Below, piece by piece: positions 1 through 64,000 of a stretch of DNA of 64,000 bases; within the stretch, counting starts at the first letter, position 1; every line of letters begins with the position of its first letter. The DNA comes from an uncultured Lachnospiraceae bacterium (GTDB lineage Bacteria; Bacillota; Clostridia; Lachnospirales; Lachnospiraceae), in the NCBI GenBank assembly GCA_947586255.1, contig CANPXP010000004.1, positions 40,034 to 104,033 on the forward strand, read 5' to 3'. Both the position numbers and the translations under genes were made by a program. The notes under the pieces are model-generated. The model did no database searches and was not told where the DNA came from. It saw only the letters and a list, made by a program, of their open reading frames with translations.

Positions 1-141
1 AATCACCGCCAGAATGATAAACCACGCCCTCTTGTAAAAAGGTTTCTTGTTTTTGGCGCCGCAGGCGGGACAGAGCTTTGCGCTTGCCGCCATGGGCGTG
101 CCACAGTTTCTGCACATCACCATTTTCGGATTTTTAGCCAT
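1..141 (-). CDS. Zinc-ribbon protein, partial (runs off window start)
   Basis: Minus-strand reading MAKNPKMVMCRNCGTPMAASAKLCPACGAKNKKPFYKRAWFIILAVI; two CxxC knuckles followed by a TM start. Confidence 0.7.
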   Translation of the reverse strand, partial: MAKNPKMVMCRNCGTPMAASAKLCPACGAKNKKPFYKRAWFIILAVI

Positions 142-168
142 TTTTTCTTCCTCTCTTTCCCTTTGTAT

Positions 169-1167
169 TTATTTTCCCAAAATCCGCTGCTTCTCGGAAT
201 CAAATTCTTCCTTTGTCAGAATACCCTCATCCAGCAGAGCCTTCAGTTCCCTCAGCTGCTCCGCCTTGCTTTTGGATACCGCCTCATCCGAAGCGGAGAT
301 ACTCTGCATATTCTGCACCATGGTATTTCCCAGCGCCAGGCCGGCTCCCAGGCCTGCCAGACCGCCATCCTGCCTCGAGGCGTCCCGCATGGCGCGCGCC
401 GCCTGATACTGCATGAAGGCGTCCATATCCTGCCTGGCCATACCGATGCCGGACTGCTCGTCGAGCAGCTTTTCCACCTCCGCCGGAAGAGAAATATTCT
501 CGATGATGATGTCGCTGAACCGAATACCGATCGCCTCGGTCTGCACATTCAGTTTTTCCTGCATCGCTCCCGACAGCTTTCCGTACTCGGCAGCCAGTTC
601 CAGAACCGGCGCTGCCGTCTCGCCGAGCGCCGTCGTGAAAGCCTCCGTGACCATCGAGGAAAGATAGGCGACAATGTCATAAGTCATCACAATCCCCTTG
701 GTTCCGAAGATTTCCCGCATGAAGACCGCCACATCGACGATGCGGAACGCAAATTTGCCAAACGCCCGGACACGCACCATGTTGAGGGTGCTGTCACGCT
801 TCATGACAGGATTTTTGGTCGCCCACGGATTGTCCACAAACTGCCTTGTACTCACAAAATACAGGTCGGCGATCACCGGCGACACGAACAGGTACGGGAA
901 TGCCTGCAGGGTGGAGAGTACCGGCATATTTTCCGTCTTTAACGAGTATGTACCCGGCGGCAGGATATCGGCGAGCTGCCCTCCTTTCAGAAAAACCGCG
1001 CATTGACTTTCCCGCACAATCACCTTCGAGCCCTGCTTCAGTTCGTTATTTCCGCTCTCCCTCCGGAACTTCGCGACAAGCAGCTTGTTGCTGTCGTCCT
1101 CATATTCAATGACGTCAAGGAACTGATCCTTTACAATATCGATAAAACCCATGCCACACTCCTTCAC
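169..1167 (-). CDS. SPFH/Band 7 domain protein (YdjI-like) with C-terminal SHOCT-like motif
   Basis: 332-aa ORF; SPFH-like N-terminus, C-term LRELKALLDEGILTKEEFDSEKQRILGK. Confidence 0.8.
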   Translation of the reverse strand: MKECGMGFIDIVKDQFLDVIEYEDDSNKLLVAKFRRESGNNELKQGSKVIVRESQCAVFLKGGQLADILPPGTYSLKTENMPVLSTLQAFPYLFVSPVIADLYFVSTRQFVDNPWATKNPVMKRDSTLNMVRVRAFGKFAFRIVDVAVFMREIFGTKGIVMTYDIVAYLSSMVTEAFTTALGETAAPVLELAAEYGKLSGAMQEKLNVQTEAIGIRFSDIIIENISLPAEVEKLLDEQSGIGMARQDMDAFMQYQAARAMRDASRQDGGLAGLGAGLALGNTMVQNMQSISASDEAVSKSKAEQLRELKALLDEGILTKEEFDSEKQRILGK

Positions 1168-1592
1168 TGCCGCAGCGGCAGACCGAATTCATCCTGAAAA
1201 TTTCCCGATAAAATCAAAATAATGTCAATGAGCCAGCCCAACCCGAACAGACCCAGCGTGCACAGATAGACAATGCCCATTCCGATCTTGCCCACATAAA
1301 ACTTGTGTGCTCCCAAACCACCCAAAAATATGCACAGAAGCAGCGCGACGCTCTTGCTCTTCCGGCTGACGCCGGGCGTGATCCCCGTCTGGTTGAACGG
1401 CGGTATGCCGAAAGCGGCCTGAGGCTGCATCTGCACAGGCAGCGGTGTCTGCTGCATCTGCTGCGGCTGCATCTGCACCGGAATGGTACTTCCATTGACT
1501 GTCATGTCGGGCGCCTTCTTTTCAGTGTACCCGCAGTAGCTGCAGGTATCCGCCTCCATCGGCGCCCCGCAGATCGGACATTTGATTTCCAT
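1164..1592 (-). CDS. TM2 domain protein with N-terminal zinc ribbon
   Basis: CPICGAPMEADTCSYCGYTEKK plus TM2-like LLCIFLGGLGAHKFYVGKIGMGIVYLCTLGLFGLGWLID. Confidence 0.85.
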   Translation of the reverse strand: MEIKCPICGAPMEADTCSYCGYTEKKAPDMTVNGSTIPVQMQPQQMQQTPLPVQMQPQAAFGIPPFNQTGITPGVSRKSKSVALLLCIFLGGLGAHKFYVGKIGMGIVYLCTLGLFGLGWLIDIILILSGNFQDEFGLPLRQ

Positions 1593-1669
1593 AATTTTCC
1601 CTTCTCTCTGTCATTCTTCATAAAAGTTATATGCTAAAAATTACTGTATTCACGGTATTTAGCAATCTC

Positions 1670-2962
1670 TTATTTTAAACCGTCCTCAATGTCATCTGCA
1701 GCATAACTCTTTCCTGCAATATTAATTGCTAAATTCTCATCGCAGCCCGAAAAAACGCCTTCTCCTATTTCAATATTCCCATTTCCAATGTCAACTGTTT
1801 TCAACACTTCACAGTATTGAAACGCCCAGTCATCAATTTTAATCTCATTATCCGACTTTGCATTTGGACATATTGTAACGCTCGCAAGATCTTCACAATT
1901 ATAAAAAGCATATTCACCCATGGTGACTGAATCACAGTCAATCGTTATCTCTTCTAAATCCTCACAACTTGAAAACACACTTTCTCCCATAATAACTTCA
2001 GAGCCGGTAATCGTTAAGCTGATATATGACCCATACTGAAAAGCATAATCGTCAAAAATCAAGGAACAATCAGTCATTTCAACTATCGCCGAATCACCGC
2101 AGCTGTAGAAAGCGTATTCTCCCGTCTCCAATGTACTGTCAGAGAATATGATCGATGTAAGGCCTTCACAGAACGAGAAGACGCTTTCTTCTATCTCCAA
2201 TTCGCAATCGCTGATTGTAATACTTACGATATCTCCATACTCAAAAGCGCATTTGCCAATTGTTCCGGTGCAACCTTCAATTATCACATCCGCGTCTTTA
2301 CCGCAACTATAAAAAGCGTAGTCATCTGCCTGAATATCACAATCAATAATTGAAATTGCATTCAAGTCTTCACAAGATGAAAATGCGTTTTCCTTTATTA
2401 TGGGTGTACCGCCAATGATAGCCAAGGTTGTAAACTCACTATACTGAAAAGCGCCTTTGCCAATTTCATAATTGTAATTTGCCAACGTAATGCTTTCAAC
2501 ATCTTCCAATGAATCCAAGGCATATTCGTCGATCAAGGTAACCGTGTCGCCTTCCGGACTTTTCGTAGGAATGACAATATCCGTGTCTTTACATGTGCCT
2601 ATTCCAACGATAGTACATGTACCGTCTCCATTGCTTTCATATTCAAAACCTTCAGACGGTTCCAAATCAGTTGCGATAATCTGACTGGGTCGATCGTTCT
2701 TGGATTTTAAGCCGTCAGCCGCCGTCTCTTCCTGCTCCGTATTGTTTGCTTCTCCAACCGTTTCAGTTACAGAATCATTCTGATTCTTATTCTCATTCTC
2801 GCTTTCATCCTCATTCTTGTCCTCATTCTCGATATTCGACAGACTGCTTTCACGATCTGCCCCATCCGTACTGGCGGCTTCTTTGCCTCCACAGCCTGTG
2901 CAGCATATCAAAATACACATGATAAGACATAATAAGCCGAAATGTTTCCTTGCTTTATACAT
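1670..2962 (-). CDS. BspA-type leucine-rich repeat lipoprotein
   Basis: Lipobox LICCTGC; repeated YAFYSCG/FSSCEDL LRR_5-type units. Confidence 0.8.
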   Translation of the reverse strand: MYKARKHFGLLCLIMCILICCTGCGGKEAASTDGADRESSLSNIENEDKNEDESENENKNQNDSVTETVGEANNTEQEETAADGLKSKNDRPSQIIATDLEPSEGFEYESNGDGTCTIVGIGTCKDTDIVIPTKSPEGDTVTLIDEYALDSLEDVESITLANYNYEIGKGAFQYSEFTTLAIIGGTPIIKENAFSSCEDLNAISIIDCDIQADDYAFYSCGKDADVIIEGCTGTIGKCAFEYGDIVSITISDCELEIEESVFSFCEGLTSIIFSDSTLETGEYAFYSCGDSAIVEMTDCSLIFDDYAFQYGSYISLTITGSEVIMGESVFSSCEDLEEITIDCDSVTMGEYAFYNCEDLASVTICPNAKSDNEIKIDDWAFQYCEVLKTVDIGNGNIEIGEGVFSGCDENLAINIAGKSYAADDIEDGLK

Positions 2963-3255
2963 AGATAATTCCTCCGTATCGCTTCACTTCTGATTATTTG
3001 TAGTCATCCATGCCCAACGCTTGGGGCAATCACTGCACTATTTCACCTCTCTCTCGTTTTTGGTACATCCTTCTCCTTATCACCGTAAAATTGCACCTTA
3101 CGTGCAGTCAACTATTTTTTTCTATTAAGCGTCAGTTTGAAGAATTGAGTATCATCAAGAAAACTCTCAAGGAATCTGCTAATAATGTGGAAAAAGATAA
3201 ACAAGGACTGTTAGAAAAAGCTAACGATGAAGCAAAAGATTTGTTTTAGCTGTAA

Positions 3256-3287
3256 CAAGGCGGCACATGTATCCATGCGCCGCCTTG
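3256..3287. terminator. Hairpin downstream of a fragmentary ORF
   Basis: AAGGCGGC...GCCGCCTT stem; no strong U-tail. Confidence 0.35.
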
Positions 3288-3346
3288 GATATAGAATAAA
3301 TCCATTGATTGCTGCAAGCAAAATACTATATCGCGTATTGGACTCA

Positions 3347-4189
3347 TTACGCCATCTGCATGACTTTGGCTTCCAGTTCCTTTAGTTCATCCATTGATAA
3401 AGATGGTACACATAACGCAATTTCATCTAATGATAACTTTCTCATTTTTATCATTCTTTCGGCGGTCTCTCTTGCCTCGCTGCTTTTAATGTCTTCTGCA
3501 TAGGCCTCCAAAACCTGCTCATCATCAAACAATGTCATCATAATATCCACAACCTCCTGCTCTTTATTCTCCAGATATTCCCTTAGCACATTCCGATCTT
3601 TGCAGATACGAATCGTCTCCATGACTGCTTCCCGTGTCTGCCCGTATTTCCTTCTCTGCTCATTATACACCTTGCAGAAAATAATATACTCCCCGATAAT
3701 GTTGCTCTCGTCCTCCTGATACAGCACCTTGACCTCTGCGTCTATGGCTATCTTCTCACCGCCGAAAAAATCTTTGGAGAGCGATATGGTATCCGGCGGA
3801 TTTTCCGGTTTTTCTCCCGTGAATATCACATACAGTTCCGGTTTCGGCATATTCACTTTCTTGCTGCCATACAGGTTTTGTTTGGTACGCTTAAAATAAT
3901 CATGGTAGGTCTGTATCAGATACAGAATCGCGCGGACAATGATGTTCAGCGTCCATGTTGACTGGCTTTCAACCAATATGACTAACCTGTCGCCAATGGA
4001 GAAGCCAAGATCATTGTAGTCCGCATCCACCAGTATATGCTTAATGGTAACATCTTTGATGTCGTCTTCCGTTACGCCGCTGTCCTCCGGATGGAGCGCC
4101 TGATACAGCCTGAGCAGATATTTTTTATCTTGAAAAAGATTCGTGAATACGCTATCCTTTATCTTTCGTTTTGGCGTAGTCTGCGCCAT
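3347..4189 (-). CDS. Rpn family recombination-promoting nuclease / putative transposase (PD-(D/E)XK)
   Basis: 280 aa; VFTNLFQDKKYLLRLYQALHPED, LVILVESQSTWTLNIIVRAILYL, C-terminal ETAERMIKM typical of the family. Confidence 0.85.
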   Translation of the reverse strand: MAQTTPKRKIKDSVFTNLFQDKKYLLRLYQALHPEDSGVTEDDIKDVTIKHILVDADYNDLGFSIGDRLVILVESQSTWTLNIIVRAILYLIQTYHDYFKRTKQNLYGSKKVNMPKPELYVIFTGEKPENPPDTISLSKDFFGGEKIAIDAEVKVLYQEDESNIIGEYIIFCKVYNEQRRKYGQTREAVMETIRICKDRNVLREYLENKEQEVVDIMMTLFDDEQVLEAYAEDIKSSEARETAERMIKMRKLSLDEIALCVPSLSMDELKELEAKVMQMA

Positions 4190-4385
4190 TTTGCCACCTC
4201 ACTCATAACATTTGCATGAGGGCACATATATAATTTACCCTTTACAATCCAATTATATCGAAAAGCTCGCGGATTTACAATCAAATTCATATTAAATTTC
4301 TTTCCTGGAAGAATCCATATGAATATTATGAAACTATATCAAACAATATCAGAAAACAGGAGGATGTGAAACGTATCGTTTCGGC

Positions 4386-4712
4386 TTAAAGCGTTTTGAT
4401 CAAATCATTCATTTTTTCAATTAAGATTTCGATGTTCCCCTGCTGCCTTTTCAGCTTGAGCAGCTGCTGTTTCATGATCGGTTTGAGCATATCGTCCGGC
4501 GCGTCGATCATGTCCTTGATCTCACAGATGCTGAAGCCCATCTGCTGAAACAGCCTGATCTTCTTGATTCTCGTCTGTGCCTCTTCGTCATAGAGTAAAT
4601 GACCTCTTTCGTTCTTTCCCGTCTTCTGCACCAATCCGGCCTTCTCATAACCCTGAATGGCGCGTCGGGATATTCCGAAAGCCTCATGTATTTCTCGCAG
4701 CGTCATATCCAT
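4386..4712 (-). CDS. MerR family transcriptional regulator
   Basis: MTLREIHEAFGISRRAIQGYEKAGLV winged-helix N-terminus. Confidence 0.85.
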   Translation of the reverse strand: MDMTLREIHEAFGISRRAIQGYEKAGLVQKTGKNERGHLLYDEEAQTRIKKIRLFQQMGFSICEIKDMIDAPDDMLKPIMKQQLLKLKRQQGNIEILIEKMNDLIKTL

Positions 4713-4737
4713 AATTTCCCATCTCTCCTTTTTAGCC

Positions 4738-4764
4738 TAAAATTGCACGTTGCGTGCAGTCAAC
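4738..4764 (-). promoter_or_regulatory. MerR-type dyad promoter/operator
   Basis: Minus strand TTGACTGCACGCAACGTGCAATTTTA; dyad TGCAC-N5-GTGCA in a long spacer. Confidence 0.6.
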
Positions 4765-4790
4765 ACATTTTTTTTGCGCCTTTTTGATAA

Positions 4791-4827
4791 CAAAAAACAC
4801 ATCCTCCAAATTGGGATGTGTTTTTTG
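4791..4827. terminator. Bidirectional intrinsic terminator
   Basis: AAAAAACACATCC-TCCAAATTG-GGATGTGTTTTTT. Confidence 0.75.
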
Positions 4828-4858
4828 CGCGAAAAACAATTTTCAAGCTGTCCGTCAA

Positions 4859-4887
4859 TTGACATTTCCGCCGCCGCGTAGTATAGT
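4859..4887 (+). promoter_or_regulatory. SigmaA-type promoter of mntP riboswitch transcript
   Basis: TTGACA-N17-TATAGT. Confidence 0.8.
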
Positions 4888-4902
4888 AAAGTTCAATATT
4901 AT

Positions 4903-4994
4903 CCCATGAGGGAGTAGCAAGCACACAGCGTGCAGCAAGTCAACATACTGGCCGTCTTGCGGCCTGGCTTGCTTTAAATTGCGAGACTCATGTA
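4903..4994 (+). ncRNA. yybP-ykoY family (Mn2+) riboswitch aptamer
   Basis: ATGAGGGAGTAGC...AAGTCAACATACTGGCCG...CGGCCTGGCTTGC...GCGAGACTCAT; directly upstream of mntP. Confidence 0.85.
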
Positions 4995-5079
4995 TAACCG
5001 CCAACAGCTTCAGATCTCTGAGATCTGCAGACTGCTCTGTCGCTTTGTCCGGCGCGGTTGTACCTGAGTCTTTTTTGAT
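4995..5079 (+). terminator. Putative riboswitch expression-platform terminator
   Basis: AACCGCC...GGCGCGGTT followed, after a short gap, by TCTTTTTTG. Confidence 0.5.
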
Positions 5080-5099
5080 TACCACAGGAGAAAAGAGAG

Positions 5100-5687
5100 A
5101 TGGAATGGAGTCTTATATTTTTCTTTAACAGCGTCCTGCTGGGCGTGGGGCTGGCGATGGACGCCTTCTCGGTATCCCTGGCCAACGGCCTGCACGATCC
5201 GCAGATGAACGCCGGCCGGATGAACATGATCGCCGGCGTATTCGCCGGATTTCAGTTCGCCATGCCGCTGATCGGCTGGCTCTGCGTCCACACGATTCTT
5301 CGCTATTTTCGGGCGTTCGAACGGGCAATCCCCTGGATCGCCCTCCTGCTGCTCGCCTTCATCGGCGGCAAGATGCTGCTCGAGGGAATCCGCAGCGACA
5401 GCAGCGCGGAGACGCCGTCCGCCGGACTCGGCCTCGGCCTGCTGCTCATCCAGGGGATTGCCACCTCCATCGACGCGCTCTCCGTGGGCTTCACCATCGC
5501 CGAATACGGCTGGGGTATGGCGTTTGCGGCCTGTCTCATCATCGCCGTCGTCACTTATACGCTCTGTATGGCAGGCCTTATGATTGGCAAAAAATTCGGG
5601 ACAAGGCTGTCCGATAAGGCGCAGATCCTCGGCGGTGTCATTCTGATCGCCATCGGAGCGGAAATCTTTATCGCTGGAGTGTTTTAA
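5100..5687 (+). CDS. mntP: Manganese efflux pump MntP
   Basis: 195 aa; GVGLAMDAFSVSLANGL and GIATSIDALSVGF repeats typical of MntP/DUF204. Confidence 0.93.
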   Translation: MEWSLIFFFNSVLLGVGLAMDAFSVSLANGLHDPQMNAGRMNMIAGVFAGFQFAMPLIGWLCVHTILRYFRAFERAIPWIALLLLAFIGGKMLLEGIRSDSSAETPSAGLGLGLLLIQGIATSIDALSVGFTIAEYGWGMAFAACLIIAVVTYTLCMAGLMIGKKFGTRLSDKAQILGGVILIAIGAEIFIAGVF

Positions 5688-5705
5688 TGAGCAGACTCTG
5701 CCGGT

Positions 5706-6092
5706 TTATGAATTTCTGATCCGCTCGCCCCGTTCATTAAAATTTTTCTCCAGCGCACGCTCCGTGGGCAGTCCGGATACGAGCAGCACGATACACTGCA
5801 CGAAACAAAGTGCCGAGCTGAACCGGCCGAGCGTCTGCTGCGAAGCGCGGCAAAACGGGAAATGCGCGAGCGCCGACAGCCCAAGCATAATCCAGCCGAT
5901 CTTCCACCACAGACGCCCGCAGTATTCCTGCGCGAACCGCCAGGTGTCCGCATTCTTCATGGAGCGTTTCGTCCGATAACCGTATGCCATATTGACACCC
6001 GCCGGCGGATGCTTCCACAGCAGCCTGCCAAAGACGATCAGCAGAAACGGTATCAGCAGATCGCAGCAGAACAGAAAACACCAGAATCCCAT
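5706..6092 (-). CDS. SdpI family membrane protein
   Basis: MAYGYRTKRSMKNADTWRFAQEYCGRLWW motif. Confidence 0.7.
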   Translation of the reverse strand: MGFWCFLFCCDLLIPFLLIVFGRLLWKHPPAGVNMAYGYRTKRSMKNADTWRFAQEYCGRLWWKIGWIMLGLSALAHFPFCRASQQTLGRFSSALCFVQCIVLLVSGLPTERALEKNFNERGERIRNS

Positions 6093-6113
6093 GTGCGCTG
6101 TCTCCTTTCCGGC

Positions 6114-7628
6114 CTAGCACAGCGGCGCAAAAATTCTGAGCACCCCGTCCAGGATCCACTTGCCAAAGCCCGTGCCGATATTTTCAAGCGTCCGCTCTCT
6201 GCATTTTTCCAGCGTCCTCTCATAGTCCGCCCTCAGATCTCCTAACAGGGAAGCGCGATAGAAGAGCGCGTTGTTCTCAAAGTGCAGGAAGAGGCTGCGG
6301 TAGTCCAGATTGACCGTGCCGACCGTTCCCGCCACACCGTCCACGACGCAGCCCTTGGCGTGTACGAAGCCCGGCTCGTACTCGTAGATCTTTACGCCGG
6401 CCGTCAGCAGCTCCCGATAAAAGCTTCTCGACATGCGGTACACGACTTTCTTGTCCGGGACGCCCGGCATGATGATGCGGACATCCACACCCCGTCCGGC
6501 CGCACGTGCGAAAGCCTCCATCAGCGCATCGCCCGGCATGAGGTAGGGCGTATAGAACCACGCATAGCTCTGCGCCTGGGACAGAAGCTCGATATACAGC
6601 TCGTTGCTGACCGCGTCCTCACGCAGCGGCGAGTCATAATAACTCAAGACATAGCCGTCCTTTTTGTCCTCACTCTGCGCAGACACCGGCGCCTGCAGAT
6701 ACTCGTCCGGGATGCGCGTCTGCGTGAACGCGTTCCAGAACTCCGCGAACATCCGCGTAAAATTCTGTACAGCCTCTCCGGTCAGCCGAAAACCGATGTC
6801 CTTCCAGTGCCCGAACTTGACCACGCCGTTGATGTATTCGTCGGCCAGATTCACGCCGCCGCTGAAGGCCACGCGTCCGTCGATGATCAGCATTTTTCTG
6901 TGATCCCTGCAGTTGAGCGTGCCTTTGATGATGACGAGCGGATTGAACGCCTCGCACTGGATTCCCTTCTTTCTGAGTTCCTGTGCCGTCTTCTTTGAAT
7001 AGGTGGAGATACTGCCGAGATCGTCGTACAGCACCCGCACATCCACGCCGGCGGCCGCCTTGCGCGCCAGAATCTCCACCATGGAATCCCACATGTGACC
7101 GTTCTCAATGATAAAGTATTCCACGAAGACAAAGCGCTCCGCCTTCTCCAGCTCCTCGAGCATCACAGGGAACATATCGTCTCCCAGCGGGAAGTAATCC
7201 GCCTCTCTGTTCTCATGCAGCGGAAGGCCTGTCTTCTCCTGCACCCAGCGGAAGGTCTGTGAAAGCCGTCTGTTGTCCGCCGCAAAAGCCTCGTAGAGAC
7301 TGTCCGTATCATCCTGCGCGGCAGGAAGCGGCCCCGCTGCCCTCAGTTTTCTCTTCAGCGGTCTGGTCGTCCGCTTGTTGCCGAAAATCAGGTACAGCAG
7401 CGCGCCGGCCAGCGGGAATGTCAGGATCACCAACAGCCAGAGAACCTTATAGGTGCTCTCCTCCCGCTTGGTAATCAGATAGAGCACGAACAGCACCGCC
7501 AGAACCGACAGGATAAGATCGATCAGCGGCGCCCAGGGCGCCAGCCATGCAAACAGAACATACAGCCACAAAAACTCCAACAGGACGGCAGGCAGTACCG
7601 TCACAATTCGCCTGATAATTTTGTTCAT
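6114..7628 (-). CDS. cls: Cardiolipin synthase
   Basis: MNKIIRRIVTVL start; two HKD motifs (HRKMLIIDGRVAFSGG, HAKGCVVDGVAGTVGTVN). Confidence 0.92.
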   Translation of the reverse strand: MNKIIRRIVTVLPAVLLEFLWLYVLFAWLAPWAPLIDLILSVLAVLFVLYLITKREESTYKVLWLLVILTFPLAGALLYLIFGNKRTTRPLKRKLRAAGPLPAAQDDTDSLYEAFAADNRRLSQTFRWVQEKTGLPLHENREADYFPLGDDMFPVMLEELEKAERFVFVEYFIIENGHMWDSMVEILARKAAAGVDVRVLYDDLGSISTYSKKTAQELRKKGIQCEAFNPLVIIKGTLNCRDHRKMLIIDGRVAFSGGVNLADEYINGVVKFGHWKDIGFRLTGEAVQNFTRMFAEFWNAFTQTRIPDEYLQAPVSAQSEDKKDGYVLSYYDSPLREDAVSNELYIELLSQAQSYAWFYTPYLMPGDALMEAFARAAGRGVDVRIIMPGVPDKKVVYRMSRSFYRELLTAGVKIYEYEPGFVHAKGCVVDGVAGTVGTVNLDYRSLFLHFENNALFYRASLLGDLRADYERTLEKCRERTLENIGTGFGKWILDGVLRIFAPLC

Positions 7629-7665
7629 AGCACTCTCCAATCTCCTTTGTCTATTTGTCTGCAAT

Positions 7666-8805
7666 TCACATCTGTAAGTAGTACGTCGCCGGGAACAGCT
7701 TTTCCAGCACCGCAAAAAGGGGCATATACGCCGCCAGTCTGACGAACACGGGCGCGCACACGAGACTCCCCATGGCAAAAAGCGGAATGGCCGCCGCGAT
7801 CGTCTCCCGCCTGCGCAGGAACACATGCAGCACCAAACAGTATACCACCAAGATGCCCTGATATGCAATCAGCCGTCCGGTCTGCGACAGCCACATGCCG
7901 ACGCTCCACAGGGACAGAAGTTCTCCGAAGCCGGCGGATCCGGCCGCCGCGCGAAAAACATCGGCCAGCCACAGGCAGAGTAGCGCCGCCGCGGACAGGA
8001 ATACGGTCGGCAGCCACACATCGACTATATAAGTCAATCCTTTTGGCGCCATGCGCAGGAATCTCTTTTCACGCACATCTCTGTCATATTCCAGCATACC
8101 GCACATGCCGCCGATGAAAATGACGACCGCAAACACGCCTTTTACGGGGAAAACAGCCGTGTCATATGTGTCAGCGGTGTCAGCATCCGATTGACTGTAT
8201 TGGTCATCATAAAGATACCGAAAGTCGAAGGTGCTTCCATCCGCCAGATGTGTCTCATAGGCGTCCCAGGCAAAACCGGCGGCGTCCGGCGTAAGCTTCG
8301 CCATATATTCCGCATAACATTGTTCGGAATACTGCCGAAACAGCACCGCCGCGATCCGCTCCTCGGCCATGCCTGTGATGCTGCTGGCGCTCGTCTCACA
8401 GACGGTGACGCACTTCCGCCAGTCCCGCTCCATAATCCGCTCTTCGATATCCGCCGGAATCACGAAGGCACAGTCGGCCGTACCGCGCAGTACCGCCCGC
8501 TCCGCTTCCGCCGCGTCCGTGCAGAACACATAGGAGAGCGCGCTGTCCGCCTCCTGTTCCCGCAGTCCGGCCGTAATCTGCGTCGCCCAGGAGCCGTCCT
8601 CCACGCAGACCGCCACCGCCGCGCCGCCGCTCTCCCGCCCTGCCATGCCGGCCGCGCAGCCGAGAACCGGCAGCAGCACGAGCAGCGCAATGTAGGCAGG
8701 CTGCCGCCAGAGTCTCTTCACGAGAAGCCCCAACCAGACGCCATACTGTTTTCTCCGCGAAATCTTTCTTGTCCCTTGTTGTCGATCTGCCGTATTGCTT
8801 CCCAA
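7666..8805 (-). CDS. ABC-2 type transporter permease
   Basis: 379 aa; N-terminal TM, extracytoplasmic domain, C-terminal TM cluster; adjacent to second permease and ATPase. Confidence 0.7.
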   Translation of the reverse strand: MGSNTADRQQGTRKISRRKQYGVWLGLLVKRLWRQPAYIALLVLLPVLGCAAGMAGRESGGAAVAVCVEDGSWATQITAGLREQEADSALSYVFCTDAAEAERAVLRGTADCAFVIPADIEERIMERDWRKCVTVCETSASSITGMAEERIAAVLFRQYSEQCYAEYMAKLTPDAAGFAWDAYETHLADGSTFDFRYLYDDQYSQSDADTADTYDTAVFPVKGVFAVVIFIGGMCGMLEYDRDVREKRFLRMAPKGLTYIVDVWLPTVFLSAAALLCLWLADVFRAAAGSAGFGELLSLWSVGMWLSQTGRLIAYQGILVVYCLVLHVFLRRRETIAAAIPLFAMGSLVCAPVFVRLAAYMPLFAVLEKLFPATYYLQM

Positions 8806-8837
8806 CCTTTCCTCTCCCGGCTTCCCATCCGCGCCGG

Positions 8838-10109
8838 TCAGTCCGCCTGGCGCAGCTGTGCCTTATCCCTGCAGTACTCCGCCGCGCAGGCCGCCGCGCC
8901 AAACGCTGCGGCATACAGACACAGTCCCGTCCCGCAGCCTTCCAGTCCGGCCCGAGCCCCCGCGAACAGGCCGCCGCACGCGCGGATCAGATACGCCGTC
9001 GGAAGCCATTCCCCCACCGCTCGCACCGCGTCGGGCAGAAGCGCGGACGGCACGAAGCCGCCGGACAGATATACCATAACCGCGGAGAGCAGAAAAACAA
9101 GCAGGATGCCACCCGTCCTGCTCCCCGACACGCTGTAAATCATACAGTGAAACGACGATACGGCCGCAAGCGCCAGCAAAAACAGTCCTGCTCGCAGTCC
9201 CATCGCAGTCCCGCCGCTGCCGCTCATCAGAAATTCCTGCAGCCGCGCGGCATTTTCCGGCGCGCACAGCGCAGCCGCCCGCAGGACAATCCACATCATT
9301 CCCGCCAGGCAGAGCAGATACAGAAACCCGCACAGCCACCTGCACAGATGCTGCCACAACCTGCCGACGCCCGCCCGCGCAAGCTGTCTCTGCAGCGCTG
9401 CCGGCTCCCGCTCCATCACTTGACAGGCTGCCATACCCGAGAGCAGGAAGAAAAGGGCAATCCCCGACGCCACATAGTACTGCGCCACACTCAGACGCCC
9501 TGTGACGGAAAGTTCCTCCTCGTCGTACACGGCCAACCTGTCCAGCGCAAAAGCCAGGTTAAAGCCGTCGATCTCCGCCTCCATGACAGACAATTCATCC
9601 TCCAGCCCGTACCGCGCAGCCGTATCGACCGCGCCATAGATCTGGGCCTGCGCCACGCGCAGAAGAGCCGCGCCGGACGCCGTCAGTTCCCGGAAGAGCA
9701 TCGCTTCCAGACGCGCATTCTTCGGAAACACGACGTCCACAGACGGATTGCGCCCGTCCATGATTCCCTCGACCAGCTCCTCCGGCAGCAGCACCAGCGC
9801 CGCCAGTTTCCCGTCCGCCAGCAGCCGCATTCCCTCGTCCTCTGATACCTTCACGAACCGGCAGAGTCCGGATACGCTCTCCATATTTTCTATATAGTCG
9901 AGCGCCATCTGCGTCATGCGGTTGTCCTCGCGCACCGCGACGCCGATGTCCGCCCTGACCGCCAGCGGCTCTCTCTCCATGCTTTTGGCCGCGCCAAAGG
10001 CAATCCCGCCTATGAGCAGCATAAGCGCGACCGCCGCAAGCAGCATACGCGGAAAGCTCCGCGCCGTCTTTTTGCATTCCGCATACAGATACCGTACCCT
10101 ATATCCCAT
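8838..10109 (-). CDS. ABC-2 type transporter permease
   Basis: MGYRVRYLYAECKKTARSFPRMLLAAVALMLLIGG start; ABC-2 topology. Confidence 0.7.
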   Translation of the reverse strand: MGYRVRYLYAECKKTARSFPRMLLAAVALMLLIGGIAFGAAKSMEREPLAVRADIGVAVREDNRMTQMALDYIENMESVSGLCRFVKVSEDEGMRLLADGKLAALVLLPEELVEGIMDGRNPSVDVVFPKNARLEAMLFRELTASGAALLRVAQAQIYGAVDTAARYGLEDELSVMEAEIDGFNLAFALDRLAVYDEEELSVTGRLSVAQYYVASGIALFFLLSGMAACQVMEREPAALQRQLARAGVGRLWQHLCRWLCGFLYLLCLAGMMWIVLRAAALCAPENAARLQEFLMSGSGGTAMGLRAGLFLLALAAVSSFHCMIYSVSGSRTGGILLVFLLSAVMVYLSGGFVPSALLPDAVRAVGEWLPTAYLIRACGGLFAGARAGLEGCGTGLCLYAAAFGAAACAAEYCRDKAQLRQAD

Positions 10110-10114
10110 GTGCG

Positions 10115-10345
10115 CTACGCCTTTCGATCCGGCTCGCCCGCGCTGATATCCGTATACATATCCAAAAGGCCCACTGTCTCCGAAGCCGGCCTGCCGTACA
10201 TATGACAGCACTTGTGCGACACCGTCTTGCCCGCCTCCTCCTTCTCATCAAAATTGACGCTCATGCGGTACACGCCCTGAGAAGACTCCGTATCCAGATG
10301 CCGCATGACCTCCTCGATCATGGCGTCCTGTTCTCCGTGTTCCAT
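10115..10345 (-). CDS. Small hypothetical protein
   Basis: 76-aa ORF MEHGEQDAMIEEVMRHLDTESSQGVYRMSVNFDE, fits between operon neighbours. Confidence 0.55.
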   Translation of the reverse strand: MEHGEQDAMIEEVMRHLDTESSQGVYRMSVNFDEKEEAGKTVSHKCCHMYGRPASETVGLLDMYTDISAGEPDRKA

Positions 10346-10361
10346 TCCGTTCCCTCTTTTC

Positions 10362-11885
10362 CTACCACAATAATGTATCCAGCAGACCGCTGTACTCGTC
10401 GCTGATCTGCTCTATGATGTCCATCCACTCCGCCTCGGACATCTCGAAAAATGCCGTCTCCGGCGTGACGGAAGGCTCGATCGCCCCGCGAAGCGGCTCG
10501 ATGCTGATATCCCCCGTCAGCCTGAACAGATCGTCCCCGTCCATGCTGAGCGCGGCCTTATCCAACGCCAGCTCCACGCTCTCTCCCTGCACATAGTCAT
10601 CGATGCTGCTCTCCATCACGAGTTTTATCTCCGACTGCCGGTCCTTCACGGCGCAGTCAAAAGAGACCTTATCCTGCACCGCATCGCTGTTCGTCGTGAT
10701 CTTCACCTTGTACATCGTCTCGCCGTCCTCGTTCAGCTTCAGATCCATAACGATCCGGCTTTCGTCATCATCCGCCGTCTCTTCGATCTGTCCGACCACT
10801 TCCCGCGTCACATCGTCCGCGCCGCCCGCCTTCAGCTTTCCCTGTATCCTGTCGACGCTTCTCTCCTCGCCCAGGAAAAAGATCTCCGCCTCCACTTCGC
10901 TTTCGCCGTCCAGCATGGATACCGGCTCCTCCAGCATGATGCTCTCGATCCGATTGCCCCTGCCGATCTCAATCAGAAAGCTCACATCGGAGAGAATGAG
11001 CGTCTTGTACTCTTTCCACACGTCCAACTCCGACTCCGTCAGTTCTCCGTAATGCTCGATCGCACCTTTGAGCAGCCGGTCGCTCTCCCTCTGCGGAAAA
11101 GTCACGCGGTACACGCCTTTCCCCGCCTTTTGCATCGTCATGGCCTCGCGGCACGCAGTCAGCTCCGCCTCGATCTCGCGGAACGCGGACGTCCAGTTTT
11201 TCTCATCTCTCAGAGAACCCCGGCTGCCCTTGCCCCCAAAAAGATCTATGGAAAAATCCTCCATATCGCTGGGCGAGTTCCCCGCCAGAACGGAGGCATT
11301 GTACTGGCTCACCACATTCTCATTCCTGATGTACATGTTCTCCAGAAAAAGCTCCGGCAAGGAGAAACAGAACACCTCGTCGTCGGCGTAGAGTTTCAGA
11401 TGCGCGAAGTCGTAATTCATCAAGCTCAGACTCGTCTCGGCGTTCATCTGTTTCTCATGCATATCCTTGCTGAAATCCGTATCCACGCCGAGCGTCGTCT
11501 CGCCGAGATACGGAACGTCCACGGTAAAGTCAAACTCCGTCTCCACGTGGCTGCCGTCCTCCCGCATCATCGCCGCGATCTCTTCCGCACCGATCTTCTC
11601 CGCCAGCGGGTTCCTGCTGTCCCCGATCTCCCGCGCAAGATTCCCGAATCCGGCGGCGATCTTATAAGCCGGCCTGCTCCGGTAATATGCCAGCGCGCCC
11701 ACGAAGATGAGAAGCAGCGCGCCCAGCCCGCACGCGAAGCCGATGGCGATTTTTACTCCGTGTCTCTGACCGCGGGGCACATAGGGCTGCACCGGCGGCA
11801 ATGCATAGCCGCCCTGCGGCTGATAACCCTGCTGCCCGTATGGATTGTCGTTCTGATTCATGCCGTCCATAGTTTTCTCCCTCAT
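10362..11885 (-). CDS. Single-TM protein with Gln/Pro/Gly-rich N-terminus and large extracytoplasmic domain, unknown function
   Basis: 507 aa; NDNPYGQQGYQPQGGYALPPVQPY then TM. Confidence 0.75.
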   Translation of the reverse strand: MREKTMDGMNQNDNPYGQQGYQPQGGYALPPVQPYVPRGQRHGVKIAIGFACGLGALLLIFVGALAYYRSRPAYKIAAGFGNLAREIGDSRNPLAEKIGAEEIAAMMREDGSHVETEFDFTVDVPYLGETTLGVDTDFSKDMHEKQMNAETSLSLMNYDFAHLKLYADDEVFCFSLPELFLENMYIRNENVVSQYNASVLAGNSPSDMEDFSIDLFGGKGSRGSLRDEKNWTSAFREIEAELTACREAMTMQKAGKGVYRVTFPQRESDRLLKGAIEHYGELTESELDVWKEYKTLILSDVSFLIEIGRGNRIESIMLEEPVSMLDGESEVEAEIFFLGEERSVDRIQGKLKAGGADDVTREVVGQIEETADDDESRIVMDLKLNEDGETMYKVKITTNSDAVQDKVSFDCAVKDRQSEIKLVMESSIDDYVQGESVELALDKAALSMDGDDLFRLTGDISIEPLRGAIEPSVTPETAFFEMSEAEWMDIIEQISDEYSGLLDTLLW

Positions 11886-11942
11886 TCTTTCCCTTGATCA
11901 TCCGATCAGTATGTGTAGATTAGTATGTGCACTTCCCACCCT

Positions 11943-12653
11943 CTAAAACAGTTTCACCAATTCCCCGCCGCGCAGTCCGCTGTCCACCTGCCGCAGGACG
12001 CCGTCCCTCATCACATAAATCCTGTCGCACAGCGCTAACTCGCTCTCCTCATGGGTCGTGATGACTACCGTTCCCCGCCGTTCCAGATAAGTCCGCAGAT
12101 AGGCGCGTATATCCGCCTTGCAGATCAGATCCAGCGCCGCGCTGGGTTCATCCAGCAGGAGAATCGGCGGATTGCCGGCCATGGCGATGCCGATGCTCAC
12201 GCGCTTCCGCATACCGCCCGACAGCTTATCCGCCCGCTTTTTGACAAACGCGCCGATACCCAGAAGGCTCAGAAAACCCTGTTCCAACTCCGCATCCAGC
12301 GCGCGTCTGTCGGGATACCACAGGCGCAGATTGTCGTACACGGTCAGCTCCGGCATCAGCGGATCCTCCTGCGGAACATAGCCCGTCATCCTGCGGATCA
12401 CCTCGCGGTCACAGCACAGTCTGCCCGGCTTTGATCCCCTATATCCCCACGCCGTCCGGCCGCCGTACACGACCGTGCCGCCTCCCGGTTTCAAGGTGCC
12501 GGCCAGAATGGACAACAGCGTGGATTTGCCGCAGCCGTTGGCGCCCACAATGGCGACGCACTCCCCGCGCGCCGCCGCAAAGGAAGCGCCCTTCAGAATC
12601 CGCCTTCTGCCGTATGAACTTACGATGTCCGTAGCCGCGATCATGTTTTCCAT
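11943..12653 (-). CDS. ABC transporter ATP-binding protein
   Basis: Walker A GANGCGKST, LSGGMRKR signature, LLLDEPSAALD. Confidence 0.9.
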   Translation of the reverse strand: MENMIAATDIVSSYGRRRILKGASFAAARGECVAIVGANGCGKSTLLSILAGTLKPGGGTVVYGGRTAWGYRGSKPGRLCCDREVIRRMTGYVPQEDPLMPELTVYDNLRLWYPDRRALDAELEQGFLSLLGIGAFVKKRADKLSGGMRKRVSIGIAMAGNPPILLLDEPSAALDLICKADIRAYLRTYLERRGTVVITTHEESELALCDRIYVMRDGVLRQVDSGLRGGELVKLF

Positions 12654-12770
12654 GTTCCTATCATATCATAAATAACAGCAAAAAGAAACGCCAAAGCATA
12701 ATCGCTTCAGCGTTTCCCTGATGATCTCTCTGCCGCGCATGCGACCGCGCGTTTTCCGTTCTCCGGAAAC

Positions 12771-13838
12771 TTACTTGGCCGCGGCGATCGCGGTCTTGAG
12801 CGCCTCCGTCAGCTTCGGCACGATCTTGTTCAGATCGCCAACCACACCGTAGTCGGCCACATCGAAGATCGGCGCGTCCGCATCCTTGTTGATCGCGATA
12901 ATGATATCGGACTCCTCCATACCTGCGACGTGCTGGATCGCGCCGGAGATACCGATCGCGAAATAGACGTTCGGTCTTACGGTCTTACCCGTCTGACCTA
13001 CCTGCAGATCCTTCGGCTTCCAGCCGGCGTCAACCACCGCACGGGAGCAGCTCACCGTACCACCGAGCACCTCCGCCAGATCCTCCAGAATCTTGAAATT
13101 CTCCGGGCTTCCGACGCCGCGGCCGCCGGATACCAGGATTTTCGCATCCATGATGTCCACCGTCTCCGTGACAGCCTTGACGATCTCCAGGATCTCCACA
13201 TATTTGTGATCCGGTGTAAAACCGGGATTGAACTCTTCCACAACCGCTTTCGCGCCCTTGATGGGTTCAATCTTCTGCATAACGCCCGCGCGGACGGTCG
13301 CCATCTGCGGACGGTTGTAAGGGCACGCGATAGTCGCGATCGTGTTGCCGCCGAAGGCGGGACGCGTCATCAGCAGCTGGTTATGCAGCTGTTCCTGTCC
13401 CGGAACAGGCTGCAGCGGGAAGTCGCCGATCTCCAGAACGGTACAGTCCGCCGTCAGACCTGTGGCAACTCTCGCGGAAACTCTGGGCCCCAGATCACGG
13501 CCGATCGCCGTAGCGCCCACCAGCATGATCTCGGGTTTGTACTTGTTGATGACGGACGCGAGCGCGTGCGCATAAGGCTCCGTTCTGTAATCCTTCAGCT
13601 CGGGGTCGTCCACCACGATCACCTTGTCAGCGCCGTACTCGGCAAGCTGATCCGCCAGCCCTTTGATGCCGCAGCCCACCAGAACCGCGGTCACCTCCGT
13701 ATTTAAGTCCTTCGCGAGGTCTTTGGCCTTGCCAAGCAGCTCGAACGCGATGCTGCTGATCTCATTGTCTACCTGCTGCGCAAAGACATATACTCCCTTG
13801 TATTCTTCTAAATTCATTTTATACCTCTTTCTGCGCAT
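12771..13838 (-). CDS. etfA: Electron transfer flavoprotein subunit alpha
   Basis: [25 protein letters not shown] and [13 protein letters not shown]; starts near [13 protein letters not shown]. Confidence 0.95.
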
Positions 13839-13885
13839 TTGTTTTACGCGTATTCTTTCACATTAAAAGCCAACGGTTGCGATCG

Positions 13886-14668
13886 TCAGATGACATGCTT
13901 CTCCTTCAGCTTATCTACGATGTAGCTCACGGACTCGTCCGGATCGAGAGTGACCTTCTCGCCTGCGCCCTTCCTCACCTTGTCGGAAGCCTTGGCAATC
14001 TTCGTCGGAGAACCGTTCAGACCCAGATTGGAGTCGTCCACGTCCTTCAGATCCTTTCTGCCCCACACGGTGATCTCCTTCTTGTAAGCGTCGAAAATAC
14101 CGCCGGGCGTCATGTAACGGGGCTCGTTCAGCTCGGAAAGAGCCGTGATCAGGCAGGGCATCTTCGCCTTGAGCACATGGTATCTGTCCTCATACTGGCG
14201 CTCTACAATCACGCTGTCGCCCTCTACCTTGATGTTCTGCGCATAAGAGATGACCGGAATGTTCAGATGCTCGGAAATCTGCGGTCCCACCTGAGCCGTA
14301 TCGCCGTCGATTGCCTGACGGCCCGTGATGATCAGATCATACTCCAGATTTCTGAGCGCGCCCGCGATGGTCGTCGAGGTCGCCCAGGTGTCCGCGCCGC
14401 CGAGCACTCTGTCCGTCACGAGAATGCCGTTGTCCGCGCCCATTGCCATAGCCTCGCGCAGCACCTCCTCAGCCTTGGGAAGTCCCATCGTCACAACCGT
14501 AACCTCGGCGCCGTACTGGTCTTTTAATCTGAGCGCCGCTTCCAGACCGGCTTTATCGTCAGGGTTCATGATCGTGAGCATCGCGCCTCTGTCGAGGGTT
14601 CCGTCCGGATTAAACTTGACGCCGCCCTTTGTATCGGGAACCTGTTTGATACAAACAACAATTTTCAT
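13886..14668 (-). CDS. etfB: Electron transfer flavoprotein subunit beta
   Basis: MKIVVCIKQVPDT...NPDDKAGLEAALRLKDQYGAEVTVVTMG. Confidence 0.96.
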   Translation of the reverse strand: MKIVVCIKQVPDTKGGVKFNPDGTLDRGAMLTIMNPDDKAGLEAALRLKDQYGAEVTVVTMGLPKAEEVLREAMAMGADNGILVTDRVLGGADTWATSTTIAGALRNLEYDLIITGRQAIDGDTAQVGPQISEHLNIPVISYAQNIKVEGDSVIVERQYEDRYHVLKAKMPCLITALSELNEPRYMTPGGIFDAYKKEITVWGRKDLKDVDDSNLGLNGSPTKIAKASDKVRKGAGEKVTLDPDESVSYIVDKLKEKHVI

Positions 14669-14702
14669 TGTATTTCTCTCCTTATATGTTATATTTTATC
14701 TA

Positions 14703-15872
14703 CTATTTCAACAGTGCGCCTGAGATGACCATACGCTGAACCTCGCTGGTTCCCTCGTAGATCTCCGTGATCTTGGCGTCGCGCATCATGCGCTCTACGT
14801 CGTACTCTCTGATGTAGCCGTAACCGCCGTGGAGCTGAACCGCCTTGGTCGTCACTTCCATAGCGACCTCCGCCGCATACAGCTTCGCCATAGCCGCCTC
14901 TACGGAGTATACCTTCTGGGTAGCCTTCGCCATAGCCGCCTTGTACACAAGCATCTGTGCCGCCTGTACTTTGGTAGCCATATCCGCCAGCTGGAACTGG
15001 GTATTCTGGAAAGCGCCGATGGTTCTGCCGAACTGCTTTCTCTCCTTGACATACTGAATGGTGGTCTCCAGAGCGCCCTCGGCAAGTCCGAGCGCCTGGG
15101 ACGCGATACCGATACGTCCGCCGTCCAGCGTATGCATGGCAATGTTGAAGCCCTTGCCCTGCTGACCGAGCAGATTTTCCTTCGGGATACGGCAGTCCGT
15201 GAAGATCAGCTCATAGGTAGAGGACCCGCGGATACCCATCTTCTTCTCCTTCGTGCCGAAGGTAAAGCCGGGCGTTCCCTTCTCCACGATGAATGAGGAG
15301 ATCTCCTTCTGCATTCTGCCGCGCTTCTCCACCATGCCTGTGATCGCAAAAATGACATATACGTCAGCTTCCTTACCGTTGGTGATGAAGCACTTGGAGC
15401 CATTCAGCACCCACTCGTCTCCGTCCAGTACGGCCTTGGTCTGCTGTCCCTGTGCGTCCGTGCCTGCGCCGGGCTCGGTCAGGCCGAAAGCGCCCAGCTT
15501 CTCGCCCTTGGCAAGGGGAACCAGATATTTCTGCTTCTGCTCCTCTGTGCCGTAGGTCAGAATCGGATCGCAGCACAGAGAGGTGTGGGCGGACACGATA
15601 ACGCCGGTAGTGCCGCACACCTTGGAGAGCTCCTCCACACACATCACATAGGTGAGGGGATCACAGCCCTGCCCGCCGTACTCCTTCGGAACCGGAATGC
15701 CGAGGAAGCCCAGCTTCGCCATCTTCTCAACCGTCTCTCTGGGGAAAGTCTCTGTCTCGTCCACTTCCTGTGCGAGAGGCTTTACTTCTTTTTCAGCGAA
15801 CTCTTTGAAAAGAGCGCGCGCCATTTCATGTTCTTTGCTCAAGGTAAAATCCATGATTCTTTTTTCCTCCAT
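14703..15872 (-). CDS. bcd: Acyl-CoA (butyryl-CoA) dehydrogenase
   Basis: MDFTLSKEHEMARALFKEFAEKEVKPLAQ; ACAD signatures; operon context. Confidence 0.94.
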   Translation of the reverse strand: MEEKRIMDFTLSKEHEMARALFKEFAEKEVKPLAQEVDETETFPRETVEKMAKLGFLGIPVPKEYGGQGCDPLTYVMCVEELSKVCGTTGVIVSAHTSLCCDPILTYGTEEQKQKYLVPLAKGEKLGAFGLTEPGAGTDAQGQQTKAVLDGDEWVLNGSKCFITNGKEADVYVIFAITGMVEKRGRMQKEISSFIVEKGTPGFTFGTKEKKMGIRGSSTYELIFTDCRIPKENLLGQQGKGFNIAMHTLDGGRIGIASQALGLAEGALETTIQYVKERKQFGRTIGAFQNTQFQLADMATKVQAAQMLVYKAAMAKATQKVYSVEAAMAKLYAAEVAMEVTTKAVQLHGGYGYIREYDVERMMRDAKITEIYEGTSEVQRMVISGALLK

Positions 15873-15920
15873 ATATTTTTATATGCTGCGCATTTTCATG
15901 CGCAGCGCTATAAGATCCTG

Positions 15921-16760
15921 TTATTTCGCATAGCTGAAGAAGCCTTCGCCGGTCTTTCTGCCGAGCTTCTTCTCCTCTACCATCTTCTTGAGAAGCGGCT
16001 GCGGCGCGTACTTGGCGTCCTTCGTCTCGTTGTAGAGAACCTCCATGATCGCCAGGCAGATGTCCAGACCGATCAGATCGCCCAGGTGCAGCGGTCCCAT
16101 CGGATGAGAAGCGCCCAGCTGCATCGCGACGTCGATGTCCTCTGCGGAAGCCGTACCCGCATCCAGAACGCCGATCGCCTCGTTGATCATCGGGATCAGA
16201 ATTCTGTTGACCACGAAACCGGGAGCTTCCTTGACCTGAACGGGCGTCTTGCCGATCTCCGTGGCGATGGCCGTGATCTTGTCAACCATATCCTGCGGCG
16301 TGTTCTCGCCTCTGATTACCTCCACCAGCTTCATCCTGTCAGCCGGATTGAAGAAGTGCATACCGATCATCGGTCTGTCCAGACCCTCGCCGATCTTCGT
16401 GATGGAGAGAGAGGAGGTGTTGGACGCAAACATGCAGTCCTTCTTCACGATTCCCATCAACTCCTTGAAGATCTGCTGCTTGATCTCCATCTTCTCAAGG
16501 GCAACCTCGATGATCAGATCGCAGTCCGTGCAGATGCCGTTTAAGCCGGTGGTGATCTTGCCCATAACCTCGTCGGCCTTCTCCTTGGTGATCTTCTCTT
16601 TGCCTACCAGGAAATCCATATTCTTCTGAATCTTGGCCTTGCCGCCCTCAGCGTACTCCTCCTTGATATCGCAGAGGCAGACTTCATAGCCGTCCGTCAT
16701 GGCAAATGCCTGCGCAATACCGGAACCCATCGTTCCCGCACCGATAACTCCTACTTTCAT
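15921..16760 (-). CDS. hbd: 3-hydroxybutyryl-CoA dehydrogenase
   Basis: MKVGVIGAGTMGSGIAQAFA Rossmann; FFNPADRMKLVEVIRG. Confidence 0.96.
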   Translation of the reverse strand: MKVGVIGAGTMGSGIAQAFAMTDGYEVCLCDIKEEYAEGGKAKIQKNMDFLVGKEKITKEKADEVMGKITTGLNGICTDCDLIIEVALEKMEIKQQIFKELMGIVKKDCMFASNTSSLSITKIGEGLDRPMIGMHFFNPADRMKLVEVIRGENTPQDMVDKITAIATEIGKTPVQVKEAPGFVVNRILIPMINEAIGVLDAGTASAEDIDVAMQLGASHPMGPLHLGDLIGLDICLAIMEVLYNETKDAKYAPQPLLKKMVEEKKLGRKTGEGFFSYAK

Positions 16761-16806
16761 TGTGATTCCTCCTTTAAAAATGTCTTATGCTTGCTTTTTT
16801 TAACGG

Positions 16807-17592
16807 CTACGCGTTCTTGAAAGGCTCCTTGACCTTCTCCTTATTCTTATCCAGGAAGAACGCCATGCCGTACTTCTGATCCTCTGTCTCGAAGCAGTCG
16901 CCGAACAGTTTCTCCTCGATCACGATCGCGTCGTCCATGTCGGCTTCCAGCCCTTCGTTGATGGCCTTCTTGCAGTTGCGCACCGCAATCGGCGCATTCT
17001 TGGCAATGCCCGCCGCCATCTTCTCCGCCGCGGCCATCAGCTCCGCCTGCGGATATACCGCGTTGACAAGACCGATCCGCAAAGCCTCGTCCGCCTTGAT
17101 GTTTCTCGCCGTGTAGATCATCTGCTTCGCCATGCCGGGGCCTACGATTCTGGCAAGTCTCTGGGTGCCGCCGAAGCCGGGCGTGATGCCCAGACCCACC
17201 TCGGGCTGTCCGAACACCGCATTCTCCGAGCAGATTCTGATATCACAGCTCATGGAAATCTCGCAGCCGCCGCCCAACGCAAAGCCGTTGACCGCTGCGA
17301 TCACCGGGATCGGGAATGTCTCCAGCTTGCGGAACACGTCGTTGCCCTTCTTGCCGAAGGCCTCTCCCTCCGCCTTGGTGAGCGTGCTCATCTCGCCGAT
17401 ATCCGCGCCCGCCACGAAGGATTTCTCCCCCGCGCCGGTCAGAATCAGGCATCTGATCTCGTTCAGATCCACGCCGTCCAGAGTCTTGTCCAACTCTTCC
17501 AATACGGTAGAGTTTAATGCATTTAACGCCTTTTCACGGTTGATTGTGATGATACCAACCTGTCCTTTTACCTCATATAATACAAATTCCAT
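16807..17592 (-). CDS. crt: 3-hydroxybutyryl-CoA dehydratase (crotonase)
   Basis: ECH signature VNGFALGGGCEISMSCDIRICSENAVFGQPEVGLGITPGFGGTQRL. Confidence 0.95.
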   Translation of the reverse strand: MEFVLYEVKGQVGIITINREKALNALNSTVLEELDKTLDGVDLNEIRCLILTGAGEKSFVAGADIGEMSTLTKAEGEAFGKKGNDVFRKLETFPIPVIAAVNGFALGGGCEISMSCDIRICSENAVFGQPEVGLGITPGFGGTQRLARIVGPGMAKQMIYTARNIKADEALRIGLVNAVYPQAELMAAAEKMAAGIAKNAPIAVRNCKKAINEGLEADMDDAIVIEEKLFGDCFETEDQKYGMAFFLDKNKEKVKEPFKNA

Positions 17593-17607
17593 GCCCGTTC
17601 GTCCTCC

Positions 17608-18789
17608 TTAGTCTCTGGTCACGATCGTCGCACAGCCCATGCCGCCGCCGATGCACAGCGTCGCCAGACCCTTCTTCGCGTCGCGCTTCTCCATCTCGTG
17701 CAGCAGCGTTACCAGAATACGGCAGCCAGAAGCGCCTACCGGATGGCCGAGCGCAATCGCGCCGCCGTTCACGTTGAGCACGTCGTCCTTAAAGCCGAGA
17801 TCCTTCTGTACCGCCAGAGACTGCGCCGCGAAAGCCTCGTTCGCCTCGATCAGATCGAAGTCGTCGATCTTCATGCCGGCCTTGGCCATCGCCTTCTGCG
17901 TCGCGGGCACGGGACCCACGCCCATGATCGCGGGATCCACGCCGCCCAGAGCGCCCGCCACGAAGGTCGCCATAGGCTTTACGCCCAGCTCCTTCGCCTT
18001 CTCCTCACTCATCACCACGATCGCAGCCGCGCCGTCGTTGATACCGGAAGCGTTGGCCGCCGTGACGATGCCGTCGGGCTTGAACGCGGGGCGCAGCTTG
18101 GAGATGCTCTCCACGGTAACGCCTGCGCGGGGACCTTCATCCGTGTCGAATACGACCGTCTCTTTTTTCTTCTTGACCTCTACGGGAACGATCTCGTCCT
18201 TGAACTTGCCCTCAGCGCGTGCCTTCTCGCATTTCTGCTGAGACCATGCCGCGAACTTGTCCAGATCCTCTCTCGTGAAACCGTATTTCTCGGCCACGTT
18301 CTCCGCCGTGATACCCATGTGATAATTGTTGAAAGCATCCCACAGCGCGTCGTTCACCATGGTGTCCACCAGTGTCGCGTTGTTCATTCTGTATCCGTAA
18401 CGTCCCTGCATCGCCGCGTAAGGAGCCATGGACATATTCTCCATACCGCCGGCCACTACAACGTCCGCGTCGCCCGCCTGAATCATCTGCGCCGCCATAT
18501 TCACGCAGTTTAAACCGGAACCGCAGACCACATTCACCGTCACCGCGGGCGTCGTGACAGGCAGCCCCGCATTGATGGAGGCCTGACGCGCCACGTTCTG
18601 TCCCAGACCAGCCTGGATAACGCAGCCCATATATACATGATCGACAGCATCCGCGGGAACGCCCGCTCTCTTCAACGCCTCTTTGATTACGATAGAGCCG
18701 AGCACCGGCGCCGGCGTCGTGCTCAGTCCTCCGCCCATAGTACCGATTGCCGTACGGCAGGCTCCCGCCAAAACTACTTTTTTTGCCAT
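17608..18789 (-). CDS. thlA: Acetyl-CoA acetyltransferase (thiolase)
   Basis: [20 protein letters not shown]; catalytic VCGSGLNCV and [15 protein letters not shown]. Confidence 0.96.
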
Positions 18790-18855
18790 CTTTTTTCCCT
18801 CCATTGTGGTGTTAATTTGTAACAAAATCCTTGATTTTTCCATAGCCGACAAAGA

Positions 18856-18873
18856 TTGTTATTTTTTTATCAT
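18856..18873. promoter_or_regulatory. Rex-like operator candidate
   Basis: TTGTTATTTTTTTATCAT versus recalled Rex consensus TTGTTAANNNNTTAACAA; just downstream of the thl promoter. Confidence 0.4.
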
Positions 18874-18885
18874 TGTCCGCATTTC

Positions 18886-19998
18886 CTATTGTATCATAGA
18901 GGCATTGTTTTTGCAATGCTTTTCTGCCTCGGGATCCCGCATTTCGCGGACACGCTTCCACTCCTTCGTCCCGGCGGCTTTTGCGACCTCGCTGCGGTTG
19001 CGGTAGAGGAACTTGCTCAGCTCATAGCAGTCCACCCAGATCTCGTTGTCGCCCTCCTTCTGGGACTCGTCGAAAATCAGCTGCAGGCCCCAGTGCAGAT
19101 GCACCGTCTCGATGTTGTTGACGTTCTCCTTCACACTGTAACCGGTGTGCCCCATGTAGCCGATCACGTCGCCCGCCGTCACCACATCGCCTTCCGCCAG
19201 CCCTTCCGCATAAGGGTAATTCTGCCGCAGGTGCGCGTAGTAATAGTAGCGCCTGCCGTCGAAACTGCGGATGCCGATGCGCCAGCCGCCGTACTGGTTC
19301 CAGCCCAGCGCCTCCACCACCCCGGATTCCACGGCGATGATCGGCGTGCCGATCTGCCCCATCATGTCATGTCCCAGGTGCGGCCTCGCATAGCCGTAGC
19401 TCCTGGACGCCCCGAAGTCGTCGTAGTGACTGTAGTCAAAACCTTTAGCGATAGGCGAGAACGCCTTGAGCCCGTAATAGCTTTTCCAGCCCTCGTCCTC
19501 CTTCAGCGAGAATTCGCCCACCATGCCGCCCAGCACGGCGCCGTACGCCTCCAGATAATAATCGTAGTATTCCATATCCTCCGTGAGTTCGGCCATCGTC
19601 GTCCGGCCGCCTGCGATCTTTTCAGCCGCCTCCCGGATCAGCCTGACACTGCCGCCGTCAAACGCGCCTCCCGTCCTCGCCCCGGCATAGGCCAGCAGCT
19701 CGATCCAGTCAAGATGCGGCTCCTTCCCGTAGGAATCCACATCCTGTCCGTACGCCTCCGCCATCGCCTCACAGGTCACGTTGAACTCCACCCACTTGAT
19801 ATAGCCGTCTGCCGTCGCCTCGACGGCCTCCCCGCTCTCCGAACTCCAGGCTGTGCCCTCTCCCATCCGCGCCGAAGCCTGCCATCTGCCGGTCAGTTCC
19901 CTTCCTATGGTCACACACCCCAGCGCCAGCAGCAAGATAAGTTCCACCCGCACGGCGAACCGAATACCGCCCTGCCCTTTTCGTCTCCTCATACACAC
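18886..19998 (-). CDS. M23 family metallopeptidase
   Basis: RPHLGHDMMGQIGTPIIAVESGVVEALGWNQYGGWRIGIRS...YYYAHL. Confidence 0.85.
   Translation of the reverse strand: MCMRRRKGQGGIRFAVRVELILLLALGCVTIGRELTGRWQASARMGEGTAWSSESGEAVEATADGYIKWVEFNVTCEAMAEAYGQDVDSYGKEPHLDWIELLAYAGARTGGAFDGGSVRLIREAAEKIAGGRTTMAELTEDMEYYDYYLEAYGAVLGGMVGEFSLKEDEGWKSYYGLKAFSPIAKGFDYSHYDDFGASRSYGYARPHLGHDMMGQIGTPIIAVESGVVEALGWNQYGGWRIGIRSFDGRRYYYYAHLRQNYPYAEGLAEGDVVTAGDVIGYMGHTGYSVKENVNNIETVHLHWGLQLIFDESQKEGDNEIWVDCYELSKFLYRNRSEVAKAAGTKEWKRVREMRDPEAEKHCKNNASMIQ
18888..18916 (-). promoter_or_regulatory. SigmaA-type promoter of butyrate operon
   Basis: Minus strand TTGCAA-N17-TACAAT. Confidence 0.65.
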
Positions 19999-20077
19999 TC
20001 CCGCAAATCCGTCCGCCCGGCGCAGCGCCTCGCCGCCCGATTGCCGGGCATGGCCCGGAATTATGGTTATGTATATG

Positions 20078-20110
20078 AAAAAACCCTGCGGGTTATGTCA
20101 GCCCGCAGGG
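20078..20110 (-). terminator. Intrinsic terminator downstream of hpf
   Basis: Minus strand CCCTGCGGGC-TGACATAA-CCCGCAGGG-TTTTTT. Confidence 0.85.
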
Positions 20111-20133
20111 ATTGTCCTGCCAGTTTATCCTGT

Positions 20134-20661
20134 TTAGATTTCCGGTTCAATCAGTCCGTACGTATTGCCCTTTCTCTTGTAGACCACGTTGACCTGATCC
20201 GTCTCCGCATTGCAGAATACGAAGAAGCTGTGCCCGAGAAGCTCCATCTGCACGCAGGCGTCTTCCGGATACATCGGCTTGATATCGAATTTCTTCGTCC
20301 GGATGATCTGCACTTCCTCGTCTTCCATATAATCCTTCTCGACAAACTCCTGTTTGAAGAAGGCAGAAGCCTGCTTCTTGTCGATCAGTTTCGTCTTGTA
20401 CTTCTTGAGCTGCCTCTCGATGATTTCCTCCACCAGATCGATGGACACATACATATCGCTGCTGACCTGCTCGGAACGAATGATATTGCCCTTCACCGGG
20501 ATCGTCACTTCGATTTTCTGCCTGTCCTTCTCAACGCTCAGCGTAACATACACTTCCGTGTCCTCGGTAAAATACTTTTCCAGCTTGCCGATCTTATCCT
20601 CCACAGCAGACCGTAAGCCAGGTGTCACTTCAATGTTTTTGCCCGTAATGATAAATTTCAT
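20134..20661 (-). CDS. hpf: Ribosome hibernation-promoting factor, long form
   Basis: MKFIITGKNIEVTPGLRSAVEDKIGKLEKYF; C-terminal domain LLGHSFFVFCNAETDQVNVVYKRKGNTYGLIEPE; AAAGGGA RBS. Confidence 0.93.
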   Translation of the reverse strand: MKFIITGKNIEVTPGLRSAVEDKIGKLEKYFTEDTEVYVTLSVEKDRQKIEVTIPVKGNIIRSEQVSSDMYVSIDLVEEIIERQLKKYKTKLIDKKQASAFFKQEFVEKDYMEDEEVQIIRTKKFDIKPMYPEDACVQMELLGHSFFVFCNAETDQVNVVYKRKGNTYGLIEPEI

Positions 20662-20684
20662 ATCACTCATCCCTTTCGTTGGCA

Positions 20685-22628
20685 TTATTGTATGGTAAGT
20701 ATATCACATTTTGTATCCGCGGGGCAACTATTCGCGGCCGTGTTTTCACTTTTTGTCGCGTTCTCATCCCTGCCCGCCACCAACAGCAGACCTATGCCCA
20801 AAGGCAGGAAACAGTATGCCGGGTAGGCATAGCGGAACACCGCATAGATCGGCGCGGCGATCAACAGGGTGACGATATTTCCCAACGGCGGCACCACGGC
20901 GTACCAGCAGCTCTTCCTGCGGTACAGCAGAACCAGCAGGAACAGGCAGAGATAGGTCTGCAGTCCCAGACTGTAATATTCCGAAAATGTCTCATTTTCA
21001 TAGTCAAACAGGAACTCTTCAAACTGCCCGGTCATATGCGCCGGCAGCAGGGAATGTTTCTCCATCCCGAACCCCGTCCCGCCGCTCTCCAGCACTTTAT
21101 ATTGTACCCGATGATACCAGTACCCCTTTGTCTGCTCAAACCATGCGTGGAGATAGCCATAGGGATTTTTGACGCCGATCCCAAGCCATAGCCGAAAGTA
21201 TTGCCACTTGTCCGCCTTGATGATCTCCTCGTTGGGCCTCACAAGATTTTTGACATAATCGGCGTCCCATTCACAGTATGCTTCCCTGACCGCCGCCGGA
21301 TCGACAACCGCTGTAATCATGTTGTACTCCTCTGCGTCAATGTCCCCGTCAATACTGATGACAAAGGCAATCTGCTGCAGCGGAACAGACCATGATTCCA
21401 CGGCTTCCGTCTGCTTTACTCCCCAGAGCCGCAGGCAGACCACATTGATCAGCAGCACATACGCCATCACTATGACCAAATAGGAGCAAAGCAGCTTCTT
21501 CCAGTCAAATTTCCGACAGTAAAGCAGGGCCAGCCCCAGCATCAGCATCACAAAAATACCGTTATTTCTCATCAGGCATACCAACAGCCCCAGCACAGCA
21601 AACCACAGATACCAGCGTCTCGTATTTTCCGCCTGCACCAGTCCTACGCACAACAATAACATACAGCCAGAAAAGATAATATCTTTCCACATCGTAAGCG
21701 AGTGCTGCTGCTTGATCGGATCAAGCGCATACGCCATCTCCAGAACAACCAGCCAAAAAGGGCTGAGCCCTCTGCGGTACAGAACCGTCATCGCCGCTGC
21801 AAAGCATCCCGCCATAAAGACAAGGGAAAAAATGGTATATGCCGCAAAGCCGCCGTTGGCAGTTCCGGTCAGCGCGCTGCCCAGCCGGAACCAGAAGCTT
21901 ATCAGCATGGTATAATACCACGGATGATGGTTGGAAGGCACTTCCTGCCCCAGGATCTGCGCCATCTGGTGCAGGGAATCTCCCGTCAGTATCCCTGGAT
22001 ATCTGAGCAGAAAAGCCGGAACACACAGCAAAATATTCAAGGTAAGGCACAGCACAAAAACCCACAGACCGCCACGCCGCTCATGGATGCAGAAACGCCT
22101 GTCCGACAACAGCCTGTCCGCCAGCAAAAAGCAGCGCCGGAACAGAACAACCCAGAAAAATGTCAGCACAATGCCCACCACCGCCACATTGACGTCATAG
22201 CTCTCGTTGAGTGCTGTACTGACAGCATACAGCAGCGCAAGCACCGCTCCTCCCCACAGATAAGGCCCCCGCGCACAGGCCAGAGGCACCACCGCTTCCA
22301 GAAGAACCAGCACTACCAATACCCAGATGAAGCACAGTACGGCATATCCCCAAAATTCATAACAGGTATAAAATTTCGCCAGCGCCAGTACCGTTGCGAT
22401 ATTGACAAGCAGTGGAACGGGACGAAGCCGGCGTCTGATATTTTCCCAGCTTAATTCCCGCCTGTACTCTATCAGGAAAAAGAGAAACAGATAAAACACA
22501 TAGGGAAGAAGCGAATCCATCGTAAAGGTAAAAAGGTGTGTCCGCTTTAGAACAAAAACCAGAAGAGCCGTCAGCAAAACACTGCAGCATTTTGAAAAAA
22601 ATTGATTTCCGCGAAGTTTTTCCACCAA
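20685..22628 (-). CDS. Polytopic membrane protein, DUF6020-like (GT-C glycosyltransferase-like topology)
   Basis: 647 aa with many TM segments; PGILTGDSLHQMAQILGQEVPSNHHPWYYTML. Confidence 0.65.
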   Translation of the reverse strand: MVEKLRGNQFFSKCCSVLLTALLVFVLKRTHLFTFTMDSLLPYVFYLFLFFLIEYRRELSWENIRRRLRPVPLLVNIATVLALAKFYTCYEFWGYAVLCFIWVLVVLVLLEAVVPLACARGPYLWGGAVLALLYAVSTALNESYDVNVAVVGIVLTFFWVVLFRRCFLLADRLLSDRRFCIHERRGGLWVFVLCLTLNILLCVPAFLLRYPGILTGDSLHQMAQILGQEVPSNHHPWYYTMLISFWFRLGSALTGTANGGFAAYTIFSLVFMAGCFAAAMTVLYRRGLSPFWLVVLEMAYALDPIKQQHSLTMWKDIIFSGCMLLLCVGLVQAENTRRWYLWFAVLGLLVCLMRNNGIFVMLMLGLALLYCRKFDWKKLLCSYLVIVMAYVLLINVVCLRLWGVKQTEAVESWSVPLQQIAFVISIDGDIDAEEYNMITAVVDPAAVREAYCEWDADYVKNLVRPNEEIIKADKWQYFRLWLGIGVKNPYGYLHAWFEQTKGYWYHRVQYKVLESGGTGFGMEKHSLLPAHMTGQFEEFLFDYENETFSEYYSLGLQTYLCLFLLVLLYRRKSCWYAVVPPLGNIVTLLIAAPIYAVFRYAYPAYCFLPLGIGLLLVAGRDENATKSENTAANSCPADTKCDILTIQ

Positions 22629-22857
22629 AGCACATCCCTTTCACAATATAAATTCATTTGATGTCAACGCGTCATTGATTGCTTTGCTATCCTAGCATAT
22701 CATATCTCCGCTCACAGCGTCCAGACATTTTTTGATGCCTCAAATGTCAAGAGATTTTTTAAGTTTTTTTGTCAAATAGCGCGTTTTCATGACAACTTCA
22801 CAAAACATCCGTTTGGACAGGTTTCCATAAATCCGGACAGATTTTTGATGGAAAACA

Positions 22858-22929
22858 TGTGGATAACGTGGATAAGTCGGTGTATAAATGCATTTTCCGC
22901 AAAAATTGGGTTGTTTTTTCTGTGGATAA
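22858..22929. promoter_or_regulatory. Cluster of three DnaA-box-like sequences
   Basis: TGTGGATAA (22858-22866), CGTGGATAA (22867-22875), TGTGGATAA (22921-22929), same orientation. Confidence 0.55.
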
Positions 22930-23041
22930 CAGGCACCCAAACATTGTACTAAAAAAACAACAAAAAACAATTTGGGAAATCTTTTGTACAAGATATACAA
23001 AGTCTTCAAAATGCAAGCAGAAAACAGAGAAAGCTCCACGC

Positions 23042-23070
23042 CAAAACAGGCGGCCGATCACTCGGCCGCC
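23042..23070 (-). terminator. Intrinsic terminator downstream of NlpC/P60 gene
   Basis: GGCGGCCGA-GTGA-TCGGCCGCC-TGTTTT on minus strand. Confidence 0.7.
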
Positions 23071-23109
23071 CCTGCATTTCACTATGGTTTCTCTGTGTAT
23101 TGTCCGTCA

Positions 23110-24426
23110 TCAGAAGATTCTTCTGATCGAAAGGATGGAACGATACGTCGCGCTCGACACGATGATACCGGTCTTCGACGTCGACGCGTGCACGATCTGT
23201 CCGTTGCCCACATAGATGCCGACGTGTCCGGAATAGCAGATGATATCACCGGGCTGCGCATTCTCGATGCCGTTGACGGTCGCGCCCACGCTTCTGTCCG
23301 CCGCGGACGAATGCGGCAGGCTCACACCGAAATTGTTGTATACGCTCATGACGAAACCGGAGCAGTCCGTGCCGTTCGTCAGACTCGAGCCGCCGTACAC
23401 GTACGGATTGCCGACGAACTGTACCGCAAAGTTGGCGACATCCGCGCCGGTGCTGCCCGTAGGGCTCGCGTAGGTCTTGCCGCCGCTCGTCTGCGTTTTC
23501 GAAGAGGAACCGGCATTCTCCGCGGCCTTCCGGCTTGCAGCCTCCTTCGCCGCCTTGCGGGACGCCTCTTCCTTGGCCAGTCTCGCTCTCTCCTCCTCGA
23601 TGGATTCCGCTTTGACAAACTCAGTGGACAGCGTTACGTAATCCATGGACACGTATCCGTCGCCCTCCTCGATATTAACCTTCACCCAGCCGTCCAGCTC
23701 TTCCGTGACGATCAGCTCATCCTCGATCGGCACCAGACCGAGCACCGTGGCGTCCAGATCAGGCTCTTCACGCACCTTCAGAGTTGTCGTCGTAACCGTA
23801 GCGATACGGGTTCCGGCCTCCTTGGCATAATCCACGGCGTCATCGCCCGTCACACAGAACTCCGCCTTCACATAGCCCTCCACGGAGCCGGAATTGATCT
23901 TATACCAGCCGTCTTCCTCCTCGATGAAGTTGCCGACCGATTTGTTATACAGCTTGCCGACAATATTGCCATCCTCGCTGGGGATATCCCTGACGTTCAC
24001 ATAGTCGTTGACCTTGGCGATCACCAGATCCTTAAAGCTTTCTTCCTCCTCGGAAAGCCCGGTGTTCGCGGCCTTCTTCAGATCCTCCGTATATCCCTTA
24101 CTGAAAACGATCGTATCCTCAATCTTCTTCGCGGGCGCCGCGCTCACCTTATCCTCGGTGCTGGCGATCTCAGCGAAGCTGCCCACCTGCACGCTGCCGA
24201 CGCTCATGCCGCTCGCCTCCTCGCTCAGGGCCGCTTCCTTCTCGGACTCCTCCTGAAGAGAGGAGAGCGATGTAGATTTATCCTCGCTCTGCAAAGAATA
24301 GTCAATGCCAGACGACGGCAGAACAGACGCCACGTTATCGGAGGCGTGCACGTTCATTCCCGTCCCCGTAAAACTCAGGACCGCTGCCATCATGCCGGCT
24401 GTCATTTTCACATATCTGTTCTTCAT
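23110..24426 (-). CDS. SH3-domain NlpC/P60 cell-wall hydrolase
   Basis: Signal peptide, two SH3b-like repeats, C-terminal TDCSGFVMSVYNNFGVSLPHSS...GHVGIYVGNGQIVHAS. Confidence 0.93.
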   Translation of the reverse strand: MKNRYVKMTAGMMAAVLSFTGTGMNVHASDNVASVLPSSGIDYSLQSEDKSTSLSSLQEESEKEAALSEEASGMSVGSVQVGSFAEIASTEDKVSAAPAKKIEDTIVFSKGYTEDLKKAANTGLSEEEESFKDLVIAKVNDYVNVRDIPSEDGNIVGKLYNKSVGNFIEEEDGWYKINSGSVEGYVKAEFCVTGDDAVDYAKEAGTRIATVTTTTLKVREEPDLDATVLGLVPIEDELIVTEELDGWVKVNIEEGDGYVSMDYVTLSTEFVKAESIEEERARLAKEEASRKAAKEAASRKAAENAGSSSKTQTSGGKTYASPTGSTGADVANFAVQFVGNPYVYGGSSLTNGTDCSGFVMSVYNNFGVSLPHSSAADRSVGATVNGIENAQPGDIICYSGHVGIYVGNGQIVHASTSKTGIIVSSATYRSILSIRRIF

Positions 24427-24439
24427 AAACTACCTCATT

Positions 24440-24456
24440 TGTTACAAAATTGTTAC
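24440..24456 (+). promoter_or_regulatory. WalR(YycF)-type box candidate
   Basis: TGTTAC-N5-TGTTAC, matching TGTWAH-N5-TGTWAH. Confidence 0.5.
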
Positions 24457-24467
24457 ATGTTGGCTAT

Positions 24468-24496
24468 AATATAACATTGAAAATGCGTTTTGTCAA
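24468..24496 (-). promoter_or_regulatory. SigmaA-type promoter of NlpC/P60 gene
   Basis: Minus strand TTGACA-N17-TATATT. Confidence 0.75.
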
Positions 24497-24651
24497 CTAC
24501 AGCATATACCAATAAAAGCGCGTATTTACGCAATCCCTTGTATATTCTGCCACGCTTCACAAAGATTTCATAATTGTAACAAATGATAGTCCGGCACTTT
24601 TCACAAAAAATTTCGCCCCGGCATCCCGCTTTCTGATATACTGAACAAGGT

Positions 24652-25569
24652 TCATCGCTTATCAGTCAGATACCGCTCCGCGGACGCCACCGCGCACGCG
24701 CCGTCCGCCACCGCCGTGACAATCTGACGCACCTGTTTCGTCCGCACATCCCCCGCCGCGAAGATGCCCGCCGTCCGCGTGGCGCAGTCCTCCCCCGCGA
24801 TCACATAGCCCTGCCCGTCGCATGCCACGATGTCCCGGAACAGCTCCGTGTTCGGGCGCATCCCCACCGCGATGAACAGGCCATCCACCGCCAGTTCCTC
24901 CTCCGTCTGCTCCGCCGTGCCGCGCAGCTTCACGCCTTCCATAAGCCCGTCACCATAGATGTCCCGCACCGTCCTGTTCCACAGAACCTCCACATTCCCG
25001 CACGCCGCCAGCTTGTCCTGCAGCCCTCTCGCCGCCCGCAGGCTGTCGCGCCTGTGAATCAGACTCACCCTGCCGCACATGCGCGCAAGATAGATCGCGT
25101 CCTCCACCGCCACGTCGCCGCCGCCGACCACCGCCACGTTCTTGCCCTTGAAGAAAGCGCCGTCGCAGGTCGCGCAGTAGGACACGCCTCTGCCCGCAAA
25201 CTTTTCCTCACCGGGCACGCCCAGTCGCCTGTGCTCTGCCCCCGTCGCCAGAATCAGCGTCCGCGCCTCATAGCTGCCGCCGTCCCCCGTTCTGACAGTC
25301 TTCACCTCTCCGTCGTCCCTGATCTCTGTGACCGAGGCCGTCTTAAATACCGCTCCCGCTGCGTCCGCGTGCTCCCGGAATTTCATCCCCATATCGAAGC
25401 CGCCGATGCCGGGCAGCCCGAGGTAATTGTCCACCTCATAGGTATTCAGGACCTGCCCGCCGCTCATAGGCTTCTCCTCGATTACCAACAACTCAAGTCC
25501 CGCGCGTCTGCCGTACACGGCCGCCGACAGCCCCGCCGGCCCGGAACCTATAATGATCAGATCGTACAT
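24652..25569 (-). CDS. trxB: Thioredoxin-disulfide reductase
   Basis: MYDLIIIGSGPAGLSAAVYGRRAG; CATC redox motif; NAD-binding GGGDVAVED. Confidence 0.9.
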   Translation of the reverse strand: MYDLIIIGSGPAGLSAAVYGRRAGLELLVIEEKPMSGGQVLNTYEVDNYLGLPGIGGFDMGMKFREHADAAGAVFKTASVTEIRDDGEVKTVRTGDGGSYEARTLILATGAEHRRLGVPGEEKFAGRGVSYCATCDGAFFKGKNVAVVGGGDVAVEDAIYLARMCGRVSLIHRRDSLRAARGLQDKLAACGNVEVLWNRTVRDIYGDGLMEGVKLRGTAEQTEEELAVDGLFIAVGMRPNTELFRDIVACDGQGYVIAGEDCATRTAGIFAAGDVRTKQVRQIVTAVADGACAVASAERYLTDKR

Positions 25570-25712
25570 ATGCGTTCTCCTTCCCTGCCTCTTTGCAAAT
25601 AACAAGTTTTCTTCTATAATAGGTGATAGGATGATCCATCGACATGATACATTATAACACGGATCGGAAATCAGATGTACCGCATCTTAATAAGATAAGA
25701 ACGGAGTCCCAG

Positions 25713-26459
25713 ATGAGCGAAAATATCCCCGGCAATTTCCAACCAAAATACGCCCTCGTCACAGGAGCGTCGCGCGGCATCGGCCTGGCTATCGCAGAGA
25801 AACTGGCCGCAGAAGGCTATCACCTGTACCTGACCTGCCTGCACTCCGCAAACCGCCTGGCTGAGCTGTCGGCTGAACTCTCCGCCCGGTACGGCGTCGT
25901 CTGCATACCCTTCACGGCGGATATGGGAAGCGCCGCGGATGTGGAGCGCCTCTTTGCCCAGATCGACTCTCTGGATCTGCTCGTCAACAACGCCGGCCTC
26001 TCCTATATAGGGCTTCTGCACGAAATGTCCGCAGATGACTGGCAGCGCGTGATGCGGACGAATCTGGACAGCCTCTTCTATACCTGCAGACACGCGATCC
26101 CGCTGATGTTAAAAAAGCACAGCGGCCGGATCATCAACATCTCCTCCGTCTGGGGAAATGTGGGCGCTTCCATGGAAGTCGCATACTCGGCCTCGAAAGG
26201 AGGCGTCAACGGCTTCACGCGGGCGCTGGCCAAGGAGCTTGCCCCCAGCGGCATTGCGGTCAACGCCATCGCCTGCGGCGTGATCGATACGGATATGAAC
26301 AGCAGCTTCTCCGAGGAGGACATGGAGGCACTGCGCGCGGAGATCCCCGCTGACCGCATCGGTCAACCCTCGGAGGTAGCCGATACCGTCCTCTCTCTCT
26401 TAAGGGCGCCCGCCTACCTGACCGGCCAGATCATCACGCTGGACGGCGGCTGGACGTAA
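25713..26459 (+). CDS. SDR family oxidoreductase (FabG-like; possibly EF-P 5-aminopentanone reductase)
   Basis: VTGASRGIGLAIAEKLA, NNAG, YSASKGG. Confidence 0.85.
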   Translation: MSENIPGNFQPKYALVTGASRGIGLAIAEKLAAEGYHLYLTCLHSANRLAELSAELSARYGVVCIPFTADMGSAADVERLFAQIDSLDLLVNNAGLSYIGLLHEMSADDWQRVMRTNLDSLFYTCRHAIPLMLKKHSGRIINISSVWGNVGASMEVAYSASKGGVNGFTRALAKELAPSGIAVNAIACGVIDTDMNSSFSEEDMEALRAEIPADRIGQPSEVADTVLSLLRAPAYLTGQIITLDGGWT

Positions 26460-26473
26460 TGTGGACTGCTGTT

Positions 26474-28519
26474 TTATCGGACCAGTGACAGAAGCGATGC
26501 GTCTCTGTCCCGCTCGTCAAAGGAAACATACTGCAGCGACACCGCATCGAGCGCCGTTCCCGTTTCGTCATCCATCACCGTGATTCTCACGGCTGCCGCA
26601 CCGGCGTCCGTCATGCTTTCCGCATACGCCCGCTCCGTCTCCGTCAACTTCTCCTCTTCCTCTCCCTCTGCCTTTCTCTGCGCACCGCTGCCGCGCAGCG
26701 CAAACACGCCGCCCTGGCTGCCGACAGCCTCCGGTGTCAGCCCAAGCGCCGCAAAGGACGGCGCATACCGCGCATCCTGCAAAACGGCGGTGTCGTTTAT
26801 GGCAATCAGCGCCGTGCAGTCCGCATATTGCAGCGCCTGAAGGTAATATACCGCATCGGTGAAAGTGGCAAATTCCACATTCAGCTCACAGCCCGTTCTT
26901 CCATCCTCGTGAGTCCGGTTCAGTTCTTCATAATAGCGGTCAGTCTCCCGAAGCCGTTCTGACACATATTCCCGAAAACGGCCAAGGCCGTCCGCCGCGT
27001 CCGCGTAACTGCCCTCCGGCCACCGCTCCATCTCCCGCAGATATGCGCCTGACAGATAGACGTCAGCCTCGTATTCGTCCAGCATCTCTCCGAGCGCCTC
27101 CTGCGACCATGCCGTCTCCCGCAGTTTCCGGTATTTTGTATAGATGCGGTTCCACGCTTCCTCATCGCCATTCACCAGAATCTGATTCAGATATCCGCTC
27201 TGCATCAGAACATGATCGGACGGCGCGGCCTGGTACGGCGCCACAAGATTGGCGGAGAGATCATTGAGGAAACAGTTGCCCCAGGTGAGATCCATATCCC
27301 AGGGCGCATATAGCGCCGTCGGCCCGTCCTCTCCTTCCCGAATGGCCAGATACAGGTTTTTGACCATCTTGCCGCTGACATTGTCGACACCCTGTATCAG
27401 ATTATAGAACAGGGCAATATCGATGGCATTGTCGATATCGATCCCCTCGTACAGCCGCTCCGTGTCATCGCGTTTTTCCCACAGCAGATAATCATAGTCC
27501 AGCAGAGGCTTCCAGTTCCGCGCCGCTTCATGGAATGCGCCTTTGATGCGGAATCCCACAGGATTGCCGCCCTCGGTAAAAGCGATATTTCCGTCCGTGG
27601 ACCAGAGTACTCCTTTGTACAGGCCGTCTTTGTCGGAATCGGGATCCAGCGCAAGCTGTTTCTCGTCCACCGGATAGCCCAGCGCATATAACCCCCAATA
27701 TTCTCCGTTCAGGAACAGTTCCAGATATTTATATTCCGTGCCGGTGTCGATCCCCTGCGCGTTATCCGCAGCACAGGAGACTTTCCACAGGTTGGTGCAG
27801 AATACGTTCCGCACCTTCTCCTGATCGTTGTACGCCGGATAGAGAATCCAGTCTTCATCCTGACGCATTCCCAGCAGCGCCGTCTGATTCGGACGGGTAT
27901 GATTGCCGGCGGAATCCGTGACGAGAGACAGACGGTATCCCTTCTTCGGGAATACCTTCGTCGTGTTGCCCCGCACATGGATCGTGCCGTCAGATACGGT
28001 GACGCGGCTGCCGGCTCCCGGGGTATTGTCAAACAGCGTCATAGACATGGCGGTCATATCTTCCCCGATCTCCCCGCCCTCATATTCGATATTCATGAGG
28101 GGAAGCGTCGTACATTTCAGCTCGTACCGCGCACAGGCGTCATCCGTGTACAGCAGAAACGGTATGGCGGCATTGTCAGCGATCGCCTCGTCGGTGATCT
28201 CCTGTTCCATAAAAGCAATCCGCACGCCTCTGTCTCTGCTCCGTATCCTGATCTGCGGGTCATATGCCCTGTCACTTCCCTGTACCAGCGAATAGTAATA
28301 AGTGCCGGAACTCGGATCAAACTGCAGCGTTTCCCCATCGAATACAAGCGCCTCCGGCAAGCCCAGAAACGAGCCGCGCTGCGCTGTGATTTTCTCAAAT
28401 TCGCTCTCATCCACCACGCATGCGGAATAGCGTGTCCCGCCCTCCGCCGTGCGAAGCAGGCACGCTCCGGCGAGCAGCGACGCAAGCAGAATAAACAGGC
28501 CAAGCGCTTTCTTCATCAC
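26474..28519 (-). CDS. CotH kinase family protein
   Basis: IHVRGNTTKVFPKKGYRLSL...WILYPAYNDQEKVRNVF...LYAPWDMDLTWG. Confidence 0.85.
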   Translation of the reverse strand: MMKKALGLFILLASLLAGACLLRTAEGGTRYSACVVDESEFEKITAQRGSFLGLPEALVFDGETLQFDPSSGTYYYSLVQGSDRAYDPQIRIRSRDRGVRIAFMEQEITDEAIADNAAIPFLLYTDDACARYELKCTTLPLMNIEYEGGEIGEDMTAMSMTLFDNTPGAGSRVTVSDGTIHVRGNTTKVFPKKGYRLSLVTDSAGNHTRPNQTALLGMRQDEDWILYPAYNDQEKVRNVFCTNLWKVSCAADNAQGIDTGTEYKYLELFLNGEYWGLYALGYPVDEKQLALDPDSDKDGLYKGVLWSTDGNIAFTEGGNPVGFRIKGAFHEAARNWKPLLDYDYLLWEKRDDTERLYEGIDIDNAIDIALFYNLIQGVDNVSGKMVKNLYLAIREGEDGPTALYAPWDMDLTWGNCFLNDLSANLVAPYQAAPSDHVLMQSGYLNQILVNGDEEAWNRIYTKYRKLRETAWSQEALGEMLDEYEADVYLSGAYLREMERWPEGSYADAADGLGRFREYVSERLRETDRYYEELNRTHEDGRTGCELNVEFATFTDAVYYLQALQYADCTALIAINDTAVLQDARYAPSFAALGLTPEAVGSQGGVFALRGSGAQRKAEGEEEEKLTETERAYAESMTDAGAAAVRITVMDDETGTALDAVSLQYVSFDERDRDASLLSLVR

Positions 28520-29187
28520 AGAATATCCTCGCTGTCATATTCGATGAGGGAAGAACGCTCCACGCCCGCCTCACGTATGTCCGCCATAAGTTCCTGCGGA
28601 TCCTTGAGCGACAGTTCGATCACCATATCCAAGCCGTCGCCCACATAATTCCTGCTCTTGATGCGGTAACGGGAAGTGTGCGCCGCGATCCTGTCCGTGA
28701 CGCCGCTTTCCGCCTCCGCGCCACAGTGCAGCACCAGCACAAACGGTTTCCTGCCGAGACGGATATGTTCAAAGCAGAGCAGGACGACGGTGACCATCAG
28801 AGATGTCAGCACCGCCAGCTCGTACAGTTGGCACCCGCAGGTGATTCCGATGTGGACGGACCACATCAGATACAGCATATCGACCGGATCTTTGACAGCC
28901 GTCCTGAAACGCAGAATCGCCAGCGCGCCGATGGTACCCAGAGTGATGACGATATTGGACTGCAGGCTGAAAATAATCGTGGAGATAAAAAACGGCAGAA
29001 CCGCGATACAGATGTGGAACGACCTGTTGTAGAATGCTCTGTGAGAGACCACCCTGTATACGATAAATTCATATACGCTTAAAACCAGTACCATCAACAG
29101 CACTGAAAGAATGACTTTGGCTCCGCCCACCACGGGATTAGCGTAAGCGCTCGTAATGTTTTCAAGTACATCCTGTATGATGCCCAT
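28516..29187 (-). CDS. DUF4956 family membrane protein
   Basis: GTIGALAILRFRTAVKDPVDMLYLMWSVHIGITCGC. Confidence 0.85.
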   Translation of the reverse strand: MGIIQDVLENITSAYANPVVGGAKVILSVLLMVLVLSVYEFIVYRVVSHRAFYNRSFHICIAVLPFFISTIIFSLQSNIVITLGTIGALAILRFRTAVKDPVDMLYLMWSVHIGITCGCQLYELAVLTSLMVTVVLLCFEHIRLGRKPFVLVLHCGAEAESGVTDRIAAHTSRYRIKSRNYVGDGLDMVIELSLKDPQELMADIREAGVERSSLIEYDSEDIL

Positions 29188-29218
29188 TGTATTTCCCTCC
29201 CTTTCGTATGTTATCAAG

Positions 29219-29920
29219 TCACTGTCTTCCCATTGCCTGCAGCTTTTTCCTGCCCAGCGAATACTTGGAAAAAGACGACTGGATCAGATGATGCTCCGTG
29301 ACAATATGCTTGATATAGGATGGCAGAATATGGTCAAATTTGACTTCCAGCACATGCTGTCCCGCCTCCTGCAGAGGATAACGCAGATAATTTCCATCCG
29401 TGAAATGCTCAAAATCGTCGGCAGCGGATATATTCTGATCTATCGTGATCCGTATGTTGGTAATCTTCTCAACATAGGCGCGGCGCTCAAAGTCGATCAT
29501 CGCTTTCGGCGCAAGAAGCCCTGTCATGCACCGGACGCAGAAGCGCCGAAGCAGCGGTTCATCCGTCCGCCAGAACACTTCTCCGGCGCGCCCCTCCATA
29601 ATCATCGCCAGCTCCTCTGCCGTGATCGGGCAGCTCTCCTTGTGGCAGCGCCCGTCCGCCTTTTCCTTGCGTTCCAGCCGCATCCTGTCACTGCGGTCAT
29701 TATAGTAGCGCACACGGTACTTGACCCGTTCCGACAGCCCCAGATCGTTCGCCCGGGCGCCGGTGTCCTTGTAATCGTCGAAATACAGACTGTGAATGCA
29801 GTATCTGCCGTCCGCGCCGCCGTACTCGTCCCGGTCCATAACCGCGTCCAGCCTGCTGCCTATCACCTGCAGTTCATTCATCCCGCAGCAGTATTTCCAC
29901 TCATTTCGGTATACTTTCAC
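29219..29920 (-). CDS. VTC-domain polyphosphate polymerase
   Basis: GTG start VKVYRNEWKYCCGM; HSLYFDDYKDTGARAND; KYRVRYYNDRSDRMRLERKEKADGRCHKES. Confidence 0.8.
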   Translation of the reverse strand: MKVYRNEWKYCCGMNELQVIGSRLDAVMDRDEYGGADGRYCIHSLYFDDYKDTGARANDLGLSERVKYRVRYYNDRSDRMRLERKEKADGRCHKESCPITAEELAMIMEGRAGEVFWRTDEPLLRRFCVRCMTGLLAPKAMIDFERRAYVEKITNIRITIDQNISAADDFEHFTDGNYLRYPLQEAGQHVLEVKFDHILPSYIKHIVTEHHLIQSSFSKYSLGRKKLQAMGRQ

Positions 29921-29950
29921 TTTTTCACCTCTCCCGCGCGATTCCCCGCC

Positions 29951-30104
29951 GTTATATCTGCGATGGCTGAAATGAACCTCGAAAATCCTTCGGATTTCCT
30001 CGGTCATCTCAGCCATCCAATGATGGCACGGATATGTAAAAAGAGCATATCGCAAGTACACTTGCAAATGCTCTTTTGACATATCCTACCATCGCAGATA
30101 TAAC
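29951..30104. repeat. 154-bp palindromic MITE/REP-like element with 16-bp terminal inverted repeats
   Basis: GTTATATCTGCGATGG (29951-29966) and exact reverse complement CCATCGCAGATATAAC (30089-30104) enclosing two long hairpins. Confidence 0.8.
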
Positions 30105-30511
30105 TATCTCTTTGAAAACTGCGGCGCTCTACGTGCTGCTTTGAGACCGTACTTCTTACGCTCTTTCATGCGTGGATCTCTGGTGAGGTAGCCTGCCGCC
30201 TTCAGGGTCGGTCTGTAATCCGCGTCCGCCTGCAGAAGCGCTCTCGCGATGCCGTGTCTCACAGCGCCCGCCTGACCGGTGAAGCCGCCGCCTTTCACCG
30301 TGACAACCGCGTCAAACTTATCCGCGGTATCCGTAGCCGCGAAAGGCTGGCGGACGATCGCCTTGAGCGTCTCCAGTCCGAAATAGTCGTCGATATCTCT
30401 CTTATTGATCGTAATCTGCCCTTTGCCCGGCACTAAAAATACTCTGGCAACAGAGGTTTTTCTTCTGCCGGTCCCATAATATTTTGCTGCTGTTTTAGCT
30501 GACTTAGCCAT
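30104..30511 (-). CDS. rpsI: 30S ribosomal protein S9
   Basis: [35 protein letters not shown] ... [17 protein letters not shown]. Confidence 0.98.
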
Positions 30512-30540
30512 CCTTGTTTTCTCCTTTCAGTCCTTGTGAA

Positions 30541-30969
30541 TTAAAACGTCAATACTTCCGGCTTCTGTGCCGCATGCTGATGTTCAGGGCCTGCATATAC
30601 GTGAAGCTTCGTATACATTTGTCTTCCCAAGGGTCCTTTCGGAAGCATTCCTTTGACCGCATGCTCAACCACTCTCTCGGGATGCGTCTTCAGCATATCC
30701 TTCAGAGTCGTCTCTTTCATGCCGCCTACATAGTCCGAGTGATGGTAATAAATCTTCTGATCCAGCTTCTTGCCGGTCACCTTTACCTTCTCGGCGTTGA
30801 CTACGATCACATAGTCGCCCGTATCCATATGCGGAGTAAAGATCGGCTTGTTCTTGCCTCTCAAAACCTTAGCGACCTCGGACGCCAAACGGCCGAGGGT
30901 CATATCTGTCGCATCGACTACATACCATTTTCTATCGATTGTAGCCGGACTTGCCATAAAAGTCTTCAT
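30541..30969 (-). CDS. rplM: 50S ribosomal protein L13
   Basis: [42 protein letters not shown]. Confidence 0.98.
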
Positions 30970-31151
30970 GATATTACCTCCATAGTAGCGATTCGTCTTT
31001 CGACTGTCTGTGCTGTTTCCAAGGCTCTTCGCGCGGATGTCCGGGCCGCCCTCACAAGTCTGCAAAACAGCTGATGACACTTTCTGTCCTATTCCAAAAA
31101 TGTCCCGCCGGGGCTATGGCCGGACACTTTCAAACACTGTCACAGTTACCT

Positions 31152-31180
31152 ATTATATTATACGCCTCCGAGTGTGTCAA
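31152..31180 (-). promoter_or_regulatory. Consensus sigmaA promoter of rplM-rpsI
   Basis: Minus strand TTGACA-N17-TATAAT. Confidence 0.85.
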
Positions 31181-31231
31181 CCTATTTTTTGCCTGACTGT
31201 CCGTGTTTTCACGCCGCCGATCCCGCCATAA

Positions 31232-32089
31232 TCAGCGAGAATCTTTGGAGACCCGGAACAATACAAGATTTCCGATCACCGCAAAAGCGAGGATAAACAC
31301 CAAAAAGACTCCCCACACCAGCCAAAGGTGTCCCGCTGTGTGCGTGAACATACTCTCGGCTTCATGCTCGACACCCGGCACTTCCAGCTGAATTTTGAGC
31401 GGCAGTTCGTTGAGGTCCGATATACTTCCCAGCGCCTCCATGCCCCATCGGCTCAGCATCAGATAAGACAGCTTCTCCGCGCCGCCCTTCATGGTAAACA
31501 GAATCCCGGAGAAAATCAGCTGGACGATCAGGATATAGGGCGCCATCACATTGGCTGTCTCCGTCTTTTTTACCATACAGGAAATCATCAGGCCCATCAT
31601 ATCGGCCGCGTACATCAGAAGCAGAATGCTGATATAGTACTCCACAGTCACGTGCCCGAGCAGAATGCCGCTCTCCGGCAGCGCATTCCCGTAACATTGC
31701 TCCACACCCCAAAAAGCGGTGCACAGGATGAGGCTCTGGAACGCGCACAGGACCAGCTGGATCATGGCTCTGGACGCCACATAGCACTGCAGCCGCGCGC
31801 CGGACATATACTCGCGCTTCACGTTTGCCCGCTCTTTCACCACGATCTGAATCGAGTTGAACAGTCCGCCCCAAATGGCCGCGCTGACGATCACAAAGCA
31901 GGCCGACTTGGTCCCCTCGAAATGCACATACATATTTTCGCCGGCGATCCACACGGTAATTAACGCCGCAACCACCGGGAACAGCAGCATCACCAACAGG
32001 TTTTTGATGTCGCTGAGCAAAATGATCCTGTACTGTCTGCTGTAGATCCGCAGCTCTTTCCATGCCGAAATTCTTCTTGCCTCTTCCAT
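31232..32089 (-). CDS. ABC-2 type transporter permease
   Basis: 285 aa, multiple TM; ABCG-like KERANVKREYMSGARLQCYVASR; follows FHA-ABC ATPase. Confidence 0.8.
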   Translation of the reverse strand: MEEARRISAWKELRIYSRQYRIILLSDIKNLLVMLLFPVVAALITVWIAGENMYVHFEGTKSACFVIVSAAIWGGLFNSIQIVVKERANVKREYMSGARLQCYVASRAMIQLVLCAFQSLILCTAFWGVEQCYGNALPESGILLGHVTVEYYISILLLMYAADMMGLMISCMVKKTETANVMAPYILIVQLIFSGILFTMKGGAEKLSYLMLSRWGMEALGSISDLNELPLKIQLEVPGVEHEAESMFTHTAGHLWLVWGVFLVFILAFAVIGNLVLFRVSKDSR

Positions 32090-32091
32090 GC

Positions 32092-33570
32092 CTATCCTCT
32101 TATATACTTTTCGGGATTTCTCGTCAGAATCCCATACACATCCTTCATGGCGGCCCCGAAATATTCCGCCGCTTCCTGAGGCGTCCCCGTAAATGCGATT
32201 CGGCCGACGTCCTCATACTTGACCATCATGACGACACGGTCAAACAGTTCGATCTCCGAGACGTCATGAATGATGACAATAATTGTTTTCCTCTGATTGT
32301 GGGCGAGATTTTGCAGTATCGTAAACAGTTCTCTCTTCATTTCCGGGTCCAGCCCGGCATCCGGCTCATCCAGATAAAAAAGCGTCTTGTCGGCCGCAAG
32401 GTCGATCGCAATATTCACTCTCTGCATCTCCCCGCCGCTGATCTTATGAATCCTGGACCTGCGCACGGAGTCCAGCCTTAACAGCGAGATCGTCTCATCG
32501 ACTCTGCGCCTGATCTCCTGACTGCTCATGTCCGCCGGCAGCCTCGTCACCGCCGCCTCCCATATCTCTTCTTCCACCGTCAGCATCTCATGCAGGACAT
32601 TCTTCTGCGGCACATTACCGATCAGAAATTTCAGGCGCTCAAAATTGGCATAGAGATCTTCGCCGCAGAACGTGACCCTGCCTTTCACGCCCTGCAGTTC
32701 CATGCCGTTTAAACAGTTCATCAGCGTACTCTTGCCCGCTCCCGAACCGCCCAGCAGCGCCACCAGTTCTCCTTCGCAGATTTCCAGCTTCACATTGCGG
32801 ATCAGTTCTTTTGCGCCCGAACCGCTCTGATCCGGCACCGTCTTGGACTCTATGTCCGCGCTCAGTATGACTCTTTTTTGTTCCTCCGCCGTCTTCGGTT
32901 TCCTCGGGTTAAAGATCAGATTGTCTCCCGAATAGATGAAATTGATATCACACAGGGATATCCTGTCTTTCTCCTGCAGGAGTTCCTGTCCGGAAATTCT
33001 CCTGCCGTTCAGCCAGGTGCCGGCGGCGCTGTGGCAGTCGTCGAGATAATATCTGCCGTCCCGGCAGGTTATCCTGGCATGTACCGCGGATATGTACGGC
33101 CTTTGGATCGCTATTCTGCTCTGCGAGGGATCTCTTCCGATCACAACCTCGTCTTTGTCCTTCATGGAATAGAAGGTCCATTCCTCTCCCACACCGTCCG
33201 TCGTAAACAGCATCCACACGCCATTCGGCGATCTGAAGTCCGGGGTGTCGATCCGCAGCACGTCGCCGTTATCAAGTTTGATGGGTCTGGTATTCCCGTC
33301 CCCGTCCGGCTCTATTTTCCTTCCGTTATAATAGGTGCCGTTCCTGCTCTCCCCGTTGATCCAGAACCACTCTCCCGCGAGACATGCCAATTCTCCCTGG
33401 TGTCTCCCGGCAATCGGTGAGATCAGACTGATATCCGGTGCAGCCGTCGGCGTCCTGCGCCCCACGGTCCGCTTTGCCTCCGTATTTAATCTGCAGGTTC
33501 GTATCTGCCCCTGCTCGATCACGACCAGCGCAGCCTCCTGCACCTCTGCAACATACGATACCGTCTTCAT
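32092..33570 (-). CDS. Double-FHA ABC transporter ATP-binding protein (Rv1747-like)
   Basis: FHA motifs GESRNGTYYNGRKI and IGRDPSQSRIAIQRPYISAVHARITC...GTWLNGRRI; Walker A GGSGAGKST; signature ISGGEMQRVN; LDEPDAGLD. Confidence 0.9.
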   Translation of the reverse strand: MKTVSYVAEVQEAALVVIEQGQIRTCRLNTEAKRTVGRRTPTAAPDISLISPIAGRHQGELACLAGEWFWINGESRNGTYYNGRKIEPDGDGNTRPIKLDNGDVLRIDTPDFRSPNGVWMLFTTDGVGEEWTFYSMKDKDEVVIGRDPSQSRIAIQRPYISAVHARITCRDGRYYLDDCHSAAGTWLNGRRISGQELLQEKDRISLCDINFIYSGDNLIFNPRKPKTAEEQKRVILSADIESKTVPDQSGSGAKELIRNVKLEICEGELVALLGGSGAGKSTLMNCLNGMELQGVKGRVTFCGEDLYANFERLKFLIGNVPQKNVLHEMLTVEEEIWEAAVTRLPADMSSQEIRRRVDETISLLRLDSVRRSRIHKISGGEMQRVNIAIDLAADKTLFYLDEPDAGLDPEMKRELFTILQNLAHNQRKTIIVIIHDVSEIELFDRVVMMVKYEDVGRIAFTGTPQEAAEYFGAAMKDVYGILTRNPEKYIRG

Positions 33571-33609
33571 CTTTTTACGCCCCTGTGTCTGTCTCTACAG
33601 CCGACCTGT

Positions 33610-34893
33610 CTACTGGTATGCGTTATACAGATCCTTCACCTGGCCGGCATCCAGCGCCTGATCCCATATTTTTACATCGTCAAACGCTGCGGGATACAGC
33701 GCGTCCCAGCAGTTGATGCCCAGATATACATCCGGCTCATCTTCATCCATCATCCCGTCAGCGACATCGCCCTCGCCGACATTCACACCGGCCACATACA
33801 GCGTGCCGTGCACACTGTCAGTGCCGCTTCCCGCCTTGGTCCCGTCCACCGTAAAGGCGATGTGATACCAAACGCCCGTCTGCATGTAATCGACCCTAGC
33901 GCTCGGCCGGATCTCAAAACTGCTCCCCGCCTCGTTCGAGGCGGAACTTAGGATGGGCGCCATAGGCGTCGGATCTGTCTTCTGTCCCAGCCACAGTCTC
34001 CGCATCTTGCTCTGATCGAGCATATCACTTCCTATATGGATGAACGGCGCCCAGTCATACAGCTCATCCGCTTTCATCCAGAATGCCACCGTGTAGGAGG
34101 AGCCTATCCTGCCGACATCATCCAGCCGCAGGCCATAGGTCCCGTCCAGATATACCGCCTTGCCTTCCATGCCCGCCACATACTCCGGCTCCACATCCGG
34201 CGCAGGCTCCGGCATCTGCTCGACATCGTCTCTGACTACCACCAGCGCATTCCCCAGATCTCCGTCGAAGTCATAGGAATAAACAGACTTGGGCACGCTG
34301 GTCAAAATGGTATTCCCCACCACCTCATTGGTGGCGGAAACCACCTTGTTCTCTTCATCGGCCGCCGCATCTTCCGCAGGAGCCGACTCGCTTTCCGCCC
34401 CGGAAATATCCGCGTCCTCTCCCGCTTCTTCTCCTTCGCCGGCTTCATCATCCTGCACACCACCCTCCGGCGAAGCGCCGCCGTCAGTCCCGTCCTCTTC
34501 TTCCTCTTCCTTTTCGCTCTCCCGGGAGACGCTGCCTCCGCCTTCGCCGCCCTCGATCACCGTATAATAATAGACTCCCATTCCCACCGCAATTGCCAGC
34601 AGGAGGAACAACACAGCAAACAGCGTGACCATAAGGCGCCTGCTTTGGTTTTCCATCTTTTTGGTTTCCTGCATCCTCTGCTGCACATGAGCCTGCAGAT
34701 CGGTATTCTGCCTGTCCGCAGAGTTTTCGGGCCGCATCGCCGGCCGGGCGGCAGCACCCCCGTTCTTGTCGGCGCGTTCCGGTTTTTTATTCTTCTTCGC
34801 GCCGCCCTGAGGCTCTGTTCCGACCGGCGCGCCGCAGTTCGTACAGAACCTGGCGCCTTCCGGGATCTGTTTTCCACATTTGGTACAAAACAT
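33610..34893 (-). CDS. Zinc-ribbon / TM / acidic linker / LamG-like domain protein
   Basis: MFCTKCGKQIPEGARFCTNCGAP; YTVAFWMKADELYDWAPFIHIGSD...AFDDVKIWDQALDAGQVKDLY. Confidence 0.85.
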   Translation of the reverse strand: MFCTKCGKQIPEGARFCTNCGAPVGTEPQGGAKKNKKPERADKNGGAAARPAMRPENSADRQNTDLQAHVQQRMQETKKMENQSRRLMVTLFAVLFLLLAIAVGMGVYYYTVIEGGEGGGSVSRESEKEEEEEDGTDGGASPEGGVQDDEAGEGEEAGEDADISGAESESAPAEDAAADEENKVVSATNEVVGNTILTSVPKSVYSYDFDGDLGNALVVVRDDVEQMPEPAPDVEPEYVAGMEGKAVYLDGTYGLRLDDVGRIGSSYTVAFWMKADELYDWAPFIHIGSDMLDQSKMRRLWLGQKTDPTPMAPILSSASNEAGSSFEIRPSARVDYMQTGVWYHIAFTVDGTKAGSGTDSVHGTLYVAGVNVGEGDVADGMMDEDEPDVYLGINCWDALYPAAFDDVKIWDQALDAGQVKDLYNAYQ

Positions 34894-34912
34894 GCTCTCT
34901 CCTCCCTACGCC

Positions 34913-35812
34913 TTACTTCTCCGTCTCCTCAAAATATCGGTCTATACCGTCGGCTATGCCATACACGATTTTCCACTGGTACTCATCCGTCTGCATGGCC
35001 AGATCTTCCTTTTCATTGGTCATATAGCCCATCTCCACAATCGTGACCGGAACCCGGCACCAGTTGATGCCGCTCATGGTATCGGTCTCCCATACCCGTT
35101 CCCTGTTTGCCCCGGCAGACTCCGTCATCGCGTCCAGAATACATTCCGACAACAGGAAACACTCTTCATAGATATCCCCGCAATACGGATTGTCCTCTGT
35201 GGGGCATATCGTCATCATACCGTTGGCAGACGCATCTTCCGCGCCGTTGGCGTGTACTCTGATAAAAGCGTCCGCCTGCGCCTCATTGGCGATCTGCGCC
35301 CGTTCGCTGTTGCTTATATCCACATCATTTTTGGTTCTCACCATAATGACGGCGTAGCCCCTGTCCTTCAATTCCTGTTCCAGCTTCAGCGAGACTTCCA
35401 GATTCAGCTCGTACTCATACATGCCGCTGGCAATACCGCGCGTCCCCGCCGCGACCTTCGCTTTCAGTTCGTCTGAGCCGGGGGCCACGGGTTCCTTGTC
35501 AAAATTGCCCTGCTCCTGGTGTCCGGCGTCGATCACAATCAGCTTCCGCGGCTGTTCCTGCTCCGCTTTCTCCTCCGCCTCCTGCACATCCTCTGCCGCC
35601 ACGGTCTTCGCCTCTTGCGGCTCTTCCCGCGTCTCAGTTTCCCAAACGACATCCTCCGGCTCCTGCACATCCTCCACCGGAAGTTCCTCCTCTGCCTCTT
35701 CCACGGGCCTGACCGGCTCCGACAGATACGTCTCTTCTTTCGCGGCGCAGCCCGCCGTCACCCACACCGCAGCGGCAAGAGCCGCCGCCGCTTTGTACCA
35801 TTTCTTTTTCAT
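34913..35812 (-). CDS. N-acetylmuramoyl-L-alanine amidase (Amidase_3) lipoprotein
   Basis: Lipobox [42 protein letters not shown]. Confidence 0.9.
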
Positions 35813-35816
35813 AGCC

Positions 35817-37598
35817 TTAATACTGTACTTCCTCCTGTTCGATCGCCTGCCGGATCAGCTCCTCATTCTGCCTTCTGATCTCCGTATCCGGATAGCCCTG
35901 TACCTGCGCCAGCGCGTTTCGCAGAACCGCCTTGCTGAGAGCCAGATCGTAATCCGACAGCAGCGTATCGGCAGCATTCGGATAGATATCCTCGGACGCC
36001 ATAATCGCATTCTCATAATCCTTGATCAATTCCGTATTCTGTATCTCCAGCTTGCTCAGCGGACTCGGGCTGATGGCGTCGAAGTCATCCGGCGAGTATT
36101 TCTGCGGGATATCCAGATACCATGTCCTGGAGTAGAACCACTGGTTCAGCATACTGTCCTTGAACTGTCTGCCGTGTCTCGCGAATATCTCATTTCTGGC
36201 AATACGCAGCTGCGCCAGGCTCAGTCCGTCCAGATCGGCTTCCGTCACCTCTCTCTGAGAGGAAAAATCCAGCATATAATCCCAGTCCATGTAATCTCCG
36301 GCGAAGGCGCCGCTGATGTCCGACTGCGGTACATACTCCTTCGTGTAAGTGCCGGAGAACTCTGTCGAATCGGAAGTGGACAGAACAATATCCCTGAATT
36401 CCTGCTGATTGTCCGTATCCGGCGACGTATAGCGGAACGCATAGTAATCCTGCTGCTCTTCATAGATACTGAGATAGATATCTGTCAGGATGCTCTCCAG
36501 ATCGTTGACGTTGGCTGAGTAATAAGCCCCCGAGCACTCCTCCGCAAGCGACTGCAGCACATCTGCATCATACTCCTCGCCGATGCCGATGATAAAAAGA
36601 GGAATACCCGAATTCTGCGCCATGGTCACCACGTCTTCATAGGTGTAGCTGCTGCCGTTCTCCATGCCGTCCGTAAAACCGATGACGCACTTGGCCCCGG
36701 ACTCAAAATAGGTCTGATAAAGCCCTACATAGAGCGCATCGTACAGCGCCGTCGTGTTCCCCACGTCGATCGCGTCAATCGCAGCCGTCAGCAGTTCTTC
36801 CCTGTTGGTAAACTCCTGCTGCAGATACACGTAGTCGTCGAAGGAGATGACCTCCGCCCTGTCGCCGTGATCCAGATCCATTCTGGCGATCAGCGACTTT
36901 GCCGCATTCTTCGCCTGCTCCATCTTGTTGTAGTCGTCCATGCTGCCGCTGGCATCCAGGACCAGGTCAATACAGCTGTTGTCTTCATTTAAAACCCGAT
37001 AGACTTCCTCCAGTTCAATCTCCGACGCATTTCCCGCTGTGTCGATCTCCTGCACCGTAAAATCCCCGGCGTCCAGATCATCTACCGTATCATTGTTTTC
37101 GTCCACGACGCTGGCGTAGAAGGTGACTTCCGGAAATTTGGAATTATCCACCTGCCGGATATTCAGCGTGACCGGCGTGCGCTCCCCCTGATATACCTCC
37201 TCGGTCTCTTCCTCCTCTTTGGTCTCTTCGCCGCCTTCTTCGCCTTCTTTGTCTTCTTCGCCTTTCCCCGTGCCGGTGATATCGTCCCCCTCATCCGTGT
37301 CAGACTCGCCGGCTCTGCCCGCAAATTCATCGTTCTGGCGGTACACACCGAAGTACCAAGCGGCGCCGCCGCCCAGCCCGCACAGAAGAACCAATAAGAT
37401 GATAAGCAGGGTAAGCAGCCCTCTGCCCCGATGCGGTCTCTGCTGCGGTTCGCCCGCCGCAGGCAGATCGCCGCCAGACGCCGGCGCATCATTCTGAAAA
37501 CTTTCGTGCGCGCTGCCCTTTCCCGATACCGCCGCGCCGCATTTCGGACAAAACTTCGCACCGTCACGCAGCTCGGCGCCACATTTTACACAAAACAT
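35817..37598 (-). CDS. Zinc-ribbon / TM / vWA / YARHG domain protein
   Basis: [59 protein letters not shown]. Confidence 0.9.
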
Positions 37599-37756
37599 AA
37601 TCCGATCCCCCTCACGCTGATCCTGTCTGTTGTTCGCTGTCTAATAGCGCGTCGCCGGCGCTTCTGCTTCTGTCTCCGCCGCCGCGTCCGCTTCTGTCTC
37701 CGCCGCCGCGTCCGCCGCCGGTGCAGCCATCTCCTCCGCCTGTGCGGCATACCGCC

Positions 37757-40105
37757 TTATCGGGTCATTCCCCCCCCATCCTGACCGCCGCGGATAAAGA
37801 ACGAGCTCACATCGCTGTCAATCGTGATCACATCACGGCCGTCATACAGCTGCAGATCTCCGCGCCTCTTGGCGCTGCTCCTGGTTCTGGTGTAATCCGT
37901 GAGGAAGACAGTCTTGTCACCGTCAAACATCGCATAGCGGGCGTTGGCGACATCATCAGCGATCTTCTCCGCCTTGCCGTTCCGGTACAGCTTCAGTGTC
38001 CCCTCATCGCCATCTTTACTGATATCCGTCAGATACAGCACCATGCCGTCTTCCCATCTGATCGAACCGTCGTACACATCGCTGTCGATCCTGCTTCCGC
38101 CGCAGTACAGATCCCCATCCTCATTCAGATAGTAAATACCATCCTCCTGCACCGTCTCAACAGATACGGCATCATCACAGATCCGCTCCGTTCCCTGATC
38201 CAGTGCGTTGTAATCCAGCGTATAAATCTCCATGGCGCCATCCGACCCGTACACCAGATACAGCGCATGCGGTTTCTCGCTCGCATAAATACTCGGCTCG
38301 TAGTAATCACCGATATCGGATTTGTCAATGCCGATGTCCTCAACCTCAACGGCATTCCCATCCTTCACGCAGAACAGGCTCATGCTTTCACGCAGGTTAT
38401 TCCGCAATGCCTGATACCAGGACACCTCCGAGTCGTTCTCCTCCAGCTCCATGAGTCTGGACAGCTTAATCTTATCCGCTTTTTCTATGTCATACAGCCA
38501 GTAGCACATCAGCGCCGTATGCTCCGTCTGCACCTGGGTGCTGCTCTCGATCGACGCCTCCACGATCATATTTGACTCTCCCTTTTTTGCATCATAGTAG
38601 TACAGCTCTTCCGCGCTGTCACTGATGATGTCGTTCTTTGCGTCTTCCCTGATCCGGTCTCTGTCCCGCTTCTCGTTATAGCTGTCCATCGCCTCATAGT
38701 ACGCGTCGCTTGTCTTGGTGCGGACACCGAAATAGGGATCGCTCACCTGTTCCCTGTAATCATCCTCGTCAGGCTCCTCCATATCCTGATCTTCCGGAAA
38801 ATCATCCTCGATGAGATCATAGAGAGACGTCTCCTCGGCGTCACCCTCTTTGGTGTAGTAGATCTTGGCGCTGCTGTCGATGTCATACACCATGACATCC
38901 ATCACATCTTTGGCGATCTGCTCCTCCTCTTTGTCCTGCATAATATAGAGATGATCATCCTTGCCGTAGACGTAAGTCTTTAAATCCGCCGAATGCGCAT
39001 AGAGACGCTCAATGTCGGATTCCAGTTCGTCCTTGTCTTCACCTATCCTGCATCCGCGGATATACAGATCGCTGCTGCCTTCCGCATTCGCGGCGCGCCA
39101 TGCCACGTTCTTTCCGTCCTCGGACACATACCATTCAGATACGTCGTTGTCGATCATCTCCTCCTCCCCGCCGTCGTATAGATATATTTTGCGGTTAACG
39201 CTGTCCTTAAAATAAATCAGCTTATCATCGTCGATGAGCTCATACGACAGCACATCGGAAGCGATCTCTTCTTCCTCCGCCTTTTTGCTGCCCAGCTTCT
39301 TCCTGTACAGGTCATAGGTCCCGTCCGACGCCAGCCTGTGCGGATAGAATACATATTTGCCGTCGGGAGAAATCGAAACGTTGGCGCTGTAAGACCCGCT
39401 CCCGTCAGCGTCGTCAAAGCACCGATCCTCGATCACACGCGCCTCCCATTTCCTGCCGGCCGCCGTATTGAGTTCGTCGTCCTTGAGATAGAACAGATAT
39501 TCCTCGCTGTCTCCCCCGAGACTGCCGAAGAGTTTCGGGAGCAGGATAATGCACGCCGCGATCACCGCCGCGGCTGCGGCCAGCGCGATTGCCAGCTTCG
39601 CTATCTTCTTTCCCTGTTTTCCTCTGTTCGGTCTGCCGCCCGACATGGCCTTGTCCGCGTTGCCGAAGAACATCCCGCAGGACTGGCAGAACAGATCGTT
39701 GATGCCGTTTTGGGCGCCGCAGTTCGGGCAGAACTTGATCTGCGGCGTCTCGGCCGCCGGCACCATCCTCGCCTCGTGCTCCTCCACTACGCCCGTGGAA
39801 GAAATCTCTATCGCCTCCACTCTGGAGCCGTCATCCGCGGAACTTCCCGTCTCTTCCGGCGCGGTTTCCTCTCCCGCCGCTTCGGAAATCTCCGACGTCT
39901 CTTCTTCTACGGTCGCCGTCTCTTCCTCCGCGGCTCGTTCCGGCACGGTCTGCTGTGACTGCTGCTCTTCATCCGTCACAAGCACGGTCCTGTACTCGTC
40001 GTCATCCTCCCTGGCAGTCGTGTTCATGCCGCTCATGGGAGCGCCGCAGTTCGGGCAGAACGCCGACCCTTCCCCTACCAGTGCACCACATTTTTCGCAA
40101 TACAT
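37757..40105 (-). CDS. Double zinc-ribbon / TM / propeller-like extracytoplasmic protein; 3' end contains G8 tract
   Basis: MYCEKCGALVGEGSAFCPNCGAP, KFCPNCGAQNGINDLFCQSCG, TM, then WD/DUF5050-like repeats. Confidence 0.8.
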   Translation of the reverse strand: MYCEKCGALVGEGSAFCPNCGAPMSGMNTTAREDDDEYRTVLVTDEEQQSQQTVPERAAEEETATVEEETSEISEAAGEETAPEETGSSADDGSRVEAIEISSTGVVEEHEARMVPAAETPQIKFCPNCGAQNGINDLFCQSCGMFFGNADKAMSGGRPNRGKQGKKIAKLAIALAAAAAVIAACIILLPKLFGSLGGDSEEYLFYLKDDELNTAAGRKWEARVIEDRCFDDADGSGSYSANVSISPDGKYVFYPHRLASDGTYDLYRKKLGSKKAEEEEIASDVLSYELIDDDKLIYFKDSVNRKIYLYDGGEEEMIDNDVSEWYVSEDGKNVAWRAANAEGSSDLYIRGCRIGEDKDELESDIERLYAHSADLKTYVYGKDDHLYIMQDKEEEQIAKDVMDVMVYDIDSSAKIYYTKEGDAEETSLYDLIEDDFPEDQDMEEPDEDDYREQVSDPYFGVRTKTSDAYYEAMDSYNEKRDRDRIREDAKNDIISDSAEELYYYDAKKGESNMIVEASIESSTQVQTEHTALMCYWLYDIEKADKIKLSRLMELEENDSEVSWYQALRNNLRESMSLFCVKDGNAVEVEDIGIDKSDIGDYYEPSIYASEKPHALYLVYGSDGAMEIYTLDYNALDQGTERICDDAVSVETVQEDGIYYLNEDGDLYCGGSRIDSDVYDGSIRWEDGMVLYLTDISKDGDEGTLKLYRNGKAEKIADDVANARYAMFDGDKTVFLTDYTRTRSSAKRRGDLQLYDGRDVITIDSDVSSFFIRGGQDGGGMTR
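37770..37777 (-). repeat. Homopolymeric G8 tract (C8 on + strand) at 3' end of CDS
   Basis: gtcattCCCCCCCCatcctg; G9 would open a 42-codon C-terminal tail. Confidence 0.85.
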
Positions 40106-40139
40106 ATACTCTCCTCCTCGTATTTATGGTTAATGCCCC

Positions 40140-41654
40140 TTACAGGCCCAGCGTATCTAAGATACCCTGAAAGAAATCTGCATATCTCTCCAGCGCCGTA
40201 TTGTTCTGTGAAGCGCCCGTGAGACGGAACGTATCGTCCGCGTAGACTTCAAATTCCAAAGCAAAAGGCGCGCCGTCCCGCTCTCCCTCATAGTACACAT
40301 ATTTCTGTGCGGCAGCGCTGTCCTCATAGGTATACCAGCTTCCCTCCGTCTCAGAGTACCTGTCGAGAATCTCTCCGACTGTATACCCCTGTGCCGCATT
40401 GTTTAACTTGCCGTCCCTGACGATAGCGATATCGCTCTGTGCAGACGCGTCCGCCGCACCCGCGCGCATCTGCCGATATGCCTGCGCGCCCGCATCGGCC
40501 TCATTCGTTTCGCCCGCCGCAGCGAATCCGTTCCGCACCCGCGCGCCGAAATCCCGAAGCGTATCACGCTTGACCCACGCCGCCGCCAGTGCAATCAACA
40601 GCACCAGCACAATGATCAGCCGGATCAGCAGTCTGTTAATACTCTGGTATCTCCTGCTCCTCTTTTCGGTTTTCAGATCCTGTCTGCTGATATAGATATC
40701 ATGGTACAGTTCCTCGACCGTCTGCTGCCTGTGTTCAGGCATAACTGACAGACCCTTTTGGATGGCCGTCCGGATATTGGCCGGCACCTTCTTGACCCGT
40801 GCGCCGACCGGCTCCAGGCGATCCTCCCTGATCCGCTCAATGGCTTCGGGGGGCACCTTGCCTGTCAACATCCGATACATCGTCGCACACAGGCTGTAGA
40901 CATCGGTCCATGTCCCCTGATTGCCGTTGGCGGAGTACTGCTCTATCGGCGCATAGCCGTGCTTGAGTACCACCGTCATGCTTTTATCGGACTGCAGGTC
41001 GTAATAGCGGGCGGAGCCAAAATCGATCAGCTTGACCTGATCGTCCGCCGAGACCATCAGATTGTCCGGGCTGATATCGCGGTGAAGCATCTTCTCCTTG
41101 TGGACAATCGCTAACGACTCCATCACCGGCTTCATCAGTTTCAAGGTCTCGTCCAGGGAAAGCGTACCGCCCTTTTGCCGCAGGTATTCCTTCAGCGTAA
41201 TGCCGTCGATATACTCCATCACAATGTAGGCTGTTTTGTTTTCATAAAAAAAATCCTTGACGGAGACAATACCCGGAAGATGAAAGAACTTAGACAATAC
41301 GGACGCTTCCCGCACGAAACGCTCCATACCGGCATGAAATTCAGCCTCAAGAGACTGCGTGAGCAGGTATAACTGCGTATCGTTGCGTTCTGTCGTGTCA
41401 CGTTTGATCAGATTGGCCGGATAAAATTCTTTGATCGCTATTTTAGTCTGCATGTTATTGTCCCATGCAAGATAGGTAATCCCGAAGCCGCCTTCTCCCA
41501 GCGTTTTACCCAGCGTATATTTTTGATTCAGTACCGTGCCCGGCTTCAAAATATGCGGTTCAACCGCAGCTGCGTGCACGGGATAGCCGCAATGCGGACA
41601 CACGGCCGGATTTCCCTCTAACGGCGCAAAACATCCATAACATACAGGCTGCAT
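40140..41654 (-). CDS. Membrane-anchored Ser/Thr protein kinase with N-terminal zinc ribbon
   Basis: GEGGFGITYLAWD glycine loop, IAIKEF, HRDISPDNLM, DFGSAR, TM at RLIIVLVLLIALAAAW. Confidence 0.93.
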   Translation of the reverse strand: MQPVCYGCFAPLEGNPAVCPHCGYPVHAAAVEPHILKPGTVLNQKYTLGKTLGEGGFGITYLAWDNNMQTKIAIKEFYPANLIKRDTTERNDTQLYLLTQSLEAEFHAGMERFVREASVLSKFFHLPGIVSVKDFFYENKTAYIVMEYIDGITLKEYLRQKGGTLSLDETLKLMKPVMESLAIVHKEKMLHRDISPDNLMVSADDQVKLIDFGSARYYDLQSDKSMTVVLKHGYAPIEQYSANGNQGTWTDVYSLCATMYRMLTGKVPPEAIERIREDRLEPVGARVKKVPANIRTAIQKGLSVMPEHRQQTVEELYHDIYISRQDLKTEKRSRRYQSINRLLIRLIIVLVLLIALAAAWVKRDTLRDFGARVRNGFAAAGETNEADAGAQAYRQMRAGAADASAQSDIAIVRDGKLNNAAQGYTVGEILDRYSETEGSWYTYEDSAAAQKYVYYEGERDGAPFALEFEVYADDTFRLTGASQNNTALERYADFFQGILDTLGL

Positions 41655-41669
41655 CTTTCTTCTCCCCTG

Positions 41670-42110
41670 CTATTCTATTCTGGCGCCGCATTTAATACAG
41701 AATCGGCTCCCCGCCGCAAGCTCCGTCCCACACTTCGCACAGCGCACGGAAGCGGGCTGCCTGACCTGCGCCCCGCAGGAAGGACAGAACGCGCTCCCTC
41801 TGGGCACCTCGGTTCCGCACTGGTCACATATCACAATCCCCTTGATCTGGTACAGACCTTCCTTCAGATTGTCGAGTATACCGTCAACCAGATCGATCTG
41901 TTCCATCAGTTCATCAAAGTTTCCCTCTGTTCCGTTCTTATGCGCCTGGTAGTACGCCTCGCCAAGCTGCATGATATACTCGTCCCTGCGCGCCTTGTTC
42001 TTGGCTATCTCACCGGACAGCTTAGTCTGCTCCGATATGTCTTTCGCTTTCTGAGAAATAGAATTTCCCGCCTCTGTCACGCCGCTGCTGATCTTGTCAA
42101 TAAAAGACAT
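41670..42110 (-). CDS. Small protein with coiled coil and two C-terminal zinc ribbons
   Basis: MSFIDKISSGVTEAGNS ... CDQCGTEVPRGSAFCPSCGA...CAKCGTELAAGSRFCIKCGARIE. Confidence 0.88.
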   Translation of the reverse strand: MSFIDKISSGVTEAGNSISQKAKDISEQTKLSGEIAKNKARRDEYIMQLGEAYYQAHKNGTEGNFDELMEQIDLVDGILDNLKEGLYQIKGIVICDQCGTEVPRGSAFCPSCGAQVRQPASVRCAKCGTELAAGSRFCIKCGARIE

Positions 42111-42193
42111 AGTCCCACCTATCCGTGCGTCCAAACTGCACTCATCCGTCTGTAAGAGTCAACAAAATCTCCCTGTCAGACTGCTCCTCATAG

Positions 42194-42224
42194 ATTGTAC
42201 CCCCCCCCCGACTGTTTTTGTCAA
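42194..42224 (-). promoter_or_regulatory. Promoter with G10 homopolymer in spacer (candidate phase-variable)
   Basis: Minus strand TTGACA-AAAACAGTC-GGGGGGGGGG-TACAAT; 19-nt spacer. Confidence 0.75.
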
Positions 42225-42410
42225 TAGTATTGCATTTACGACATTTTCCGCTATACTATCTCTCAGGCAGTATCGCATCAGGGGGGGTGAAGGATACCGG
42301 CGCAGCGCCGGCCACTGGCACAGGAGAGAAAAATAGGAAAAGGGTGGGAGAAGAACGACAGAATGTCGAAAATTAGGATAGGATAGATTCGGGCCAGCGC
42401 GTCGATCCCG

Positions 42411-43238
42411 TCACAGGAACGCAATCCCTATCAGCGTCAGCCCGCAGGCTGGCGCGGTGGGCCCTGCCGCCCGTCTGTCCCTCGCCTCCAGAATATTTCT
42501 GATCTGCTCCGGCGGGATATGGCCACGCCCTGCTTCCATCAGCGTTCCCGCGATGATGCGCACCATATTATAGAGGAAACCGTTACCTGACACTTGTATC
42601 ACAATTTCTTGACCGATATGGTTAATTTTCTCGCTCTGAAAACCGGCCGATCCGACGCCGTCTGCGGGCGTCTCCGGCGCGCCTGCCTCGCTGCCCGAAT
42701 AACCGTCCGCAAACACCCGGATCGAATCGATCCGGCGCACGGTCGTCTCCGCCTGGCTGTCCGCACTGCAGAAACTCTTAAAGTCATGTTCGCCCGTCAG
42801 ATACGCAGCCGCCCGCCGCATCAGGGCGACATCCATCGGCACGTAGGTGTAGTGGGCGTACAGCCTCTTGGTCGGCAGCGGAAAGGGCGCGCAGTAGATG
42901 CGGTACTCATAGGTCTTGCGGCTCGCGCAGTGCCGCGGGTGAAAATCCGGGGCCACCTCCTCCGACTTCTGAATACGGATATCCTCCGGAAGGCTCCGGT
43001 TCAGCGCGTAGGCGAGCTTGTCCGCCGGGATCCGGCTTTCCGTGTCGAAGACCGCCACGTTGCCCAGCGCGTGGACGCCCGCGTCGGTGCGGCTCGCGCC
43101 GGTCACCTCGATTTTTTCTCCCAAAAGCTCAGAAAGGCATCTGTTCAGGATGCCCTCTATCGTCTCTCCGTTCGGTTGTACCTGCCACCCGTGATAGCGC
43201 GTGCCGTCATAGGCGACCGTCAGCATAACTCTTTTCAT
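42411..43238 (-). CDS. truA: tRNA pseudouridine(38-40) synthase
   Basis: LTVAYDGTRYHGWQVQPNGETIEG; GASRTDAGVHALGNVAVFDT. Confidence 0.97.
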   Translation of the reverse strand: MKRVMLTVAYDGTRYHGWQVQPNGETIEGILNRCLSELLGEKIEVTGASRTDAGVHALGNVAVFDTESRIPADKLAYALNRSLPEDIRIQKSEEVAPDFHPRHCASRKTYEYRIYCAPFPLPTKRLYAHYTYVPMDVALMRRAAAYLTGEHDFKSFCSADSQAETTVRRIDSIRVFADGYSGSEAGAPETPADGVGSAGFQSEKINHIGQEIVIQVSGNGFLYNMVRIIAGTLMEAGRGHIPPEQIRNILEARDRRAAGPTAPACGLTLIGIAFL

Positions 43239-43260
43239 TTCCGTCCCCGTTCAGCCCAAT

Positions 43261-44061
43261 CTATAAATAGATCCTGATCGCGATACACAGCGCAAAGTAT
43301 GCCGCCAGTACACCGTAGGCGATGCGGTCCCGCGACGCATACTTGAGCGGCTTCATCTTCGTCCTGTGCTCTCCGCCCCGATAGCACCGCGCCTCCATCG
43401 CCATCGCGAGATCGTTCGCCCGCCGGAACGCGGAGATGAAGAGCGGCACAAGTAACGGCACCATCGCTTTCGCCTTCTTTATGAGATTGCCGCTCTCAAA
43501 ATCCGCGCCTCTGGCGATCTGCGCCTTCATGATCTTGTCCGTCTCCTCCAGCAGAATCGGGATAAACCTGAGAGCGATCGACATCATCATCGCCACCTCA
43601 TGCACCGGCACCCTGAAAATTTTTAACGGCCTCATCAGCTTCTCCATGCCGTCGGTCAGGCTGTTCGGCGTGGTGGTCAGCGTCATCACGGAGGACCCGA
43701 CAATCAGAAATGACAGGCGCACCGCCATCATCACCGCCAGCTGCAGCCCTTCTCTCGTGATCCGCAGCTTCCACAGGCTCACCAGCGTCTCGCCCGGCGT
43801 CAGGAACAGATTGAACACCACCGTGATCAGCAGGATGAAGACGATCGCCTTCATGCCTTTTACCATATATTTGAAGGGCACGTTCGACAGCCTGATCATG
43901 ACGGCCAGAAAAACCGCCGCAGCCACATAGCCCACCCAGCTTTTTACCACAAAGAGCGACACAATAAAGCAGATCGTCGCCACCAGCTTTACGCGCGGGT
44001 CCAGTTTATGGATGACGGAGTCCGTCTGATAATACTGGCCCAATGTAATATCCCGTAACAT
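43261..44061 (-). CDS. ecfT: Energy-coupling factor transporter transmembrane protein
   Basis: MLRDITLGQYYQTDSVIHKLDPRVKL; AQIARGAD and AMEARCYRGG. Confidence 0.95.
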   Translation of the reverse strand: MLRDITLGQYYQTDSVIHKLDPRVKLVATICFIVSLFVVKSWVGYVAAAVFLAVMIRLSNVPFKYMVKGMKAIVFILLITVVFNLFLTPGETLVSLWKLRITREGLQLAVMMAVRLSFLIVGSSVMTLTTTPNSLTDGMEKLMRPLKIFRVPVHEVAMMMSIALRFIPILLEETDKIMKAQIARGADFESGNLIKKAKAMVPLLVPLFISAFRRANDLAMAMEARCYRGGEHRTKMKPLKYASRDRIAYGVLAAYFALCIAIRIYL

Positions 44062-44064
44062 AGC

Positions 44065-44916
44065 TTATTCCTTTCCCAGCGCCTTCAGGATCTCTCCCTT
44101 CGCCTCCCTGATGGTCGTCGCGTCCGTCCCGACCGGCATTCCGCTCTCGTGAAGCGCCTGCATGATATAAGTGACCTGCGGCGCGGCAAGTCCGACCTGC
44201 TCCAGCTCGCGGTAGTGGGCGAACACTTCCTTCGGCGCGCCGTCGTACATCACGCTGCCCCGGTTCATCACAATGATGCGCTCCACATACTTCGCCACAT
44301 CCTCCATGCTGTGGGACACGAGGATGACGGTGATGCCGGTCTCCTCCTTCAGCTTTGCAATCTGATCGAGGATCTCATCCCTTCCCTTGGGGTCCAGACC
44401 GGCAGTCGGCTCATCCAGGACGAGCACGTCGGGCTTCATGGCCAGCACGCCGGCGATCGCCACCCGCCGCTTCTGTCCGCCGGACAAGTCGAAGGGCGAC
44501 TGGTAGAAATACGCGTCCTCCAATCCTACCTGCTTCAGCGCCGCATAGGCGCGCAGCTCCGTCTCCTGCCTGGACAGGCCCAGATTCTTCGGGCCGAAAC
44601 ACACATCGGAGAACACGTCGATCTCGAAGAGCTGATGTTCCGGATACTGGAAAACCAGTCCGACTTTGCTGCGCAGCTTCTTCTTGTCATAATCCGCGGC
44701 ATGAATGTCCTCGCCGTTATAGTATATATTGCCCCCGGTAGGCCTGAGCAGTCCGTTCAGATGCTGTACCAGCGTGGATTTGCCGGAGCCCGTATGCCCG
44801 ATCAGCCCGATAAACTGTCCGTCGGGGATCACCAGATTGATATCCTTCAGCGCGTGCACCGCCAGCGCCGTGTCGCCGCCGTACACATAATTCACATGAT
44901 CCAGTATGATCGACAT
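44065..44916 (-). CDS. ecfA2: Energy-coupling factor transporter ATPase
   Basis: GHTGSGKSTLVQHLNGLLRPTGG; FQYPEHQLFE; LSGGQKRRVAIAGVLAM. Confidence 0.95.
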   Translation of the reverse strand: MSIILDHVNYVYGGDTALAVHALKDINLVIPDGQFIGLIGHTGSGKSTLVQHLNGLLRPTGGNIYYNGEDIHAADYDKKKLRSKVGLVFQYPEHQLFEIDVFSDVCFGPKNLGLSRQETELRAYAALKQVGLEDAYFYQSPFDLSGGQKRRVAIAGVLAMKPDVLVLDEPTAGLDPKGRDEILDQIAKLKEETGITVILVSHSMEDVAKYVERIIVMNRGSVMYDGAPKEVFAHYRELEQVGLAAPQVTYIMQALHESGMPVGTDATTIREAKGEILKALGKE

Positions 44917-44973
44917 GATACCATTGATACCCTTTCTCTCGCTTTGCCGGTTCTAATGACATGTGTGTCATTT

Positions 44974-45831
44974 CTATCCGTGATATACCTGCGTCAGAGC
45001 CTGCACCAGCTCCTCCGTCGTCAGAATGCCGTCCGGCAGCTTCACACCGCTCTTCTGAAGCTCATAGGCCAGCAGCGTCGCCTGCGGCACATCCAGGCGC
45101 AGTTCCTTCAGCTGCTCCACCTGGGAAAAAATTTCCCGCGGCGTTCCCTGCATGGCGACCCTGCCCTGATCCATGACAAACACCTTGTTCGCATGGATGA
45201 TCTCCTCCATGTAATGCGTGATCAGGACGATCGTGATGCCCTCCACATCGTTCAGGGCTCGCACCGCCCGCACCACCTCTCTGCGCCCGTTGGGATCCAG
45301 CATGGCGGTAGGTTCATCCAGAATGATACACTTCGGATGCATGGCGATCACACCGGCGATGGAGACACGCTGCTTCTGCCCGCCGGAGAGCTTGTTGGGG
45401 GAGTATTTGCGGTACTCGTACATTCCCACCGCCTTCAGGCTCTCCTCCACCCGCGCCCAGATCTCCTCCGTGGGAACGCCCATATTCTCCGGGCCGAACC
45501 CCACATCCTCCTCGACGACCTGCCCGATAATCTGATTATCGGGATTCTGAAAGACCATGCCGGCCTCCTGCCGGATATCCCACAGATGCTTCTCATCCTG
45601 CGTGTTCATGCCATCCACCCAGACCGCGCCTTCCGTGGGGTAGAGCATGGCGTTGATGTGCTTGGCCAGCGTGGACTTCCCGGAACCGTTGTGTCCCAGG
45701 ATGGCCACGAAGTCGCCCTGTTTCACGTCCAGGTCCACCTCGTCCACCGCGCGGGTGATGCCCTCCACATTGCCCTCCTCGTCACGGCGGATATATTCAA
45801 AAACCAGCTTATCGGTCCTGATGATTCCCAT
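44974..45831 (-). CDS. ecfA1: Energy-coupling factor transporter ATPase
   Basis: MGIIRTDKLVFEY; GHNGSGKSTLAKHINAML; FQNPDNQIIG. Confidence 0.95.
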   Translation of the reverse strand: MGIIRTDKLVFEYIRRDEEGNVEGITRAVDEVDLDVKQGDFVAILGHNGSGKSTLAKHINAMLYPTEGAVWVDGMNTQDEKHLWDIRQEAGMVFQNPDNQIIGQVVEEDVGFGPENMGVPTEEIWARVEESLKAVGMYEYRKYSPNKLSGGQKQRVSIAGVIAMHPKCIILDEPTAMLDPNGRREVVRAVRALNDVEGITIVLITHYMEEIIHANKVFVMDQGRVAMQGTPREIFSQVEQLKELRLDVPQATLLAYELQKSGVKLPDGILTTEELVQALTQVYHG

Positions 45832-46024
45832 GAAAAACTCCATCCGGCATAGACCGGCATACGCCGGCGCCGATTTTCCTTTATTGTACTAACCAGTTTT
45901 TTATTATACTAACTAATACGAGAAAACACAAGTGCGAAAGCGGCTGGATCACCGCGGCGATTGTTTTTTTGTCCGTGATGCCCTATAATATAGAAAAAAT
46001 AAAACAGGCGAGGGAGCGACACGT

Positions 46025-47107
46025 ATGTCACAAAATAAATCTTCCGGTCAAAAACCGGGCAGCACAAAAGAACTTCTCCAGATCGCCGCGCGACCCCTGA
46101 TCTTCATCCTGTTCCTGATCATGGTCTGCGCTTTTCTGGCGCACTATCTGCTGGACTCGGAAACCCTGTCCGAATATGCCGAGAACAACCCCGAGGCGGC
46201 GTACGGCAGCGAGGCAGACGCCGGACAACCCGGCAATGCAGCAGCCGCCGGCACAGTGCCCGCTCCTGCAGATACCGAGAACACAGACGCCTCCGACAGC
46301 AGCGGCAGCCTTGTAGCAGACAACAGCGAAACAAAGCGAGCGGCCGATACAGACTCGAAAGAAGAAAGCGCACCGAGCACCGCCCTCACGCCTGACAAGC
46401 CCGCCGCATATGATACCACTAAGGAACGCGGCACAGACGCGGCCGATGAAGCCGCTGCCGCACAGAAAGAGAGCGTTGAAGACATGCCAGAGAACCCGGA
46501 CCGGACCGTCTATCAGGACGGCTTTTACTATGAACCGCTGAGCGACAAGATCAAGGAGCGCATCACAGGAATCTCCTACCCCGAGGAGGGCTGCACTGTA
46601 CCCTACGAGGATCTGAACTATGTGGGTATTCTCTATGTGGACTTTGACGGAAATGTACAGGATGGCGAACTGATCTGCAACAAGGCGATCGCGCAAGATA
46701 TGGTGGAAATTTTCTACGAGCTGTACCGGAACGACTACCGTCTCGAGCGCGTCCGTCTGGTGGACGAATACGGCGGCGACGACACGCGCTCCATGGAGGA
46801 CAACAACACCTCCTGCTTTAACTACCGGGTGGTTGACGGCACCTCCACCCTCTCCAAGCACGCGCTGGGCTGCGCCGTTGACATCAACCCTTTCTACAAC
46901 CCCTATGTCGTATATAACAGAAACGGAAGCGGTGAGACTTATATCTCCCCCAAGGGAAGTGAGATATACGCTGACCGCTCCCGAGATTTTCCCTATAAAA
47001 TTGATGAAAACGACCTCTGCTACAGGCTGTTCACCGAGCGCGGCTTCACCTGGGGCGGCAACTGGAATTCCACCAAAGACTACCAGCACTTCCAGATCAC
47101 CCTGTAA
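46025..47107 (+). CDS. M15 family (VanY-like) D-Ala-D-Ala carboxypeptidase
   Basis: SKHALGCAVDINPFYNPYV and WGGNWNSTKDYQHFQI. Confidence 0.85.
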   Translation: MSQNKSSGQKPGSTKELLQIAARPLIFILFLIMVCAFLAHYLLDSETLSEYAENNPEAAYGSEADAGQPGNAAAAGTVPAPADTENTDASDSSGSLVADNSETKRAADTDSKEESAPSTALTPDKPAAYDTTKERGTDAADEAAAAQKESVEDMPENPDRTVYQDGFYYEPLSDKIKERITGISYPEEGCTVPYEDLNYVGILYVDFDGNVQDGELICNKAIAQDMVEIFYELYRNDYRLERVRLVDEYGGDDTRSMEDNNTSCFNYRVVDGTSTLSKHALGCAVDINPFYNPYVVYNRNGSGETYISPKGSEIYADRSRDFPYKIDENDLCYRLFTERGFTWGGNWNSTKDYQHFQITL

Positions 47108-47133
47108 CTTCTACCGCTTATTGCAAGAATCGC

Positions 47134-48834
47134 TCACATTTCAAACATCGCCATGCTGTCATCCAATCTGTTGGAGATATCCTTGAGGTCCACCGCGTTG
47201 GTCGCGATCTCGCCCACAATGCTGCTGATCTCCGTCACGGAAGCCGACGTCTCCTGCGAGCTGGCGGCGTTCTCCTGCGCGATGGCCGACAGGTTCTGCA
47301 CCGTGTCTACCACGCTGCTGCGCGCCTCGTTGATCTTGTTGGTCTTCTCTACCACTTCCTCGATGCCTGCCAGAGATTCCTCCACATCCTGCAGAAGGTT
47401 CATAACCTGCGTGTTCGTGTTGGTGACATTCTCGCTCTGCTGCTCCATGATCTCCTTCACTTCATTCATGGTCGCAACCGACTTGTCGGAATCCTCAATC
47501 AGCGAGAGGATAATCATTTCGATCTGCTTCGCGGATTCATTTGACTGCTCGGCCAGCTTCTGGATCTGTGCGGCGACAACCGCAAAGCCTCTGCCCTGCT
47601 CGCCCGCGCGCGCCGCCTCGATGGACGCGTTCAGCGACAGCAGGTTCGTCTCCTCAGCGATGTTGGTGATGAGCGCCGTCGCCTCCTTGATCTTCTGTGC
47701 GGACTCATTGGTCACATTCGTCTGCTCGTAGATGATGTCGATGGACTCGCTCGTCTTCGCGTTGGTGGACTGCAGCTCACGCAGCGCCTGAATCGCCGCC
47801 TCGCCCCGCTCCTTCATGGACCTGGCGCTCTCGCTCAGGCTGCCCAGCTCATCCACCGTCTCCTCGATCATATTGCCCATCATAATGATATTCTCAGTGG
47901 CGTCCTGCGTCTCCTCCGCCTGGCTGCCCGCGCCGATGGCGATCTCGCCGACAGCCTTCTCCATCTGCTCGACGTGATTGCTCGTGTCGCTGGTCTTCTC
48001 GCTCAGCTGCTCGGAAGCGTTCAGCAGCGTGTTGCTGTCGTTCTTAATGGAGGAGATGATATCTGACAGATTACTCTTCAGTTTATTGATCGCACGGCTG
48101 ATATCGCCGATCTCGTCCTTGCTCTTAAGCTGCGCTTCGCTCAGACTGACATTCAGCTTACCCTCGGAGAGCTGTGACAGCGCGTTGACACCCTCCGAGA
48201 TACTGCGTACCATCTTGTTGACGATCAGGAAAATCAGCACCACGCACACAAGCGCCACAGCTACGATGATTCCCACAATCAGATAGGTGATGCTCCTGAT
48301 CTGGTTCTTAGCGTCCGCCTGCGACATACCGGCGAACACCATACCTACGATCTCTCCTGTCGTCTCGTCGGTGAGCGGTACATAGTAGCCGAAATAATCC
48401 TGCCCCACCACGACGACGTCCGTGGCGAAATAGTCCTGCCCGCCCTTCAGCACGGTGTTGATCACGGCCTCGCCGGCCTGTGTCCGCAGCACTCTGTCGC
48501 CGTTCTCGTCGAGCACGGACGTCATGTAGCGCGTGTCGCCGTAAAAGACCGTGATATCCGTATTGGCGCTCTTGCGCAGCTCGTCCGCCAGCCTAGTATG
48601 CTGGGTAATGTTGTAATCGCCTTTATACAGTTCATCGTTCTCGTCCAGATAAAAGGCGTCGTCGTTGACCTCCTCCAGAGAATCCAAAACCGATATGGCC
48701 GCGCTTCGCAGCCCGTTCTCAATCGCCGACGTGAGCACCGCATTGATTCTCTTGTTGCTAACCCACAGCATGACCACGCCCAACAGCACAATCGGCATGA
48801 TCGAAATACACAATATTTTCTGTTTCAGTTTCAT
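47134..48834 (-). CDS. Methyl-accepting chemotaxis protein (Cache-HAMP-MCP)
   Basis: Two TMs, [34 protein letters not shown]. Confidence 0.95.
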
Positions 48835-48944
48835 CCTGCGTCCCTCTCCTCCAAAATAAAATATATAATAATTATCTACTGCCCTACAGCTAAATTATAT
48901 TTTAATACAATTTGGTAAAAATGTACAGTAAAAATTGTGCGGCG

Positions 48945-48952
48945 CCCCCCCC
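48945..48952. repeat. Homopolymeric C8/G8 tract upstream of MCP promoter
   Basis: ggcgCCCCCCCCttgtc. Confidence 0.8.
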
Positions 48953-49152
48953 TTGTCGATTTTATCCAAAAATAAAGAATCTTTTTAAAAACATTTATCC
49001 CGAAAACCATGTAAAACTATACAAAAGTATCTTTTCACCGTTAAAAATTTATGGTAAAATGGTACTAACGACAGTTTTATAGCTGCTGTCGCGGTTTGGG
49101 CTACGGCGGATATCCGTCTGCGCGCATCATGTAGAGCTAAGGAGGATTGGTT

Positions 49153-49929
49153 GTGAAACTTACAGATTTTATGGATTTAAAGATACTGCAGAAGATTCAG
49201 GACGCTTTTTCCGATGCGACGGGTCTTGCGGCAATCGCGGTGGACAATGACGGCAAGTACATAACGGAAGGCAGCAACTTCACGGATTTCTGCATGAAAT
49301 ATACCCGCGGCTGCGCGGAGGGCTCCAAGCGGTGTGTGAAATGTGACCAGGAGGGCAAGGGAACTTACGAGTGCCACGCCGGGCTGATGGATTTCTCCAT
49401 CGATATCGTGTTAAACGGCGAGAAGCTCGGTTCCGTCATCGGCGGACAAGTGCTTCCCACTCCGCCGGATGAGGAGAAATTCACCAGAATCGCCGAAGAG
49501 CTCGGCATCGATCCGAAGGCCTATGTCAACGCCGTCAAGAAAGTGCCGGTGCGCCCCGAGAAATCCATCTACGCGGCGTCCGCCCTGCTGGAGGATGTGG
49601 TCAACCGTATCGTGAAACAGGAATACATGAACGCGACAGAGTACAAGAAACTGAATGTCTGGGAAGAAGAGCTGCAGGTTGCCACGGAGACGATCGGCGA
49701 GATCAAGCAGTGCACGAAGGAGCTGGAGACGATCTCCTCCAGGCAGTCCATCATGGCGCTGAACGCCGCGATCGAGACCGCCAGAGTCGGCGCCGCGGGC
49801 GCGGGCTTCGGCATCATCGCGAAGCAGATGGGAGAATTTTCCAGACAGTCCTCCGATATCTACAAGCACATTACGGAATCCGCCAACAAGATTTCCGCCT
49901 CGATCGACAAGATGAACAACGCAAAATAG
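49153..49929 (+). CDS. Soluble PocR ligand-binding domain + truncated MCP signalling domain protein
   Basis: PocR-like CxxC-rich YTRGCAEGSKRCVKCDQEGKGTYECHAGLMDFSIDIVLNGE; SIMALNAAIETARVGAAGAGFGIIAKQMGEFSRQSSD; GTG start after AAGGAGG. Confidence 0.85.
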   Translation: MKLTDFMDLKILQKIQDAFSDATGLAAIAVDNDGKYITEGSNFTDFCMKYTRGCAEGSKRCVKCDQEGKGTYECHAGLMDFSIDIVLNGEKLGSVIGGQVLPTPPDEEKFTRIAEELGIDPKAYVNAVKKVPVRPEKSIYAASALLEDVVNRIVKQEYMNATEYKKLNVWEEELQVATETIGEIKQCTKELETISSRQSIMALNAAIETARVGAAGAGFGIIAKQMGEFSRQSSDIYKHITESANKISASIDKMNNAK

Positions 49930-49955
49930 CGGGGGCCGTCGGTCCCGAAAACAAA

Positions 49956-49990
49956 AATCCCCTGTAGGCAGGCCGCCTGCGGGGGATTCT
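49956..49990. terminator. Intrinsic terminator between PocR-MCP gene and rplQ
   Basis: AATCCCCTGTAGGC-AGGCC-GCCTGCGGGGGATT. Confidence 0.75.
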
Positions 49991-50026
49991 ATTTTTCTGT
50001 GTTTTGTGTTTTGCGCTAAACGCGGC

Positions 50027-50563
50027 CTAGACCAGTTCCAGAACGACTTCCATCGCCGCGTCGCCCTTGCGGGGACCGATCTTGACGATTCTCGTGTAAC
50101 CGCCGTTGCGGCTCGCATACTTGGGCCCGTACTCATCGAACAGCTTCGCCACCAGATCGACTTCCTTCGTACCTTTCTTTCTGCCTGCCGCCGCGGAAGG
50201 AACCTCCGTCACGGGATACAATACCCTTAACATCTGTCTTCTCGCGTGCAGTCTGGAAGGCATATCCTTTTTGATCTCCTTCTCAACCGTATCGTAAAGG
50301 GTAACCTTTTTGCCGTCCTTGACCTCTTTGACTCTCTTGCCGTCCTTATCCTTACGGGGCACCTTCGCGCTGACCTTAACGGTCTCGAAGTTGTCCTTCT
50401 CCTTAACCGCCAGTGCGATCAGTCCCTCCGCGATCTTGCGGATCTCCTTGGCTCTCGCCTCCGTGGTAACAATTCTGCCCTTGTACAGCAGCGCCGTCAC
50501 CTGGTTGCGAAGCAGTGCCTTTCTCTGGTCAGATGTTCTGCCGAGTTTTCTGTATTTTGCCAT
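50027..50563 (-). CDS. rplQ: 50S ribosomal protein L17
   Basis: MAKYRKLGRTSDQRKALLRNQVTALL. Confidence 0.97.
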   Translation of the reverse strand: MAKYRKLGRTSDQRKALLRNQVTALLYKGRIVTTEARAKEIRKIAEGLIALAVKEKDNFETVKVSAKVPRKDKDGKRVKEVKDGKKVTLYDTVEKEIKKDMPSRLHARRQMLRVLYPVTEVPSAAAGRKKGTKEVDLVAKLFDEYGPKYASRNGGYTRIVKIGPRKGDAAMEVVLELV

Positions 50564-50612
50564 AAATAAGCTCCTTTCTCACCGGGGAGTTCTCTCCCGC
50601 CTCATGGTGTAC

Positions 50613-50705
50613 ATACGGCGACGCCCTTCGGTCTTACTCGCCGAATGTGTTCTCAGTTCCATTGATGAGCAGACACGCAGACGCCCTTCGGTCTTACTCC
50701 GCATG
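50613..50705 (-). repeat. Tandem hairpins with invariant 16-nt loop and covarying stems between rpoA and rplQ
   Basis: Minus-strand loops GTAAGACCGAAGGGCG at 50622-50637 and 50682-50697, exactly 60 bp apart. Confidence 0.75.
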
Positions 50706-50718
50706 CCCCATGTTATGT

Positions 50719-51678
50719 TTAAGTCTCGTCGCTCGGATTGAGCTGCAAGCCAAGCTCTTTTAATTTTGCCAAAACTTCGTCCAGAGACTTGCGGCCCAGA
50801 TTGCGGACCTTCATCATGTCCTCGGAAGTCTTGCTCGTCAGTTCCTCGACCGTATTGATACCGGCTCTCTTCAAGCAGTTGTAGGAACGCACGGACAGCT
50901 CCAGCTCGTCGATGCTCATCTCCAACACCTTTTCCTTCTCGTCGTCCTCCTTCTCCACCATTACCTCGGCGGTTCTGGCGTTCTCGGACAAATCGATGAA
51001 AAGGCTCAGATGCTCGCTCAGCACCTTGGCCGCAAGGCTGACCGCCTCGTCGGGAACCAGCGTGCCGTTCGTATACACATCCAGTGTCAGCTTGTCAAAA
51101 TCTGTGATTTGGCCGACACGCGTGTTTTCCACGGTGACGTTCACTCTCTCAACCGGCGTATAGATGGAATCCACCGCAATCACGCCGATCGGAAGATCAT
51201 CCGTCTTGTTTCTGTCGGAGCTAACATAGCCTCTGCCCTTCGTGATGGTAAGCTCCATATATAATTTAGTATCCTTGCCGCTCAGCGTAGCGATGACAAG
51301 ATCGGGATTCAGGATCTCAATATCCTGATCCACCTGGATATCCGATGCTCTGACAATGCCCTCGCCCTCGTACTCGATGTAGGCTGTCTTGGGCTCGTTC
51401 GTCTCGCTGTTGTTTCTGATCGCGAGACTCTTAATGTTCATAATGATCTCCGTGACATCTTCCTTCACACCGGGAATCGAACTGAACTCGTGCAAAACGC
51501 CCTCAATCTTTACCTGGCTTACCGCTGCGCCCGGCAAAGATGAAAGCATAATTCTCCTCAGAGAATTACCAAGGGTAATGCCGTAGCCTCTCTCTAACGG
51601 TTCAACTACAAATCTGCCATATTTCTTATCTTCTGAGATCTCTGCAACCTCAATATTGGGTCTCTCAAAATCAAACAC
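50719..51678 (-). CDS. rpoA: DNA-directed RNA polymerase subunit alpha
   Basis: [45 protein letters not shown] start after AAAGGAGGG. Confidence 0.98.
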
Positions 51679-51708
51679 GCAAATACCCTCCTTTGCCAAA
51701 AACCAGAA

Positions 51709-52302
51709 TTACTTGGAATACAGCTCGACAATCAGCATCTCGTCTACCGGAACGTCGATCATCTCTCTGGTAGGGAGATATTTGATCGTCCCCTTAAATG
51801 CCTCCTGATCTACCTCCATCCATTCAGGGACAAGTCTTCCTCCCGTCACCTCGAGGATATCCTTATAGCGCTGCAGGGATCTGGCCTTCTCACGCACCTC
51901 AATCACATCGCCTGCCTTGACCTGATAAGAAGGGATCTGCACCGGCTTGCCGTTCACAAGGAAATGCTTGTGTCCTACGACCTGTCTCGCCTCTCTTCTC
52001 GTCCTCGCGAAGCCCATTCTGAATACAACGCTGTCCAGTCTGCACTCCAGCATAGCCATCAGGTTCTCACCGGTCATGCCCTTCATTCTGTCGGCCTTCT
52101 CGTAGTAATTCCTGAACGGCTTCTCCAGCACGCCGTAGATAAATTTCGCCTTCTGCTTCTCTCTCAGTTGAAGGCCATACTCGCTGACCTTCTTGCCCGC
52201 TCTCATATTCCTTCTCTTGGATTTCTTGTCATATCCCAGATAAGTAGGATCCAACTCAAGTGATCTGCATCTCTTCAATACAGGGACTCTGTTTACTGCC
52301 AT
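51709..52302 (-). CDS. rpsD: 30S ribosomal protein S4
   Basis: MAVNRVPVLKRCRSLELDPTYLGYDKKSKR; S4 domain. Confidence 0.98.
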   Translation of the reverse strand: MAVNRVPVLKRCRSLELDPTYLGYDKKSKRRNMRAGKKVSEYGLQLREKQKAKFIYGVLEKPFRNYYEKADRMKGMTGENLMAMLECRLDSVVFRMGFARTRREARQVVGHKHFLVNGKPVQIPSYQVKAGDVIEVREKARSLQRYKDILEVTGGRLVPEWMEVDQEAFKGTIKYLPTREMIDVPVDEMLIVELYSK

Positions 52303-52392
52303 TTTTTCGGCTCCTCTCTTATTTTTGTTTACAGCGCGCTATGCGCCTTCCTCCAAAGTTCTAGTACCTACATGCTAACATACATAACCTGC

Positions 52393-52442
52393 AGAGAATC
52401 GCGCAAGCGGTTCTCTGGAAATATCTGCGCCAGCAGATTTTT
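52393..52442. repeat. Doublet hairpin immediately 3' of rpsK
   Basis: AGAGAATCGC-GCAA-GCGGTTCTCT and AAATATCTGC-GCCA-GCAGATTTTT. Confidence 0.7.
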
Positions 52443-52446
52443 CCGA

Positions 52447-52842
52447 TTATACGCGGCGTCTCTTCGGCGGGCGGCATCCGTTGTGAGGTACTGCCGTCAC
52501 GTCGCGAATGCTCGTCACCTCCAAGCCGCAGGCCTGCAGTGCGCGGATCGCGGCCTCACGCCCCGAACCGGGACCCTTGACCATGACGTCCACCGTCTTT
52601 AAACCATGAACCAATGCAGCCTTAGCGGCTGTCTCTGCAGCCATCTGCGCTGCATACGGAGTAGATTTCCTTGAACCTCTAAAACCAAGACCACCGGCAC
52701 TTGCCCAGCTGAGCGCGTTCCCCTCGGTATCCGTCAGGGTAACGATCGTATTATTAAAGGAAGACTGGATATGTGCCTGTCCGCGTTCAACGTTTTTCTT
52801 TACACGCTTTTTTGTCACTTTTTTGGTAACTTTTTTAGCCAT
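52447..52842 (-). CDS. rpsK: 30S ribosomal protein S11
   Basis: [42 protein letters not shown]. Confidence 0.98.
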
Positions 52843-52881
52843 AATAAACTAACCTACTTTCTCACTTTCTACTGGTTTATG

Positions 52882-53250
52882 TTACTTCTTCTTGTTTGCC
52901 ACCGTTCTCTTGGGACCTTTTCTTGTCCTGGCGTTGGTCTTCGTCCTCTGTCCGCGAACCGGGAGTCCTTTCCTGTGGCGGATACCTCTGTAGCAGCCGA
53001 TCTCCTGAAGACGCTTGATGTTAAGCGCAACCTCTCTGCGCAGATCACCTTCTACCATGTAATCCTTCTCAATCACCTCGGCGATCCTCTTTACCTCGTC
53101 GTCCGTCAATTCTCTGACACGGGTATCGGGATTGACATTCGCCGCTTCCAGGATCTTGTTCGAGCTTGTTCTACCGATACCGTAGATATAAGTCAAGCCG
53201 ATCTCCACACGCTTTTCTCTCGGTAAATCAACACCTGCAATACGAGCCAT
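52882..53250 (-). CDS. rpsM: 30S ribosomal protein S13
   Basis: [26 protein letters not shown]. Confidence 0.98.
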
Positions 53251-53444
53251 TTACGTTTCCTCCATCTTTCTGTTTCATAATCTGTATACATGCGTATACG
53301 TGACACTAATTGATTGAGGCGCTTCGCGCCCAACCGGATCCGGGTGATCCGATCTTTCCAAACATAAGGTCTGGTATCAAAAAGTTATCTCCTCGGGCTC
53401 TTTCCAATATATGAACCCCGTTATATCTATAACCTTCCGGGGGA

Positions 53445-53558
53445 TTAACCTTGTACCTGCTTATGCTTCGGATTCTCACAGATCACTCTGATCTTTCCTT
53501 TTCTTTTAATGATCTTGCACTTTTCGCAAATCGGTTTTACTGATGATCTTACCTTCAT
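53445..53558 (-). CDS. rpmJ: 50S ribosomal protein L36
   Basis: Manual reading [37 protein letters not shown]; below the size cut-off of the ORF track. Confidence 0.95.
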
Positions 53559-53648
53559 CTCAAACCCTCCTTTCAAAAAAGACCGTTTTACATTATACCA
53601 TTATAACCCAGGTTTGACAAGGGCTTTTTCGGGCTTTTTTTCGACGTC

Positions 53649-53867
53649 CTATTTATCGCGCCAGATGATCCTGCCTTTGGACAAATCATAGGGCGACAGC
53701 TCCAATGTCACCCTGTCCCCAGGCAGAATACGGATAAAATTCTGGCGCAGCTTGCCGCTTATGTGCGCCAGCACCACGTGTCCGTTTTCCAGTTCCACCT
53801 GAAACATGGTGTTCGGCAGTTTCTCAATGACTGTTCCCTCGATTTCAATTACATCAGCTTTTGACAT
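53649..53867 (-). CDS. infA: Translation initiation factor IF-1
   Basis: [41 protein letters not shown]. Confidence 0.98.
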
Positions 53868-54123
53868 TTGCTCCCTCCTGATACATTTTGATTGTTCGCT
53901 TGATTTCCAAATCCTTAAAACCGTTCTCCGGTTTACCCGCCTGTACTTTTTTGATCACCTGAATATGCTTTCTGTTCTTTTTCTTCGGTCTGTCCGCCGT
54001 TCTGGTCTTCCCGTCGGCTACCCACACATATTCGTCCGTCTCGTCCACGATGACGTAGACCGCTCCTTTGTCATGTCCTGCCAGCGATACGGCTAACATT
54101 CCCGTCATACTGCGCCCTTTCAT
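53854..54123 (-). CDS. KOW domain RNA-binding protein
   Basis: [47 protein letters not shown]; between map and infA. Confidence 0.85.
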
Positions 54124-54170
54124 CTCTTCCTATTTATATGTTTCATATGTGCATGCTCCGCGCCTGCCCG

Positions 54171-54932
54171 CTACGGTATCGTTCCGAGCGTCAGGATCTC
54201 CGGCTCGCCCTCCGTGATCAGCACCGTGTTCTCATAGTGTGCGGAGAGTGAGTGATCGGCCGTCACAACTGTCCAGTCGTCGTCCAGCCACTCCACGTCC
54301 GCGCCGCCCATATTGATCATCGGCTCGATCGCCAGCGTCATGCCCGCCTGCAGCCGCGGCCCTTTCCGGCGCTGTGCGAAATTCGGAATCTGAGGCTCCT
54401 CGTGAAGTCTCGTTCCTATCCCGTGTCCCACCAGCGCTCTCACAATGCCGTATCCGTAAGGCGTCACATAGTTCGCGATGGCATTCGAGATATCATGCAG
54501 ATGCATGCCGGCGCGCGCCATCTTGATACCCTCGTAAAAGCTCTGTCTGGTCACGTCGATCAGCTTCTGCGCCTCAGGACTGATCTGTCCCACCGCATGG
54601 GTCCGCGCAGCGTCGGAGTGATAGCCGTGATAGATCAGACCCATATCCAGACTGACGATGTCGCCCTCCTGTATGATGCGGTCGTCGCTCGGAATCCCGT
54701 GCACCACCTCATCGTTGACGGAGACGCACACCGAGGCCGGATAGCCCTGATAGTGCAGGAAATTGGGCGTGCAGCCGTAACTTCTGATGATCTCCTCGCA
54801 GACCCTGTCAATCTCCTTGGTGGAAATTCCCGGCCTGATCATCTTCGCCAGCTCGTCGTGCACGAGAGCAAGCAGCCTCCCGGACTCTCTCATCAGTTCG
54901 ATTTCTCTCGAAGATTTGATCGTTATCGCCAT
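54171..54932 (-). CDS. map: Type I methionyl aminopeptidase
   Basis: MAITIKSSREIELMRESGRLLALVHDELAKMIRPGISTKEID; metal ligands. Confidence 0.97.
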   Translation of the reverse strand: MAITIKSSREIELMRESGRLLALVHDELAKMIRPGISTKEIDRVCEEIIRSYGCTPNFLHYQGYPASVCVSVNDEVVHGIPSDDRIIQEGDIVSLDMGLIYHGYHSDAARTHAVGQISPEAQKLIDVTRQSFYEGIKMARAGMHLHDISNAIANYVTPYGYGIVRALVGHGIGTRLHEEPQIPNFAQRRKGPRLQAGMTLAIEPMINMGGADVEWLDDDWTVVTADHSLSAHYENTVLITEGEPEILTLGTIP

Positions 54933-54977
54933 GTGAAACACACCTGCCTTACTTTCTGACCGCTCTGCGGCGGACGC

Positions 54978-55622
54978 TTACGCTTCGAGAATCTTCTCGA
55001 TCGCCGCGAACACATCCTTCATGTCCATCGTGCCGTCCACCGTCCGCAGCACGCCCTTCGCCTGATAAAAGTCGATCAGCGGCTGTGTCTGCTCATGATA
55101 TACCTTCAGACGATTGCGGACCGTCTCCGGCTTGTCGTCGTCGCGAAGCACCAGTTCCTGGCCGCACACGTCGCAGACGCCTTCCTTCTTCGGCGGCACA
55201 TGCTCGATATGATAGGTCGCCCCGCAGGCGAGACATGCGCGCCTGCCGCCCATTCTCTTCACAATGTTCTCGTCCGGCACATCCACGTCGACAGCGTAAT
55301 CTATATGGTCCCCCAGATCCGCCAGCGCCTTGTCAAGCACTTCGGCCTGCGGGATTGTCCGCGGGAAGCCGTCCAGCACGTAACCGTTTTTGCAGTCGTC
55401 CTGCGCCACTCTGTCGAGAAGGATCTTCACCGTCAGCTCATTCGGCACGAGCAGTCCCTTGTCCATGTACTGCTTCGCCTCCATGCCGAGTTCTGTGCCG
55501 TTCTTGATATTCGCTCTGAAGATGTCGCCCGTAGAGACATGCGGAATCTTGTATTTGTCCGCAATCATCTTCGCCTGTGTTCCCTTGCCCGCGCCGGGCG
55601 CGCCCAACATAATTATTTTCAT
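54978..55622 (-). CDS. adk: Adenylate kinase (zinc-finger lid)
   Basis: [33 protein letters not shown]...CDVCGQELV. Confidence 0.98.
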
Positions 55623-55771
55623 CTCAGTGTCCGCTCCTTCCTAAAGCCTCGCTCTTGCGTTTGTTTACATCAGATTACATGAATGCGCCCCCAGCGCGTC
55701 CGGCCTGGAGGTCTTTCAGAAAATGCAGGGGACGGCCGGTTATCCTGCTCGTCCCCACAATCGTCTCATAA

Positions 55772-57085
55772 TCAGTCATTCAAAAAGCCCTTATAGTTGC
55801 GAACCAGCATCTGGGATTCGATCTGCTTGACCGTCTCCAGAACAACGCTCACGATAATGATCAGGCTTGTTCCGCCGAACGACACGCTGGCGCCGAACAC
55901 ACCGTTGAAGAAATACGGTATCACGCACACGATCGTCAGGCCGACTGCGCCGATAAAGATAATATAGCTGAGCAGTCTGTTCAGATAATCACTGGTGGGC
56001 CTGCCCGGTCTGATACCGGGGATAAATCCGCCCTGCTTCTTCATATTCTCCGCGACCTCCATCGGATTGAAGGTGATCGACGTATAGAAGTACGCAAAAA
56101 GGATGACCAGCACAACATACACAATCAGACCGATCGAATAGACAGGCTGACTCGGGTTGCACCAGTAGTTGGAGTTCAATCCCTTCAGGATATCTCCCCA
56201 CACGCCCGTTCCCGTAATATTGAAAAAGGAACAGATAATCACGGGGAGCTGCATCAGTGACGAGGCAAAGATGACGGGAATGACGCCGGAAGTGTTGATC
56301 TTCAGCGGAATATTCGTCGTCTGTCCGCCGACCATTCTCCTGCCCTGCACCTTCTTGGCATACTGCACGGGAATCTTGCGCACACCGTCGTTCAGGATAA
56401 TGACGAGCACTACCATCAGAACGATAATGGCAATAATTATAATCGCCGCCACAACGCCCTTCGCGATGGACTTGCCGATCACGAACTGCTCAAACAGCTG
56501 CGCGATATCCTGCGGCACACGGGACAGAATATTTATCGTCAGAACGATGGAAATACCGTTGCCGACGCCGCGTTCCGTGATCCGCTCACCGATCCACATC
56601 AGGAATGCGCTGCCCGCTGTGAGCGCCACAATAACCGTGAGGACATTGATGACGTTGTAGGTCTGCAGGAGCCCCTGACGCCCGAAACCGATCGCCATGG
56701 CGCTGGACTCAATCAGCGCGAGGCCAACCGTCACATATCTGGTAATGGACGCGATTTTTTTCCTGCCGTCGGCGCCGTCGCGCTGCATCTCTTCCAGCTT
56801 CGGAATCGCGATCGTCATGAGCTGCATGATGATCGACGATGTGATGTAGGGCGTAATGTTCAGCGCCAGTACGGACATATTCAGGAATGATCCGCCTGTA
56901 AACGCATCAAAGAAATTAAACGCGTCTCCGGTCTGCTGCGAGAACCAGTCTGCAAAGAAGGTTCTGTTGATGCCCGGAACAGGAAGCTGTGATCCGAGTC
57001 GGATCACAACCAACATCAAAAAAGTAAAGATGAGTTTCTTCCTGATCTCCTTGATCCTAAACGCATTTTTTAAGGTTGTAAACAT
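55772..57085 (-). CDS. secY: Preprotein translocase subunit SecY
   Basis: LGSQLPVPGINR...FFDAFTGGSFLNMSVLALNITPYITSSIIMQLM. Confidence 0.98.
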   Translation of the reverse strand: MFTTLKNAFRIKEIRKKLIFTFLMLVVIRLGSQLPVPGINRTFFADWFSQQTGDAFNFFDAFTGGSFLNMSVLALNITPYITSSIIMQLMTIAIPKLEEMQRDGADGRKKIASITRYVTVGLALIESSAMAIGFGRQGLLQTYNVINVLTVIVALTAGSAFLMWIGERITERGVGNGISIVLTINILSRVPQDIAQLFEQFVIGKSIAKGVVAAIIIIAIIVLMVVLVIILNDGVRKIPVQYAKKVQGRRMVGGQTTNIPLKINTSGVIPVIFASSLMQLPVIICSFFNITGTGVWGDILKGLNSNYWCNPSQPVYSIGLIVYVVLVILFAYFYTSITFNPMEVAENMKKQGGFIPGIRPGRPTSDYLNRLLSYIIFIGAVGLTIVCVIPYFFNGVFGASVSFGGTSLIIIVSVVLETVKQIESQMLVRNYKGFLND

Positions 57086-57525
57086 TAGATCACCTCTGCT
57101 GTTCCGCCGAGCGACTCGATCTTTTCCTTAGCGGAAGCGCTGAAAGCGCCTGCCTTCACGTCGAGCTTCTTCGTCAATTCTCCGTTTCCAAGAATCTTAA
57201 CACCGTCGCGGGGGTTTTTGATGATTCCTTTTTCGATCAATGCATTTACGTCAACTGTTGCGCCGTCGTCAAAAACCTCCAGCGCGCTCATATTAATTGC
57301 AACGATTTCCTTGGAGTTTCTGCACTTGAATCCTCTCTTGGGAAGTCGTCTGTATAACGGCATCTGGCCGCCTTCAAAACCCGGTCTGGGAGCTCCGGAA
57401 CGAGCCTTCTGGCCCTTGTGGCCCTTGCCGGCCGTCTTGCCGTTGCCTGAGCCGTGTCCCCGACCTCTTCTAAAATTATCGCTCTGTACCGAACCTGCGG
57501 CAGGTCTCAAATTTGATAATTCCAT
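57085..57525 (-). CDS. rplO: 50S ribosomal protein L15
   Basis: [44 protein letters not shown]. Confidence 0.98.
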
Positions 57526-57540
57526 GCTGACACCTCCTTT

Positions 57541-57741
57541 TTATGCTTCCTCTACTTTGATCATATGTCTTACCTGTCTGATCTGTCCTCTGGTGGACTC
57601 GTTGTCAGGCAGTTCTACCGTCTGGTTAATCTTGCGCAGTCCCATAGCCTGGATTGTAGCCCTGTTCTTCGGGACCTGACCGATGGTAGATCTGATCAGC
57701 GTAATCTTCAATTTCTTCGTCTCTTCTTTTTTTGCTGCCAT
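57541..57741 (-). CDS. rpmD: 50S ribosomal protein L30
   Basis: LKITLIRSTIGQVPKNRATIQAMGLRKINQTVELPD. Confidence 0.97.
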   Translation of the reverse strand: MAAKKEETKKLKITLIRSTIGQVPKNRATIQAMGLRKINQTVELPDNESTRGQIRQVRHMIKVEEA

Positions 57742-57784
57742 CTTTTTTTCCTCCTAAATTTGCTGACCGATGACCTCCGGTATG

Positions 57785-58294
57785 CTAAGCGCGAACCTCT
57801 TCTACGGATTTGCCGCGGTTCTTAGCTACCTCTTCAGGAGTCTTCAGCTGGCTCAAGCCTGCGATCGTAGCAAGTACGACGTTCTGCTTATTGTTGGAGC
57901 CCAGGGACTTCGTACGGATATTCTTGATGCCCGCAAGCTCGCATACGACACGCGCGGGACCGCCGGCGATGATACCGGTACCTTCCTTCGCTCTCTTGAG
58001 GAGCACGGAAGCGGAACCGAACTTGCCTATGAAGTCGTGTGTGATACTGTTATTATCGTCGAGCGCAACCGGAACCAGGTTCTTGATCGCGTCTTCCTTC
58101 CCTTTGCGAATTGCCTCAGGGATCTCAGTCGCCTTACCCAGGCCCGCGCCGACATGACCGTTGCCGTCGCCGACTACTACAAGAGCAGTGAAACGCATGT
58201 TGCGGCCACCCTTGACGACCTTGGTAACACGTTTGATGGTTACAACTTTTTCGGTCAATTCCAACTGACTCACGTCAATGATTGTACGTCTCAT
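57785..58294 (-). CDS. rpsE: 30S ribosomal protein S5
   Basis: [49 protein letters not shown]. Confidence 0.98.
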
Positions 58295-58313
58295 GTGATT
58301 TCCCTCTCCCTTC

Positions 58314-58682
58314 CTAGAATTCCAGGCCGGCTTCTCTTGCCGCCTCTGCCAATGCAGCGATCTTGCCCTGATAGATAAAACCGCCTCTGTCGAATACAAC
58401 GGTCTTGATCCCCTTCTCAAGCGCTCTCTTGGCGATCACCGTTCCCAGGTATGCTGCCGCATCGACGTTATCGGTCTTCTCCAGCTCGGACTTAACGGAC
58501 TTCTCGAGTGTGGACGCCGAAACCAACGTATTGCCGACTGTATCGTCAATAATTTGAGCATACATATGATTATTGCTTCTGAACACCGAAAGACGCGGTC
58601 TCTCAGCGGTACCGCTGAAACGGTTGCGCAGTCTCTTGTGTTTCTTGCTGCGAACTTCTTGTCTTGATTTCTTACTAACCAT
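58314..58682 (-). CDS. rplR: 50S ribosomal protein L18
   Basis: [47 protein letters not shown]. Confidence 0.98.
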
Positions 58683-58702
58683 TTTCATACTCTCCTTATC
58701 TG

Positions 58703-59245
58703 TTATTTCTTACCAGTCTTGCCGACCTTACGTCTGATCGTCTCGTCAGCGTACTTGATACCCTTGCCCTTGTAAGGCTCAGGTCTTCTCTTGTCTCTGA
58801 TCTCAGCCGCGAACTGACCGACCTTCTCTTTATCGATACCCTTAACAATGATAATGTTCTGTCCGTCCACAACGGTTTCAATGCCCTCGGGATCTGTCAT
58901 CTCTACCGGATGGGAATAACCCAGATTCAGCGTCAGCTTCTTGCCGGACTTGGAGGCTCTGTAACCTACGCCGTTTACTTCCAGCTTCTTCTCATAACCT
59001 TCCGTGACGCCCACTACCATATTATGGATCAGCGTTCTTGTCAGACCGTGGAAGGATTTCATCTTCTTCAGGTCGTTGGGTCTCGACACTACAACCTGCT
59101 CGCCTTCCACCTTGATTTCCATTTCCGACGGAAGCACTCTCTCAAGTGTTCCCTTGGGACCTTTTACAGTCACTTTATTATTTTCTGCAACCTCCACAGT
59201 AACGCCTGCGGGAATCGCGATTGGCATTCTTCCTATACGTGACAT
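58703..59245 (-). CDS. rplF: 50S ribosomal protein L6
   Basis: [36 protein letters not shown]. Confidence 0.98.
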
Positions 59246-59285
59246 GCCCGTACCTCCTGTTTTATAATCATACAATACTGTCGTG

Positions 59286-59687
59286 TTACCAAACGAACGC
59301 CAGCACTTCGCCGCCTACCTGCAGCTCTCTCGCTTTCTTGTCCGTCACAACGCCCTGGTTCGTAGAGATGATCGCTACGCCCAGACCGCCCAGAACCTTC
59401 GGCAGATCCTCCTTGCCCACATATACGCGAAGACCCGGCTTCGAGATTCTCTTGATACCGGAGATAATCTTGTCGTTCTTATCCTCGCCGTATTTCAGAG
59501 TGATATGGATCGTCTTGAAATTGCCGTTGTCGATTAAATCAAATTTCCTAATATAACCCTCATCCAGAAGGATCTGTGCAATCGCCAGCTTCATCTTGGA
59601 TGACGGCACATCTACCGTATCATGTTTTGCAGTGTTCGCATTACGGATTCTTGTAAGCATATCTGCAATCGGATCGCTCATTGTCAT
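59286..59687 (-). CDS. rpsH: 30S ribosomal protein S8
   Basis: [33 protein letters not shown]. Confidence 0.98.
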
Positions 59688-59702
59688 GATTTTCTCTCCT
59701 TC

Positions 59703-59888
59703 CTACCAGCTCGCCTTTTTCACGCCGGGAATCTGACCTTTATATGCTAACTCACGGAAGCAAATTCTGCAAATCCCGTATTTTCTCAAATAAGCATGTG
59801 GACGTCCACAAATCTTGCAGCGATTGTATCCTCTCGAAGAGAATTTCGGCTTGCGCTGCTGTTTCACCTTCATTGCTGTCTTAGCCAT
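59703..59888 (-). CDS. rpsZ: 30S ribosomal protein S14 type Z
   Basis: [39 protein letters not shown]. Confidence 0.98.
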
Positions 59889-59902
59889 GAATTTACCTCC
59901 TT

Positions 59903-60445
59903 CTATTTAGCGAATGGCATATTAAACAATCTCAACAACTCACGGGCTTCCTCGTCCGTCTTGGCAGTGGTGACAAAGATCACATCCATGCCTCTCACTT
60001 TATCTACCTTATCGTACTCGATCTCCGGGAAGATGATCTGCTCCTTGATGCCGAGCGCATAATTGCCTCTGCCGTCAAAGGAGTTGGGATTAACGCCTCT
60101 GAAGTCGCGCACACGGGGGAGCGCAAGATTGACAAGGCGGTCCAGAAACTCATACATCTTGTCGCCGCGGAGCGTCGTCTTGCAGCCGATCGACTGGCCT
60201 TCCCTGATCTTAAAGTTCGCGATAGAGTTCTTAGCCTTCGTGACGACCGCCTTCTGTCCGGTGATGATCTCCATATCGTTCACCGCGGACTCCAAAACCT
60301 TCGCATTCTCCTTGGCTTCACCGACGCCCATGTTGACGACGATCTTGTCAAGCTTCGGAACTTCCATCACATTTTTATATCCAAACTTTTTGATCATAGC
60401 GTCTACGATCTCGTTCTTATACATCTCTTTCAGTCTACTACTCAA
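59903..60445 (-). CDS. rplE: 50S ribosomal protein L5
   Basis: [24 protein letters not shown]. Confidence 0.98.
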
Positions 60446-60469
60446 CGTTTTAGACCTCCTTTCCTGGAA

Positions 60470-60781
60470 TTAATCAACGATGTCGCCTGTGGATTTCGCA
60501 TAGCGGACCTTCTTGCCCTTCTCGATCTTAAAGCCGATCCTCGTTGCTTTGCCCTTGTGTACATACATCACGTTGGAAGCGTCGATGGGGGCCTCCTTCT
60601 GGACGATGCCGCCGTTCTGGTTCGCAGCGGAAGGCTTCTCGTGCTTGGTCACCATATTGACTCCCTCGACCAGAACTTTGTTGTTCTTTCTGTCCACGGA
60701 AATAACCTTGCCTTCCTTGTCCTTATCCTTGCCGGCGATCACCTTTACGGTATCGCCCTTCTTAATCTTAAATGTTGACAT
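60470..60781 (-). CDS. rplX: 50S ribosomal protein L24
   Basis: [32 protein letters not shown] motif. Confidence 0.98.
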
Positions 60782-60792
60782 ACCGGCACCTC

Positions 60793-61161
60793 CTATAATA
60801 CTTCCGGAGCCAGTGAAACAATTTTCATAAACTGTTTATCACGAAGCTCTCTTGCCACTGGCCCAAAAATACGGGTTCCTCTCGGAGTCTTATCCTCCTT
60901 GATGATCACAGCGGCATTCTCGTCAAATCTGATATAAGAACCGTCCTTGCGGCGGGCGCCCTTGACGCTTCGCACAACGACAGCCTTGACAACATCGCCT
61001 TTTTTTACAACGCCGCCTGGTGTTGCATCTTTGACCGTAGCTACGATCACATCACCGATACGCGCATATCTTCTTGTAGAACCGCCCACAACCCTGATGC
61101 ACAGAAGCTCTTTCGCACCGGTGTTGTCCGCGACCTTCAGTCTGCTTTCCTGTTGAATCAT
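60793..61161 (-). CDS. rplN: 50S ribosomal protein L14
   Basis: [28 protein letters not shown]. Confidence 0.98.
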
Positions 61162-61197
61162 GCCGATTTCTCCTTCTTTTTATATTCTGACTGTCTG

Positions 61198-61284
61198 GCA
61201 AGAATTTCCGGAGGAAATTCTTGCGGACGAAACTTAGATTTGCTTAGGCGGCGTTTTTCGACGCCTTAGGAAATCTTTTCGTCC
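61198..61284. repeat. Double-hairpin element between rpsQ and rplN
   Basis: GCAAGAATTTCC-GGA-GGAAATTCTTGC plus long imperfect hairpin GGACGAAA...TTTCGTCC (61225-61284). Confidence 0.75.
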
Positions 61285-61286
61285 TG

Positions 61287-61541
61287 TTATTTGGCTCTCT
61301 CAACGATCTCGACCAGTCTCCATCTCTTGTCCTTGGACAGCGGTCTGGTCTCCATAACCTTAACCGTATCACCGATATTGCACTCGTTGTTCTCGTCATG
61401 CGCCTTCAGTTTATAGGTTCTCTTCACGATCTTGTTGTAAAGAGGATGCTTTACATGGTTTTCGATGGCTACCACAATCGTCTTATCCATCTTATTGCTT
61501 GTCACCTTACCGGTACGGGTTTTTCTCAAATTTCTTTCCAC
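61287..61541 (-). CDS. rpsQ: 30S ribosomal protein S17
   Basis: [39 protein letters not shown]. Confidence 0.97.
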
Positions 61542-61576
61542 GATTGCCTCTCCTTCCACTATTGAGAAATCATTGC

Positions 61577-61786
61577 TTAGTTTGCAGCCTTAGCCTTCTG
61601 TGTGATAACCGTCTGGATCCTCGCGATGTTCTTTCTGACATCCTTGATTCTCGCCGTGTTATCCAACTGGTTTGTCGCATTCTGGAATCTCAAATTGAAA
61701 AGTTCTTTCTTGGCATCCACCAACGCCTGTGCCAACTCCGCAGACGTCTTCTTCTGCAGGTCTTCTACATACTGATTAGTTTTCAT
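61577..61786 (-). CDS. rpmC: 50S ribosomal protein L29
   Basis: [35 protein letters not shown]. Confidence 0.97.
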
Positions 61787-62207
61787 TCGCCACACCGCCT
61801 TCCAGGTCTGCTTTAGAAACAATTTTACATTTGCACGGCAGCTTATGTGTCGCGAGACGCAGCGCCTCTTTTGCGATCTCCTCGGACACGCCCGCGATCT
61901 CAAACATCACGCGTCCCGGCTTGACAACCGCTACCCAGTACTCCAGGGTGCCTTTTCCGGAACCCATACGCGTCTCCGCCGGCTTTGCCGTAACCGGCTT
62001 GTCGGGGAAGATCTTGATCCAGACTTTACCGCCACGCTTGATATAACGTGTCATAGCGATACGGGCCGCCTCTATCTGATTCGACTTGATCCAACAGGGC
62101 TCCAGAGCCACGATGCCGTACTCGCCATATGTGATCGTGTTGCCGCGGGTAGCCTTACCGCTCATGGAACCGCGGAACTGTTTACGACGTTTTACTCTCT
62201 TAGGCAT
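61776..62207 (-). CDS. rplP: 50S ribosomal protein L16
   Basis: [37 protein letters not shown]. Confidence 0.98.
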
Positions 62208-62212
62208 TAACA

Positions 62213-62869
62213 TTATTTATCGCTCCCTTCCGCATTAGATTTAGTAGGAAGGACCTCACCCTTATAGATCCATACCTTGACGCCGAGTTTCCCGTAAGTG
62301 GTATCGGCCTCCGCGAAGCCGTAGTCGATATCCGCTCTCAGGGTCTGCAGCGGGATTGTACCCTCGCTGTAGAATTCCGTGCGGGCGATATCCGCTCCGC
62401 CAAGCCTGCCTGCAACAGCGGTCTTGATGCCCAACGCGCCCGCCTTCATGGTTCTGCCCATGCAGGACTTCATGGCACGTCTGAAAGATACACGGTTCTC
62501 AAGCTGCTGTGCGATATTCTCCGCAACGAGCTGTGCGTCTCTGTCGGGTCTCTTGATCTCCTTGATGTCTACGAAAATCTTTTTGCTCGTGAGCTTGGCA
62601 AGCTCTTTCTTCGTCTTCTCGATCTCTTCACCGCCCTTGCCGATCACAACGCCGGGCTTTGCGGTATAGATGATAACCTTCACTTTGTCGGACGCCCTCT
62701 CGATCTCGATCTTGGCGATACCGGCACTGTATAACTTCTTCTTCAGATACTTTCTGATGTTGTAATCTTCTACCAGAAACTCGGAAAACTCCGCATCAGC
62801 GTACCATTTGGAATCCCAATCTTTAATAACACCGACTCTCAGGCCGTGTGGATTAACTTTCTGTCCCAT
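62213..62869 (-). CDS. rpsC: 30S ribosomal protein S3
   Basis: [25 protein letters not shown]. Confidence 0.98.
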
Positions 62870-62892
62870 CTTGTTCTCCTTCCTGAATAATC

Positions 62893-63297
62893 CTATTTCG
62901 CGTCAAGCACGATAGTGATGTGGCTCATTCTCTTCTCGATTCTGTAAGCCCTTCCCTGTGCCCTGGGTCTGATTCTCTTCATCGTGGGCCCCTTATTCGC
63001 ATAGCACTCGGCGACGTAAAGGTTCTCCGGATTCGGATATTTCGTGGGATCCTGCCCGTACAAATACTCGGCATTCGCACGCGCGGACTCCAGCAGTTTC
63101 TTGATAATGCCGGAAGCATATCTGGGATTGTATTCCAGAATAGCTAACGCAGTCTCCACATCCTTGCCTCTGATAGCGTCCAATACGAAGCACGCCTTCT
63201 GCACAGACACTCTTGCGTAAGACAGCTTTGCGGAGGGTCTTGTATCTTTGATCGCGTTTCTCTCTCTCTTTATCTGGGATCTATGTCCTTTAGCCAT
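62893..63297 (-). CDS. rplV: 50S ribosomal protein L22
   Basis: [32 protein letters not shown]. Confidence 0.98.
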
Positions 63298-63318
63298 AGA
63301 TAACAACCTCCTTTCAAA

Positions 63319-63600
63319 TTAGCGAACCTTGGACTTTCGCTCGTCTTTGTCGTGTCCTCTATAGGTCCTGGTGGAGACAAACTCGCCGAGCTTGTGTCCG
63401 ACCATATCTTCTGTAACATATACCGGTACGTGCTTTCTCCCGTCGTGAACCGCAAATGTATGTCCCACGAAGGAAGGGAAGATTGTGGAGCGGCGCGACC
63501 AGGTCTTGATAACCTGTTTCTGTCCCGAAGCGTTCAACGCGTCTACCTTCTTCAGTAAGCTCTCATCTGCAAAGGGTCCTTTTTTCAGTGATCTAGCCAT
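63319..63600 (-). CDS. rpsS: 30S ribosomal protein S19
   Basis: [48 protein letters not shown]. Confidence 0.98.
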
Positions 63601-63611
63601 GTTCTTTCCTC

Positions 63612-64000
63612 CTATTTAATCGCTCTTCCATCTCTTCTTCTTACGATCAGCTTGTTGGACGCTTTCTTCTTTTTGCGCGTCTTCAAGCCGAGCGCGGGTT
63701 TACCCCAGGGCGTGCACGGTCCGGGACGACCGATCGGAGCCCTGCCCTCGCCACCGCCGTGCGGATGGTCGTTCGGGTTCATAACGGAACCGCGGACTGT
63801 AGGACGAATACCCATGTGACGTTTGCGGCCTGCGCTGCCGATCTTGATCAGATTGTGGTCCGCATTGCCGACGATACCGATGCTCGCGCGGCATACGAGA
63901 GGAACCATTCTCATCTCGCCGGACGGAAGTCTCAGCGTCGCGTACTTGCCTTCCTTCGCCATAAGCTGCGCGCCGTTGCCGGCGGAACGAACCAGCTGTC
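63612..64000 (-). CDS. rplB: 50S ribosomal protein L2, partial (5' end beyond window)
   Basis: [32 protein letters not shown]...[32 protein letters not shown]. Confidence 0.98.

Follow-up and report, generated by a model that had tools for sequence, protein, structure and literature searches.

Among the closest described systems, the type VII secretion system (T7SS) variants T7SSe, T7SSj and T7SSf combine FHA components with a kinase and a PPM phosphatase (Garrett et al. 2024, PMC11217815), and the T7SSb of Staphylococcus aureus has a dedicated wall hydrolase, EssH (PMC13059805). The others are the Rv1747-PknF pair of Mycobacterium tuberculosis, the PpkA-PppA-Fha pathway of type VI secretion (PMC3953482), and the ZR-TM-YARHG proteins (zinc ribbon, TM, YARHG), for which DNA binding and release were proposed by Coggill and Bateman (2012, PMC3355149).

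The operon described here lies in the window (the whole 64,000-nucleotide stretch of DNA analyzed, from an uncultured Lachnospiraceae bacterium). Judged from its sequence, the cassette would be a new variation on kinase/phosphatase/FHA-controlled secretion. With a probability of about 45%, we read it as a zinc-ribbon phospho-switch and wall-hydrolase cassette that docks on FHA-bearing export ATPases, normally those of T7SS and here that of a pump.

Operon layout and insertion site

All eight co-directional minus-strand genes reported in the earlier note were found, at 31232-42110 or, with the alternative start of the first gene, 31232-42134. In the order of transcription they are:

41670..42134, minus strand, dzr, cytosolic, with a helical N-terminus and two zinc ribbons (Pfam; four sister operons); 154 aa from TTG at 42134, or 146 aa from ATG at 42110
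40140..41654, minus strand, Ser/Thr kinase: zinc ribbon, kinase domain, TM, ectodomain of ~140 aa (Pfam; sister operons G008 and G300)
37757..40105, minus strand, zinc ribbon, acidic linker, zinc ribbon, TM and a large ectodomain ("propeller-like", fold putative)
35817..37598, minus strand, zinc ribbon-TM-vWA-YARHG protein (Pfam; sister orthologues)
34913..35812, minus strand, Amidase_3 lipoprotein, lipobox TAGC (Pfam; sister orthologues)
33610..34893, minus strand, zinc ribbon-TM protein with a LamG-like lectin domain (Pfam; sister orthologues)
32092..33570, minus strand, double-FHA ABC ATPase (Pfam; unique to the operon copy in the window)
31232..32089, minus strand, ABC-2 permease that pairs with the FHA ATPase (Pfam; permease relatives at loci L095 and L093)

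The intergenic gaps along transcription are 15, 34, 158, 4, 19, 39 and 2 bp, and a Shine-Dalgarno-like stretch precedes most of the starts. Pfam bears out the domains assigned earlier (zinc ribbon; Pkinase; VWA with YARHG; Amidase_3; Laminin_G_3; two FHA with ABC_tran; ABC2_membrane). By eye, the G-loop, K75, HRD and DFG of the kinase, the H/E/H/E of the amidase, the Walker A/B and signature of the ABC ATPase, and the vWA DxSxS motif are all intact. As far as can be told from sequence, the PpkA-like kinase of the operon looks active, the amidase is a lipoprotein, and the double-FHA ABC ATPase comes with its own permease. Several further products cross the membrane once, with a zinc ribbon on the cytosolic side and, outside, a domain predicted to face the wall or glycans (vWA-YARHG, LamG, "propeller").

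The nearest solved relative of the kinase is PpkA (5hnv, E 6e-52, versus E 1.6e-26 for PknB). Assignment to an anti-phage defence kinase (MADS, PD-T4-6) was rejected, since the partners are absent and the matches are merely generic for kinases and ATPases; the NCBIfam MAD6 match scores 148 bits, below the cut-off of 460. The name "propeller-like", taken from the earlier note, was not confirmed: the ectodomain has no Pfam match, and the propeller fold was set aside given a poor single-sequence AlphaFold model (mean pLDDT 37). A profile of five orthologues searched against PDB gives only a weak match, at the zinc ribbon plus linker of ArnA (E 0.007).

The operon is flanked by two genes and a promoter-like site:

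42411..43238, minus strand, truA, bordering the inserted block upstream
30541..31080, minus strand, rplM, bordering the inserted block downstream
31152..31180, minus strand, rplM promoter-like site (12/12 match), shared with relatives whose site is empty and so marking the downstream limit of the block

The truA-rplM spacing is just 98-393 bp in 24 of the 43 sister species; the junction being nearly empty there, the block entered as a unit. Base composition is not decisive as a sign of foreign origin (GC3 of 65-73% in the operon, 75-80% in truA/ecf, 58-60% in rplM/rpsI). Given the usually empty junction and a core syntenic in four sister species, the eight-gene set is no chance gathering.

The core and its neighbours in sister species

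The synteny check proposed in the earlier note was positive, as four of the other 77 species in the genus have most of the operon in the same order. Its conserved core consists of dzr, [kinase], [M14 carboxypeptidase], the propeller-like protein, vWA-YARHG, amidase and LamG, the bracketed genes being present in only some copies. In particular, dzr (64-68% identity, first gene in all four), the propeller-like protein (full-length orthologues, 38-45%), vWA-YARHG (65-67%), amidase (76-82%) and LamG (46-49%) are ordered in G008, G300, G009 and G030 as in the window. All four sister operons have an M14 carboxypeptidase with SH3, which is not among the eight genes of the window operon, and the window amidase has no SH3-like segment. 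The kinase is kept in G008 and G300, and G009 and G030 are kinase-less. A further dzr relative (61%) is found in G179, beside another ZR-TM gene.

The core in the kinase-bearing G008 and G300, the two genomes on which its T7SS adjacency rests, abuts a T7SS locus with EssC-FHA, WXG100 and YukD. Downstream of the G008 core come a TM-FHA gene and, after it, EssC-FHA, LytTR, YukD, WXG100, DUF4176, vWA-FHA, PP2C and kinases; in G300 the core follows the PP2C end of a similar locus. Counting the window, an FHA-bearing transport ATPase adjoins the core in all three kinase-bearing copies (3/3). Both kinase-less copies are outside T7SS neighbourhoods, with no FHA gene near them in the sequence available: the G030 operon is not adjacent to EssC, WXG100 or YukD genes, and G009 is seen up to LamG, where its contig ends. 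The window operon (contig C4) is far from the T7SS of the same genome (contig C6). The phosphothreonine-binding residues of FHA are intact in EssC of the window genome and of G008. PP2C is missing from the eight genes of the window operon, but occurs at the T7SS of the window genome and next to the G300 copy.

These observations bear on the earlier proposal that the kinase gates the FHA-ABC exporter. Its pairing of kinase and FHA-ABC stands, being recurrent in Clostridia (of 68 FHA-ABC loci, 35 have a kinase within 10 kb and 32 a PP2C), but the exporter is not the conserved partner of the core: FHA-ABC and permease are absent from the four other copies (G009 again seen up to LamG), and the neighbour in G008 and G300 is a T7SS with EssC-FHA. 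A closed unit of the Rv1747/PknF type, in which the zinc-ribbon proteins and amidase would be accessories of a kinase-gated exporter, is unlikely. The window does combine two FHA domains, an ABC ATPase and an ABC-2 permease with a Ser/Thr kinase in one operon; moreover, L054 and L069 have a fused FHA-ABC-permease beside a ZR-kinase, and in L128 an FHA-ABC-permease is followed by ZR-TM-YARHG. Against such a unit, besides the missing exporter, stand the lack of PP2C in the operon, the lack of a disordered inter-FHA linker in the window ATPase (aligned with Mycobacterium L151), and partly degenerate FHA domains: of the canonical phosphothreonine-binding Arg, Ser and Asn, FHA1 lacks Ser and FHA2 lacks Asn. 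The closest full-length relative of the exporter is that of L093 (52%), with PP2C, kinase, FHA-DUF6382 and an EssC-like ATPase as neighbours; the permease is 61-62% identical to those of L095 and L093.

Candidate phospho-motif, wall enzymes and the proposed mechanism

Two short motifs are candidate phosphorylation sites:

40965..40979, minus strand, MTVVL in the activation loop of the kinase (residues 226-230), a candidate site of autophosphorylation that is unchanged in all three operon kinases
39977..39991, minus strand, RTVLV, residues 39-43 of the propeller-like protein, within its cytosolic linker; candidate phosphothreonine/FHA ligand

The counterparts of RTVLV are KTVLI (G008) and KTVIL (G300) where the kinase is present, and KTSAL (G009) and RTAHL (G030) where it is missing, so that the Thr-Val-hydrophobic motif is retained only in the kinase-bearing copies (five sequences, of which three, orthologues of one another, bear the motif). 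Among zinc-ribbon proteins, the strict motif is found in 4 of 53 from kinase loci and 0 of 23 from loci without kinase, with 0.2 expected from shuffles; a looser T[TV]VL phospho-bait motif is not enriched across all cluster proteins.

The amidase keeps the zinc-binding His/Glu and the catalytic Glu, and its lipobox serves as an export signal. A YARHG gene adjoins this Amidase_3 type in 13 loci, a pairing seen across at least six families, and in an unselected sample of 97 genomes the adjacency, defined by coordinates, occurs in seven of the 18 other YARHG-bearing genomes. Together with the M14 carboxypeptidase of the sister operons, this strengthens the local wall remodelling predicted in the earlier note. 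A paralogue of the amidase is encoded on contig C7, masked by a long antisense ORF. In Blautia (L133/L141) an amidase lies next to FHA-ABC, but belongs to a different Amidase_3 type.

The same genes could instead form a peptidoglycan-sensing surface complex independent of secretion, where YARHG, vWA, LamG, M14 and amidase serve wall turnover and monitoring with an optional kinase, the ABC and T7SS neighbours being incidental. This is consistent with the copies in G009 and G030, which lack both kinase and T7SS, and with YARHG-amidase pairs found in many families without T7SS or FHA (outside the genus, no pair is in a T7SS neighbourhood). Still, the FHA transport ATPases next to every kinase-bearing copy, and the motif change in kinase-less copies, which suggests that the kinase acts on the core, make it an improbable account.

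The vWA-YARHG protein has an N-terminal zinc ribbon, one TM and a predicted extracellular YARHG, in agreement with the proteins of PMC3355149. Since zinc ribbons often bind nucleic acids, the operon proteins might be membrane-tethered transcription factors, freed by extracellular YARHG signals. We consider this very improbable: no cleavage or DNA-binding domain was seen, and the same ribbon on the kinase and on several unrelated ectodomain proteins better fits a protein-docking tag.

According to the phospho-switch reading, zinc ribbons would cluster the kinase and receptors at the membrane, and the ectodomains would read the state of peptidoglycan. The kinase may then phosphorylate Thr of RTVLV, and FHA domains of the export ATPase may bind the phosphorylated linker, with the exporter recruited or gated where the amidase opens the wall. 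The client in sister species appears to be T7SS (EssC-FHA, WXG100); in the window species the cassette would have moved to truA-rplM and gained the FHA-ABC exporter. There it may act in trans as well, on the T7SS of the same genome.

Tentatively, the cassette could also be a kit dedicated to opening the wall for type VII secretion of a non-canonical kind, switched by the PpkA-like kinase, read by EssC-FHA and re-targetable to an FHA-ABC exporter. Here, the kinase would assemble and switch the zinc-ribbon-tagged receptors, amidase and M14 carboxypeptidase via the Thr-Val-hydrophobic phospho-motif. If true, signalling and wall remodelling would travel together in one portable cassette that two classes of export machines can use interchangeably.

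Comparison with described systems

The cassette bears on how type VII secretion crosses a thick wall outside staphylococci, and on the ligands that export ATPases recognize through their FHA domains. Its kinase is defined and its phospho-site predicted, FHA readers and two wall enzymes are at hand, and natural copies with the kinase lost or the client machine changed allow for direct comparison.

As in Rv1747-PknF, a double-FHA ABC exporter and a Ser/Thr kinase share an operon. Unlike there, ATPase and permease are split over two genes, the kinase is PpkA-like with a zinc ribbon, surface proteins and an amidase are added, and the ATPase lacks the disordered inter-FHA linker that carries phospho-sites in Rv1747. 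The ZR-TM-YARHG proteins share the architecture of the vWA-YARHG protein, which has an additional vWA domain; the accessible part of PMC3355149 does not give an operon context of kinase, amidase and export ATPase. The PpkA-PppA-Fha pathway is resembled in the PpkA-like kinase, an FHA reader on the machine, and a membrane protein with a cytosolic Thr as a candidate switch, but no type VI genes were seen in the window operon, which has no PP2C either, and its wall proteins are of the monoderm type.

T7SSe, T7SSj and T7SSf are resembled by the T7SS loci next to the sister operons, in which EssC-FHA, WXG100, YukD, PP2C, kinases and FHA proteins are encoded. The zinc-ribbon/YARHG/amidase/M14 cassette is not described in PMC11217815 (zinc, amidase and ABC transporter do not occur in its text), and the window copy does not lie in a T7SS locus. 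Finally, the wall amidase encoded at the secretion locus in G008 and G300 resembles EssH, but it is an Amidase_3 lipoprotein instead of a CHAP protein, is accompanied by an M14 carboxypeptidase in sister operons, and is linked to a kinase.

Operon content and sister copies

The eight genes claimed in the earlier note are real, closely packed and read in the same direction (minus strand, 31232-42110/42134), and their Pfam domains agree with its assignments. Its propeller label is a guess only (ectodomain without a Pfam family, poor structure model). The first gene, encoding the small double zinc-ribbon protein (dzr), may start at TTG 42134 or, as proposed earlier, at ATG 42110. Consecutive CotH-kinase, DUF4956/MgtC-like and VTC-domain genes at window 26474-30082, just downstream of rpsI, are ordinary-looking and lie outside the operon.

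Of the 77 other species in the genus, four have a full-length orthologue of vWA-YARHG (65-67%). The four sister copies (genomes G008, G300, G009, G030) keep the order dzr, (kinase), zinc-ribbon/transmembrane (ZR-TM) protein, propeller-like, vWA-YARHG, amidase, (ZR-TM), LamG. In all four, the first ZR-TM protein is a zinc ribbon-TM-SH3-M14 zinc carboxypeptidase, a gene missing from the window operon, and the amidases have an extra segment, read as SH3-like, that the window amidase lacks. The kinase gene is found in the G008, G300 and window copies, the G009 and G030 copies being kinase-less; no sister neighbourhood shows the FHA-ABC ATPase or its permease (the G009 contig ends inside LamG). The zinc-ribbon, YARHG and amidase set is the conserved heart of the operon, the kinase being optional. 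In the sister species G179, which lacks the remaining operon, one ZR-TM protein comes after a dzr orthologue (61%; L078:8408-10373).

A YARHG gene lies directly 5' of this amidase type at loci L050, L055, L079, L080, L084, L087, L088, L089, L091, L209, L210 and L213, and within a few genes of it at L211. YARHG is present in only 19 genomes of an unselected 97-genome sample; among the other 18, seven (G046, G049, G077, G087, G095, G097, G118) have YARHG coordinates abutting those of the amidase, where by our estimate far below one is expected by chance. Adjacency in so many loci, beyond chance, means that the pairing is real and predates this operon. At L073:9131-11971 (contig G000:C7) the window genome encodes one more amidase of this type (69%); it carries an SH3-like segment, a further ZR-TM protein comes next, and the locus is cut by the contig end.

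The insertion site

Window 31080-42411: truA-rplM junction with the operon block, insertion-prone in the genus

In 43 genomes from other species of the genus, truA and rplM share a contig; their spacing, derived from gene coordinates, is 98-393 bp in 24 of these, and in 19 the junction holds 1.6-38.7 kb of different cargo. None of the 20 same-genus genomes whose junctions were read has an operon copy there. Three close relatives, G012, G302 and G179, have an empty site, and a perfect sigma-70-like rplM promoter is common to the window and the empty-site relatives. Empty sites, varied cargo and the conserved promoter show that the junction tolerates insertions and that the eight genes came there, or were put together there, as one block.

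Export machines beside the kinase

In G008 a TM-FHA gene comes after LamG, and next to it is EssC, the type VII secretion (T7SS) ATPase, with FHA and FtsK/SpoIIIE domains, 70% identical to EssC of the window genome; beyond it are LytTR, YukD, WXG100 proteins, DUF4176, vWA-FHA, two PP2C and two kinases. The G300 copy sits at the opposite end of a similar locus, immediately after PP2C. As the kinase occurs only in these two copies and the window copy, every kinase-bearing copy (3/3) adjoins an FHA-bearing export machine, T7SS in the former and FHA-ABC in the latter. The kinase-less copies (G009, G030; loci L218/L219) adjoin a GH130 glycoside (mannooligosaccharide) phosphorylase gene, with no FHA or T7SS gene in view (to the contig end inside LamG in G009). 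The client machine of the cassette, T7SS or FHA-ABC, appears interchangeable. The window genome also has its own T7SS:

G000:C6:60000-94991 (L075/L076): EssC-FHA, YukD, WXG100-like proteins, DUF4176, vWA-FHA, PP2C, LRR-kinase, TPR-kinase, LytTR regulator

A scan of named genomes for the exporter module gave 80 loci, 68 with FHA and ABC together. In the flanking sequence covered (10 kb at most), these contain kinase in 35, PP2C in 32 and zinc-ribbon proteins in 23, all lower bounds, many contigs being short. The nearest relatives of the window exporter are at L095 (57%) and L093 (52%), both accompanied by PP2C and kinase, and at L094 (48%), accompanied by vWA-FHA; L093 additionally holds FHA-DUF6382 and an EssC-like ATPase. 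In the same genus, G297 has a separate PP2C-FHA-ABC-permease-kinase unit (32% to the window ATPase). Such counts and contexts mark kinase plus FHA-ABC as a widespread, already known theme, the window's peculiarity being its joining to the zinc-ribbon-YARHG-amidase cassette. A subtilase-FHA fusion lies inside an FHA-ABC/kinase/PP2C cluster of a Lachnospiraceae MAG (L116:17311-20400).

Phospho-motif and known systems

The window kinase has intact motifs, and its best solved-structure relative is PpkA (E 6e-52, versus 1.6e-26 for PknB). Its activation loop is TVVLKHGYAP; in its cytosolic linker the propeller-like protein has RTVLV (window), KTVLI (G008) or KTVIL (G300) where the kinase is present, but KTSAL and RTAHL in the kinase-less G009 and G030. 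The strict acidic pattern [KRE]T[VT][VIL][LIVF] matches 4 of 53 zinc-ribbon proteins of kinase loci and 0 of 23 without kinase (shuffles, 0.2). Since the pattern was picked after the motif was seen, and three of the four matching proteins are orthologues, the association with the kinase gives a lead but does not amount to proof. The remaining match, a zinc-ribbon protein of an FHA-ABC/kinase locus (L145:16427-17407), contains six matching repeats of EKTVVLDDFD type in tandem, as well as diverged copies; similar to the kinase activation loop, they look like a candidate multivalent phosphothreonine bait. As for the possible readers, FHA1 of the window ATPase keeps GR and N with Ser missing, FHA2 keeps GR and Ser with Asn missing, and the EssC FHA keeps R, S and N in both the window genome and G008.

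The operon is real and lineage-restricted, and would represent kinase/FHA-regulated export in a form not previously described; no paper describing its gene combination was found in the non-subscription literature searched. In Rv1747 a disordered linker separates the FHA domains, and the protein undergoes phosphorylation-dependent condensation (PMC9312465), whereas the window double-FHA ATPase lacks such a linker. The new T7SS types of Garrett et al. 2024 (PMC11217815) include kinases, phosphatases and FHA proteins, and the L093 locus resembles their T7SSe; the window genome's own T7SS does not obviously match any published T7SSc-j layout. The text of Garrett et al. nowhere mentions zinc, amidase or ABC transporter. 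Type VI secretion PpkA-TssL-Fha offers a precedent for a kinase placing phosphothreonine on a membrane protein that is read by FHA (PMC3953482).

Follow-up and report, generated by a model that had tools for sequence, protein, structure and literature searches.

Does a run of ten guanines in the spacer of a bacterial promoter allow transcription of the genes behind it to be reset by replication slippage? The question is raised by a locus in an uncultured Lachnospiraceae bacterium, found within a 64,000-nt stretch of DNA (referred to here as the window) of a draft genome (G000; 2.78 Mb in 88 contigs, ~85% completeness). The initial annotation proposed a candidate phase-variable promoter for a kinase/FHA operon and described slippage of poly-G spacers as an established mechanism, which it is: known cases include porA of Neisseria meningitidis, where poly-G lies between the -35 and -10 elements (PMC3639595), and tp0126 of Treponema pallidum (PMC7864442).

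Read directly from the minus strand of the window, positions 42224 to 42194 give TTGACA-AAAACAGTC-G10-TACAAT, exactly as annotated. The -35 hexamer TTGACA (42219..42224) is a perfect consensus and the -10 hexamer TACAAT (42194..42199) matches at five of six positions, so that both are near consensus as claimed. Between them lie the nine non-G nucleotides AAAACAGTC (42210-42218) and the G10 tract (42200..42209), which adjoins the -10 directly, giving the claimed 19-nt spacer (42200..42218), a total common to most poly-G promoters of the genus. A homopolymer of at least eight thus separates near-consensus -35 and -10 elements, and 83 nt, close to the annotated ~80, separate TACAAT from the start codon of operon gene 1 (ATG at 42110). 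The tract is the sole G/C run of at least nine in the window (two other runs reach at least eight, both of them G8) and the sole G10 in the genome, where the TTGACAAAAACAGTCG stretch occurs only once. The opposite strand carries one of the genome's two G7 runs (42281-42287; read as C7 on the operon strand), at a distance of 72 bp from the G10.

Behind this promoter, eight minus-strand genes run from 42110 down to 31232, and their common strand and close spacing suggest that they are co-transcribed. The first encodes a double zinc-ribbon protein (41670..42110; 146 aa from ATG 42110) and the second a Ser/Thr protein kinase (40140..41654) that carries a zinc-ribbon-like motif at its N-terminus as well as a hydrophobic segment. 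These are followed by a 782-aa zinc-ribbon membrane protein (gene 3; 37757..40105), a protein combining zinc-ribbon, VWA and YARHG domains (gene 4; 35817..37598), a lipoprotein-like N-acetylmuramoyl-L-alanine amidase of the Amidase_3 type (gene 5; 34913..35812), a zinc-ribbon and LamG-like protein (gene 6; 33610..34893), a protein with two FHA domains and an ABC ATPase (gene 7; 32092..33570), and, finally, an ABC-2 type permease (gene 8; 31232..32089). With both a Ser/Thr kinase and an FHA-ABC gene among the eight, the kinase/FHA label is apt. A second tract is found within the operon itself, a G8 (37770..37777, minus strand) shortly before the stop of gene 3, where a neighbouring frame is open for a further 126 nt, making this tract a candidate C-terminal tail switch. 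A signalling operon is a less classic cargo of phase variation than adhesins or glycosyltransferases are, and this counts against switching.

It is quite improbable that the promoter is a minor one, with most transcription of the operon coming from truA read-through or from a start elsewhere. The truA gene (tRNA pseudouridine synthase; 42411..43238, minus strand) is a possible source of read-through, as it lies on the same strand and ends 186 nt before the -35, with a weak terminator-like hairpin as the sole such feature between them. Against this stand the perfect -35 and the 5/6 -10 of the poly-G promoter, an architecture that fits a recurrent class in the genus, and a search of 42050-42450 for a second sigma-70-like site, with 16-18 nt between the hexamers, which returned none. 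The notion that the poly-G promoter has been conserved together with its operon was rejected, since it is missing from both other species in which the Zn-ribbon/kinase pair has orthologues, G065 and G077, and this absence counts against switching. In G065, the orthologous genes are preceded by TTGACA-17-TATAAT with no poly-G, and in G077 neither a poly-G promoter nor a TTGACA-17-TATAAT-type site was found before them.

Several other loci touch on the same themes. In the window, a gene for a methyl-accepting chemotaxis protein (47134-48834, minus strand) is preceded at ~110 nt by a G8 (48945-48952) that has no clear -35/-10 pair around it. Elsewhere in the source genome, a promoter-like site, TTGACA-TA-G9 (G000:C7:88943; L113), precedes a zinc-ribbon-like ORF of 30 aa and a gene for an Amidase_3/SH3 lipoprotein, a set that recalls parts of the window operon, and a G9 is found in the leader of a gene 1 paralogue (C21:28545).

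Pattern searches of the whole genome for G runs of exact length returned two G7, eight G8, 39 G9 and one G10, and a single G11 occurs at the end of a contig. G9 dominates the 49 runs that are eight or longer, and counts climb with length up to nine. This trend, where chance predicts a geometric fall, argues that the G10 tract is not a chance homopolymer. Many tracts of the same repeat are thus over-represented in or before the genes of this genome, as in a phasome. The evidence is from one draft assembly of ~85% completeness, and homopolymers are prone to error; nevertheless, an origin in chance or in a sequencing or assembly artefact is very remote, given that the run-length counts run opposite to chance, that tracts occur at orthologous sites in many independent assemblies, and that ORFs are open at exactly the assembled length.

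Those open frames became apparent when ORFs with an RBS-like upstream start were traced past their tracts at the present length and with one base more or less. Eighteen ORFs are open through the tract at its present length, mostly meeting an early stop at n-1 or n+1. For example, the ORF at C2:73096 is open for 1065 nt at present and for little at the neighbouring lengths (6/1065/54 nt). Six further ORFs, three of them with G8, are apparently closed solely by tract length. These include C3:97932 (G8; 60 nt at present vs 1404 nt) and a family-2 glycosyltransferase at C40:26780 (G8; 9 vs 375), together with operon gene 3 (G8), C5:92267, C15:562 and C27:33399. Frames that open or close according to tract length are the signature of coding contingency loci. 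Among the products of ORFs with a tract are CotH, DUF6056 and DUF6020 proteins, methyltransferases, WbqC, radical SAM and AraC proteins, a solute-binding lipoprotein and a histidine kinase.

Three arrangements among the tract-bearing genes deserve separate mention. At G000:C10:25366-27678 (L067), five G9 tracts lie within 2.3 kb, four of them in paralogous Nif11-type leader peptides and exactly at the double-glycine motif (DDALEAVTGGG); since more than one frame is open after the tract in three of the four leaders, slippage could alter the core peptide. A lipoprotein gene at G000:C35 (tracts at 4106 and 4280; L077 and L112) has the promoter TTGACA-A-G9-TAGAGCGTA-TATAAT and a second G9 right behind the lipobox cysteine, amounting to double control, and its promoter tract is found again in other species of the genus. 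Finally, DUF6056 membrane proteins carry a coding G9 at G000:C2:73096 and a poly-G promoter at G005:C58:37761, so that one family is under two kinds of tract control in two species.

Promoters of the window type recur well beyond this genome. Among 78 genomes of the same genus, the pattern TTGAC-(0-12)-G8-(0-12)-TATAAT matched 27 sites in 21 genomes, against none for the reversed pattern used as a control. The window promoter had no influence on this result, as its -10, TACAAT, excludes it from the matches. Likewise, in a sample of 397 Lachnospiraceae genomes, a tighter pattern found 14 sites in 13 genomes, again with none for the reversed control and with one site shared with the genus list. 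A G tract in a promoter spacer is therefore commoner than chance at both levels (27 vs 0; 14 vs 0). Downstream genes, where identifiable, mostly encode lipoproteins, large signal-peptide proteins, an LRR/DUF285 (BspA-like) surface protein, T2SSF and TadZ pilus proteins, and DUF6056; the family of some others was not recognised. This is typical phase-variable cargo. Thus, the annotated candidacy stands to the extent that the promoter belongs to a recurrent genus and family class, for which the phase-variable reading is well supported by the tract excess, the frame effects, the recurrent promoters and their downstream cargo.

The part of the original proposal that fares less well is its target, namely that losing two G would bring the spacer to an optimal 17 nt; this is doubtful, because poly-G promoters across the genus cluster at 19. 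Ordinary TTGACA/TATAAT pairs in the source genome peak at 17 nt (16/42), with one at 19, whereas the genus poly-G promoters have a 19-nt spacer at 20 of 28 sites and 17 nt is almost absent. When orthologous sets were collapsed by eye into 17 independent families, ten had 19 nt, as compared to one of the 31 ordinary pairs with 15-20 nt spacers (Fisher, p=2.7e-5); for 17 nt, the same comparison gave p=0.0015. The total of 19 is reached even as the tract shifts within the spacer, through arrangements of 10+9+0, 9+10+0, 1+9+9, 3+9+7, 4+9+6, 5+9+5 and 7+9+3. The second of these is shared by the window promoter, G005, G044 and G076. The remaining genus poly-G spacers measure 14, 16, 17, 18, 20 or 21 nt, with a smaller group at 16, and most spacers in the wider family sample fall at 18-20.

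This preference can be read in two ways. A spacer that contains a long G tract may have 19 nt as its operating length; alternatively, the promoters may sit on the slope either side of 17, where a single base has the greatest effect. The 19 nt now found at the window promoter may accordingly be a length at which it functions or lie on that slope, and need not simply represent a mis-spaced OFF state. With G9, the commonest tract in the source genome, its spacer would be 18 nt. As the sole G10 in a genome that prefers G9, the promoter may be in a switched state.

The same regularity is the main argument for static architecture, in which G9-G10 in a 19-nt spacer would be a fixed structural element, kept for strength and not for switching; speculatively, A-form-like DNA might shorten the path between the hexamers, although the literature searched held no paper in support of this explanation for the 19-nt rule. 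The constancy of the total wherever the tract sits and its enrichment over ordinary promoters are what such an element would produce, as is the sharing of tract length between orthologues. With one genome compared per species, orthologous promoters have equal tract lengths: G9 is kept before the same ~950-aa secreted protein in four species and before a short DUF4854-type lipoprotein in seven. Retention of the tract at these sites favours the contingency-promoter reading, and its equal length is the main caution against switching. Static architecture is nonetheless unlikely, because such tracts are also abundant inside coding frames, to which promoter spacing is irrelevant, because spacers of 14, 16, 17, 18, 20 and 21 nt occur too, and because the optimum for T. 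pallidum tp0126 with poly-G was 17 (PMC7864442). Nor does a dominant length exclude switching, as the T. pallidum tprL tract is mostly G9 and yet ranges over 7-11 in the population (PMC7864442).

A dominant length is also a property of whole genomes. Each poly-G-rich genome among G001-G077 has one preferred length, which differs by lineage. G9 dominates in G066, G068-G071, G073, G074 and G000, where it accounts for 77-90% of G8-G10 runs, G10 in G004, G039, G044 and G045, and G8 in G033, G036 and G037. A single preferred length resembles an equilibrium of slippage particular to each lineage. That lost mismatch repair drives the slippage is unsupported as to MutS, which is present in 77 of the 78 genus genomes, including the source genome. 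Mononucleotide slippage would thus not be raised through MutS loss, and this counts against the contingency-promoter reading.

Taken together, the window locus is probably a poly-G contingency promoter, in which a slippage-prone tract sets the -35/-10 spacing and so resets transcription of the kinase/FHA operon. As envisaged from the sequence, the -35/-10 distance of a SigA-type promoter would be set by a G tract that tends to slip during replication, and rare changes of +1 or -1 would reset transcription of the entire envelope-signalling operon. A graded change in activity would be expected as the spacer goes from 18 nt (G9) to 19 or 20 nt (G10, G11). We infer both the slippage of the tract in the population and the effect of its length on transcription. 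The promoter would be one member of a genome- and genus-wide poly-G set acting as a phase-variation repertoire, the other members being further promoter tracts, tracts near ribosome-binding sites and tracts inside reading frames.

The mechanism has documented precedents, from which the present case differs. Like the window promoter, porA has poly-G in a sigma-70 spacer with 9-11 G, and its expression level is set by tract length; however, it is one porin gene of a Gram-negative pathogen, while the present tract precedes a signalling operon in a commensal of the Lachnospiraceae and sits in a spacer of 19 nt, against a cited optimum of 17 (PMC7864442). In T. pallidum, tp0126 (OmpW-like) and tprL have poly-G in or by the promoter, and tract length alters reporter activity (PMC7864442), but the optimum reported for tp0126 is 17 nt where the mode here is 19, and the tprL tract overlaps the -10 region. 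Coding poly-G contingency loci of Campylobacter and Helicobacter, e.g., H. canadensis (PMC2823697), likewise involve many genes with a homopolymeric tract and frame ON/OFF or C-terminal switching. They belong to another phylum, however, and the present genomes have one sharply dominant tract length each, with promoters as a marked subset. Promoter phase variation is also known in gut bacteria through invertible promoters, such as pdcB/pdcC of C. difficile and those of Bacteroidales (reviewed in PMC11868660), but there it proceeds by recombinase inversion, whereas tract-length slippage makes inversion unnecessary. The literature searched contained no report of SSR phase variation in Lachnospiraceae or Clostridia, and within that literature the multi-locus use of this known mechanism in a commensal Lachnospiraceae genus appears to be new.

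The genus-wide poly-G phasome is a more interesting object than the single promoter that is one of its members. We would put at about even the chance that such a phasome exists in full, with tens of tracts in many genomes, a preferred G8, G9 or G10 per lineage, 19-nt promoters, and slippage that tunes surface and envelope-signalling genes, including the kinase/FHA operon. Slippage-based gene switching is known mainly from pathogens, and this genus is an apparent counter-example among gut commensals: some 50 length-sensitive G runs in one genome, and hundreds in the genus, suggest that gut commensals use it as well. The 19-nt rule and the lineage-specific tract length are concrete regularities open to testing. 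If the reading is true, these bacteria would express surface proteins, pili and an envelope kinase pathway in a partly stochastic manner that no analysis of gene content could reveal.
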